Assembly: GCA_025924835.1 (NCBI GenBank)
Contig: JAICHO010000005.1
Coordinates: 1 to 42,042, forward strand
From: Candidatus Saccharimonadota bacterium
Lineage (GTDB): Bacteria > Patescibacteriota > Saccharimonadia > Saccharimonadales > JAICHO01
DNA length: 42,042 nucleotides
Direction: 5' to 3'
Under the pieces are notes generated by a model, which saw nothing but the letters and a program-made list of their open reading frames with translations, searched no databases and had not been told where the DNA came from. This document shows, piece after piece, positions 1 to 42,042 of the stretch. Each line of letters begins with the position of its first letter. Positions within the stretch are counted from its first letter, which is position 1. The position numbers and the translations under genes were made by a program.

Positions 1-275
1 ATCTGCTGCTGAAGCGCATTGATCTGATTCTGTAACTGGTTGATGGCATCCTGGTAACTGCTGGCTTGTACCTGCAGCTGATTTACTGACTGTTGTTTGG
101 CACTGTTGTCAGCTTGGATTTGCTGTATTTGTTGATTTAGCTCCTCTATGGTGGCACCCTGCGCGAAAGGCGCAATTACAAAACTAGCCCCCATAAGCCC
201 AGTTATCATGAATAACGACAAAACACGGCCGGCGTGTTTAACAAGGGTAATATTTTTTTGTTTTTGTTTTTTCAT
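1..275 (-). CDS. Secreted coiled-coil peptidoglycan hydrolase activator (EnvC/PcsB-like), N-terminal part
   Basis: The gene runs off the left edge; about 91 residues are visible. It begins MKKQKQKN, followed by a hydrophobic signal segment (about residues 17-36) ending near an A-Q-G-A site. A Gln/Asn-rich heptad region (EELNQQIQQIQ and onward) then predicts a coiled coil. This layout matches EnvC/PcsB-type proteins, whose coiled coil docks on FtsX outside the membrane and whose C-terminal domain (usually M23 or CHAP, not visible here) cuts or activates cutting of peptidoglycan. Its place directly downstream of ftsE-ftsX on the same strand supports that role. An in-frame ATG at 281 is an alternative start, but it lies only 4 nt from the -10 box, so 275 is preferred. 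The enzymatic domain is inferred from context, not seen. Confidence 0.72.
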   Translation of the reverse strand, partial: MKKQKQKNITLVKHAGRVLSLFMITGLMGASFVIAPFAQGATIEELNQQIQQIQADNSAKQQSVNQLQVQASSYQDAINQLQNQINALQQQ

Positions 276-285
276 TACCATAAGC

Positions 286-314
286 ATCATACCACAACCC
301 CGCTAAAACTGCAA
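286..314 (-). promoter_or_regulatory. Sigma70-type promoter for the coiled-coil hydrolase activator
   Basis: On the minus strand, TTGCAG (309-314) is separated by 17 nt from TATGAT (286-291), which lies 10 nt before the ATG at 275. The predicted leader is therefore only a few nucleotides. The gene can be transcribed separately from ftsEX. Confidence 0.6.
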
Positions 315-430
315 GCCAAGGATTCCAGGACCTTTTTTAGACAAGCCCTTGTTTGCGAAGTCAGCGAATCGCAGAAACTGTTAATAGTGTACCCTCACTT
401 ACTGGTTGGTAGTTTTTAGAATGGTAGTTT

Positions 431-1375
431 CTATTTGCTTGACTTAAATTTCAGATACCGCCGCGTAGCCACTGTCGAAGAAACGGCTCCAATTAGTATA
501 CCAATAACTAGCTGGGATGCCAAAATTATCCAGAAACGATCACGGAAATAATTGTTTGCAAATCCAATGTCCAGTAGGCCAAAATTGCTGGCGGCAAAGG
601 CAGAGCCAGATACTACGAAGAGGGAGTTTATGACGGTGACAGATATGATGGCCGAAACGATACCGTAGATAATAGTTTCCACCACGAACGGTCCCCTGAT
701 GTAGGAGGTGGAGGCACCCAACAAACGCATAATTTGCAGCTCGTCACGCCGGTTAAATATGGCCATGCGAATAGTATTAAAGATAATCAACATGGAAACG
801 ATGGCAAAAATAAGCACGCCAACAAGTCCAGCCTCGCGCAAAAACTTAGTACTCTTGGTGATGTTATCCAGGGCCTTTTTCTTGTCGCCGGAGTATGTGG
901 TTTTGCTGGATTGCAGGGCTTGTATTTCTGGTTTTTCAAGATAGTTTTGGATACTTTGCAGCTTGTTCGGATCATTCGGCTTAACATGAATGGTAGCCGG
1001 AAAAGGATTGTCTATTTGGGCCAGCGCTAATTGCAAGTCCATGTTTTCGTCAGTGGGTTTTTGCTGTTGTTTTAGTACGTCCTCTTTGCTTTGATATTCT
1101 ACGCTTTTGACGTTATCGGTGCTGCGCAAGTCGCTCAGCAACTTGTCACGCTGCGCCGGTGTAACGGTGTCTTTTAAGAAAACCGACACGTCAATTTTGT
1201 CGGTTATTTGCTGAATGGTGTGACTAAAAGCAGCATTGGTAACAATAGAAAATAATACGATAGTAAGCGTAATAACCATGACGGCGATAGCGGCGATGGC
1301 CAAGGTAGCATTGCGCATAAAATTCTGGGCGCCGGCCCGTATGATCCGCCCCAGGGTAATCAGACGATGGTTCAT
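431..1375 (-). CDS. ftsX: Cell division protein FtsX
   Basis: FtsX is the membrane half of the FtsEX complex, which couples ATP hydrolysis in the cytoplasm to activation of a cell-wall hydrolase outside. The 314-residue protein has the family plan: a cytoplasmic N-terminus, TM1 (about 22-48), a large extracellular domain (about 50-190) and three C-terminal TM segments. The cytoplasmic loop after TM2 carries the typical RMAIFNRRDELQIMRLLGAS signature. The start codon overlaps the ftsE stop by 4 bp, so translation is probably coupled. The gene ends in TAG and is followed by a secreted coiled-coil protein, the expected partner. Length is normal for Gram-positive-type FtsX. Confidence 0.93.
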   Translation of the reverse strand: MNHRLITLGRIIRAGAQNFMRNATLAIAAIAVMVITLTIVLFSIVTNAAFSHTIQQITDKIDVSVFLKDTVTPAQRDKLLSDLRSTDNVKSVEYQSKEDVLKQQQKPTDENMDLQLALAQIDNPFPATIHVKPNDPNKLQSIQNYLEKPEIQALQSSKTTYSGDKKKALDNITKSTKFLREAGLVGVLIFAIVSMLIIFNTIRMAIFNRRDELQIMRLLGASTSYIRGPFVVETIIYGIVSAIISVTVINSLFVVSGSAFAASNFGLLDIGFANNYFRDRFWIILASQLVIGILIGAVSSTVATRRYLKFKSSK

Positions 1376-2067
1376 ATTTTGGAAGTCCCGGGGTTGTACT
1401 CTGCGTTAGCCCGGTCGCTGACAATCCGGCCGTCTTTAATTGTTATGACACGGCGTTTTAGTTTGTTAACAATATCCTGGTTGTGCGTGGTGAGCAGCAC
1501 CGTGGTACCGTAGCGATTAATCTTTTCCAAAATCTTAATGATATCCCAGGCATATTTTGGGTCTAAGTTCCCTGTCGGCTCATCCGCAATTAAAATCTTC
1601 GGCTGGCGCACAATAGCGCGCGCGATGGCCACACGCTGGCGTTCACCGCCGGAAAGTTCCATAGGCATGCGTTTTTCTTTGCCTTTTAACCCCACAATAT
1701 CAAGTACACGCGGCACGGTGTGCTTGATTTCGTTATTGCCGTAACCCACGATTTCCAGCGCGAACGCCACGTTCTCGTACACGTTTTTATTGGGCAGTAG
1801 TTTGAAATCCTGAAACACTACCCCAATCTTGCGGCGCAATATCGGAATGTTTTTGTCCTTTAGTTTGTCGTAGTCAATGCCGCCGATGACAATTTTGCCG
1901 CTGGTTTGGCGCTCCTCACGTGTAAGGAGCTTTAGCAGCGTACTTTTTCCCGCGCCGCTGGCGCCGATAATAATTACGAACTCCTTAGGCTCGACGTGTA
2001 AGGAAATGCGGTCCAGCGCCGTGGAGTTGCGGTTATATACCTTAGTTACCCTATCCAGTAAGATCAT
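1372..2067 (-). CDS. ftsE: Cell division ATP-binding protein FtsE
   Basis: This is the ABC ATPase of the FtsEX complex, 231 residues. Walker A (GASGAGKS, near residue 35), the Q-loop region VFQDFKLLPNKNVYENVAFAL, the signature LSGGERQRVAIARA and Walker B ILIADEPTGNLD are all present, followed by the switch histidine in TTHNQ. The VFQDFKLL string is characteristic of FtsE rather than other ABC ATPases. It overlaps ftsX by 4 bp. The start is preceded by TGCTATACT and 7 nt with no Shine-Dalgarno, so the transcript probably starts at or next to the ATG even though prfB lies 50 bp upstream on the same strand. Confidence 0.95.
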   Translation of the reverse strand: MILLDRVTKVYNRNSTALDRISLHVEPKEFVIIIGASGAGKSTLLKLLTREERQTSGKIVIGGIDYDKLKDKNIPILRRKIGVVFQDFKLLPNKNVYENVAFALEIVGYGNNEIKHTVPRVLDIVGLKGKEKRMPMELSGGERQRVAIARAIVRQPKILIADEPTGNLDPKYAWDIIKILEKINRYGTTVLLTTHNQDIVNKLKRRVITIKDGRIVSDRANAEYNPGTSKI

Positions 2068-2074
2068 TCTTATT

Positions 2075-2083
2075 AGTATAGCA
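2075..2083 (-). promoter_or_regulatory. Extended -10 promoter of ftsE, leaderless geometry
   Basis: The minus strand reads TGC-TATACT followed by 7 nt and the ftsE ATG. No Shine-Dalgarno is present in the gap. Confidence 0.6.
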
Positions 2084-2117
2084 AAACTTCTTAAGTTGCT
2101 TTAGATGACCGTCCTAC

Positions 2118-3206
2118 TTAGTCTTCAACACCTAAGTTGAATTCCAGATAAGACTGGATGAAGGGTTCCAGTTGGCCGTCCAATGTGGCGTCGGCGTCGG
2201 AGGTTTCGTAACGGGTTCGGAGGTCTTTAACTTGTTTGTAGGGATGCAAGACGTAACTGCGAATTTGGTTGCCCCACGCCGCTTGTTCATTGGGGCCTTT
2301 TAGCTGGCGTAAGTCGTCGGCGTGTTGTTCCAATTGTAGTTGGGCTAGTCGCGACCTGAGGATAGTCATGGCCGTTTCTTTATTTTGCAGCTGGGAGCGT
2401 TCGTTTTGGATGGCCACCGTTATGCCCGTGGGGATATGAGTAATGCGTACGGCAGAATCTGTGGTGTTGACACTTTGACCGCCCTTGCCGCCACTGCGGT
2501 AGACGTCAATTTTAAGATCTTTTTCGTCAATGGCAATATCGTCAGGCTGGTCAATTTTAGGCATGATTTCCACCTTGGCAAAGCTGGTTTGGCGCAGGTT
2601 GTCGGCGTTAAACGGGCTCAGGCGCACCAATCGGTGCACTCCGTGTTCGCCCTTGAGTTTTCCATATGCGAACAAGCCGCTTAATTCAAACGTCACGCTT
2701 TTGATGCCGGCTTCTTCCCCGTCCGACTGTTCGATAGTGGCAACAACAAAGCCAGATTGTTCGGCGTAGCGAATATACATGCGCAGCAACATCTGCGCCC
2801 AGTCCTGTGCGTCCGTACCACCGGCACCGGCGTGAATACTAACAATTGCGGCGTGATTATCATAGGGACCGCTAAATAATAGCTCGGTTTTTTGACGATC
2901 ATACCGTTTCTGCGCCTCGTCCAGCTGCTTTTTTAAATCGGCTTCCAGCGAGCTGTCATGGGCAGCTAGCAGTTCTTTGACGTCATTAACCGACTGTTCC
3001 AACTGGCGCCACATGGAAATTCGGGCCTCGGTGTCTGACTGCTGTTTCATAAGGGACTGAGCGCGAGCTTGATCTGCCCAGAGGTTCGGATCGGCAGTTT
3101 GTTGTTGCAGCGCGCTCAAACTACGTTCAAGGTCGGCAATTTTGAGCCTTTGTACCGCATCCGCGATGGCGGCGGCTAGCTCATCGGCCTGTTTTTCAAT
3201 GTCCAT
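2118..3206 (-). CDS. prfB: Peptide chain release factor 2
   Basis: RF2 reads UAA and UGA and triggers peptide release. The 362-residue protein has the SPF codon-recognition tripeptide (197-199) that separates RF2 from RF1, and the catalytic GGQ (242-244). Unlike most bacterial prfB genes, the reading frame is continuous: there is no internal UGA frameshift site near codon 25, so the usual autoregulation is absent. Its presence with TGA-terminated neighbours indicates a standard genetic code. A TATACT box ends 7 nt before the ATG, without a Shine-Dalgarno. The M16 peptidase gene ends 15 bp upstream. Confidence 0.96.
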   Translation of the reverse strand: MDIEKQADELAAAIADAVQRLKIADLERSLSALQQQTADPNLWADQARAQSLMKQQSDTEARISMWRQLEQSVNDVKELLAAHDSSLEADLKKQLDEAQKRYDRQKTELLFSGPYDNHAAIVSIHAGAGGTDAQDWAQMLLRMYIRYAEQSGFVVATIEQSDGEEAGIKSVTFELSGLFAYGKLKGEHGVHRLVRLSPFNADNLRQTSFAKVEIMPKIDQPDDIAIDEKDLKIDVYRSGGKGGQSVNTTDSAVRITHIPTGITVAIQNERSQLQNKETAMTILRSRLAQLQLEQHADDLRQLKGPNEQAAWGNQIRSYVLHPYKQVKDLRTRYETSDADATLDGQLEPFIQSYLEFNLGVED

Positions 3207-3213
3207 ATTAGAT

Positions 3214-3219
3214 AGTATA
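3214..3219 (-). promoter_or_regulatory. -10 element of prfB, leaderless geometry
   Basis: TATACT on the minus strand is followed by 7 nt (ATCTAAT) and then the prfB ATG. It lies in the short gap after the M16 peptidase gene. Confidence 0.55.
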
Positions 3220-3221
3220 AG

Positions 3222-4511
3222 TTACTTCTGCCATAGGGTTGCCAGGGTTCCGGTGAGTTGCTCGCGCAATTCTTTGGTAGCTGAGCCCAGGAACCCTACG
3301 CCCCACTGGGATTTGTCAAAAAAAGCGTTTGTGATATCCACAATCTGTTCTTTGGTAATAGCACCGATACGGTCCGGTATTTGATAATAATCGTCTATAT
3401 AATCGTCAAAGAAGTAACGGCCACTATACCCAGCGGCGGTCCCGGCCACTGTCTGGCCGCTGCGCTGAAAACGACCTAGTAAATACTGCTGAGCACTAGC
3501 AATATCCCCGGCCGTAACTTCGCCGTTACATATTGAACGGATTTCCTTGGCAATAATCGTAAATAAGGCTTGGGCGTTAGCGGGTGTGATTTGGGCGCCA
3601 AACCACCAGTTGCTGGCACATTTGGTCTGCAAATAATTTGAACTCATATGGTAGACCAAGCCTTTTTCACGGGCTTCGCCCAAAATACGGGAGTGGAGCG
3701 TTTCGGTGAGCATGGTATTAACCAGTCCCAAAGCGTCAGATTCTTGTTCGTTTAATCGGCGACCAATAAACGTATCCATATAAAAGTGCATGTTTTCTAC
3801 GGTGCGATTGGCGATATACAAAGGCTCTTTGAGACCCACCGGGGCTTCGTCAGGCATATCAATGCGGGCCTTGCCTTCGGGCAGTTCCATGCCTTCCAGC
3901 AGCTCCACTAGTCTGGCCTGCCGGGCCGCAGTTATTTTTCCGGCGATTACAAAACGCATATTTTGGGTCATGTGAGTCTTGTTGTAATGCCGACGAATAT
4001 CATCAATTTTGACGTTGGGCATTTGCTTTAAGCGTTCCTGGTCGGTTAAGACTTTGTAGCCATATGCCTGCCTCAGTGCTAGGCTAAGGTGCCGGAAGTG
4101 ATTGTTTGAACGGCTTATCATTTCCTCGCGGACATTGCCAAACTCCGCCTGGAATTCATCCTCTAAAAATAGCGGCTTACTAATCGCCAAAAGCAGCAGA
4201 TCGGCAATACGCTCCCATTCAAAATCGGCGCATTCAGCCTCGTACGTAATATCGTAACTGCCTGTGCTGGCATTGCAGTATGCGCCGTTTTTTTCAAATT
4301 CCGCCTGAAACGAGCGAGCCTTGCGGATAAGCTTATTAGCACCTAGCAGCAAATGCTCCATAAGGTGGGCAGTTTCCCATTTGCCGGGAGGAGTCAAGAA
4401 GTCGCCAGCCCGGAAATTGATCTCTAGGCTCATAACTGTCGCGTCAGGTGTGTGGATGAACAAGCCTTTGGCACCGTTTTTTAATGTAAGCTCTTCTACT
4501 GTATGTCGCAT
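3222..4511 (-). CDS. M16 family zinc metallopeptidase
   Basis: This is a 429-residue inverzincin. The zinc motif HxxEH is seen as H49-L-M-E52-H53. A distal glutamate in the string VREEMISR, about 75 residues later, fits the third ligand. The C-terminal half has the R/Y-rich substrate-binding region typical of M16B subunits. It begins 8 bp after secA with a good Shine-Dalgarno (AAGGAG, 4-nt spacing), so it is translated as the second gene of the secA operon. No signal peptide is visible, so it is probably cytoplasmic and degrades peptides. A role in processing exported peptides is possible from the secA context but is only inference. Confidence 0.9.
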   Translation of the reverse strand: MRHTVEELTLKNGAKGLFIHTPDATVMSLEINFRAGDFLTPPGKWETAHLMEHLLLGANKLIRKARSFQAEFEKNGAYCNASTGSYDITYEAECADFEWERIADLLLLAISKPLFLEDEFQAEFGNVREEMISRSNNHFRHLSLALRQAYGYKVLTDQERLKQMPNVKIDDIRRHYNKTHMTQNMRFVIAGKITAARQARLVELLEGMELPEGKARIDMPDEAPVGLKEPLYIANRTVENMHFYMDTFIGRRLNEQESDALGLVNTMLTETLHSRILGEAREKGLVYHMSSNYLQTKCASNWWFGAQITPANAQALFTIIAKEIRSICNGEVTAGDIASAQQYLLGRFQRSGQTVAGTAAGYSGRYFFDDYIDDYYQIPDRIGAITKEQIVDITNAFFDKSQWGVGFLGSATKELREQLTGTLATLWQK

Positions 4512-4519
4512 GAAACTCC

Positions 4520-7120
4520 TTATTTATGTTTTTTATGTTTAGCTTTAGTCTTGCGCTGACGTTCGGCTTTACGGGCTTTCTTGATTCTGGTTTTCTGCTG
4601 TTTCTGAGCAGCCACGGCCATCTTGGCTGGCACAAAGTCTGTTTCTTTAAATTCGTCGACTTCAACAATCTGGTCGGCATTGTCCACGGACTTGCGCGCC
4701 GCGCGGGTAAGTTCGGTCTCAATGGGCTCATCGTTAACAACTGGCTCGGCACTGAATAAGGCGCGCACGACTTCGTGACGAAGCGTATCCTGCATTTGCT
4801 CGAACATGTGTTGCGCTTGGCGGCGATATTCTACTAACGGATCACGCTGGCCCACACTGATCCAGTGGATCCCTTCGCGCATATGATCCATGTTTTCCAG
4901 ATGCTGCATCCAGAGGTTGTCCAGAACTTGCAGGTAAATGTCCCGCTCGACTTTGCGCATAAGTTCCGGCGTAAAAGCGGCCTCGCGCGCTTCGTAAAGT
5001 TCCATAGCCTCGGTGCGCAGAACTTTGCCAAATTGATTGGCGTCGCTATCAAACAAGCGATCAAGCGTCTCGTCGTCAAATGGGAAGCTTTCCGCTACGA
5101 CTGACTCGTATTGATCCGACGTCAGCAACGGTGACGAAGCCAGTGCTTTTACTTCTTCTTCAATGAAAGCCTTAATACGTTTCTGAATATCGGCTTGCAG
5201 TAGAATTTCGCGGCGCATGGCGTATGTGGCCTTGCGGTGGCGGTTCATGACATCATCGTATTGGACCACGTTTTTGCGGGTATCAAAGTTATAGCCTTCG
5301 ACCTTTTTCTGGGCGCCCTCCAGGCTTTTACTGATAACCCTGTTTTCTATGGGAGTTTCATCGTCCACGCCCAAACGGTCCATGATAGCGCCAATGCGCT
5401 CACCGCCAAAGATACGCATCAAGTCGTCTTCGGTACTGACAAAGAACTGCGTGATACCCGGGTCGCCTTGTCGTCCGGAGCGACCGCGTAGCTGATTATC
5501 AATACGACGCGATTCATGACGCTCGCTTCCTAGTACAAACAAACCGCCCAGTTTTTTGGTCTCGTCATCCAGAACGATATCTGTGCCACGACCGGCGATA
5601 TTAGTAGCCAGGGTGACAGAACCTTTTTGGCCCGCTTTGGCGACAATGGCAGCCTCGCGTTCGTTGTTTTTGGCGTTAAGCACCTGGTGCGGTACTTTTG
5701 CTTTGGTAAGCATGTTGCTGAGCACTTCGTTCTTTTCAATGGATACAGTCCCCAACAATACCGGCTGGCCTTTGTGATGTAACGTAGCAACTTCACGCAC
5801 GATTGACTTAAATTTTCCCTGTTCTGTACGATAAATACGGTCGGTACGGTCTTCGCGCACGACGGTCCGGTTGGACGGTACCTGGATTACATCCAATTTA
5901 TAAACCTGATGGAATTCTTCACTTTCCGTTTCGGCGGTTCCGGTCATACCGGCTAGCTTTTCATACAGGCGGAAATAGTTTTGGAAAGAAATAGTGGCCA
6001 AGGTCATGGATTCTTCCTGCACTTCCACGCCCTCTTTAGCTTCAATGGCTTGGTGCAAACCCTCGTTGTAGCGGCGACCTTTTAGTAGACGACCGGTAAA
6101 GTCATCAACAATTACAACTTCGCCGTCGTGCGTTACCACATAATCTTTGTCGCGGTGGAATAGCGCTTGGGCTTTTAGCGCTTGTTCCAGGTGGTAAATG
6201 GTGCGAATATTGTCGGTGCCGTACAAACTGTCTAGGCCAAGAATTTTTTCGACATGTTCCACGCCTTTGTCAGTCAATACGACGGCTTTGCGTTTTTCAT
6301 CGGTTTCATAATCTTCGTCTTTTTTGAGCTGGCGGGTAACCTTGGCAAATTGGGCATAGGCAGTTCCGCTGGTAACGCTTGGCGCGCTGATAATCAAAGG
6401 CGTACGGGCTTCGTCAATCAGGATGGAGTCAACCTCGTCCACGATGGCGTAATGCAGTTCGCGCTGGCGCAGTTGGTCTGTTTCGCGCACCATGTTGTCA
6501 CGCAAATAATCAAACCCGAACTCATTGTTGGTGCCATAGGTAATATCGGCGCCATAAGCCTCCTGGCGGGTAACGGGCTTAAGCACCTGCATGCGTGGAT
6601 CGTCGTGGTTTTTGTTCTTAAACGATTTGTCATACATGTACGATTCATCGGCAATAATAACGGCCGTTGTAAGTCCCAAAAAATCATACACCTGGCCCAT
6701 CCAGCCAGCGTCACGCTGGGCCAGATAATCGTTAACCGTCACTACGTGTACGCCCTTGCCGGTCAGACCGTTCAAATAAACTGCCAATGTCGCTACCAGC
6801 GTCTTGCCTTCGCCGGTTTTCATCTCGGCCACTTTGCCCTCGTGTAATACCATGCCACCGATAAGTTGTACATCAAAGTGACGCTGGCCCAGTGTACGGC
6901 GGGCAGCCTCACGTACCACAGCGAAGGCATCGGGGAGAATTTTGTCCAGGGTTTCTTTCTGCAGACGGTCTTTGAGCTTTTGAGTCTGTGACTGCAGTTG
7001 TTTGTCGGTCATTTTTTTGTATTTTGGCTCGGCGGCATTAATCTCGCGCACACGGCGGCGCATGCGCCTGAGCGTTTTAGCCTGCGGGTCCCCAAGTACA
7101 CGTTTAAATACTTTGTTCAT
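4520..7120 (-). CDS. secA: Preprotein translocase ATPase SecA
   Basis: SecA drives proteins through SecYEG. The 866-residue protein shows Walker A GEGKT (103-107), the Walker B-type DEVD (228-231), DEARTPLIIS, the NIAGRGTDI helicase motif and the conserved RGRSGRQGDPG. The usual C-terminal zinc-binding Cys-rich SecB/ribosome domain is missing; instead the protein ends in a roughly 30-residue Lys/Arg-rich tail. A Shine-Dalgarno (GGGAG) precedes the ATG. It heads the gene string secA, M16 peptidase, prfB, ftsE, ftsX. Confidence 0.97.
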   Translation of the reverse strand: MNKVFKRVLGDPQAKTLRRMRRRVREINAAEPKYKKMTDKQLQSQTQKLKDRLQKETLDKILPDAFAVVREAARRTLGQRHFDVQLIGGMVLHEGKVAEMKTGEGKTLVATLAVYLNGLTGKGVHVVTVNDYLAQRDAGWMGQVYDFLGLTTAVIIADESYMYDKSFKNKNHDDPRMQVLKPVTRQEAYGADITYGTNNEFGFDYLRDNMVRETDQLRQRELHYAIVDEVDSILIDEARTPLIISAPSVTSGTAYAQFAKVTRQLKKDEDYETDEKRKAVVLTDKGVEHVEKILGLDSLYGTDNIRTIYHLEQALKAQALFHRDKDYVVTHDGEVVIVDDFTGRLLKGRRYNEGLHQAIEAKEGVEVQEESMTLATISFQNYFRLYEKLAGMTGTAETESEEFHQVYKLDVIQVPSNRTVVREDRTDRIYRTEQGKFKSIVREVATLHHKGQPVLLGTVSIEKNEVLSNMLTKAKVPHQVLNAKNNEREAAIVAKAGQKGSVTLATNIAGRGTDIVLDDETKKLGGLFVLGSERHESRRIDNQLRGRSGRQGDPGITQFFVSTEDDLMRIFGGERIGAIMDRLGVDDETPIENRVISKSLEGAQKKVEGYNFDTRKNVVQYDDVMNRHRKATYAMRREILLQADIQKRIKAFIEEEVKALASSPLLTSDQYESVVAESFPFDDETLDRLFDSDANQFGKVLRTEAMELYEAREAAFTPELMRKVERDIYLQVLDNLWMQHLENMDHMREGIHWISVGQRDPLVEYRRQAQHMFEQMQDTLRHEVVRALFSAEPVVNDEPIETELTRAARKSVDNADQIVEVDEFKETDFVPAKMAVAAQKQQKTRIKKARKAERQRKTKAKHKKHK

Positions 7121-7145
7121 TCACTATCTCCCTAACTGTCAGTGA

Positions 7146-7157
7146 CAGATATATCTG
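7146..7157. repeat. 12-bp perfect palindrome in the secA leader
   Basis: CAGATATATCTG is self-complementary and lies 26 bp upstream of the secA ATG. It is adjacent to a short inverted repeat (CTGTC-AGT-GACAG). It could be an operator or a leader hairpin; no further support. Confidence 0.35.
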
Positions 7158-7226
7158 CAATATATGATATTGTACCGCATCAGAGGTGATTTATGCTACG
7201 TAATTTTGCCAACACCTAGCGGGTCA

Positions 7227-7763
7227 TTAGTCACGCGCTTGACGCCGGGCCAAATATGCAAGCCGAGCTTCCCGGGCCAGTATATGCATTTTGATTCCCG
7301 AATTAAGGTATGTTGGGTAACCATGGCCGTTTACTATACGATCAATTTCCTGCCCATCGACCAAAAAGTCAGTGACAGCTACTGTTTCCACGCCATCGCT
7401 ACTTAGTCTAACCCTAACTTCTTTTCGACGCTTCCACCCTAAGCTGATAAGCTCCCAATCCTCCATCAGCTCATTGGCTAACGGGGACAGTTGCAAAATA
7501 TAAGCATCTATAGACTCGCCCTCATGCTCTATTCCTACATACGACTCACCGTCTGGCCCCCAGTTTGGAACTAAAATGTCCCTGGGAGTAGGTAGCCCAG
7601 GGGCAAGTGGCGTATCAGGTGTCTGGTCCATCCGCTGGACCGCTAATGCAGTATCTAAGATAGCGGCGCGTCCTACGAGGCGCGCCCGCTCGCCGGTTAT
7701 GGCATGTATCATCGCCGGATCACTATTAGGGCCATAGGCGGCGTATACAATAAACTCGTTCAT
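7227..7763 (-). CDS. Gamma-glutamylcyclotransferase-like (GGCT/AIG2 fold) protein
   Basis: This is a 178-residue protein whose N-terminus FIVYAAYGPNSD fits the glycine-loop signature (YxYGSN) of the GGCT/AIG2 superfamily. A later Glu in ELMEDWE could be the catalytic acid found after the helix in this fold, and a basic KRRKEVRV strand follows. Such enzymes cyclise gamma-glutamyl amines to 5-oxoproline, but substrate cannot be read from sequence. The gene stands alone between secA and raiA with its own promoter (TTGCTT, 16 nt, TATAAT) whose -10 box ends 7 nt before the ATG. It is probably cytoplasmic. Family assignment is moderate because the middle is diverged. Confidence 0.55.
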   Translation of the reverse strand: MNEFIVYAAYGPNSDPAMIHAITGERARLVGRAAILDTALAVQRMDQTPDTPLAPGLPTPRDILVPNWGPDGESYVGIEHEGESIDAYILQLSPLANELMEDWELISLGWKRRKEVRVRLSSDGVETVAVTDFLVDGQEIDRIVNGHGYPTYLNSGIKMHILAREARLAYLARRQARD

Positions 7764-7770
7764 TATTAAT

Positions 7771-7798
7771 ATTATAACAGGAATTGTACTAAAAGCAA
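7771..7798 (-). promoter_or_regulatory. Promoter of the GGCT-like gene, leaderless geometry
   Basis: TTGCTT (7793-7798), a 16-nt spacer and TATAAT (7771-7776), then 7 nt to the ATG at 7763. No Shine-Dalgarno. Confidence 0.62.
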
Positions 7799-7823
7799 TA
7801 AGTGTTAAGCCTGCTACATTAGG

Positions 7824-8192
7824 TTAAATGTCAGAGGGGTCGCGCTTGAATTTGTTGATTAGACGCTGGCGCAGGTGCGGATTGTCGTGAGTTTCTTTGT
7901 ACTTTTTGAGCTGATTTTTTAGCTTCTGTTCCACGATATCTATGGCGGCATACATATTGATAGTTGATTCTTTAATGGTGATCACCTCGTGCGGCAAATG
8001 CATGATGACTTCGCAAATACAATTTTTTTTGGTTTTTAATACTTCTTCTTTGAGAATAATTTCGCCGTGTAGGCTGCTGCGGGCATGGCGTGATACATAG
8101 GTGTCCAGCTTGCCGATTTTTTTGGTCGCGTAGGTAAATAGTTTGGCGTCAATATGCATGTGGACACCACGAACGTCAAGTTTCTCGATCAT
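7824..8192 (-). CDS. raiA: Ribosome hibernation/translation-inhibition factor (RaiA/HPF family)
   Basis: This 122-residue protein has the beta-alpha-beta-beta-beta-alpha pattern of the S30AE/HPF family. Family strings include DAKLFTYATKKIGKLDTYV, then CEVIMHLP, and the AAIDIVEQKLKNQLKKYKE helix with its basic surface that binds 16S rRNA near the decoding centre. It is the short form, lacking the C-terminal dimerisation domain of long HPF. It overlaps the serS stop by 4 bp and has an internal Shine-Dalgarno (GGGAGGG), so it is co-transcribed with serS. Such proteins silence or protect ribosomes in stationary phase. Confidence 0.9.
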   Translation of the reverse strand: MIEKLDVRGVHMHIDAKLFTYATKKIGKLDTYVSRHARSSLHGEIILKEEVLKTKKNCICEVIMHLPHEVITIKESTINMYAAIDIVEQKLKNQLKKYKETHDNPHLRQRLINKFKRDPSDI

Positions 8193-9484
8193 ATTGTTGT
8201 TTTCCCTCCCATATAAGATTGTAAGACATCCGGTACGCGGACACTGCCATCGGCGTTTTGATAATTTTCAATGATGGCGGCTAGTGGTCGTTCTGAAAAT
8301 GCCGTGGCGTCATTTGTGTGTACCAGCTGAATGGAACCATCACCGCGGCGAACTTTGGTCTGCATACGGCGCGCTTGGTAATCGGTAATGTAATCAGCGG
8401 TGTGGGTTTCGCGGTATTTGCCCTGCCCTGGCAGCCAGGCTTCTATGTCAACGCCGCGGGCATTAGGGCCGCCAATGTCTGCCGTACATTTTGTCAATAC
8501 CTGGTAGGGTAAACCGAGTTGTTGCATCAGATATTCCTGAATAGCAACCATAAAAAAGTGCTCATGCAACGAGTGCTCGGGAAGATTAAAGCTTTCCATT
8601 TCCAGTTTATTAAACTGGTGCAGCCGGATGATACCCTCCATATCCTTACCGTATGTGCCTGCCTCGCGTCGGAATGCGGTCGTGTAGCCAACGTACCGCA
8701 GCGGAAATTCTGCTTCGGGCAGAGTTTCACCCATATACATGGGCGCCATGGTGTGTTCGGCACTGGCATTGAGCCACAGATCTTCGTCTTCCAGCTTGTA
8801 GGTTTGCTCCTCTTTGTTCAGCCGGCCCGTGGCTTCAAAAACTGATTTTTTGGCAACGGCTGGTGGCAAAACCGGTATAAAGGGCTTGGAGCTAACATCT
8901 AGGTTATTGTCCTGGATGATTTGTTTAAGGACAGCTTCATCAGTTAAATGGCCAAGCGCGAACTGCCACAAGGCAAATTCCAGCAAAACCAAATCGCCCT
9001 TTAGATAGACAAACCTGGAGCCCGCAATTTTGGCGCCCCTTTCTTTGTCAAGCCAGCCCTTGGCCTCGGCAATTTCGGCATGGTTTTTCGGCTCGTAATC
9101 AAACTGCGGCTTATCACCCCACTGCTTACTGACGACATTGTCGTCCTCGCTGGCACCTATTGGCACGTCATCCAGCGGCATGTTGGGGACTTTTTTAAGC
9201 AGTGTCAAAAAGGTGTCGTTTACGGGCTCTAAAAGCGCTTCGGCCTCCGTCACTTGCTGTTTAACCTCACGGCCACGTTCAATCTGTTCTGCCGATGGGT
9301 TGCCGCCCTTTAAGGCATCCGCCAACTGGTTGCGTTCGGCACGCAAGGTTTCTATTTTTTTGGTCAGCTCACGCCGCTCCGCATCGGTTTTTAAAAGGTC
9401 GCTTACGCTTACGTCGTAGCCTTTTTGCTTGCTCTTTGCTTTGACCAAATCGGCATTGTCCCGAATAAACTGGATATCTAGCAT
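8189..9484 (-). CDS. serS: Seryl-tRNA synthetase
   Basis: SerRS charges tRNA-Ser. The 431-residue protein has the N-terminal tRNA-binding long coiled-coil arm (about 28-100, KIETLRAERNQLADALK and following). Class II motifs follow: motif 2 around FRREAGTYGKDMEGIIRLHQF, and motif 3 at ERPLAAIIENYQNADGSVRVPDVL with the C-terminal YMGG. Length is typical. It is the first gene of serS-raiA. A TATACT box ends 7 nt before the ATG and there is no Shine-Dalgarno. Confidence 0.97.
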   Translation of the reverse strand: MLDIQFIRDNADLVKAKSKQKGYDVSVSDLLKTDAERRELTKKIETLRAERNQLADALKGGNPSAEQIERGREVKQQVTEAEALLEPVNDTFLTLLKKVPNMPLDDVPIGASEDDNVVSKQWGDKPQFDYEPKNHAEIAEAKGWLDKERGAKIAGSRFVYLKGDLVLLEFALWQFALGHLTDEAVLKQIIQDNNLDVSSKPFIPVLPPAVAKKSVFEATGRLNKEEQTYKLEDEDLWLNASAEHTMAPMYMGETLPEAEFPLRYVGYTTAFRREAGTYGKDMEGIIRLHQFNKLEMESFNLPEHSLHEHFFMVAIQEYLMQQLGLPYQVLTKCTADIGGPNARGVDIEAWLPGQGKYRETHTADYITDYQARRMQTKVRRGDGSIQLVHTNDATAFSERPLAAIIENYQNADGSVRVPDVLQSYMGGKTTI

Positions 9485-9491
9485 ATAAAAT

Positions 9492-9497
9492 AGTATA
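9492..9497 (-). promoter_or_regulatory. -10 element of serS, leaderless geometry
   Basis: TATACT on the minus strand, then 7 nt (ATTTTAT), then the serS ATG. Confidence 0.55.
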
Positions 9498-9520
9498 CCG
9501 TATTACGTATACTGTATTAC
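9493..9520. repeat. Tandem 14-bp direct repeat in the serS promoter
   Basis: Two adjacent copies of GTATAC-Y-GTATTAC (9493-9506 and 9507-9520) differ at one base. They cover the -10 box and the spacer region of the serS promoter and run into the stop codon of the upstream nuclease-like gene. A second TATAC occurs in the second copy. Confidence 0.6.
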
Positions 9521-10311
9521 GCTAAAGACTTCTTGTTTTTGATCGCAGCCAGGGTTAGTTCGGTGCGTTGGCGGGCGTAGGTGCAGTAATCACAGTCACC
9601 GCCCATAGCCGCGGTACCGATTGCCGGCATGTCACCTTCCAGGCATTCTTTCATTTTAATTAGCGTTGATTCTATCCAGCTATCGTTTCCGACATAAGGG
9701 ATGATTTTGGTGCGGAATTCAACGCGGTCGTTGAAGCCATCCATATCCAAACGGCCATTAGTATACACAAAGTAGCCGGTATCGCTGACCTTAAAGCCAT
9801 TGGCACGCAGTAGCCACTGGTACACTTCCATCTGCCGCTTGTAGCTGATCTGCCAATCGGCGTCCAGGCTTACATCGGCCTGTTTGGCGGTAGCCTTATA
9901 GTCCACGACGATGAGTTCACTGGTGTCATTGACCCAAATGTCATCTACCGCCCCAAATACATGCAGATTAGTCGGCTCGTGTACAGTTGCTACCCCTGTA
10001 AAATTGGCTCGCCATGTGTCCATATTGTCATGCGCGAATGGCACGGCCTTAATCTTGAATTCGGTCATCATAGGATGCGGCTGTCCTTGGGCACGGTAAA
10101 CATCAAACTCTTTTTTGAAGAGTTCGTCTATGGCTTTGTTGATCTGGAATGGTGGCCCGTCAGGGCGCTTGATTTTAAGCCGGGCGTCCAGCCAAAAACA
10201 GCGCGGGCACTGCATAAACAGCTCGATCTTGCTTCGGCTAACTTTAAACACCTCCTTTTGCCCAGGCGTATAAGGTTTGTTGCGCTCCCTCCAATAATTA
10301 TTCCCTGCCAT
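9517..10311 (-). CDS. PD-(D/E)XK nuclease-superfamily protein (RecB/Cas4-like)
   Basis: The 264-residue protein has the RecB-nuclease core. Asp123 is in FGAVDDIW, the D137-Y-K139 catalytic pair is in LIVVDYKA, and Q160 is in the helix motif RQMEVYQWLL. Two CxxC pairs, C35-C38 near the N-terminus and C240-C243 near the C-terminus, bracket the core, as in Fe-S-containing AddB/Cas4-type nucleases. Cas4 usually has 1+3 cysteines, so this is a variant. No CRISPR array or cas genes are nearby. It sits 6 bp after rsmE. A TGATACAAT box precedes the ATG by 8 nt. It probably acts in DNA repair; the substrate is unknown. Confidence 0.8.
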   Translation of the reverse strand: MAGNNYWRERNKPYTPGQKEVFKVSRSKIELFMQCPRCFWLDARLKIKRPDGPPFQINKAIDELFKKEFDVYRAQGQPHPMMTEFKIKAVPFAHDNMDTWRANFTGVATVHEPTNLHVFGAVDDIWVNDTSELIVVDYKATAKQADVSLDADWQISYKRQMEVYQWLLRANGFKVSDTGYFVYTNGRLDMDGFNDRVEFRTKIIPYVGNDSWIESTLIKMKECLEGDMPAIGTAAMGGDCDYCTYARQRTELTLAAIKNKKSLA

Positions 10312-10317
10312 ACCTGA

Positions 10318-11013
10318 TTATTGTATCAGTTTTGTGACCGCTGCTATGCAGGCGGTTTCGGCCCGGAGGGTGAAATCATGAAGGTTCAGATGTTTTACGT
10401 TGGCTTTGATAAATGCTTCTTTTTCTTTGTCTGACCAGCCACCCTCCGGGCCTATCAATATCGCGATTGCGTTTAGGTCGGACGCAAGTTCGTCTGCACC
10501 CTCTTGTTCACAAATATAGAGCGGTACCTTGTCTTTAAAATCAGCTAACGCGGTTGCGATAGTCATCGGTTCCCGCACGACCGGGATGTCGCTGCGACCG
10601 CATTGTTCGGCCGCCTCTATAACAATTTTAGCGGCGCGTACGATATTAAAGCCGGTTTTTTCTGATCGGTCAGCCAGCAGTGGCACAAAATGGCTGACAC
10701 CTAACTCAGTACATTTTTGCAGCACCCAGTCATTTTTGTCTTTTTTAAGCAGGCTCCAGAACAAATAAATTTCTTTGGACGGTGTTTTGCGAACATAATC
10801 GGTAATCAGCTGCAAATGCGCTTCTCTGTCGGTAAGTTCTGCCAGTTTATATAGCCGCTCACTCTCATGTCCATCAAACAACACAACCTCTTGGCCGGTC
10901 GTAAATCGCAGAACATTGCGCCACTGATGAATCAGCCGCTCATCATGCAGCCAAAAATCATGCTTTAGTTCAGTGCCGTCAGCGGGGTCAATGTAAAAAC
11001 GGTGTACGCGCAT
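10318..11013 (-). CDS. rsmE: 16S rRNA (uracil-1498-N3)-methyltransferase RsmE
   Basis: RsmE methylates U1498 of 16S rRNA near the decoding site. The 231-residue protein has an N-terminal PUA-like domain (about 1-70) and a SPOUT methyltransferase domain. The knot and SAM-binding signature LIGPEGGWSDKE and the C-terminal string LRAETACIAAV are diagnostic. Length is slightly short for the family (about 240-250). The nuclease-like gene follows immediately. The start is preceded by TGC-TAGGCT and 6 nt, a plausible extended -10 with leaderless geometry. Confidence 0.95.
   Translation of the reverse strand: MRVHRFYIDPADGTELKHDFWLHDERLIHQWRNVLRFTTGQEVVLFDGHESERLYKLAELTDREAHLQLITDYVRKTPSKEIYLFWSLLKKDKNDWVLQKCTELGVSHFVPLLADRSEKTGFNIVRAAKIVIEAAEQCGRSDIPVVREPMTIATALADFKDKVPLYICEQEGADELASDLNAIAILIGPEGGWSDKEKEAFIKANVKHLNLHDFTLRAETACIAAVTKLIQ
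10320..10328 (-). promoter_or_regulatory. Extended -10 element of the PD-(D/E)XK gene
   Basis: TGA-TACAAT on the minus strand, overlapping the end of rsmE, then 8 nt to the ATG. This is leaderless or nearly leaderless geometry. Confidence 0.45.
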
Positions 11014-11019
11014 AAGTCG

Positions 11020-11028
11020 AGCCTAGCA
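11020..11028 (-). promoter_or_regulatory. Extended -10 element of rsmE, leaderless geometry
   Basis: TGC-TAGGCT on the minus strand then 6 nt to the ATG. The hexamer is a weak match (TAnnnT), but spacing and the extended TG agree with the other leaderless promoters in this window. Confidence 0.4.
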
Positions 11029-11045
11029 AGCTTTGCGGATTAACG

Positions 11046-11933
11046 CTAATTAAGACTAATTTTGGTATAGAGCGAACCGTTGTCCAGGGTCGCAGCCAAA
11101 GTGTAAAATGTACACTCGTTACCAGTTTTATTGTCACACGGCTTATTGGCACTATCGGAAACGGCATAGCTATAGGAGTTTTTGGTTGCGGCGGCCGTAA
11201 GCACATAACCTGTCCCCTTCGGATCACGTAAAGCCTCTTTATCCAGGCCTTTCATATTAGTCGACCGCCAAGCACTGTCATTCAGATTAGCAAGAGTCGG
11301 ATAGTAACCGTTCTGAGCATAATAGGCTTCAACCTGGCCGTGCAGCGCGTTAATGTCGGCCTTGCGCTCTGTATCATTTGCATTAAATACTTGGCTTGTA
11401 CCGGCACTACCACAAAGGCCTCCATCACATATCGGACCATATGGGTCATTAGATGGCTTATTGTATTGGTCGTAGTAGTTATAGGTCTGGACCGTTTGGC
11501 AGGTTTTGCCGGCTTTGTGTGTGTAGGGCAAATACAGGCTGCTGGGCGTATAGCTACTGTTGTCCGCGCTAGGATAATTGTCATATCCGCCATCGCCGTA
11601 AAGCTGCCCTTGCAGGCTTCCGGTCAGAATTTGTGTCAGACCGACCGAATCGTAATCGCTGCCTGCGTGTTTATACGTAACACAGAATTCGTACTTGTCA
11701 GTGTCTTTTTTGGTATACGTAATCGTACTAGGCACGTCTTTAATATTCGCGTCCGCTAGGGATTCAGGAACGCCATTCGTGGCCACGAAATTATTTAGCT
11801 TAGCGGAAATATCCTGAGCTCTTTGACTTGTGTGGGTGTCTTGTTTAGCTGACGAGGCCTGGAACACTGTAAAACCCGTGAGACCAAGTGTGACAAGGCC
11901 GATGATGATGAGACCAATGTAATATTTTTTCAT
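11046..11933 (-). CDS. Membrane-anchored protein with two pilin-like domains
   Basis: This 295-residue protein starts with a Lys pair and one hydrophobic helix (about 5-26), then an exported Tyr/Ser/Asn-rich region. Two segments resemble the alphaC-beta part of type IV pilins and pseudopilins. The first is about 35-90 (QRAQDISAKLNNFVATNGVP...). The second is about 190-290 (ERKADINALHGQVEAYYAQ, then NGYYP and a beta region). Four Cys in the C-terminal half (CDGG-C and CDN..NEC) suggest disulfides. The prepilin motif (G followed by FxxxE) is absent, so the helix is probably a plain anchor. It sits 17 bp after the DUF5671 gene. It probably belongs to the cell surface; pilus incorporation is uncertain. 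Confidence 0.6.
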   Translation of the reverse strand: MKKYYIGLIIIGLVTLGLTGFTVFQASSAKQDTHTSQRAQDISAKLNNFVATNGVPESLADANIKDVPSTITYTKKDTDKYEFCVTYKHAGSDYDSVGLTQILTGSLQGQLYGDGGYDNYPSADNSSYTPSSLYLPYTHKAGKTCQTVQTYNYYDQYNKPSNDPYGPICDGGLCGSAGTSQVFNANDTERKADINALHGQVEAYYAQNGYYPTLANLNDSAWRSTNMKGLDKEALRDPKGTGYVLTAAATKNSYSYAVSDSANKPCDNKTGNECTFYTLAATLDNGSLYTKISLN

Positions 11934-11950
11934 ATTTTCGTGCCAATCCT

Positions 11951-12601
11951 TTAGCGACCCTTATGTTCATCAAACCAATAATAGGCCAGGATGCCTCCGG
12001 TGATAAGAAGCACGATGCCTATATTGATTGCCGCCTTGCCTATAGAAACGTTACCGGTTCCACCAATTTTACTCATGATTACATATACAAAGCCGACAAT
12101 ATTAAACAGACAGATGATAAATGCAACAATTTGGGTGATTTGGGACAGTCGACGCTTGGAAGCTTCGTAGCGTAAGGCGGGGTTAGCCAGCTCCGCTCTG
12201 CGTAAACGAATAAAGAAAAGCGCGAATATTGGTACGCTAACCAGCAATAACGAAACTGGGAAAGCCAGCATAGCAAAACTGTTCTGTTTGTTTACAAGTG
12301 CCAACAAACACCAGAGCAAGGCGCCGGCCGCAAACCACAAAGCAAGTGTCATCATCGTGTATTCCACGCCCCTGACACTGAGCACATGCACTACGGGAAC
12401 GGGCGTGTCACTTGTCGTGGCAGCCAGTGAATTAGGCGATAGCCCGGCTTTTTCATCAATAGTTGTTACTTTGGCCGGTTCCGGCTCTGGGGATCCGGCA
12501 AATCCTTTAACCGCACCGGGATATACGCCGTAAGTAGGCGTCGAATCACCACTACCCTCTTCAGCCTCATGATCAGGCTGGCTGGAATGTTCGTTTTCCA
12601 T
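11951..12601 (-). CDS. DUF5671-like membrane protein
   Basis: A 216-residue protein: an acidic, Pro/Ser/Thr-rich cytoplasmic stretch (1-75), then four TM segments (about 82-105, 112-133, 155-178 and 186-207) ending in YYWFDEHKGR. The segment from the second helix to the end matches the plan I recall for DUF5671: FPVxLLL, an RRAELxxP...R..RR loop, then a paired-helix end with GGILAYYW. Function is unknown; in CPR genomes such proteins are found near pilin-like genes, and here a pilin-like gene follows by 17 bp. Translation uses a clear Shine-Dalgarno (AGAGGAG), with a promoter about 40 nt upstream. Confidence 0.65.
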   Translation of the reverse strand: MENEHSSQPDHEAEEGSGDSTPTYGVYPGAVKGFAGSPEPEPAKVTTIDEKAGLSPNSLAATTSDTPVPVVHVLSVRGVEYTMMTLALWFAAGALLWCLLALVNKQNSFAMLAFPVSLLLVSVPIFALFFIRLRRAELANPALRYEASKRRLSQITQIVAFIICLFNIVGFVYVIMSKIGGTGNVSIGKAAINIGIVLLITGGILAYYWFDEHKGR

Positions 12602-12642
12602 GTAATCTCCTCTTTTACCCTAGGAACTTATACGTTACCAGC

Positions 12643-12648
12643 AGTATA
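12643..12648 (-). promoter_or_regulatory. -10 element for the DUF5671/pilin-like gene pair
   Basis: TATACT on the minus strand about 41 nt before the ATG at 12601, with TTGTGC 18 nt further upstream as a possible -35. Unlike many promoters in this window, this one gives a normal leader with a Shine-Dalgarno. Confidence 0.5.
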
Positions 12649-12684
12649 CTTCACAGTTATTTATAAGCACAAGCAAATAATGTT

Positions 12685-13932
12685 TTAAAGCGTTAATATC
12701 GCCAGACTTTCTATGTGGGGCGTACGCGGGAAGAAGTTATAGCCTTCCATAATTTTAATCATGTATATATCTTGCAGCAGTGCCAGGTCCCTTGCCTGGG
12801 TAATAGGATTACAGCTAAGATACGCGATTGTCGCGGGGCGCGCGTCACGGATTCTCTCAACTACCTTTGGGTGTAGGCCAGCTCTGGATGGATCGACAAT
12901 CAAGGTACCACCTCCAGGGATGTACTCCAGCGCAGTTTCGGCGGTTGCCGTGATGACTTCAATTGGGCGTCCGCCAACGTTTCGTTTGGCAAATTCAATA
13001 TTGCGCGGTTCGCTTTCTATCAGGGTAATTGCACCGACCGATATGCCAATTGCGCCAACACCGCTATAAAAATCCGTTTTTGGGATGGGACCATCGCAAA
13101 AATGACTAATGCGCTCCAGCGCTTGCTCAAATACCGGCACATTGACCTGGAAAAAGGAACTTACATCGTACGTTATGTTAGTCCCTCTAATCTCATCTGT
13201 CAGTGTAATATCCCCAAACTGATAGAGCTCCCGGGTTATTACGCTCGCGGGACTTTTCGGATCAGAGTAATAAACGGCTATACCCTTACACACACGGTCA
13301 AGCTGAACAATGTCTGGGAAATCCTGGTCCTTTACAAAAATGGCGGCCGCACAATTACCGGCTTGGTCACAGCGTACGATTACCGTTTTGAGCTGACTGC
13401 CGCGGATACCGGCGTTTTGCAATATGGAGCAGATTTTATTGGCTACATCGTCAATTTCCGGCCGGGCTATGCTGCTGCCCTTAACGATACGCTTGCCGTG
13501 GCTACCCCGGTGGAACAAGGCCAAGTGAAGGCCATTGTCATCAGCCCAAAAACTGTATTCCATTTTGTTGCGATAATGCCACTGCTGTTCGGACGCGCAA
13601 AAATCAATCGTCTTTGGAACATGTACTTTTTCACGGGCAAAAGTTTCGACCAGAATTTCTTTTTTATATTCGTTTTCGGCCTCATAGGTCATGATCTGCC
13701 AGGGGCTGGTGCTTAAATATGCCTCATCCCTAGGCTCTATTCTTGCCTTGGATGGCTTCAGGATATCTTCTGCAATGCCTTCGGCATATTTGTTTTTGCT
13801 TTTGGTCAGACGCACATTGACGGTTTCGCCAGGTAACGCGTTCCACACAAATACTCGCCGGCCGTCAGGCAACGATCCCAGAGCCTGGCCGCCATGAATT
13901 AACTTATCTATTAGAACGGTATAAGGAGGCAT
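12685..13932 (-). CDS. rlmD: RlmD/TrmA-family RNA (uracil-5-)-methyltransferase
   Basis: This enzyme family puts a C5 methyl on uridine in 23S rRNA (RlmD/RlmCD) or tRNA (TrmA). The 415-residue protein has an N-terminal TRAM domain (1-60), a central RNA-recognition domain, SAM motif I DFYSGVGAIG, and the catalytic nucleophile Cys374 in LSCNP. The general base is Glu408 in HIESLA. The four Cys that hold an Fe-S cluster in E. coli RlmD are missing at the STSPWQIMTYEAE position, so this is the cluster-free type. The start ATG directly follows the TAG of the heliorhodopsin-like gene, so the two are one transcription unit. The exact target uridine is not readable. Confidence 0.88.
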   Translation of the reverse strand: MPPYTVLIDKLIHGGQALGSLPDGRRVFVWNALPGETVNVRLTKSKNKYAEGIAEDILKPSKARIEPRDEAYLSTSPWQIMTYEAENEYKKEILVETFAREKVHVPKTIDFCASEQQWHYRNKMEYSFWADDNGLHLALFHRGSHGKRIVKGSSIARPEIDDVANKICSILQNAGIRGSQLKTVIVRCDQAGNCAAAIFVKDQDFPDIVQLDRVCKGIAVYYSDPKSPASVITRELYQFGDITLTDEIRGTNITYDVSSFFQVNVPVFEQALERISHFCDGPIPKTDFYSGVGAIGISVGAITLIESEPRNIEFAKRNVGGRPIEVITATAETALEYIPGGGTLIVDPSRAGLHPKVVERIRDARPATIAYLSCNPITQARDLALLQDIYMIKIMEGYNFFPRTPHIESLAILTL

Positions 13933-14865
13933 CTAGCCTTTTATAAGACCCGTGATCAGAATGATGGCAAACGCAGCCCGGACCAGAATATTGATGAGCT
14001 GGTAATTGCGCTCGGCAACCTCATAATTGGCCATTCTACCTTTGGCACGCAGCTGGTTACCCAAATTAATTGCCGTAGCCACAAAGCCAGCTAAAAGCGT
14101 GCCGTAAAGCGCGTATACAAACCAGGAGCTTCGAACCATGCCGTAAAGCGGTGTCGCGACAGCATACATGCCTATTAGCAACCAAGGCAATGCCCCAGTA
14201 ACAATACTTAAAACATACGTCCCCTTGCCGGACGACGCATCTGCTGCGGCGTTTTGTTTCTCTGCCATCCAGGCTAACACGCCGCTTACGACGACCAGGC
14301 CGCCAACCAGCTTGAGCGTCATCAGATCTTGAACACCGCTAATAAGAGCGACGGTCTCTACCATCAGCGCGCCAATTACTGCCATGTCTATCCAGCGCCA
14401 CAGGTGTACTCTATTCACCAAGCTAGCCTGATAACGGCGGCGGAGGCGGGTCGCGAACAGCAATGGCAAAATAGCCGATAGTACCATAATTGATACGACC
14501 GCCCAGCGCAGTTCAATATCATATATAGAATGTATAGCCGGCACAAAGACCGTCGATGCCTTGCTGGCCAGTTCATCCCTGGTAAGCAGGCCAGTAAACA
14601 GCTGGTAACTTCTTTGATTCATGAACAAACCAGCCATTACCGCCAGACCCACTGAAAGCACCGCCATAATCAGATTCAACTGCATTAGCAATCTAATCCT
14701 ATTGCGTGGAGCTGCTGTTTTTCTATCCGGTGCTTTAACTGCTTTTGCCGACACTGATTTTGCCGATGCGGTTTGTTTGGTAGCCCGGGCAGCCCGAGCG
14801 GTCTTTGCTGTAGGTTTTTTGGTAGTTTTGATTTTTGCCTTGGTTGATTTCTTAGTTGTAGCCAT
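13933..14865 (-). CDS. Heliorhodopsin-like seven-helix protein lacking the retinal lysine
   Basis: This 310-residue protein has a Lys/Ala/Thr-rich cytoplasmic tail (1-56) and seven TM helices. The conserved heliorhodopsin strings are readable: RYQASLVNRVHLWRWIDM (144-161; 48C12 has RYSASL...FRWVEY), GALPWLLIGMYAV in helix 5, and NYEVAERNYQ before helix 7. In helix 7 the residue eight after the conserved Tyr is Arg296 (codon 13978-13980), where heliorhodopsins have the Schiff-base Lys. The Glu107 counterion position is Asp160, and the helix 1 and 2 histidines are not conserved. It therefore should not form a retinal Schiff base. The start is at 14865 because a TGCTATACT box ends 6 nt upstream; in-frame ATGs further up lie before the promoter. 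rlmD follows and msrA is divergent. Confidence 0.82.
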   Translation of the reverse strand: MATTKKSTKAKIKTTKKPTAKTARAARATKQTASAKSVSAKAVKAPDRKTAAPRNRIRLLMQLNLIMAVLSVGLAVMAGLFMNQRSYQLFTGLLTRDELASKASTVFVPAIHSIYDIELRWAVVSIMVLSAILPLLFATRLRRRYQASLVNRVHLWRWIDMAVIGALMVETVALISGVQDLMTLKLVGGLVVVSGVLAWMAEKQNAAADASSGKGTYVLSIVTGALPWLLIGMYAVATPLYGMVRSSWFVYALYGTLLAGFVATAINLGNQLRAKGRMANYEVAERNYQLINILVRAAFAIILITGLIKG

Positions 14866-14871
14866 GACAGG

Positions 14872-14899
14872 AGTATAGCAAAACATGTAAAGTAGCCAA
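14872..14899 (-). promoter_or_regulatory. Promoter of the heliorhodopsin-like gene, leaderless geometry
   Basis: TTGGCT (14894-14899), 16 nt, then an extended -10 TGC-TATACT (hexamer 14872-14877) and 6 nt to the ATG at 14865. The region is shared with the divergent msrA promoter. Confidence 0.6.
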
Positions 14900-14907
14900 A
14901 ACACATA

Positions 14908-14936
14908 TTGAGATGATAGTCTGGCTGACATACACT
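14908..14936 (+). promoter_or_regulatory. Promoter of msrA, leaderless geometry
   Basis: TTGAGA (14908-14913), a 17-nt spacer and TACACT (14931-14936), then 6 nt (GGAGAT) to the msrA ATG at 14943. GGAG is too close to the ATG to act as a normal Shine-Dalgarno. Confidence 0.62.
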
Positions 14937-14942
14937 GGAGAT

Positions 14943-15482
14943 ATGCAGTCAACCGCAACTTTGGGAGGTGGATGTTTCTGGTGTTTTGAGGCCATTTACC
15001 AGCAAGTAGAGGGTATTCACTCTGTTATTTCAGGTTATAGCGGCGGTTCATTAGACAACCCGACCGATCAAGATATCTATTATAAAAATACCGGGCATGC
15101 CGAGGTTGTGCAGCTTACATACGACCCGGACATTATCAGTTACCGTGATATTTTAGAAATTTTTTACGTTATGCATGACCCGACCACGTTAAACCGCCAG
15201 GACTATGATGTCGGCGATGAATACCGCTCTGTAATTTTTTATCATGACGAAGATCAGCACAAAATCGCCGAACAAATGACCAAAGAATTCGCGCCTACGC
15301 TTTGGGATAATCCCATCCTTACCCAGATCCTACCTTTCACCAAATTTTGGCCAGCCGCCGATTACCATCAAGATTTTTATAACAAGAATGCAGAAGTTGG
15401 TTACTGCCAAATCATCATCAACCCCAAGCTCCAAAAATTCCGCCAGAAATACGCAGCCCGACTCAAAACTAACCCATCTTAA
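14943..15482 (+). CDS. msrA: Peptide methionine-S-sulfoxide reductase MsrA
   Basis: MsrA repairs oxidised methionine (S epimer). The 179-residue protein starts MQSTATLGGGCFWCFE with the catalytic Cys11 in GCFWC. It continues with the family strings VISGYSGG, GHAEVVQLTYDP, and DEYRSVIFYH, and has a C-terminal Cys in VGYCQ, the usual resolving position. An upstream in-frame ATG at 14913 is rejected because the promoter lies after it. No signal peptide, so it acts in the cytoplasm. It is divergent from the heliorhodopsin-like gene across a 77-bp intergenic region. Confidence 0.96.
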   Translation: MQSTATLGGGCFWCFEAIYQQVEGIHSVISGYSGGSLDNPTDQDIYYKNTGHAEVVQLTYDPDIISYRDILEIFYVMHDPTTLNRQDYDVGDEYRSVIFYHDEDQHKIAEQMTKEFAPTLWDNPILTQILPFTKFWPAADYHQDFYNKNAEVGYCQIIINPKLQKFRQKYAARLKTNPS

Positions 15483-15488
15483 TCATCG

Positions 15489-16568
15489 TTAGCTAAACTG
15501 GGCATCAAACCGATGGCCCGACACGGGTACGTATATTAACTGGTCTTCGCCAATTTCAACCGCGTCGATTGTCGGACGATCGGGGTCAATCGCTAGACAC
15601 AAGCCAGCTTTACCATCATAGAGATCTCGTGTTTTTCTAAATGGCCCTTGGTTCAAACGCGACCATTCAACACTATCCAAACCAACACAAACACCACCGA
15701 TTGCAACCGGGATTTGACGCTTGCGTATAACGTGCAGGCCATCTCTGCCACCATACGGTATATAAATACGGCGCGTCGTGCCAACACGGCCATCTTTTCT
15801 TTGTACCCTTACGACATCATCAATAGTTGGCTCAGTGAACCCGATGCTTACATACTTATCTTGCACCTGGGAAGCTTCTTCTGCCATCTTAATTAGCACC
15901 CGTATATTGTCCTGCTGTTGTCTAAGAGGCATCCGACGAAAGGCTCTGGAATGTAACATACGCACAAGTTCATCTGAATATTCATCAATGATTTTAGCTA
16001 TTTCTTCAGAGCTTAGTTCTTGGTCACTTATCCCGTGCCTTAATGAACTTTCTATCTCGTCAGTCGGCTGAATAGTGGTGTCATACTCAAAATATCCTCT
16101 TAAAATATCCCTTGTCTCCCGTGTCCCGCGGCCTACAATTCTATTCATATAACCAAGGACGACTTTCTGGCGTATTCTGTATTCCTTGCCAAACTCACCG
16201 TCAAATTCGTGTACTACCAAACTTTCATAAACCCCGCTCACGCCCTCAACTCTTCCATATGTCGTATCGTCATCGTTGTTTTGCAAAACCGCCACCGGGG
16301 ACATGTTGCCTCGGAATTCATCCCTGTCCTCAACCGTATTCATATCAGGCATCAACGCTAAGCCACTTAAACACACTGGCTCGCCCAGGTAAGGACAAAG
16401 TAGTTCCAATTCATCAATTATCTCAGCCGCAAAATTATACAAGTCCATTCCGTCTAGGGTTATTGCCGCAATGTTTAAATCACCCTGTCTTTGTTCGATA
16501 CGTTCCCTGAATACAGCTGCAGCAGCGTAGCGCTCGGGTCCCCATTCTGTAACGATCTGCTCGCTCAT
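15489..16568 (-). CDS. Hypothetical protein, no recognised family
   Basis: I do not recognise this 359-residue soluble protein. It is acidic in its first half (many D/E, with an NNDDDTTYGRVEG stretch). It has a helical middle (DELVRMLHSRAFRRMPLRQQQDNIRVLIKMAEEA) and a beta-rich end with Arg/Gly strings (RRIYIPYGGRDGLHVIRKRQIPVAIGG). No TM segment or signal peptide is seen. The start is set at MSEQIVTEW (16568); a further 30 in-frame residues upstream are basic and less likely. It ends 6 bp from the convergent msrA. It may be lineage-specific. Confidence 0.7.
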   Translation of the reverse strand: MSEQIVTEWGPERYAAAAVFRERIEQRQGDLNIAAITLDGMDLYNFAAEIIDELELLCPYLGEPVCLSGLALMPDMNTVEDRDEFRGNMSPVAVLQNNDDDTTYGRVEGVSGVYESLVVHEFDGEFGKEYRIRQKVVLGYMNRIVGRGTRETRDILRGYFEYDTTIQPTDEIESSLRHGISDQELSSEEIAKIIDEYSDELVRMLHSRAFRRMPLRQQQDNIRVLIKMAEEASQVQDKYVSIGFTEPTIDDVVRVQRKDGRVGTTRRIYIPYGGRDGLHVIRKRQIPVAIGGVCVGLDSVEWSRLNQGPFRKTRDLYDGKAGLCLAIDPDRPTIDAVEIGEDQLIYVPVSGHRFDAQFS

Positions 16569-16630
16569 GTTAGTTGCATAATAATAGTACGGCGGCTTAA
16601 CCGCAATAGCGTTGCGTATTAAATATGGGC

Positions 16631-16933
16631 TTAGTCGTTTACTTGGACGTCGCGCCAAAAGGCTACGTAGTTGCTAAAGTCTTTTTTGACCGTGTCGATG
16701 GCACTGGGCTTTGGTTCAGGATAGCTCCAGGCTACATCTTTACTCCAATTGTCCCCTTCGCCAACGTCAAAATACTGGCAAACGCCCTTCCATGGGCAGG
16801 TATATGGGGTATCGCTTTTTTTCAAGAACTCTTGTTTGACGCTGCTGGGTGGAAAGTACCAGTTACTTTCAATAAAAATTAAGTCTTCTTTGTCCGCTTC
16901 CGCGATAATCTTATCATTCCAAACTGCTTTCAA
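16631..16933 (-). CDS. DUF427 family protein
   Basis: A 100-residue protein with the full DUF427 pattern: KAVWNDKIIAEAD, then NWYFPPSSV, TCPWKGVCQYFDV, AWSYPEPKPSA and the end VAFWRDVQV. The family has a small beta barrel and no firmly established function. It starts with TTG, supported by the Shine-Dalgarno AGAGGG seven nt upstream; no ATG fits the conserved N-terminus. A TATACT box lies 29 nt upstream, so this gene has a conventional short leader. It ends about 60 bp before the 15489-16568 hypothetical gene. Confidence 0.88.
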   Translation of the reverse strand: MKAVWNDKIIAEADKEDLIFIESNWYFPPSSVKQEFLKKSDTPYTCPWKGVCQYFDVGEGDNWSKDVAWSYPEPKPSAIDTVKKDFSNYVAFWRDVQVND

Positions 16934-17017
16934 AATAGTTCCCTCTTACATTTGTACTTTATAGTATAAACTACTCAGCATCTACGTTACGAGATTCTGA
17001 TAATCTATGCTCTTCGC

Positions 17018-18055
17018 TTAGCTAATTTCGCCAACAAAGCTTTCTTGCATGGCAGCCTGAACATCCTGAGGAGTGTGCAAGCCCTGACCCATGAGCCACG
17101 CCAGTTTAACATCAGTCGCTACGTCCGTCATGTCTCCTGCCAGGCAAGCACCTGCATTTATGGCCGCTTGGCCAGTTTCGTACATGGTCTTGGCGGCTTT
17201 TCCACCTACGAACTTTGTGGCCACAATTACAGGCTTCCCTGCACTAACCGTTTCTTCTATGACAGGTATTAAAGAATATGGCCCTTCTGACGGGACAATC
17301 CCTGCACCGTAAGAGCGAAGTATAATCGCGGCACAATGCGGAGAGTTAGCCACTTCACGAACTAACTCAGGATCCAGCCCGGGTTTAGTATCTATAGTCA
17401 TAATATTTGTAGCGAATTCGCTTTGCGGACTAATCTTGGTAGGCAAAAGTTGAGCATTGGATAACCGTGTTGCTGCCGAAATAAATGAGATCTCCGTAGC
17501 GGTAATTACCGCAAGATTTGGAAAGGCTGGCGACTCAAATGCGTCAAAACTAGATTCGCTCTTTTTAATTGCACGAACTGCCCGAAGTATTTTGTCTGAA
17601 AACACTATCATGACCTCGTTGATCCTATCATCTATGGCTTGTAATACTACTTTCATAGATCGTTCCAAATTTACTCTGGCGTCTGTGCTTAACTCCGATA
17701 TTGGTGCTTGGGCGCCGGTAAAAACAACCGGCTTTGCCAGTTGTCTGCTGAAGGCGAATGCTACGGCAGTAGCCGTGTGCGCCATAGTATCTGTACCGTG
17801 GGTAATAATAAAACCGTCATAGTTCGCATAAATTTCGGCAATTTTATTAATTAATAATTGCCAGTCATCTGGATTTAAATTAGTGCTATCCTTGTTTTGC
17901 AATTGGATAACGTCAAGTTGAGCGTCTATTTCTTTTAATAATGGCGCTTGGGCAACCAACTCTTCAGCCGTTTTTGCTGGTGCCAAAAACCCCTTTTCGT
18001 TAGGCACCATGGCTATAGTGCCACCAAATCCAATCAGCGCTATTCTTTTAGTCAT
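17018..18055 (-). CDS. ansA: Type I L-asparaginase
   Basis: It hydrolyses asparagine to aspartate and ammonia. The 345-residue protein carries both active-site threonine motifs: GGTIAM with Thr13, and HGTDT with Thr89-adjacent Asp88. The catalytic Lys region is in AIKKSESSFDAFESP. No signal peptide is present, so it is the cytoplasmic (AnsA) type. The first motif has Phe instead of the usual Thr before GGT, a mild change. It stands alone. A TATCAT box ends 6 nt before the ATG, without a Shine-Dalgarno. In a CPR-type cell it may help use scavenged peptides. Confidence 0.92.
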   Translation of the reverse strand: MTKRIALIGFGGTIAMVPNEKGFLAPAKTAEELVAQAPLLKEIDAQLDVIQLQNKDSTNLNPDDWQLLINKIAEIYANYDGFIITHGTDTMAHTATAVAFAFSRQLAKPVVFTGAQAPISELSTDARVNLERSMKVVLQAIDDRINEVMIVFSDKILRAVRAIKKSESSFDAFESPAFPNLAVITATEISFISAATRLSNAQLLPTKISPQSEFATNIMTIDTKPGLDPELVREVANSPHCAAIILRSYGAGIVPSEGPYSLIPVIEETVSAGKPVIVATKFVGGKAAKTMYETGQAAINAGACLAGDMTDVATDVKLAWLMGQGLHTPQDVQAAMQESFVGEIS

Positions 18056-18061
18056 AATATT

Positions 18062-18067
18062 ATGATA
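18062..18067 (-). promoter_or_regulatory. -10 element of ansA, leaderless geometry
   Basis: TATCAT on the minus strand then 6 nt (AATATT) to the ATG at 18055. Confidence 0.45.
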
Positions 18068-18135
18068 GACCTTAATGTGAACTTTAGACAGGTGTGGTAA
18101 TTACTAGCCCCGAGCTCCTAGCTGCTTCAGGATGT

Positions 18136-18157
18136 TGCCCGGGAGTTTTTGCGGGCA
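18136..18157 (-). terminator. Possible stem-loop after the 18171-18518 gene
   Basis: TGCCCG and CGGGCA form a 6-bp stem around a 10-nt loop, 14 bp past the stop of the hypothetical gene. There is no T tract on the minus strand, so intrinsic termination is doubtful. Confidence 0.3.
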
Positions 18158-18170
18158 TAAATAATTTCTT

Positions 18171-18518
18171 CTAACTCCTTGGATCTTCAACAGTAGGAGG
18201 TAAATACTCTACAGCAGAGTTTCTATCTACAACATTCTCCGCAGTATCCAAGGGGGGTTCGGCTGTCACACCTAATACCATGGCGGATACCGTCAAAAGT
18301 CGTTCAGTGGCATTATCTAAGGTGGTTTCGCCTTGCTCAGCAGTTACCCTATCTAGAGCCTCCATTATTTCACGATGTTGAGCAGGAGTGGTCTTGACCC
18401 TTACAAAAGCCCAGCTAGCAGGGCTTCCTTCTCTTGTGGGATCACCCCATCCAACAAAAGCTTCATCTCTGAATTCTTCAAAATAGGTTACGCGTGGCCC
18501 TTGCATCATGCTTGACAT
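18171..18518 (-). CDS. Hypothetical acidic protein
   Basis: A 115-residue soluble protein I do not recognise. It has an aromatic N-terminal part (VTYFEEFRDEAFVGWGDP), a helix (AQHREIMEALDRVTAEQG), a second helix (ATERLLTVSAMVLGV), and a Pro/Asp-rich tail. No TM segments. It has its own well-formed promoter (TTGCAA, 16 nt, TATAAT) 10 nt before the ATG, and codon use looks like its neighbours, which supports a real gene. Confidence 0.6.
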   Translation of the reverse strand: MSSMMQGPRVTYFEEFRDEAFVGWGDPTREGSPASWAFVRVKTTPAQHREIMEALDRVTAEQGETTLDNATERLLTVSAMVLGVTAEPPLDTAENVVDRNSAVEYLPPTVEDPRS

Positions 18519-18528
18519 AATAGTAGCT

Positions 18529-18556
18529 ATTATACACCTTTTTGTATTTTTTGCAA
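18529..18556 (-). promoter_or_regulatory. Promoter of the 18171-18518 gene
   Basis: TTGCAA (18551-18556), 16 nt, TATAAT (18529-18534), then 10 nt to the ATG. The predicted leader is about 3 nt. Confidence 0.58.
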
Positions 18557-18571
18557 GCGTTTTGAGCTGTT

Positions 18572-19948
18572 TTACTCGGTGCGGAGGGCTTGGATGGGGT
18601 CTAGCTTGGCGGCTTTGCGGGCTGGGAGGAGACCGGCAATGGTGGCAATGACAATTAACATAACTATGAGCAAGATAATCTGAAGTGGCTGATATATGAG
18701 CAGCCTGTTGGTGCCGAGGTCTAGCTTTTTAGTTATGAGCGGATTAAGGACTAATCCTGCCAGTACGGCTAGTACCGCGCCTATGGCACCACCCAAGAAA
18801 CCGATCCAACCGGCTTCCAGCATAAACAGACGGCGGATATCACGCCGGCGCATTCCAAGGGCTTTCATAAGCCCAATCTCACGCGTGCGCTCCAGGACAC
18901 TTATGTACTGCGTATTAACAACCCCAAATACGGATGCAATGAGAGTAATAACGCCAAATACGCTAACAATGCTCTGCATGATATCAATAAATTGGGTGAT
19001 TTGTTTTTGGGTGTCTTTGACGCTTTGGACACTAAAACCCTGGGATTTAAGTTGATCTTGAACCTTTGTCAGTTGCTGCGGGTCGGTGCCGTTTTTGACA
19101 CGAGCATAGACATATATGAACTTTTGGTAATCTGCCGTGCCCTTGGTAGTGTATTCGTTCAGGATTTGGGCATCTGATTGATTGAGCAGGATTGGCCGGG
19201 CGCCAATATTAAAGCTAGTGGCCGGTTTTTTAGTCACCCCGCTAACGGTGAATGTTTTGGTCTGTGTCTGGAAGGTGGGCTGCGGCTGGGTATTTTGAGC
19301 TTTGCCGCTGGCAATCTGGGCGGCCAGACTTTGGATGTCGGTGGTACTAAAAGGTTGGCGAACCGTGACGGTAATAGATTTGCCTACCGCGTCCTGTGCC
19401 GATGTAAACCCGAGCGGGCCCAAATAATCATCTGGCAGCAAAACCGTACCGGCGGCTATGTCATCACTACCAGGAGTTGAGCCGGCTTTAAGCTCGGGTT
19501 TTTGAGCTGAATTATAAGCTTCGCCGCTGGCGGTATAGCGTTTCTGCCCTTGGCGGGTTATGTATTGGATGGTTACTTGGTAGTTTTCGCGGACTTTTTC
19601 AATCGAAGGGTTTTGCCGTAGTTTGGCGATATCGTCAACGCTCATGCGCTTAAACTGCAGGTTGGCACCGCCACCATTGCTAAGAGCAGTAATGGATTCA
19701 TCATATTCTTTAGGTTTGGAAGAGGTTTTATTCGTAAACAGATCGGGATCTTTGCCAACTAATAATTCTGATGGGTCAAAGTTACTTGCAATCAGATTAT
19801 TGCCATAACTGCGTGCGCCATTGCTGGCAGCAAGTGTCAGGGTCAATGTAAAACCACCGACCGCGATTGCCAAGGCTGTTAATATAGTCCGGGCCTTAGC
19901 CGATCGCAATGACCTGCCGCTGCGGCGCACAACATCAAGTAATTTCAT
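18572..19948 (-). CDS. ABC transporter permease (MacB/LolC-like)
   Basis: A 458-residue permease with the MacB/FtsX topology. TM1 is at about 20-45, followed by a large extracellular domain (about 50-320) rich in Gln/Thr, then three TM helices (about 320-350, 375-405, 420-445). The conserved ERTREIGLMKALGMRRRDI coupling-loop region and the end LPARKAAKLDPIQALR are diagnostic. It starts one base after the TGA of the ATPase gene, so the pair is translationally coupled. This family exports or extracts lipoproteins, peptides or signals by mechanotransmission; the substrate is not readable. Confidence 0.93.
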   Translation of the reverse strand: MKLLDVVRRSGRSLRSAKARTILTALAIAVGGFTLTLTLAASNGARSYGNNLIASNFDPSELLVGKDPDLFTNKTSSKPKEYDESITALSNGGGANLQFKRMSVDDIAKLRQNPSIEKVRENYQVTIQYITRQGQKRYTASGEAYNSAQKPELKAGSTPGSDDIAAGTVLLPDDYLGPLGFTSAQDAVGKSITVTVRQPFSTTDIQSLAAQIASGKAQNTQPQPTFQTQTKTFTVSGVTKKPATSFNIGARPILLNQSDAQILNEYTTKGTADYQKFIYVYARVKNGTDPQQLTKVQDQLKSQGFSVQSVKDTQKQITQFIDIMQSIVSVFGVITLIASVFGVVNTQYISVLERTREIGLMKALGMRRRDIRRLFMLEAGWIGFLGGAIGAVLAVLAGLVLNPLITKKLDLGTNRLLIYQPLQIILLIVMLIVIATIAGLLPARKAAKLDPIQALRTE

Positions 19949-19949
19949 G

Positions 19950-20666
19950 TCACTTTCCCACTTTTCCCAAATTTAATGACCCAGAATTTTGTTTTTGGGT
20001 ATTGGTTACTGTCTTGCCGTCCTTCATAACAACTTGGCGCTGGCACCGGGCGGCCAGCTCGTGGTCGTGCGTCACTATGATGAGCGTGACCCCGAGTGAC
20101 TTATTAAGGCCGAAGAGCAGATCCATAATTTTTTGGCCGGTGGCACTGTCCAAATTACCGGTCGGCTCGTCCGCGAAAATGATTTGGGGTTTGTTGACTA
20201 TTGCCCGTGCAATTGCCAGGCGTTGCTTTTGGCCGCCAGATAAATTGCCTGCTTTGGTGTTGACTTTATCGGCTAGTTCAACCTGGGTCAGCGCGGCCAA
20301 GACAGCCTTTTTACGTTTAGATATAGGCAGCCCACTGATTTCCAACGGCAGCATAACATTTTGCTGACAGGTTTGGTTCGCCTCTATAAAAAAGGATTGA
20401 AAGATAAAACCCATGCCAGTAGCACGGAAGTTATCCATATCTTTGCCTTTAAGTTTATGCAGTTCCTTGCCGTCAATAACTACGCTGCCGGTGGTTGGCC
20501 GGTCTAGGCCGCTCATAACATGCATGAGCGTACTCTTGCCCGAACCACTTTTGCCCACGATTGCCACGGTCGCGCCGGTAGGAATAGAGAAAGATATGTC
20601 GTCTAGGGCTACAAACGCATTTTCTTTTTTGCCGTAAACCCTGCCAACATTTTTAACCTCAATCAT
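19950..20666 (-). CDS. ABC transporter ATPase (MacB/LolD-like)
   Basis: A 238-residue ATPase with Walker A GKSGSGKST, Q-loop FIFQSFFIEANQTCQQNVMLPLEI, signature LSGGQKQRLAIARA, Walker B IIFADEPTGNLD and switch His in VTHDHELA. The spacing and the MLPLEI string match the MacB/LolD subfamily. It ends in TGA, after which the permease starts one base later in a different frame, direct evidence that UGA is a stop here. Upstream, TGC-TATACT ends 6 nt before the ATG, without a Shine-Dalgarno. Confidence 0.95.
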   Translation of the reverse strand: MIEVKNVGRVYGKKENAFVALDDISFSIPTGATVAIVGKSGSGKSTLMHVMSGLDRPTTGSVVIDGKELHKLKGKDMDNFRATGMGFIFQSFFIEANQTCQQNVMLPLEISGLPISKRKKAVLAALTQVELADKVNTKAGNLSGGQKQRLAIARAIVNKPQIIFADEPTGNLDSATGQKIMDLLFGLNKSLGVTLIIVTHDHELAARCQRQVVMKDGKTVTNTQKQNSGSLNLGKVGK

Positions 20667-20672
20667 TTCTAA

Positions 20673-20681
20673 AGTATAGCA
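20673..20681 (-). promoter_or_regulatory. Extended -10 promoter of the ABC transporter operon, leaderless geometry
   Basis: TGC-TATACT on the minus strand, then 6 nt (TTAGAA) to the ATPase ATG at 20666. Confidence 0.6.
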
Positions 20682-20708
20682 GCTATGGTCACCGAGCAGC
20701 CGTAAAGC

Positions 20709-20714
20709 TATACT
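20709..20714 (+). promoter_or_regulatory. -10 element of the 20725-20979 gene
   Basis: TATACT on the plus strand, 10 nt before the ATG at 20725; it lies 30 bp from the divergent ABC promoter. Confidence 0.42.
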
Positions 20715-20724
20715 GAGCTTATAT

Positions 20725-20979
20725 ATGGAAGGTGATGCACAGATCTTTGGTTCTCCAAACCGTCAGCAGCTGTTTGCTGATTTAATTCGACATGTAGAAA
20801 CCCAGTTGAGAAGTCAAGGAGATGAAAGACCCGCGCTAGCAGACGATGCCGTTGATGAAATCGCTGCATTTATAGCAGGCTTTCCGGACGCGGATGAGCG
20901 TGATATAGAGATGTGGCTCACATTAACGGGAGCGATCCAGGATGTCATAAGTGATGGTTTTGACCACCCTCAGACATAA
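20725..20979 (+). CDS. Small hypothetical protein
   Basis: An 84-residue acidic, helical protein I do not recognise (RQQLFADLIRHVETQL, then VDEIAAFIAGFP, EMWLTLTGAIQDV). No Cys, no TM segment. It is divergent from the ABC transporter operon and convergent with lysA, ending 8 bp from it. A TATACT box lies 10 nt before its ATG. Its small size and lack of a known family keep confidence modest. Confidence 0.5.
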   Translation: MEGDAQIFGSPNRQQLFADLIRHVETQLRSQGDERPALADDAVDEIAAFIAGFPDADERDIEMWLTLTGAIQDVISDGFDHPQT

Positions 20980-20987
20980 CTCCCTAG

Positions 20988-22163
20988 CTAATCAATAAAG
21001 ACTTCTTTAGCACTAGGAAAACCATTGTAGTCGGTGGCGCTCATGGTGGCCGAATAGCCGCCAACGCCGCCAATCAGGACAAAATCATCAATTTCCGCCT
21101 TATTCAGGGTCCGTGGCATTAATACTTCAGGGTCACCGGGTGCGGGCGTTAGCAAATCGGCTGATTCGCAGTTGTGCCCGACCACAACGTAGTCGTGCTT
21201 CTCAGAGCTATCACTTAGTACTGCTATAGGGTGCTGTGAACCGTACATAGCGGGCCGCATAAAATCATTCATACCGGTATTGAGTTTGATAAAGGTATAG
21301 CCTTCCGGTCCCGTATCCGTAATATCATCAATACGAGCAATGAGTAAGGCGATGTTGCCAACCATAAAGTGCCCAGGCTCTAGCTCCAGTTTGAGTTGCC
21401 GGCCAGTGGTCTCCGCAAAATGGGTAAGCTCACGGGAGATAATTTTTCCTATTTCTGACATATCCGCACCGTGCTCTTCTGGTACGCGAGCGATTTTAAA
21501 ACCACCACCTAAATTAATGATCTCAGCGTCTGGAAAATTTTTGATAAGTTCTAGACTAATCCGAGCTGCCTCTTGCCACACTTGCGGATCGCTTCCAGAA
21601 CCTATATGGGTATGCATTCGTTTAACCGTCAAGTTGTATTTTTTAAGCAATTCATGGACCTGTGGGATATATTCATGCCAGATACCAAAGCTGCTGGTCG
21701 GGCCGCCTACATTTACCTTAACCGAGTGCCCCGAACCAATGCCAGGGTTGATACGTATGCTAGCTTCACTACCCGGAAAAGATTTACCATAGATTTCCAG
21801 CTGTCGGAGTGACGTAGCATTAAAATGAACACCTAGTTTGACCAGCTCGGCAAGGTTATGGGCTAATTGTTGGCTAGTGAGTACAATTTTGGCTGGTTCA
21901 AAACCGGCAGCAATGGCCTGCTCAGCCTCATAGCCAGAACTAGCATCAATGCCGACCCCTAGCTCTTTCAAGACATGTAATATTTCAAGATTAGGGTTGG
22001 CTTTCATGGCATAATAAATTTGCACTCCATACGGAGCTGGCATATCTAACATTGCTTTGGCCTGCTCGGTTAGTTTTTCGCGGGAATACACAAACAACGG
22101 CGTTCCGTATTGCTTTGCCAATAGATTCACTTGGTCGTTACTTAAAAAGTTAGTACTAAACAT
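20988..22163 (-). CDS. lysA: Diaminopimelate decarboxylase-type PLP enzyme
   Basis: A 391-residue fold-type III PLP decarboxylase. The PLP lysine is Lys54 in YYAMKANPN. The barrel motifs HTHIGSG, NLGGGF and LELEPGHFMVG are present, as are the active-site CESAD of the partner subunit (family CESGD) and the end ATDYNGFPSAKEV (family YNGRPRPAEV). LysA makes lysine from meso-DAP; sister enzymes act on ornithine, arginine or carboxynorspermidine. The CES.D motif favours DAP or a similar D-centre substrate. It starts 7 bp after lysS, so both are on one transcript, with no other lysine-pathway gene in the window. No Shine-Dalgarno is seen, so coupling to lysS is likely. Confidence 0.85.
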   Translation of the reverse strand: MFSTNFLSNDQVNLLAKQYGTPLFVYSREKLTEQAKAMLDMPAPYGVQIYYAMKANPNLEILHVLKELGVGIDASSGYEAEQAIAAGFEPAKIVLTSQQLAHNLAELVKLGVHFNATSLRQLEIYGKSFPGSEASIRINPGIGSGHSVKVNVGGPTSSFGIWHEYIPQVHELLKKYNLTVKRMHTHIGSGSDPQVWQEAARISLELIKNFPDAEIINLGGGFKIARVPEEHGADMSEIGKIISRELTHFAETTGRQLKLELEPGHFMVGNIALLIARIDDITDTGPEGYTFIKLNTGMNDFMRPAMYGSQHPIAVLSDSSEKHDYVVVGHNCESADLLTPAPGDPEVLMPRTLNKAEIDDFVLIGGVGGYSATMSATDYNGFPSAKEVFID

Positions 22164-22170
22164 CTGCTGA

Positions 22171-24138
22171 TTACTGAAATAATTGGAAGTTTTTAGTTAG
22201 TTGGTCGGCTTGGTCGTTGGGGGCTAAAAGAGTTATGCCGTAAAAAGTGGTGTCGCTGATAGATTGGTCTTGCAGCCGCTCGGTTATTTCTTGGTCGTTG
22301 GTGGTATCCTGCATTTCTTTTATAAAAACATGGTATGGAATGCCCGTCTTTTGGACTTCTTGGTATAGCTTGTGGAGTTCTTTATCGTCCGCACGTTTGA
22401 TAATTATGGCGTACTGCGGGTTGCGTGGAATCATTTGACCGTCACTGCTGACAAAGTAATCACCGCTGACTAGCTGTTCTTTTTTAACCTTGTTGCCGAT
22501 AATGGCGGACATATGGGCCACGGCATTTGTTGCCCGCCACGGTTCCAGCTCTTTATTAACCACGGCGACGATTTTTTTGGTAAAGTCCTGCGGGCGGGAA
22601 GCGTTAATGGCGCCCCTGGACTTAGCCTGACCGGCAAAAACTTCCGAATAAATCTCCTTGGTAATTTCATCCGTTTCGGCACGCAATTGCGGAAAGATTA
22701 CTCCCTCACGGGCTGTAACACCCTCAAAAAACCAAAAGTACCTCTCTGAGTAGCTGTAGCCGCAAGTGGGCGGCATGCCATATTCGAGCATTTCTACAAA
22801 ATCTATGTCCAGCATTTGGGCTTCTGCGTCGCCCGCATCCCTTAGCGCCTGTTGTTCCAAAAACCGATTTAGCTGGTCCAGGGGATCATTTAATTCTGAA
22901 TAGCCATTACCAAGCTCAGACCCGGCGATAACCGGATGAAACCGCTCTGAAACCCTGGGGTCTTCCTGCGATGCCTTGGCCAAGGGCGAAATTGCGGTCG
23001 GCTCCTGCACTAGCCAAAAAGGTCCCGGCTCCCCAGCCCGAATAATTTTCCAAACACCATCTAGCGCGCGGTTAACGTTCATCTCATCGGTCACGTACGC
23101 CTTGTGCTCCTTTAGAATACTCTTTAGTTGAGCTAAGTCAGGATTAAAAACATCCACCCCCATTTTTTCGCGCATAATATCCGCATATCTGACGACTGGC
23201 CACTTTTGGTCCAGGTTAACCTCAAAACCTCGTACATTAAATTGCAGTTTACCCCACGTTTCGTACGCTACATGCTTCATCATGGCTTCATAGAGCTCAA
23301 TACCCTGCTCGTAGTTCATATATGCGGCGTAGCTTTCAAAGGCGACGTGCTCCGGCAGGTGCTCGTCGCTGTAGTTTTCGTTCCTAAAGCGGGGGCCGAT
23401 GTCATAAACCCGTTCATAACCACCGCCGATGAGGCGCTTTAGCGGCAATTCATGGCTGATTCGCAAGTAAAAATCCTGGTCCAGGGCGTCCATATGCGTC
23501 ACAAACGGGTTGGCATCGGCGCCCCCCGTAGTGTGTTCTAGCACAGGCGTGTTAATCTCGGTAAAACCGTTTTGGTTTAAAAAGTCACGGGTGGCTTGCC
23601 AGAACTTGCTGCGGCGGATAAACCGCTCATAGACATCTTTATTAACATTAGTGTCCACATAACGGCGGCGCAGACGCTCCTCTTTGTTCGTCAGACCAGA
23701 CTGATCCGTGGGCATGGGTCGCAAACTCTTGGCTAGTAGCCTTAATTGCTGGACTTCTATGGATATCTCCCCTGTTTGGGTTTTAATGACCGGTCCACTT
23801 GCTTCTATAAAATCACCCGGGTCTAACAAATTAAGCTCTGCCATACCTAGATGGTTCTGGACCGGATCCAGAGGCTGGACAGTATCCTGCTTTAGGAACA
23901 GTTGCAGTTCGCCGCTAGCGTCCTTGAGTACAATGAACGCGATTTTGCCAAATTTACGTATGCTTTTAATCCGACCAGTGACGGTAACTGTTTGATCCTG
24001 TATGGTGTCAAATTGATCTGTTATTTGCTGAGTGACATGTGTTCGATTAGCTTTGGCTGGATATGGATTAATGCCAAGTTTTTTTAATTCATCCAATTTG
24101 CGCAATCGTTCGTCACGCAGTTCTTTAAGCGTAGCCAT
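22171..24138 (-). CDS. lysS: Lysyl-tRNA synthetase fused to a C-terminal DUF2000 domain
   Basis: A 655-residue class II LysRS, about 150 longer than usual. An OB-fold anticodon-binding domain (about 50-140) precedes the class II core: motif 1 around 180-205, motif 2 YERVYDIGPRFRNE (241-254), and the lysine-pocket string DFVEMLEYGMPPT (446-458). Motif 3 is unusual: GYSYSER (460-466) instead of GxGxGIDR, keeping the Arg. Residues 519-655 form a separate domain beginning KKIVAVVNKELEP and containing ATNAVAHMSA, SDGQMIP and FYGITLLAP, which matches DUF2000 (PTH2-like fold). lysA follows by 7 bp. The two-domain reading rests on remembered family patterns. Confidence 0.92.
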   Translation of the reverse strand: MATLKELRDERLRKLDELKKLGINPYPAKANRTHVTQQITDQFDTIQDQTVTVTGRIKSIRKFGKIAFIVLKDASGELQLFLKQDTVQPLDPVQNHLGMAELNLLDPGDFIEASGPVIKTQTGEISIEVQQLRLLAKSLRPMPTDQSGLTNKEERLRRRYVDTNVNKDVYERFIRRSKFWQATRDFLNQNGFTEINTPVLEHTTGGADANPFVTHMDALDQDFYLRISHELPLKRLIGGGYERVYDIGPRFRNENYSDEHLPEHVAFESYAAYMNYEQGIELYEAMMKHVAYETWGKLQFNVRGFEVNLDQKWPVVRYADIMREKMGVDVFNPDLAQLKSILKEHKAYVTDEMNVNRALDGVWKIIRAGEPGPFWLVQEPTAISPLAKASQEDPRVSERFHPVIAGSELGNGYSELNDPLDQLNRFLEQQALRDAGDAEAQMLDIDFVEMLEYGMPPTCGYSYSERYFWFFEGVTAREGVIFPQLRAETDEITKEIYSEVFAGQAKSRGAINASRPQDFTKKIVAVVNKELEPWRATNAVAHMSAIIGNKVKKEQLVSGDYFVSSDGQMIPRNPQYAIIIKRADDKELHKLYQEVQKTGIPYHVFIKEMQDTTNDQEITERLQDQSISDTTFYGITLLAPNDQADQLTKNFQLFQ

Positions 24139-24172
24139 TGACTATTCATTATCCGTTAAAGCTGATCTGTTA

Positions 24173-24955
24173 TCAAGCAATATCCTCTGCCATACTCCAT
24201 AAGCTTTGAAATTGGGCACAAAATAACTGAGCCGCCGCCGGATTATCTGTCAAAATACTGAGCCGATTTTCCGTGTCCTCCGGACTACTAAATGTAATGC
24301 AAACTCTGGTATGATCGATGACAAAAAAATGAAACCCGCGTGCTTGTTTATAGTATCGTAGTCGTACACCAATGCGTTGCCATTTGCTGATAATATGCTG
24401 GTTACTAATCTTGTGCTGTTGGACAATGTGTTTGACACTTACCCCACGCTTAATTGTTGCCCGCTGGGTGCTTTCCAGCTTTTCAGAGAAGGCAATGCCA
24501 ATAGAATAAAGCCAAATCTCATGTTTTGCTTGATTAGCTAGCCGCAGATACGCGTCATATAACGCCTGCCGCCCAATAATAATTTCTAATTGGTCAGTTG
24601 AACCCTTCTGCGATATAACACTATGAATAAGTTGCTGCAGGTCTTTTTCTGTAGCTTGAAAAGAAGATTTTAAACCGGTGGATAATGGCAACGCCTCAAA
24701 AGCCCGTGGTCGTCCAGGCAAGCGACGCACCAAACGGTGTTTTTCCAAATCATAAAATAGTCGATACTCAGCCGAAGGAAAATCGTACGTATAGCTGGCT
24801 GCCCGTTGGGCAGTTAACTTGCCTTTTTGATGAAGCAGCTCATACAAATGAACGGCCTGAACACTAAGTCCAATTCGCCGTAAATACTCCTGTTCTTCCA
24901 GGCTGAGCCTGAACTTCTTGCTCGCCACAACTATTTCTTTCTGATTCTTCTGCAT
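24173..24955 (-). CDS. TrmB-family transcriptional regulator
   Basis: A 260-residue protein with an N-terminal winged helix (about 15-95, including SVQAVHLYELLHQKGKLTAQRA and the wing RRLPGRPRAFEALP). A coiled linker (about 100-120) and a PLD-like C-terminal effector domain (about 130-250, EIIIGRQALYDAYLRLANQAKHEIWLYSIG) follow. This is the TrmB plan, whose members bind sugars or other ligands and repress or activate nearby genes. A TTG at 24973 is possible, but the ATG at 24955 is preferred. A perfect 14-bp inverted repeat begins at this start codon and covers the divergent methyltransferase promoter, suggesting autoregulation. Confidence 0.78.
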   Translation of the reverse strand: MQKNQKEIVVASKKFRLSLEEQEYLRRIGLSVQAVHLYELLHQKGKLTAQRAASYTYDFPSAEYRLFYDLEKHRLVRRLPGRPRAFEALPLSTGLKSSFQATEKDLQQLIHSVISQKGSTDQLEIIIGRQALYDAYLRLANQAKHEIWLYSIGIAFSEKLESTQRATIKRGVSVKHIVQQHKISNQHIISKWQRIGVRLRYYKQARGFHFFVIDHTRVCITFSSPEDTENRLSILTDNPAAAQLFCAQFQSLWSMAEDIA

Positions 24956-24988
24956 ATATATTTTAACAAACAAATGTTAAAATATATA
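24955..24988. promoter_or_regulatory. Operator-like 14-bp perfect inverted repeat
   Basis: TATATATTTTAACA (24955-24968) and its exact complement TGTTAAAATATATA (24975-24988) flank a 6-nt spacer AACAAA. On the plus strand, TTTAAC (24962-24967), 17 nt and TATAAT (24985-24990) form a promoter inside the repeat. On the minus strand it abuts the TrmB start codon. This is the expected place for a binding site of the regulator. Confidence 0.75.
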
Positions 24989-25087
24989 ATAAAATTATTT
25001 ACTACTAAAAGCAACAGCGTTATACTCGGTTACGGTGAGATTACTTGGGCTGGCTTAAGGCTTATAATTAACGAGGAGAATCTAACA

Positions 25088-25957
25088 ATGACAAAAACTA
25101 CGCTCGACAATACATCTTACGCTTGGAAGCAAATATCGGAAAACTGGCAGACTTATTTCTTCCCGCCAAGCCGCCCTTCCGAACAAGAAGTTGCTACCTA
25201 CATGGAATGGTTAACGGAAATATCTGCTGGCAAGCCAGGTTTAAAGGCGCTCGTACTGGGAGCGACACCTGAATTACGCGATGCTTTAAATCAGCTCCAC
25301 TTCACAACCCACGCCATAGATATCAATATGGAGATGATTTTAGCTCTGAACGGCCTAGTGGAACACAAGAACCCGGAAGAAGTGCTCATACGCGCGAATT
25401 GGCTTGATAACCCCCTGCAGGAATCATATTTTGATGTCGTACTAGGTGATGCTGTGTTTGCGAACGTGCCGTGGGAAAAGCGCAAAGACTTTTACGAAGA
25501 AATCGTCAGACTACTAAAACCCGGGGGTTATTATCTTAGCCGTACCTTTTATGCGCCTGAAAAAAGGCGTTATGAAAACATTGATGATATTTTGGCGGCG
25601 TTTGCTAAAAAGAAAGCCTCAAACCGTACGGCTATAGAGCTTGTATTTGAACTACAGCTGTTTACGCATGATCCCACAGACCGTCTAGGATCCATGGAAA
25701 AAGTGCGTGGCGTCATGGAAAAAATCCATGGAACAGATGGCTTTGCATTTGATAGCCAAGATCTTAATCAAACACTTGAGATTGTTTGGAGCTATTGGGT
25801 GGGCGATGCCCTCTCCAAAAAGGTGTGGATTTATCCCTTTCAAAAAGAGGAAGAAGAAGAATATAAACGATACTTCAGCACAGAAAGGAAGTTCTCGGCC
25901 ACCGACCAGCCATATGGAGAACTAACACCAATGTATTTACTCAAAGAAAAGGATTAA
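25088..25957 (+). CDS. SAM-dependent methyltransferase (class I)
   Basis: A 289-residue class I methyltransferase fold. Motif I appears as KALVLGATPELRDAL, motif II acidic end as HAIDINMEMI, motif IV as FDVVLGDAVFANVPW, and motif V/VI as EIVRLLKPGGYYLSRTFY. Substrate is not readable; the variant motif I (LGATPE) is common in small-molecule methyltransferases. The start at 25088 is set by a Shine-Dalgarno (GAGGAG, 9 nt). A longer in-frame extension upstream overlaps the operator and is rejected. A second TATACT box lies near 25021. An alpha/beta hydrolase follows 7 bp downstream, and the divergent TrmB regulator probably controls both. Confidence 0.85.
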   Translation: MTKTTLDNTSYAWKQISENWQTYFFPPSRPSEQEVATYMEWLTEISAGKPGLKALVLGATPELRDALNQLHFTTHAIDINMEMILALNGLVEHKNPEEVLIRANWLDNPLQESYFDVVLGDAVFANVPWEKRKDFYEEIVRLLKPGGYYLSRTFYAPEKRRYENIDDILAAFAKKKASNRTAIELVFELQLFTHDPTDRLGSMEKVRGVMEKIHGTDGFAFDSQDLNQTLEIVWSYWVGDALSKKVWIYPFQKEEEEEYKRYFSTERKFSATDQPYGELTPMYLLKEKD

Positions 25958-25964
25958 GTTCCAC

Positions 25965-26858
25965 ATGGCTGATAAGGCAGTTACAGAAGATAGCCCCAGT
26001 AATGCCCTTCTTGGGCAACTCGTTAGAATTCCTACATCTGACGGGCTTGAGCTTCAGGGACTTTTATATAAGCCATCACAAAAAACAAATAAAATTTTAG
26101 TACATTTACATGGCTGGACCGGGAATTTTTATGAAAATGTCTTTTTAGATTACATTGCACGGGCATGTCTGGCTCAAGGTTATTCATTTTTAAGTTTTAA
26201 CACTAGAGGTGCAGGATTTGTGCAAGAGTTTTTGAAGAAGAAGGATGGCACGGTAGAGTACATAAAAATTGGCGGTAGTCTAGAGAGGTTTGAAGACTGC
26301 TTGATTGACATTGATGCAGTCATCAATTTTTTAGAAGCAGAAGGTTATAGCCAATTTATACTAGAAGGACACAGTACGGGATGCCAAAAAGCCGCCTACT
26401 ACACTGTTAACTCTCATAATCCTCATGTGAAGGGTTTAGTATTTTTAGAACCCGCTGATGACCCATCTATAGTTAAAAAAATACTTGCTGACCGGTATGA
26501 AGAAGCAATGAAGTACGCCAGAAGCGTCCTACCAGACCAGCCCATGCCGGACTGGATACCATTTGGCGTTAGGTTAAGCGCACAAAAATTTTTAAGCATT
26601 GCCGATCCGCACTCTACCGAAGGAGGTATACTACATCTACCTGCTGACCTTGGTTTTATACAAAATTTAGTTTGCCCGCTGTTGGCTATATCCGCGGAGA
26701 ATTCTGAGTACCAAGAAGCGACCACGATGCAAAAACGGTTGTGTGAAGTCGTAAAGGCGACTGAAACGCATATAATCCCAGACTCGGGACATTGGTTTTT
26801 TGACCATGAAAAAGAAACGGCAGACCTAATTGGTGACTGGTTGGTAAATTTACCCTAG
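25965..26858 (+). CDS. Alpha/beta hydrolase (DUF1749-like)
   Basis: A 297-residue alpha/beta hydrolase: the oxyanion-region HLHGWTGNFYEN (48-59), nucleophile Ser137 in the elbow GHSTG, and the catalytic His near the end in DSGHWFFDHE. An acid is expected in the strand before it (around LLAISAENSEY). The FNTRGAGF string and overall length resemble the DUF1749/UPF0613 type. No signal peptide, so it is cytoplasmic. It is probably translated from AAAGGA 11 nt upstream of the ATG, on the same transcript as the methyltransferase. Base composition is slightly more AT-rich than neighbours. The substrate is unknown. Confidence 0.82.
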   Translation: MADKAVTEDSPSNALLGQLVRIPTSDGLELQGLLYKPSQKTNKILVHLHGWTGNFYENVFLDYIARACLAQGYSFLSFNTRGAGFVQEFLKKKDGTVEYIKIGGSLERFEDCLIDIDAVINFLEAEGYSQFILEGHSTGCQKAAYYTVNSHNPHVKGLVFLEPADDPSIVKKILADRYEEAMKYARSVLPDQPMPDWIPFGVRLSAQKFLSIADPHSTEGGILHLPADLGFIQNLVCPLLAISAENSEYQEATTMQKRLCEVVKATETHIIPDSGHWFFDHEKETADLIGDWLVNLP

Positions 26859-26919
26859 CTTATTTCAATTTAGACCAAGCATTGGCTTTAATATTACCGC
26901 TCAAACTAACTTCAATATG

Positions 26920-27384
26920 CTAGGAAATGTGGGTGATTTTGTAGGTTGTAGTGTCCGTTGGTATACGGATTTCTACTTCTTCGCCGACTTTTTTACCAAG
27001 GAGTATCTGACCAATAGGAGATTCGTCTGATATTTTGCCATTTAATGGATCGGCTTCTACTGTGCCTACGACCTGAAATTCTTTGGTCTTACCGCTGGTT
27101 TCGCTCTGGAGCTTAACGATGCTGCCGATCTGGACCTTGCTATCGCCAGTGGGTTTTTTAATGATTTCCACGTTTTGCAAAATGTGTTCAATTTCGCTGA
27201 TGCGGTTTTCCAAGCGTTCGTGTTCCTGGCGGGCTGATTGATATTCGGCGTTTTCTGCCAAATCACCAAATTCACGAGCTGTCTTGATGTTTTCGGCGAC
27301 GGGGCCACGCTGCGCGGTTAAATCGGCCAGTTCTTTTTGTAGTTCGGCTACCCCGTCTTTGGTAAGTAAAAAGGACTTTTTCAT
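26920..27384 (-). CDS. greA: Transcription elongation factor GreA
   Basis: GreA rescues backtracked RNA polymerase by stimulating RNA cleavage. The 154-residue protein has the N-terminal coiled coil with the acidic tip (IKTAREFGDLAENAEYQSA; the D and E of GDLAENAEY are catalytic). It also has the C-terminal FKBP-like domain with SDESPIGQILLGKKVGEEV. The ATG at 27384 follows AAGG by 7 nt; an in-frame GTG two codons upstream would overlap that site and is rejected. A TGG-TATAAT box lies 62 nt upstream in the gap to proS. Confidence 0.96.
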   Translation of the reverse strand: MKKSFLLTKDGVAELQKELADLTAQRGPVAENIKTAREFGDLAENAEYQSARQEHERLENRISEIEHILQNVEIIKKPTGDSKVQIGSIVKLQSETSGKTKEFQVVGTVEADPLNGKISDESPIGQILLGKKVGEEVEIRIPTDTTTYKITHIS

Positions 27385-27445
27385 AGGCACCTTGTTTATA
27401 CTCCTTAAATTAACACAAACAGATCTAGGTCACTCGGATGCGCTG

Positions 27446-27454
27446 ATTATACCA
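27446..27454 (-). promoter_or_regulatory. Extended -10 promoter of greA
   Basis: TGG-TATAAT on the minus strand, just after the proS stop, about 61 nt before the greA start. Confidence 0.55.
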
Positions 27455-27463
27455 GCCAATTTT

Positions 27464-29161
27464 TTAAGTCGCTAGGGTTTTTATTATTTCGTCGGCGCTC
27501 ATCATCATTACTTCCGGTTCGGTGCGTTTTTTTATCTCATACAGAGTATGTTCTAGCGTTTTATCACTAACGACAACTCTGTATGGGATGCCCAACAGAT
27601 CCGCGTCTGCAAACTTTTCGCCGGCTCTGACGTCACGATCATCATATAACACGCTAACGTTTTGTGTCTGTAATTTTTCGTAGAGCTCGTCGGCTGCTTG
27701 TATCACGCCGGGGCTTTCCCCTAATCGTGCCAAATATACTCTTGCCGGCGCGATATTTTCTGGCCAGATTATTCCTCTTTCATCGTGATGGGCTTCCACG
27801 ACGGCTGCCATGCTGCGGCCAATCCCAAAACCGTAACAACCCATATAATACTTTTGCTTTACGCCCTTTTCGTCGGTATATTCAGCTCCCTGCATTAAGT
27901 TTGTGTAATGATAGCCAAGCTGAAAAATATTACCGACTTCAAAGCCTCGTTTTTCAACTAACTTGCCTTTGCCTTCCAAGGCTTCATAGCCAGGTTTAGC
28001 CAGCGCAATGTCATAAAATTGTTCCGGCTCAGGGACATCGCGGCCAAAGTTCACATTAATGGTGTGAAAGTTTGTATGGTTAGCTCCAACTTCAAAGTTT
28101 TTACGTCCGCGGACGGATTCATCAAGTATTATTTTTACTTCTTTGGGAAGATTAAGAAAACCAGCATATCCAACATCTGCCTTGGTAACACGCTTGACTG
28201 TTTCTGGAGAGGCTAATTGAAAATCTACACCTCCTAAAATATGTCGTAGCTTGGTTTCGTTGATGTCGTATTCACCCATGACTGCGGCTGCAATAACTTC
28301 GCCGGTAATTGTTTCAAACAGGATGGTCTTGGTTGTTTTTTCTACTGGAATATTAAGAAATTTGGCCAGCTCTTCAACACCAATTATGCCTTTGCCCTCT
28401 ACTTCTTCCATTGGCTTGAGCTCTTCATCACTATCTTCCTGATATTTGGCAAATGTAGCGATGTCTTCATGCGCCGTGTATGTGCCATCTTCGCTTACAA
28501 AATAGCGGCTTTCACCGTTATCACCGGCCGCAATGAATTCGTGACAGTACTCACCGCCGATATAGCCGTTATCGGCTGCTACAACATCAAACTGCAGGCC
28601 GAGTTCTTCGCAAATAGCGCTGTAAGCATCCCACATTTTTTGGTATATCTCTTGGAATTGAGCTTCTGTACTAAAACTGTACGCGTCTTTCATGACAAAT
28701 TCACGTACTCTGAGCAAGCCCCCACGAGCGCGGGCTTCATCACGGAACTTCATGGCAAACTGGTACATGTTAAACGGCAAATCTTTGTAGCTAATGTTAA
28801 ACTTGCGCACCAGGTCTACGGCCATTTCTTCGGCCGTCCCCCCTAGAGCAAACTCGGCTTCGCGGCGGTCTTTAATTTTCATTAATTCAAATCCCGTCGT
28901 ATTGGTGCGGTTGGTTTCTTTCCAGAGCTCAAGAGGGTGCAAGACCGGCATTAGCAACTCCTGGGCACCCGATGCATCCATGTGCTTGCGCACAATTTCA
29001 ATAATCTTATCGTGAACTTTAAGGCCAAGCGGTAATAAGTAGTACCGCCCGGCGGTGGACTCCCTGATATAGCCAGCCTGCGTCAGTAGCCGATGAGACG
29101 GAATAACGTAATCTGTCCCTTCCGTTTTTGAAGTTCGTCCGAATAGCTTTGATAGTCTCAT
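27464..29161 (-). CDS. proS: Prolyl-tRNA synthetase, bacterial type with editing domain
   Basis: ProRS charges tRNA-Pro. The 565-residue protein has class II motif 1 (about 40-75), motif 2 around FAMKFRDEARARGGLLRVREF, the bacterial insertion/editing domain (about 230-390), and motif 3 GCYGFGIGRSMAAVVE, then the anticodon domain. Length and the insertion mark the bacterial form. It starts with a Shine-Dalgarno (AAAGGA) 27 bp after proB, so proB-proS form one operon. Confidence 0.97.
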   Translation of the reverse strand: MRLSKLFGRTSKTEGTDYVIPSHRLLTQAGYIRESTAGRYYLLPLGLKVHDKIIEIVRKHMDASGAQELLMPVLHPLELWKETNRTNTTGFELMKIKDRREAEFALGGTAEEMAVDLVRKFNISYKDLPFNMYQFAMKFRDEARARGGLLRVREFVMKDAYSFSTEAQFQEIYQKMWDAYSAICEELGLQFDVVAADNGYIGGEYCHEFIAAGDNGESRYFVSEDGTYTAHEDIATFAKYQEDSDEELKPMEEVEGKGIIGVEELAKFLNIPVEKTTKTILFETITGEVIAAAVMGEYDINETKLRHILGGVDFQLASPETVKRVTKADVGYAGFLNLPKEVKIILDESVRGRKNFEVGANHTNFHTINVNFGRDVPEPEQFYDIALAKPGYEALEGKGKLVEKRGFEVGNIFQLGYHYTNLMQGAEYTDEKGVKQKYYMGCYGFGIGRSMAAVVEAHHDERGIIWPENIAPARVYLARLGESPGVIQAADELYEKLQTQNVSVLYDDRDVRAGEKFADADLLGIPYRVVVSDKTLEHTLYEIKKRTEPEVMMMSADEIIKTLAT

Positions 29162-29188
29162 AGTTTTCCTTTCTTACATAGTACCGGT

Positions 29189-29950
29189 TTATTTCTTAGC
29201 CTCAAAATGCGTTCCGGCCTTTCCAATGAGTACATCTTGAAGTGATTGATTGGCGGCGGCAATATGAACATCAATGCCAGCTTTGGCGGCTTGGGTTGCT
29301 GCATGCACCTTACTCAACATACCTCCGCGTCCTTGCCGGCTTATGTCGACCCTGATGCAAGCCTTGGCCATTTCCCATGCTTTTTGATTAGCCGCGACGC
29401 GCTTTACTAATTGGCCTTGCGCCAGTAATCCATGTTGATCTGTTAAGAGCAGTAAGATTGAGGCTTTGACGATTATGGCAATGTGCGCCGCTAGCCCATC
29501 ATTGTCACCTCCATAAGATAATTTGGCCAATTCGGTATCACTAAGAGCGTCATTTTCATTCACGACACTGATAATGCCATGCCGCAAATTACCTTCTAAG
29601 GCTGCCCGCAAGCTGAGGCCCTCAGTGGGGTCATCAACCTCGCGGTGCGTAACCAGCAACTGTCCGCCAATAAGTCTATAGCGCCATAAAGCCACCTGCC
29701 ATGCGCTAAACGCGGTGGCACTACCAATCATGGCAAGTGTCCGACTGTCGGCTAATGTTTGCTCTGCTTTTTGCTTGTGCCATATGTATTTGCCTGCTGC
29801 CACAGATCCAGAGCTGACTATTATGATGTCGTAGTTACCATAGATAGTTACCAAAGCAGCGGCGTAGCGACGCAGGCCTGCCATATCCATTCCTTGCCTA
29901 TTTGCCACCCCCGAAGAACCGTATTTCACAACTATTACTTCTCTCTTCAT
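29189..29950 (-). CDS. proB: Glutamate 5-kinase without PUA domain
   Basis: Glutamate 5-kinase phosphorylates glutamate, the first step of proline synthesis. The 253-residue amino-acid kinase has VVKYGSS (N-terminal phosphate loop), IIIVSSGSVAAGK, and the glutamate-binding VVNENDALS. The GGDND metal/nucleotide motif, LLLTDQHGL and the RGGMLSKVHAA loop follow. The C-terminal PUA domain of E. coli ProB is missing, as in some bacteria. No proA or proC is visible. The start at 29950 is set by GAGGA about 8 nt upstream. A strong terminator lies just upstream of the gene, and proS follows 27 bp downstream. Confidence 0.85.
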   Translation of the reverse strand: MKREVIVVKYGSSGVANRQGMDMAGLRRYAAALVTIYGNYDIIIVSSGSVAAGKYIWHKQKAEQTLADSRTLAMIGSATAFSAWQVALWRYRLIGGQLLVTHREVDDPTEGLSLRAALEGNLRHGIISVVNENDALSDTELAKLSYGGDNDGLAAHIAIIVKASILLLLTDQHGLLAQGQLVKRVAANQKAWEMAKACIRVDISRQGRGGMLSKVHAATQAAKAGIDVHIAAANQSLQDVLIGKAGTHFEAKK

Positions 29951-29980
29951 TTTATATTTCCTCTTCATTAGCATCAGCAC

Positions 29981-30002
29981 AAAAAAAACGGCCCGGAGGC
30001 CG
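29981..30002 (-). terminator. Intrinsic terminator of the rpsB-CPBP operon, directly before proB
   Basis: On the minus strand CGGCC-TCCG-GGCCG is followed by eight T residues, a textbook intrinsic terminator with a UNCG-type tetraloop. It lies 120 bp past the CPBP stop and only about 30 nt upstream of the proB start, so it could also act as an attenuator. Confidence 0.85.
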
Positions 30003-30122
30003 CTTTATTGCTGATTGTTTCTTTAATTTAGGTAGATTTAACAAAGCCTCCGGTGACAAATCGGGGCTGGCGGCAAGTTGAAGTAATCTTTCTGAGCTAA
30101 ACTCATAAATGCTACTATAACA

Positions 30123-30899
30123 TTATTTAAAATACTGAACAACATTAAACAATAATACAAAAGCCAAGCCGTTTTTGATCATATGGATACCTATGCCCGG
30201 CCAGAGGCTGCCGGTTTTTTCCCTGACATAACACAGGACCACAGAGAGGATAAAGGTATCTATGGCTGCTATCCATAACAAACCGCTCTTGCCACCCTCC
30301 CCCAAGTGAGCGGCTGCGAATAACGCGCTGGTAATCAGCGCCGATAAACCGACCGTTAGTTTGGTTTTAAGCCCACTGTATAAAAAGCCGCGCATGACAA
30401 TTTCTTCCGCTATTGGGGGCAGGATTACCAGACTAATAAAAATGGGCAGCAGATCAATGCCTTTGGTAGCGGTATTAAAACCCAGCTCTTGTTTTTGGTC
30501 AGTATTTAACCCCGGCCACAGTTTAGTGGCAATTATGAGGCCGACGATGTACAAAACAAAGTATAGCCCAAATCCCGTTAAAGCACGGAATATATAGCCC
30601 AGTTTGGGCTTATCTAAACCAATGTCTCTAAAGCCAGCTTGGCGATGTTTTAAGAATTTGTACACTAACCATAAGGCTAGGGTCTCGGCGATAGCGACGA
30701 ACAAAAATTGTGCCCAAACGTTATCATTGAGCCAAGCGTCGGCATGTTTCGGGGTCCAGCGCAGCAGGCCGGGAATAACCGCCAGCAAGACTCCGGCCGA
30801 AATTTGCGAGCCAAAATAAATACCGACCGTGATAATAACGGCAGCCCACGGACCATAAAGTCTGGGCCGGGCGTCCGAAGCGTTATGGACATCCTCCAT
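30123..30899 (-). CDS. CPBP family intramembrane metalloprotease
   Basis: A 258-residue polytopic protein (about six to eight TM segments) with the Abi/CPBP signatures: EEIVMRGFLYSG (motif 1, EExxxR), the helix ALFAAAHLG with the conserved His, and a later ENxxLxL-like helix (HMIKNGLAFVL). The family includes CAAX prenyl proteases and bacterial immunity or anti-sigma cleavage proteases. It starts 2 bp after the rseP stop, the last gene before the terminator. Substrate is unknown; the pairing with a site-2 protease suggests regulated intramembrane proteolysis, but this is inference. Confidence 0.88.
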   Translation of the reverse strand: MEDVHNASDARPRLYGPWAAVIITVGIYFGSQISAGVLLAVIPGLLRWTPKHADAWLNDNVWAQFLFVAIAETLALWLVYKFLKHRQAGFRDIGLDKPKLGYIFRALTGFGLYFVLYIVGLIIATKLWPGLNTDQKQELGFNTATKGIDLLPIFISLVILPPIAEEIVMRGFLYSGLKTKLTVGLSALITSALFAAAHLGEGGKSGLLWIAAIDTFILSVVLCYVREKTGSLWPGIGIHMIKNGLAFVLLFNVVQYFK

Positions 30900-30901
30900 A
30901 C

Positions 30902-32026
30902 CTAAAAGAACCTGTGAATATCCACTACCGTGATCAAAACAAACAATACCATCAGCGCCAAAAAGCCCGTGCCATGTATCAGGTCCTCGGTACGTGGCTT
31001 AAGGGGTCTTTTAAGCAGACGGAATAACATAGTCACAAACAGTCGGCCGCCGTCAAGCGCCGGGATGGGTAGTACATTCATGATGGCTAAGGTTAAGGAA
31101 ATAATGGCGATAATCATGAGTATAAACTGGTAGCCCAGTAGGCTGCCTTCTTTAAGTAATACAAATATGCCGACCGGCCCCGATACCTGGGCACTGGCTT
31201 GCGCCGTATTACCTGTGAACAAGCCGGCCAGAGCCGTTCCAAGTCCCTTAAAGGTAAGCACGGTGACTTGCTTAATAAAACCAGCTGCAACCAATGGTGC
31301 TGACCAGCCAGAGCGTTGAACTATGTATTCCGTGGGCGAGATCCCCAAGTATCCGTGCGGTTTAGCTGTTTTTTTGCTGGCTTCTACATCATCACGCGTC
31401 CGTAGACTTGCGTCCACTGTTTTTAATTCGCTGTTTCGTTTTATATTTAGGCGTACGTTTTGACCGGCAAATGCCGATGTAATGGTTGGCAAACTATCCG
31501 CGCTGTCTATAGTAACAGTCTTATCGTTCTGACTAATACTCAGCAGTTGGTCGCGCGGCTGCAAACCAGCCTGGGCAGCCGGACTCCCCGGTTCAATATA
31601 TCCCACTAGAACTTCCTGGCGAACAGTATGCGTATCGCTGCCCGTGGTATATTGATGTTCAATCAGTTTGGGCATGCCAATAAGCGCCAGTAGCGTTAGC
31701 AGTACAAATGCGGTCAGCAGATTCATAAAAACACCAGCCAACATAATATAAACTTTGGTTTTAAGACGTGCCGAGCCATAACTACCGGGTGATTTTTCGG
31801 CGTCATGCTCGCCTTTAAGTTTGACAAAACCACCTAGCGGTAACCAGTTGAGTGTATATGTCGTCCCTTTTCGCTTGGCCAGAATCTTGGCGCGCGGTGG
31901 GAAACCCAGCCCAAATTCTTCTACGTCTACGCCGCTTCGCCTGGCCGTAATAAAATGACCAAACTCGTGCACGACTACCAAACCAATAAATAAGACCAGT
32001 CCCAAGATCAACAGCAATACTGACAT
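30902..32026 (-). CDS. rseP: Site-2 family intramembrane protease RseP/RasP
   Basis: It cleaves membrane-bound anti-sigma factors or signal-peptide remnants within the bilayer. The 374-residue protein has the zinc motif H20-E21-F-G-H24 in TM1, a second conserved region FVKLKGEH, one PDZ domain (about 130-225, GSPAAQAGLQPRDQLLSI), and the NVLPIPALDGGRL motif with the zinc-binding Asp. The start is placed at 32026 (ATG beginning 2 bp past the uppS stop) rather than at an upstream TTG. It lacks cdsA and dxr as upstream neighbours, which usually sit between uppS and rseP. Confidence 0.94.
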   Translation of the reverse strand: MSVLLLILGLVLFIGLVVVHEFGHFITARRSGVDVEEFGLGFPPRAKILAKRKGTTYTLNWLPLGGFVKLKGEHDAEKSPGSYGSARLKTKVYIMLAGVFMNLLTAFVLLTLLALIGMPKLIEHQYTTGSDTHTVRQEVLVGYIEPGSPAAQAGLQPRDQLLSISQNDKTVTIDSADSLPTITSAFAGQNVRLNIKRNSELKTVDASLRTRDDVEASKKTAKPHGYLGISPTEYIVQRSGWSAPLVAAGFIKQVTVLTFKGLGTALAGLFTGNTAQASAQVSGPVGIFVLLKEGSLLGYQFILMIIAIISLTLAIMNVLPIPALDGGRLFVTMLFRLLKRPLKPRTEDLIHGTGFLALMVLFVLITVVDIHRFF

Positions 32027-32027
32027 G

Positions 32028-32723
32028 TTAGGCCCCAAATCTCCTTTGACGTTTAGCAAAATCCTGCAATGCGATTTTCAGATCATTCGGCGTGAATGCC
32101 GGCCATTCCGGTTTGGCAAAATAAAGCTCCGTGTACGCCATACGCCATAACATAAAGTTGCTGATGCGCTGCTCCCCCGACGTTCTGATGGCAAAGTCCA
32201 CGGGTGGAATGTCGGGCTCATACAGATTACTGGCTATGACTTCCGGCGTAATATCTGACGCGGACAATGTACTGCCGATAATCCGTTTAACGGCATCGGT
32301 TATTTCTTGCCAACCGCCATAATTAAGACATAGGGCCAGGGTAGCACGGGTGTTGTTTTGGGTCTTTTCCTCTGCCTGGTCTATAGCCTGTAAGATCTCC
32401 GAATTTAAACGCTCCCTACTGCCCAAGAAGCGGATGCGGATATTTTCTTTATCAAAGATTTTAACCTCATTTTTAGCGACCCAAAGCAGTAATTTCATTA
32501 AATAATCCACCTCTTCTTTTGATCTGTCCCAGTTTTCGGTTGAAAACACAAAGGCCGACACATATTTGATACCAGCGTCAAACGCGGCGCGCGCTATTGT
32601 CTTGAGATTTTCATAGCCTTTGCGATGCCCTTCCAACGGCGGCAAACCCTGGGCAGCGGCCCACCTGCGGTTGCCGTCTAATATAAAACCTACATGAATA
32701 GGCAACGCTAATGTCTCTGGCAT
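32028..32723 (-). CDS. uppS: Undecaprenyl diphosphate synthase
   Basis: UppS extends farnesyl diphosphate with eight cis-isoprene units to form the lipid carrier for cell-wall sugars. The 231-residue protein has the catalytic string FILDGNRRWA with Asp16, the central FSTENW, and the C-terminal DFAIRTSGEQRISNFMLWRMAYTELYF. It lies between frr and rseP. A TATAAT box ends 8 nt before the ATG, in the short gap after frr, without a Shine-Dalgarno. Confidence 0.96.
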   Translation of the reverse strand: MPETLALPIHVGFILDGNRRWAAAQGLPPLEGHRKGYENLKTIARAAFDAGIKYVSAFVFSTENWDRSKEEVDYLMKLLLWVAKNEVKIFDKENIRIRFLGSRERLNSEILQAIDQAEEKTQNNTRATLALCLNYGGWQEITDAVKRIIGSTLSASDITPEVIASNLYEPDIPPVDFAIRTSGEQRISNFMLWRMAYTELYFAKPEWPAFTPNDLKIALQDFAKRQRRFGA

Positions 32724-32731
32724 GTTTAATT

Positions 32732-32737
32732 ATTATA
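32732..32737 (-). promoter_or_regulatory. -10 element before uppS, leaderless geometry
   Basis: TATAAT on the minus strand then 8 nt (AATTAAAC) to the uppS ATG. No clear -35, but no Shine-Dalgarno either. Confidence 0.42.
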
Positions 32738-32739
32738 GC

Positions 32740-33303
32740 TTAAACCGTGAGAATTTCGGTCTCTTTGGTTTTGGCAAATGCCTCAACTTCGGCTTTGGCG
32801 TTGTTCATACTGTCGTCTACTTGCTTCTCGTAACGCTTAGCGTCGTCTTCGCCGATGGTCTTATCTTTTTTGGCGCGGTCTATAGCGTCTTTGGCGTCGT
32901 GACGGATGTTGCGTAATGAAATCATACAATCTTCGGTTTTGCCGTTCAGGATTTTGACGATCTCGCGGCGGCGCTCTTCATTGAGCGGCGGCACCGGTAC
33001 CCGGACCACCCGGCCATCATCGGATGGGTTCATGCCAAGACTTGGATTGTCCCGGATAGCGGCGGAGATTGCCTGTAAATTAGCTGGGTCAAACGGAGTT
33101 ATCTGGATCAACTGGGCCTCAGGTACCGTTACCGTTGCCACTTGTATCAGTGGCATAGGCGTACCGTAAGCGGTCACTATTATTCCATCTAACATACCGG
33201 CATTGGCCCTACCTGTACGCAATTTTTTTAGTTCATCCCGAAAATGTTCGGTGGCCTGTTGAAATTTGGCTTTGGCTTGGCTAACAACTTGGTCTGGATT
33301 CAT
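32740..33303 (-). CDS. frr: Ribosome recycling factor
   Basis: RRF splits post-termination ribosomes with EF-G. The 187-residue protein has the family strings FRDELKKLRTGRANAGMLDGI, ITPFDPANLQAISAAIRDNPSLGMNPSDDGRVVRVPVPPL and RREIVKILN, and ends in the long helix with LTV. A Shine-Dalgarno (AGGAG) lies 6 nt before the ATG. It sits directly after tsf with no pyrH in between, unlike the common tsf-pyrH-frr order. Confidence 0.97.
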   Translation of the reverse strand: MNPDQVVSQAKAKFQQATEHFRDELKKLRTGRANAGMLDGIIVTAYGTPMPLIQVATVTVPEAQLIQITPFDPANLQAISAAIRDNPSLGMNPSDDGRVVRVPVPPLNEERRREIVKILNGKTEDCMISLRNIRHDAKDAIDRAKKDKTIGEDDAKRYEKQVDDSMNNAKAEVEAFAKTKETEILTV

Positions 33304-33329
33304 AGAGAACTCCTGCTCGTAATTTTATA

Positions 33330-33932
33330 TTACTCACTGACTTCGCCTAAAGCCATACGGCTAAAGCGACGGACAACTATGTTCTCACCTAATTTGGCTA
33401 TATTCTCTTTAACATAATCACCTACAGATTGATCGGGATTTTTAACAAATGGTTGTTCGAGCAAAATACGCTCGGCAAAATATTTGTGCACCATACCGCC
33501 AGCAATGTTGTCGAGCATGTTATCTGGCTTACCTTCGCTTTTGGCTTTATCCTTAAATTCTGCTATTTTGGCGTCATGAATCTCGGCTGGTACATCTTCT
33601 TTAGATACAAATTCCGGATTGCTGGCAGCAATGTGCATGGTTAGGTCTTTGACCAAACTGGTAAATAGCTCATTGCGGGCCACAAAGTCGGTCTCGCAAT
33701 TAACCTCGACCAGCACACCGATGCGTCCGTCGTGGTTATAGGTACCAATAACTCCGGCACGGGCCTCGCGCTCACCGCGTTTTTCGGCTTTGGTCAGGCC
33801 TTTTTTGCGCATGGCGGCCAAAGCCGTGTCAAAATCTCCGTCGGATTCAACCAACGCGGCCTTGGCATCCGTAATGCCAACACCGGTTAGTTCGCGCAGC
33901 CGCTTTATTTCTTCAATACTAATCTCTGCCAT
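33330..33932 (-). CDS. tsf: Elongation factor Ts
   Basis: EF-Ts is the nucleotide exchange factor for EF-Tu. The 200-residue protein has the N-terminal UBA-like domain with IKRLRELTGVGITDAKAAL and the core signature VLVEVNCETDFVARN (TDFV contacts EF-Tu). It has a single-repeat core, shorter than the E. coli protein, as in several bacteria. A Shine-Dalgarno (AAGGGG) precedes the ATG by 6 nt. It follows rpsB. Confidence 0.97.
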   Translation of the reverse strand: MAEISIEEIKRLRELTGVGITDAKAALVESDGDFDTALAAMRKKGLTKAEKRGEREARAGVIGTYNHDGRIGVLVEVNCETDFVARNELFTSLVKDLTMHIAASNPEFVSKEDVPAEIHDAKIAEFKDKAKSEGKPDNMLDNIAGGMVHKYFAERILLEQPFVKNPDQSVGDYVKENIAKLGENIVVRRFSRMALGEVSE

Positions 33933-33966
33933 ACATAACCCCTTAATTTACGATTTTTTAAACTAG

Positions 33967-34734
33967 TTATTCTTTTTCAGTTTTTTCTGGCTTGGCTTCT
34001 GTTTTGCTGTCTGCAGTAGACTGCTGACTATCGGCTTTTTTCTGGTGCTTGGCTTTGCCGGCTTCAATGGCGGATTGAATATAATCAGCTATCAGTTTGA
34101 TGGTCTTAATGGCATCATCGTTAGCTGGGATCGGGTAATCTATGAGAGTAGGATCGGCGTTGGTGTCTACGATGGCTACGACTTTTACGCCTAAACGCCG
34201 AGCCTCGCGCACGGCATTTATATCATTCTGAACATCTGTTACAAAGACGGCGCCAGGTTTGGCAGCAAGATTTTTAATACCACCATAAATATGATTCATG
34301 GCGTCAATTTCTTCCTGGTAGCGCTGGACTTCGAGCTTGCTGTATTTAGCTGCCAGAGCGCCGTTTTCCATCCTTTCTTCGGTGTCTTTGAGATGTTTGA
34401 CCCGGCCACCAATGGTGTTGCGATTAGTCAGCATGCCACCCAGCCAGCGCTCTACGACATAGGGCATGTCGGTATTTAACGCTAGCTCTTTGATAATATC
34501 GTGGGCCTGGCGTTTGGTACCGACCAGCAAAATCTGTTTACCCTCACCGGCTGTGTCTTCTATAAAGTTCAATGCCTTTTCCAGTTGCTCAACCGTTTTG
34601 GTTAAGTCAATAATATGGGTGCCTTCGCGTTTGCTATGGATAAACGGCGCCATTTTGGGGTGCCAGCGGCTGGTTTTGTGACCAAAATGCGCGCCGGCTT
34701 CTAATAGTTTCTTAATGTCTACATCTGTAGCCAT
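33967..34734 (-). CDS. rpsB: 30S ribosomal protein S2
   Basis: S2 of 255 residues with the typical strings LLEAGAHFGHKTSRWHPKM, FIHSKREGTHIIDL, ERWLGGMLTNRNTI and VVAIVDTNADPTLIDYPIPANDDA. The C-terminus is extended by a charged Lys/Glu/Thr tail (about 225-255). It heads the operon rpsB-tsf-frr-uppS-rseP-CPBP. A promoter predicted at 34836-34864 gives a leader of about 95 nt with two stem-loops. The nearest Shine-Dalgarno (AAAGGA) is 12 nt from the ATG, a long spacing. Confidence 0.97.
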   Translation of the reverse strand: MATDVDIKKLLEAGAHFGHKTSRWHPKMAPFIHSKREGTHIIDLTKTVEQLEKALNFIEDTAGEGKQILLVGTKRQAHDIIKELALNTDMPYVVERWLGGMLTNRNTIGGRVKHLKDTEERMENGALAAKYSKLEVQRYQEEIDAMNHIYGGIKNLAAKPGAVFVTDVQNDINAVREARRLGVKVVAIVDTNADPTLIDYPIPANDDAIKTIKLIADYIQSAIEAGKAKHQKKADSQQSTADSKTEAKPEKTEKE

Positions 34735-34758
34735 GAGTAGTATGATCCTTTCTCTTCG

Positions 34759-34792
34759 TTCAGGTGCCTGAATGGTCCGCTAGAGTGGACCA
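34759..34792 (-). promoter_or_regulatory. Two stem-loops in the rpsB leader
   Basis: TTCAGG/CCTGAA with a 2-nt loop (34759-34772) and TGGTCC/GGACCA with an 8-nt loop (34773-34792) lie back to back upstream of the ribosome-binding region of rpsB. They may be a binding site for S2 in autogenous control; this is inference. Confidence 0.45.
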
Positions 34793-34826
34793 CAAAGGAG
34801 GATGATTTCCCGAACTGCTTAATAGT

Positions 34827-34856
34827 AATCCAGTAACTTTAGCAGATTACTGGGTT
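34827..34856. repeat. 10-bp inverted repeat overlapping the rpsB promoter
   Basis: AATCCAGTAA and TTACTGGGTT pair (one G-T) around a 10-nt loop that contains the predicted rpsB -10 box. It lies 17 bp past the stop of the 34874-35296 gene. It could be an operator or a terminator lacking a T tract. Confidence 0.45.
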
Positions 34857-34864
34857 ATCTGCAA
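34836..34864 (-). promoter_or_regulatory. Promoter of the rpsB operon
   Basis: TTGCAG (34859-34864), a 17-nt spacer, then an extended -10 TGC-TAAAGT (hexamer 34836-34841) on the minus strand. The predicted leader is about 95 nt. Confidence 0.55.
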
Positions 34865-34873
34865 ATACTCTAG

Positions 34874-35296
34874 TTACTTGCTCAGTGCAACTATAAGACC
34901 GCTAGCTGCGTCTGCTGCGGCTTGTATCCGGTCCAAAACCAGCTCAGGGTCACTACATGGCATGCCAGTAGTGCCATCGGTTAACACATCTGGGGATGCG
35001 ACATAGCTTTCTAAAACTACTCCCGCGCCATGCGTCAAGGACCAGCCGATTTGAATTGTATATTCTTCGTCTGGTGAGCCCGGTATACCGCCACAATCAA
35101 TACGCATAGATTGGGTAAACTCATCTTTACCAGGCTGCTCTGGTTGATACATAACTAAGCTTGTACCACTAACAAGCAGGTCAGCGATGGCGCCAGCTAC
35201 AGGTATACGATCAGCCAGCTTGCTCGTGCATAAATCAGTAATTACTTCCGATGGTCTTACTGTCTCGGCAGTCCTTGCCGGCATTGTTATACTCAC
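34874..35296 (-). CDS. Hypothetical protein
   Basis: A 140-residue soluble protein I do not recognise. It has three Cys (DLCTSK, DCGG, PCSDP), a beta-rich middle and an Ala-rich C-terminal helix (VLDRIQAAADAASGLIVALSK). It starts with GTG, supported by GAGGA 7 nt upstream; an internal ATG at 35284 is the alternative. It has one of the best promoters of the window (TTGACT, 17 nt, TGC-TATAAT), so it is likely well expressed. No clear partner; rpsB follows with its own promoter. Confidence 0.6.
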   Translation of the reverse strand: MSITMPARTAETVRPSEVITDLCTSKLADRIPVAGAIADLLVSGTSLVMYQPEQPGKDEFTQSMRIDCGGIPGSPDEEYTIQIGWSLTHGAGVVLESYVASPDVLTDGTTGMPCSDPELVLDRIQAAADAASGLIVALSK

Positions 35297-35324
35297 AGAC
35301 GTGTCCTCACCATATTATTGAAGG

Positions 35325-35353
35325 ATTATAGCATATAATGTCTTGTAAGTCAA
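35325..35353 (-). promoter_or_regulatory. Strong sigma70-type promoter of the 34874-35296 gene
   Basis: TTGACT (35348-35353), 17 nt, TATAAT (35325-35330) with the extended TGC. The leader is about 25 nt with a Shine-Dalgarno. Confidence 0.72.
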
Positions 35354-35444
35354 TTAAGTTTCCTTGAAAGCTTGACCAGATCATAACAGAGGCGTATACT
35401 CGTCCAGATATCAGCTGACTGCAGTAAGCTCGCTGTTAACCAGT

Positions 35445-35450
35445 TATAAT
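35445..35450 (+). promoter_or_regulatory. -10 element of rpmE
   Basis: TATAAT on the plus strand, 20 nt before the ATG, followed by AAGGA at normal distance. No convincing -35. Confidence 0.45.
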
Positions 35451-35470
35451 TAAGCAGCTAAGGATACTCC

Positions 35471-35827
35471 ATGAAAAAAGATTTGCACCCCAAGAACTAC
35501 CGCCCTGTAGTTTTTCAGGACCTCAATAACAACGAGACGTTTTTGACCAGATCTACGGTTGCTACGGATGATACCATTACGCTTGATGGCACCGAATATC
35601 CTTTGGTCAAAGTACATATCTCCTCGGCATCTCACCCATTCTTTACCGGCCAGGAAAAGATGATTGACATTGAAGGCCGCGTTGACAAGTTCAAGGCTCG
35701 TCAGGAAGCAGCCAAAAACCGTGCTGAAGCCATGAAAAAAGCGGCTACCAAGACTCGCATCAAGGCCGACAAACCGGAAGACGAAGAACCGCAGAAGATT
35801 GGCACACTGAAACCCGGCAGCCGCTAA
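35471..35827 (+). CDS. rpmE2: 50S ribosomal protein L31, type B (zinc-free), with C-terminal tail
   Basis: The first 80 residues match type B L31: [20 protein letters not shown], then the end [24 protein letters not shown]. The zinc-binding CxxC of type A is absent. A 35-residue charged tail ([18 protein letters not shown]... to PGSR) extends the usual 80-90 residues. A Shine-Dalgarno (AAGGA) precedes the ATG by 7 nt. A strong terminator follows, and prfA starts 67 bp downstream. Confidence 0.94.
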
Positions 35828-35837
35828 CCATACGCAT

Positions 35838-35876
35838 AAAACCACCTATACTTTATTGATATAGGTGGTTTTCTTT
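35838..35876 (+). terminator. Intrinsic terminator of rpmE
   Basis: AAAACCACCTATA (35838-35850) and TATAGGTGGTTTT (35860-35872) form a perfect 13-bp stem with a 9-nt loop, running into a T-rich end. It overlaps the prfA promoter. Confidence 0.85.
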
Positions 35877-35883
35877 ATATACT
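35856..35883 (+). promoter_or_regulatory. Promoter of prfA embedded in the rpmE terminator
   Basis: TTGATA (35856-35861), a 16-nt spacer made of the terminator right arm, and TATACT (35878-35883). A Shine-Dalgarno (GAGGAAAG) follows, then the ATG at 35895. Confidence 0.6.
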
Positions 35884-35894
35884 GAGGAAAGATT

Positions 35895-36947
35895 ATGGAT
35901 AAAAAAGAGCAACAATTCCGAGACGAGCTGGGCGCCCTGCAAACCCAATTGCAAGATCCGGCTATTTTCGCCTCCAGGGATTACCCTAGGCTGGCCAAGC
36001 GTCAAAAAGAATTAGAGGATATATTATCTCTATTTGACGACTTGCATCGTATCCATAAACAAACCGCTGAGGCTGAAGATCTGGCTACCACGGGTGGTGA
36101 GCTTGCCGAAATGGCTCAGTCAGAATTAGAAGAACTAACCCGCCAAAAAATTGAGGCCGATCAAAACTTAAATGCCGCCATCACGCCCAAAGATCCTAAT
36201 GACGACCGCGACGTTATTATAGAAATACGGGCGGCGGCGGGCGGCGATGAATCCGCCTTATTTGCCGGTGAATTGTACCGTATGTATATCCGTTGGACGG
36301 AAACCCACCATTACAAATCAGAGCTTATTAGCGAAAGCCCCAGTGAAAGCGGTGGCTTTAAGGAGATTATCTTTGCTGTACGAGGGCCAGACGCGTATCG
36401 CAACTTAAAGTTTGAGGCCGGAGTCCACCGTGTGCAGCGCGTACCCGTTACCGAAAGCCAGGGACGGATCCATACCAGCACGGTTACAGTAGCCGTCATG
36501 CCCGAGGCAGAAGAAACCGATGTTGAAATTAAAGATGCTGACCTGCGGATTGATGTATTCCGTTCCGGTGGGCACGGTGGCCAGTCAGTTAATACGACTG
36601 ATTCGGCGGTGCGTATTACCCATCTGCCTTCCGGCTTAGTGGTGGCTAACCAGGACGAAAAGTCGCAGATCAAAAACAAGGCCAAGGCTATGAGCGTGCT
36701 CCGTTCCCGCTTGCTGCAGATAAAACTGGACGAAGAGGCTAAGCAACTCAGTGACGATCGCAAAAAACTGATCGGTTCCGGCGACCGCAGCGAAAAAATC
36801 CGTACCTACAACTTCCCGCAGGACCGCATTACCGACCACCGCATCGGCTACTCCCGCAGCAACATCCCTGCTGCGCTAAACGGCGAAATCGACGACTTGA
36901 TAGAAAAACTCCACGCCTATGAACACGAACTCCTTGCTAACGAGTGA
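35895..36947 (+). CDS. prfA: Peptide chain release factor 1
   Basis: RF1 reads UAA and UAG. The 350-residue protein has the PxT codon-recognition motif (Pro184-Val-Thr186) and the catalytic GGQ (228-230, within [18 protein letters not shown]). It ends in TGA. The prmC gene begins 29 bp before this stop, in another frame; PrmC methylates the GGQ glutamine, so enzyme and substrate are coupled. The start is set by a Shine-Dalgarno. Confidence 0.97.
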
Positions 36948-37812
36948 GGCGTGGCTAAGAAACGCCGAGTCCCGCCTGCGAAGTGCAGCTGTGCCTAACC
37001 CGCGATTAGATTGTTTAGTCTTGCTGCAGGATGTTCTACAAAGAGACAAATCACATATCTTGGCCCACCCGGAATATATACTGCCGTCTCGCATGCTCGA
37101 ACTTCTGAATAAGCAAATTTCACGTCGTGCGAATCATGAGCCATTGGCATATATTCGCGGCAAGTCAGAATTTTACGGGCGGGAATTTATTGTCAGTGCC
37201 GATACCTTGCAGCCCCGTCCGGAAACGGAGACAATGATTGATCTCGTGAAAGAGCTTGTCAAAAAATCACAAAAATCCTTCCTGTTACAGAGCGGTCCTG
37301 TAACAGATGATGGAAATGTGAGGTGGATAATTGTGGATGTGGGAACGGGATCGGGGTGTTTGGCGATTACGGCCAAGCTGGAGTTTCCGGAGGCGGAAAT
37401 TATTGCTACCGACATCAACCCGGCATGTCTTAAAATTGCCAGACAGAATGCTAAAAACTTGGATGTGGATATTAAATTTTATCAAGGCGATCTGTTGCAG
37501 GCTTTACCATCCACCACGTATCATCTACCACTTATCATTCTCGCTAACCTGCCCTACGTCCCAGACAGCCATACAATCAACCGGGCAGCTATGCACGAAC
37601 CACCAACTGCTATTTTTGGGGGTGCCGACGGATTAAAGCTTTATAGAAACATGTTTGAACAAATAGGAATGCTGATTCAAAAGCCGCATTACGTATTAAC
37701 AGAGAGCCTACCCTTCCAGCATGAAGACTTGGCAAAAATCGCTTTACGCTCTGGCTATCAACAAAGTGATAATGAAGATTTTATTCAAGTTTTTATGGCA
37801 ACAGACTTTTAG
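36919..37812 (+). CDS. prmC: Release-factor glutamine methyltransferase PrmC (HemK)
   Basis: It methylates the glutamine of GGQ in RF1 and RF2. The 297-residue protein has the N-terminal helical domain (about 1-85), the linker [19 protein letters not shown] motif [13 protein letters not shown], and the acidic [14 protein letters not shown]. The substrate motif is ILANLPYVP, where most PrmC have NPPY; the catalytic Asn and Tyr are retained. It overlaps prfA by 29 bp. Its TAG stop overlaps the stop of the convergent htrA by 4 bp. Confidence 0.95.
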
Positions 37813-39050
37813 GTCTGCGGGGCGGCTTCTAGTTTGACCTGTACTGTTTGCTCTTTGCCGTCGCGGTTGATAGTTAACGTTACCTCGTCACCGACTGACT
37901 TGCGACCCATTAATGATGTAAGGCTGTTATTTTCATCAAGGTTAATGCCGTCAATTTTGGTGATGATATCCTTTTCTTTTAGACCCGCCTTATCAGCCGG
38001 GCTGCCGGGGATTACTGATGGACTGCGCCCGTTACTGGGGACAATGTATGCACCGCGTTTTACATTCAAATTGTACTGATACGCGTAGTCGTCAGTGAGA
38101 CTAATGTAACGAATACCTAAGTAAGGGCGCTCAAACACGCCCTTGTTAAGGACACTTTTGATAAGACCTTGCACGTCGTTAATGGGGATAGCAAAACCGA
38201 TGTTCTGCGCACCCTGTCCGGCAATGGCCGTATTAATGCCGATAACCTCGCCGCTGATATTTACCAGTGGGCCACCGGAATTACCTTCGTTGATGGCTGC
38301 ATCCGTCTGGAAAAGATTTTGTAAAGTTTCGCTGCTGCCGCTGCCGTCACTAGCCTGCACGCTGCGGCCAAAACCAGAGATAATACCATCCGTAACAGTG
38401 TTTTGGAATTGCCCTAACGCATTACCTATTGCCACCACGCGGTCCCCCACCTGTACTTTGCCGGAGTCACCTAATGTAGCTTTTTGCAGTTTTTTGCCCT
38501 TGGTATCTTTTATTTTAAGTATGGCTATATCCAGCGAATCAGTTTCGTTAGTTCTACCGACTACCTGGACATTGTCCAGCTGCGTCCCATCAGATAGCGT
38601 AACACTGACATTGCTGGTACCTGCCGGAACAACGTGCCGGTTAGTTACTATGTAACCGTCATCGCTAATGATGATACCCGTTCCGGCGCTTCGCTGCTGG
38701 CTGCCCCCGGCGCTAAAGCCAAAGAAATCCGGCGTAGCAGCCGCCTGGCTGATAACGTCCACCGACACGACGCTGGGTGAAACATTTTTAGCAATAGTAT
38801 TAATTAGTTGGCTTTCGTTTAGCACAACCTGCTGGTTGGCTTTACTAATAACCGACGTCCCACTCGACTCATCAAGACGATTTTTTGACCCGATGTAGCC
38901 ACCCCCAAACCCGGCGGTCGCGCATATTAAAACAAGTAATATCAGAGCGGCTGATTTGCGGCGAGCTTGATCGGATAAAGCTGTCCTATAGTTAAAACCG
39001 GCTACACTAGGTTGTTCTGTGGGATTTTTTGGTTCCATATTATCCTTCAT
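37809..39050 (-). CDS. htrA: HtrA/DegP-type serine protease with PDZ domain
   Basis: A membrane-anchored surface quality-control protease, 413 residues. A cytoplasmic N-terminus precedes one TM helix (about 32-53). The trypsin-like domain carries the triad His139 (TNRHVV), Asp174 (DSLDIAILKI) and Ser258 (NEGNSGGPL), and a PDZ domain lies at about 310-405 (VIPGSPADKAGLKEKDIITKIDG). The ATG at 39050 is used here; an internal ATG at 39038 has AAGGA upstream and may be the true start. It ends convergently with prmC, sharing the bases of both stops. Confidence 0.95.
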   Translation of the reverse strand: MKDNMEPKNPTEQPSVAGFNYRTALSDQARRKSAALILLVLICATAGFGGGYIGSKNRLDESSGTSVISKANQQVVLNESQLINTIAKNVSPSVVSVDVISQAAATPDFFGFSAGGSQQRSAGTGIIISDDGYIVTNRHVVPAGTSNVSVTLSDGTQLDNVQVVGRTNETDSLDIAILKIKDTKGKKLQKATLGDSGKVQVGDRVVAIGNALGQFQNTVTDGIISGFGRSVQASDGSGSSETLQNLFQTDAAINEGNSGGPLVNISGEVIGINTAIAGQGAQNIGFAIPINDVQGLIKSVLNKGVFERPYLGIRYISLTDDYAYQYNLNVKRGAYIVPSNGRSPSVIPGSPADKAGLKEKDIITKIDGINLDENNSLTSLMGRKSVGDEVTLTINRDGKEQTVQVKLEAAPQT

Positions 39051-39110
39051 TTAATAGTACGATACTTAAGATTGGCTGAGACGCCTTTTAGGTTTTGACG
39101 CACAGATTCA

Positions 39111-39863
39111 TTAGACAACCTTGTCTCCCCAATCGGAAAAAACCAACACAACCATGATAACCGCGATCATGATAAAGATAATTTCACGTCGCAGTAAAAC
39201 CGATAAGCGATCGGACTCGTGCAGATAATAAAGCCCGCCCAGGCCAAATCCTAAAACTGTCAGTAAGAGTGTCGGCTGGGCCACCACGACATAAAACAAC
39301 AGCCAGTGAGCGCAAAGCCAGGCCAAGGCGGCCGCAAAGTAACCCCATGTATGAGAATACAGGGATATGTAAGGCTCATCAAAAGCGGTCAAGAAGTGGC
39401 GAGCCGCTAAGTAACAGATAGCCCAAACACCTAGAACCAATATCAGGATGGACGAGTCGGGCCAAGCCAAAAATAACGCCATAAGTCCGTATGTTTGTCC
39501 CACCAAAGCCTGAAGCGAAATTTTGAATACGCTGCGGCCGGGCTTAATAGCTACCTGCCAGACCATATATAACAGCGCCCAGGCCAGTTGCAATGACGCG
39601 CTGTGTGTTCGCATCATAATGACCACGGTAGACAAGCCGACAATTATGTCTACAGCGTTAGCGCGGACAATTGCCGGCCAAAACCGCGGCCGCACCGCGA
39701 ACATCCGCCATTTAGTGATAAGGACAACCGCGACAGCGCCCTGCGGTACGCGTAAGCGAATAAAAATGTAAACCAAAGCGGGCATAAGCGCGCTGAGTAA
39801 AATATGAAAAACATGAGCATAGCCTCGTACCGGCTTTAACTTGCCACCCAACAGTTTCATCAT
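39111..39863 (-). CDS. Polytopic membrane protein, unknown
   Basis: A 250-residue protein with about seven or eight TM helices and few soluble loops; I do not recognise a family. Basic loops (TKWRMFAVRPRFWPAIVR, AIKPGRSVFK) suggest orientation, and the C-terminus ends SDWGDKVV. Its start overlaps the stop of the LCP gene by 4 bp, so it is translated from the same transcript and may work with the LCP protein at the cell envelope. No catalytic motif was found. Confidence 0.75.
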   Translation of the reverse strand: MMKLLGGKLKPVRGYAHVFHILLSALMPALVYIFIRLRVPQGAVAVVLITKWRMFAVRPRFWPAIVRANAVDIIVGLSTVVIMMRTHSASLQLAWALLYMVWQVAIKPGRSVFKISLQALVGQTYGLMALFLAWPDSSILILVLGVWAICYLAARHFLTAFDEPYISLYSHTWGYFAAALAWLCAHWLLFYVVVAQPTLLLTVLGFGLGGLYYLHESDRLSVLLRREIIFIMIAVIMVVLVFSDWGDKVV

Positions 39864-41470
39864 TGTCCTAGTATTATAACAAAGTCAGCGGCACCTGGAT
39901 TAATGGACGTATCAGGTAGTGATCCGACTGCCGTAACTCCTAAACGCTGCTCAAGATAGTGCTTGGTGTACTTTTTTTGCCCGTTGCGCAAATCGGTCAA
40001 AACGGTTTTTTGATAGGTTTTAGTAGGCGCATCCGCAATAGTGATTACATTGTAGCCATATGATTTGAGTTCAGCCGCTTTGCGGGTGGCTAATCCCGGA
40101 GTTTCGGTACCGTTATATATAGCTATGCTGGCGTTTTCATTGGCTATAAACCCATCTTTAAGCGCGTTTCTAATGTAGCTTTGGATTTCTGAAAAGTCAT
40201 CAATGCCAGCCCGTGGCCGTACGATAGAAATACCGTTAACGTTGTCTGTGGTTACATAATTATTAGGGCTGTCGGCTAAACCAACTGAAGCAACGGACGA
40301 GCTATCAATGCCTTTACCTATATCGTACAACCGCATAACTTCCTGAATACTTAGATTTGCCTGGACATGGTTACCAAAGGCATCAATCAATTGCGATATT
40401 TTAGCCGGGTTAGAAAATGTTCCTAGTGATAGGATCTTGTCTTTGAGCGCCAGCATGATTTTACGCTGTCGTTCAGTACGATCAAAGTCGCCGCGTGCGC
40501 TGGTATGACGCGAGCGGGCATAAAATAGCGCGCGTTGGCCGTCAAAGTGTTGCTGCCCCTGTTTTACATCCAGCGTGTAGTGTTTGCCTGTAGACTCGTC
40601 ATATAACACTTCGTAAACCGTCTCGCTGGCCGCTACATTGATATCAACGCCGCCAACCGTATTAATAGCCTGTTCAAACGCATTGAAGTCAACCATGACA
40701 TGGTAATGAATTGGTATGCCAATATCAGTTTGAATTTCTTTTTCTATCGCGTTTAAACCAGCCTTTTCGGCGTCGTCTTTGGACTGTTTTTTAGCCAGTG
40801 CCGCGTATTTGGCATTGGCATATACGGCATTGATCTTTGTGTGTCCACTGGAGCCTTCGGGCTGAACCCACAAATCGCGCGGGATACTAAGCAGGGCTGC
40901 CTTCTTTTGAACCGGATCAATACTGGCAATTAAGATCGTGTCTGTAAGATCAGGGCCGTCATGACCTTCGCCGCCCTTGCCAAGCAATAAGATATTAACC
41001 CTGCCATCACCTTCGCCCCGCAACTTGCTGGGATCAACATTATCCTCAAGAGCGGCCGCGCCCTGAGCGCCACCTTTAAAAATCTGGTGCAATTTTAAAT
41101 AGCCCTTACCGAATAAAAATCCCACCATCACCACTAGTAATACCGCAATACCGGCAAAGCTCCGAAGTACCAGCTTTTTACGATTGCGTTTTCGTCGTGG
41201 TTTGGCAGGAGCTGGTGGCAACGTCAGGTCAATCAGACCATCAGGCCCACGGCGTAGAGGCTGACGGCCGGTATTCATAACCGGCTGTTGCGCCGCATGA
41301 AAGCCGTCGCTGGCACGAAAATTATTCAAACTATTCCTGGTTAGCAAACCGTTGTTTGCGTTAGATGGCCCATGGTACGCACTGCCGGCCCCAGCCTTAA
41401 GGTCCGGACGAATTACGCCATCAAACGAGGGGCGAGACTTTTTGGCTTGATTATTTCTAAAGTTATCCAT
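39860..41470 (-). CDS. LytR-CpsA-Psr (LCP) family cell-wall ligase with LytR_C domain
   Basis: LCP enzymes attach polymers from lipid carriers onto peptidoglycan. The 536-residue protein has a disordered N-terminus (1-95), one TM helix (about 104-126), and the LCP domain (about 155-330). The domain shows NILLLGKGGEGHDGPDLTDTILI, LLSIPRDLWV, GGVDINV and the conserved Arg string LFYARSRHTSARGDFDRTERQRKIM. A C-terminal LytR_C domain (about 440-536, SIAIYNGTETPGLA) completes it. It is divergent from lepB. The start follows an in-frame stop, so it is certain. Attachment target is unknown. Confidence 0.94.
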   Translation of the reverse strand: MDNFRNNQAKKSRPSFDGVIRPDLKAGAGSAYHGPSNANNGLLTRNSLNNFRASDGFHAAQQPVMNTGRQPLRRGPDGLIDLTLPPAPAKPRRKRNRKKLVLRSFAGIAVLLVVMVGFLFGKGYLKLHQIFKGGAQGAAALEDNVDPSKLRGEGDGRVNILLLGKGGEGHDGPDLTDTILIASIDPVQKKAALLSIPRDLWVQPEGSSGHTKINAVYANAKYAALAKKQSKDDAEKAGLNAIEKEIQTDIGIPIHYHVMVDFNAFEQAINTVGGVDINVAASETVYEVLYDESTGKHYTLDVKQGQQHFDGQRALFYARSRHTSARGDFDRTERQRKIMLALKDKILSLGTFSNPAKISQLIDAFGNHVQANLSIQEVMRLYDIGKGIDSSSVASVGLADSPNNYVTTDNVNGISIVRPRAGIDDFSEIQSYIRNALKDGFIANENASIAIYNGTETPGLATRKAAELKSYGYNVITIADAPTKTYQKTVLTDLRNGQKKYTKHYLEQRLGVTAVGSLPDTSINPGAADFVIILGQ

Positions 41471-41488
41471 ACGTTAACACGTCATCTT

Positions 41489-41494
41489 AGTATA
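41489..41494 (-). promoter_or_regulatory. -10 element of the LCP operon
   Basis: TATACT on the minus strand, 18 nt before the ATG. The sequence between contains a tiny ATG-ACG-TGT-TAA frame starting 3 nt after the box. Confidence 0.45.
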
Positions 41495-41561
41495 GCGCTT
41501 AAGATTGGTATTAAGAAATCGGTGCTATTTGGTACTAATTAGGTTATAGTAATTGCCTGTA

Positions 41562-42042
41562 ATGCAACAAGAACCGAGTATACCATCCGCTTCTTCTGAC
41601 GCAAGTGACTCCACGTATGTTGGTGACGGCAGTAAAACGCCGGGCAAATGGCGTGGAGTCGTATCAACAATCGCCATTTTGATCGCCGCGCCGGTATTGG
41701 CCTTGATCCTTACGGCTTTTGTGTTTCAATCCTATGAAGTTGACGGGCCCAGTATGGAAACGACTTTGCAAAACCGTGACCGACTCATCGTATGGAAAAC
41801 TCCCCGCACCGTCGCACGCCTGACCAACCATGCATACGTACCGCACCGCGGCGACGTCATTGTATTTATCAAACGTGGGTTATACGAGCCGGGCAGCGGT
41901 ACCCAGGAAAAGCAACTTATCAAGCGAGTTATCGGCCTGCCGGGTGATCGGGTGGTGGTAGAAGAAAACCATATTACCATTTATAACCAACAGCACCCGG
42001 AGGGGTTTAACCCTGACATCAATCATGATTTTTCGGCTAATA
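41562..42042 (+). CDS. lepB: Signal peptidase I, N-terminal part
   Basis: The gene runs off the right edge; about 160 residues are visible. A short Ser/Asp-rich cytoplasmic N-terminus (1-30) is followed by one TM helix (about 36-56). Then come the catalytic serine in VDGPSMETTL, the box RGDVIVF, and the catalytic lysine in QLIKRVIGLPGDRV. One TM segment fits monoderm-type enzymes. It is divergent from the LCP gene. No Shine-Dalgarno is visible; TATAGT (41545-41550) 11 nt upstream may be its -10. Confidence 0.95.
   Translation, partial: MQQEPSIPSASSDASDSTYVGDGSKTPGKWRGVVSTIAILIAAPVLALILTAFVFQSYEVDGPSMETTLQNRDRLIVWKTPRTVARLTNHAYVPHRGDVIVFIKRGLYEPGSGTQEKQLIKRVIGLPGDRVVVEENHITIYNQQHPEGFNPDINHDFSAN

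Follow-up and report, generated by a model that had tools for sequence, protein, structure and literature searches.

What is a DUF2000 domain doing at the C-terminus of a lysyl-tRNA synthetase (LysRS)? The question arises from a 42,042-nucleotide stretch (the window) that is part of contig C5 in a Candidatus Saccharibacteria genome of ~1.0 Mb. An earlier note, made from the letters of the window, had described a LysRS gene there as fused to DUF2000, ascribed a PTH2-like (peptidyl-tRNA-hydrolase-2-like) fold to the extra domain and suggested that it serves editing, deacylation or tRNA recycling in cis.

A lysyl-tRNA synthetase with a DUF2000 tail

The fusion gene occupies positions 22171–24138 on the minus strand, the strand of every feature of the protein given below, and encodes 655 amino acids in one reading frame from an ATG start to a TAA stop, uninterrupted by internal stops. 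An OB-fold anticodon-binding domain (tRNA_anti-codon, residues 51–135, 23734–23988; Pfam PF01336, E = 8.1e-13) precedes a class II catalytic core (tRNA-synt_2, residues 152–483, 22690–23685; PF00152, E = 2e-60), and both match LysRS models. NCBIfam calls the core a lysine--tRNA ligase (NF001756, E = 3e-139; TIGR00499, E = 1.4e-126), each score falling 3–5 bits below its curated cut-off (~4 bits for TIGR00499). Motif 2 FRNE, the motif 3 Arg and the lysine-pocket Glu residues are all found, and E230, R252, N253, E254, E415 and R466 are present and conserved across the 99 LysRS compared. Behind the core, a sequence-variable linker (residues 501–520, 22579–22638) leads into DUF2000 (residues 521–654, 22177–22578), which an HMM search of the C-terminal segment matched to PF09391 over profile positions 1–132 of 133 (E = 2.9e-25, 89.2 bits against a cut-off of 25). 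The segment also matched the solved protein 2gax, with E = 7.6e-4 as a single sequence and 3.7e-17 as a profile. The fusion described in the earlier note is thus borne out. A second, standalone DUF2000 gene lies on contig C21 of the same genome.

The earlier note had itself raised the objection that a sequencing or assembly frame error might have joined two genes, an explanation that we give a negligible chance. The sole point in its favour is a related MAG copy (G727, L112) with frameshifts in its LysRS part. We exclude it because the layout recurs in frame in 31 further genomes, which span many families and include G035, a genome in a single contig; moreover, a search of the linker for ATG, GTG and TTG codons that could start a separate gene found none. 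Mycobacterial LysX, an MprF–LysRS fusion, also joins LysRS to another domain, and model NF002821 scores the window protein on its LysRS part only. The LysX partner domain is N-terminal and makes lysyl-phosphatidylglycerol, whereas the window protein has no MprF part.

Some residues of the core depart from the pattern of unfused enzymes. Residue 462 in motif 3 (22753–22755) is Ser in the window protein and Gly in all 76 unfused LysRS; Ser also occurs there in G013, and Ala in G469 and G496. Elsewhere, six LysRS that form a clade and all carry DUF2000 (L113–L117 and L123) have R226A, Y270M and Q422L at positions that are invariant in the 76 unfused LysRS. Since Y270 is probably the counterpart of a lysine-pocket Tyr, the specificity of this clade may have changed. 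We rejected an altered lysine pocket as the general reason for editing and keep it as a lead only, with deviations per sequence mildly higher at 2.1, against 1.5 in LysRS with other tails. Separately, dozens of Saccharibacteria genomes (for example G001, G005, G006 and G007) show no close class II LysRS, giving only weak matches at the level of Asp/AsnRS paralogues, and may use class I LysRS.

The gene that follows the fusion encodes a PLP enzyme resembling the diaminopimelate decarboxylase LysA (20988–22163, minus strand; TIGR01048, E = 2.5e-74, below cut-off; Pfam Orn_Arg_deC_N). It starts 7 bp past the LysRS stop codon and is a probable operon partner that would tie the locus to lysine metabolism. 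Because its score lies below the lysA cut-off, it may instead be a related decarboxylase. A LysA-like gene also sits close downstream of LysRS in G125, G002, G129 and G047, and ~3 kb away in G013. Three of the six fused Saccharibacteria genomes have a LysA-like gene, as against 17 of the 192 others (Fisher p = 0.015, uncorrected for kinship). LysA pairing is not a specific mark of the fusion, however, as the LysRS of G002, G047 and G129 are unfused. Immediately before LysRS, and on its strand, a gene at 24173–24973 gives weak matches to TrmB/PLD-like archaeal-type regulators; it stands beside LysRS in G046 as well.

Fold and conserved residues of the appended domain

We modelled the DUF2000 domain with AlphaFold2 from three sequences (pLDDT 71, medium confidence) and compared the model with the PDB by Foldseek. 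The best match was 2gax (E = 4.7e-10, TM 0.74–0.76), the solved DUF2000 member Atu0240, which has the same fold. Next came nine chains from five PTH2 proteins (1wn2, 2zv3, 1rlk, 1q7s and 1xty; E between 5.6e-5 and 1.1e-3, with a probability of 1.00), and what follows is far weaker, at E = 0.3. Aligning 42 DUF2000 domains with the five PDB PTH2 sequences in hhalign gave P = 1.2e-6 over 113 columns. The PTH2-like fold that the earlier note had attributed to DUF2000 is confirmed by these comparisons. Known members of the family are standalone proteins, whereas the window domain is part of a LysRS; a model of the full-length fusion (pLDDT 56) was too poor for domain docking.

The domain has the PTH2 fold, yet its active site rules it out as a PTH2, because the catalytic lysine of PTH2, which we take to be the Lys of the GKGK motif, is not conserved. 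Among the 42 domains, that column (aligned position 21; R535 in the window protein) holds K in 14, Q in 12, N in 5 and R in 4, and E, V, L and S also occur. The QDAGxTQ region of PTH2, with its Asp and Thr, falls in a gap of the profile alignment, and no conserved Asp is seen there in DUF2000. The Pfam PTH2 model (PF01981) scores the isolated domain at 17.0 bits, under its cut-off of 23. On the catalytic lysine, a canonical PTH2 is rejected despite the matching fold.

DUF2000 has a conserved set of its own. N538 (22525–22527) is invariant in all 42 aligned domains and distinguishes the family from PTH2. H542 (22513–22515; 40 of 42) is in register with an invariant His of PTH2, and T648 (22195–22197; 42 of 42) with an invariant Thr near the PTH2 C-terminus. 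From this conservation we propose N538 and H542 as putative active-site residues.

PTH2 enzymes cleave an ester on tRNA. Their fold is a point in favour of an alternative in which DUF2000 hydrolyses N-acylated, peptidyl- or D-aminoacyl-tRNA, recycling or detoxifying in the manner of PTH2 while LysRS carries it to rescue tRNA-Lys. The variable lysine column and the failure to find a conserved Asp at the PTH2 site argue against it, as do its gene neighbours, described below, and we regard it as quite unlikely.

Distribution and origins of the fusion

A survey of LysRS architectures across Patescibacteria, proposed in the earlier note, located fused DUF2000 in 32 genomes; in all 32 it sits on the LysRS C-terminus and in none on another protein. 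Of the LysRS in 198 genomes of the order, six could be aligned right through to the query's end, and no two of these come from one family. When 393 genomes of the order were covered, only nine contained DUF2000, as six fused and four standalone copies, the source genome having both. Across 380 genomes of the phylum, 35 contained DUF2000, and 19 of these copies are fused, the frameshifted G727 copy included. Class-level samples added nine more fused copies, with five of six genomes fused in one small class. Genomes with and without the fusion also occur side by side within a genus (G696/G525, G726/G621 and G571/G651). As most class II LysRS, including these same-genus relatives, are without DUF2000, the domain is dispensable on LysRS.

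In a tree of 85 LysRS cores, the distribution of the fused state requires 12 or more gains or losses. The domain tree divides into two types. Type A, to which the window domain belongs, unites 21 fused domains with four standalone ones, three of the latter adjoining LysO; in type B, two Saccharibacteria fusions (G125 and G012) are nested among standalone proteins. A single origin of all fused domains was rejected by the AU test (p = 8.4e-5), so two DUF2000 subfamilies have fused to LysRS independently. For type A fusions considered alone, a single origin was not rejected (p = 0.127). The window protein groups with G046 by its DUF2000 domain and with G013 by its LysRS core, a conflict that may reflect domain exchange or weak signal. 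We also dismissed a phage or viral origin, as no DUF2000 query matched phages or viral contigs.

Exchanged modules, gene neighbours and a proposed editing role

Relatives of the window protein carry other modules at the same end of LysRS. Adding to DUF2000 on the synthetase chain itself, we found a C-terminal B3/4 domain (L165), B3/4 with an HD domain that matches just at cut-off (L171), HD with DUF2000 (L113), HD, B3/4 and DUF2000 together (L114), DUF2000 with HD (L121), and DUF2000 then an AlaXM-like domain that has the motifs HxxxH and CxxxH (L127); HD alone forms the LysRS tail in several Patescibacteria. The LysRS C-terminus of Patescibacteria is thus an insertion site for B3/4, AlaX, HD and DUF2000, sometimes several per chain. 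B3/4 and AlaX are established deacylase families.

Two side observations concern these modules. Fusions of LysRS to B3/4 or AlaX-type domains (L114, L127, L165 and L171) are seemingly unreported. The HD module is either fused to the LysRS C-terminus (L113, L114, L121 and L167–L175) or encoded beside LysRS (L130, L214, L217 and L219), and in three genomes a standalone HD gene lies directly 3' of LysRS–DUF2000.

The arrangement resembles the cis-editing domains of other synthetases (INS in ProRS, the AlaRS editing domain, B3/4 in PheRS and CP1 in LeuRS) in placing an extra domain on the enzyme, with B3/4 and AlaX exchanged for DUF2000 on LysRS. It differs in that the DUF2000 fold is distinct and its activity inferred. 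A ProRS gene in the window (27464–29161, minus strand) keeps its INS-type editing domain (PF04073), so the source genome retains cis-editing on another synthetase.

For standalone DUF2000 genes, we hand-picked 18 annotated plasmid neighbourhoods for spread. On two Legionella plasmids, DUF2000, YbaK and AlaX genes are consecutive. Exporter genes also recur: a LysE-family gene adjoins DUF2000 in five plasmid loci and a DMT transporter gene in one. Within Patescibacteria, AlaX, DUF2000 and LeuRS follow one another in G205, and AlaX, DUF2000 and EamA in G660; LeuRS is downstream of standalone DUF2000 in the source genome (G000), G777 and G778. In the source genome, class IV and class V aminotransferases, a standalone type B DUF2000 and LeuRS stand in a row on one strand (L071, 10116–15274). 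LysO adjoins type A standalone DUF2000 in all three readable cases (G648, G458 and G484), the G458 call resting on similarity to Pfam-tested copies. LysE and EamA are broad families of amino-acid or metabolite exporters and are not lysine-specific. On the strand opposite LysO–DUF2000 lies a recurrent gene of ~215–225 codons (MIKISKIVEEI...; L130, 2859–3533, minus strand; L144, 6181–6822; L131, 1257–1910, minus strand) that has no Pfam match and looks like an amino-acid sensor.

The trans-editing factors AlaX and YbaK are thus physical neighbours of standalone DUF2000, and CtdA offers a further parallel, since the amino acid that it guards against mimics a basic one: this standalone B3/4 protein deacylates canavanyl-tRNA-Arg (PMC10018355). 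What links DUF2000 to AlaX and YbaK is gene context, and to CtdA a presumed role, rather than any demonstrated kinship in sequence. Fusion to a synthetase and adjacency to editing factors are two independent guilt-by-association links, and they agree.

These neighbourhoods also bear on the alternatives. GNAT acetyltransferase genes stand upstream of DUF2000–YbaK–AlaX in both Legionella loci and lend something to the rescue of N-acylated tRNA, but neighbours overall are mostly L-aminoacyl-tRNA editing factors and exporters rather than ribosome rescue genes. Alternatively, DUF2000 could have no catalytic role and serve to bind amino acids or to regulate, tuning LysRS in response to lysine or one of its analogues. 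An AraC regulator gene lies beside DUF2000 or one gene off in most of the 18 plasmid loci, with an Lrp/AsnC regulator in one, and in the loci examined from Proteobacteria and Actinobacteria AraC outnumbers every other neighbour; XRE regulator genes, aminotransferases and unrelated genes occur too. Such regulators, the LysE, LysO and EamA exporters and the poor conservation of PTH2 catalytic residues would suit a sensor. AlaX and YbaK adjacency and the exchange with B3/4 and AlaX suggest a tRNA substrate instead, the fold is shared with enzymes that hydrolyse an ester on tRNA, and the polar residues N538, H542 and T648 are near-invariant in very divergent members. We find a sensing role unlikely.

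Nor do we put much weight on DUF2000 as a mere appendage that binds tRNA or stabilises the enzyme, so that LysRS in small genomes gains in affinity or in the stability of its dimer. Aminoacyl-tRNA synthetases often acquire non-catalytic appendages, and one with a PTH2-like fold could attach to the acceptor stem. There is also a precedent for an appended synthetase domain that supplies substrate, the MetRS–aminotransferase (PMC7694997). This explanation leaves both the standalone clustering with AlaX, YbaK and exporters and the invariant Asn/His/Thr set unaccounted for, and we judge it very unlikely.

We favour, somewhat beyond an even chance, a cis-acting aminoacyl-tRNA deacylase at the LysRS C-terminus that clears wrongly charged tRNA-Lys. 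LysRS would charge tRNA-Lys at times with a wrong or non-protein amino acid, such as ornithine, another lysine analogue or a small residue (Ser, Thr or Ala, for instance). The tRNA, still bound, would then move its CCA end into the pocket of the PTH2-like domain, where hydrolysis of the ester bond would free the tRNA. Standalone DUF2000 would act likewise in trans, often from operons with exporters of the offending amino acid. We infer the hydrolytic activity, what it acts on and the parts played by N538, H542 and T648 from fold, conservation and context. Counting against this reading are the variable column at the PTH2 lysine, the neighbours other than editing genes, and the majority of class II LysRS that do without the domain. 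Class II LysRS can produce Orn-tRNA-Lys (PMC8001834), and its active site edits homocysteine, homoserine and ornithine (PMC7373986). Ser or Thr mischarged by LysRS, among others, is cleared by ProXp-ST factors, and LysRS has been described with active-site pre-transfer editing only and no dedicated post-transfer editing domain (PMC7373986).

The idea of cis-editing gains strong indirect support because B3/4 and AlaX take the same site on LysRS and standalone DUF2000 adjoins AlaX, YbaK and LeuRS. The interpretation in the earlier note is thus partly supported, its editing and deacylation by indirect evidence, while recycling fares worse: with the PTH2 catalytic lysine not conserved, mischarged aminoacyl-tRNA being hydrolysed through another mechanism is likelier than PTH2 chemistry that cleaves peptidyl-tRNA or recycles tRNA. 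DUF2000 on LysRS is probably a previously unrecognised proofreading module.

Our search of open-access journal papers found no description of a LysRS–DUF2000 fusion and no mention of DUF2000, PF09391, Atu0240 or a biochemical activity of any DUF2000 protein. A synthetase with an appended editing-type domain is a known kind of arrangement; what is new is the family to which the domain belongs and its presence on a synthetase that has not been described as carrying such a domain. A broader proposal, which we hold to be evenly balanced, is that DUF2000 constitutes a new aminoacyl-tRNA deacylase superfamily with a PTH2-like fold and other catalytic residues, acting in cis on Patescibacteria LysRS as the first dedicated LysRS post-transfer editing domain and in trans elsewhere, in analogue-resistance operons with LysE or LysO. 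That a C-terminal module recurs and trades places with proven editing domains leads us to predict such a dedicated domain on LysRS, and editing would give the widespread DUF2000 family its first function open to testing. For the organisms, it suggests that lysine analogues or mischarging press hard on the tiny genomes of Patescibacteria, perhaps as a result of amino-acid uptake from hosts.
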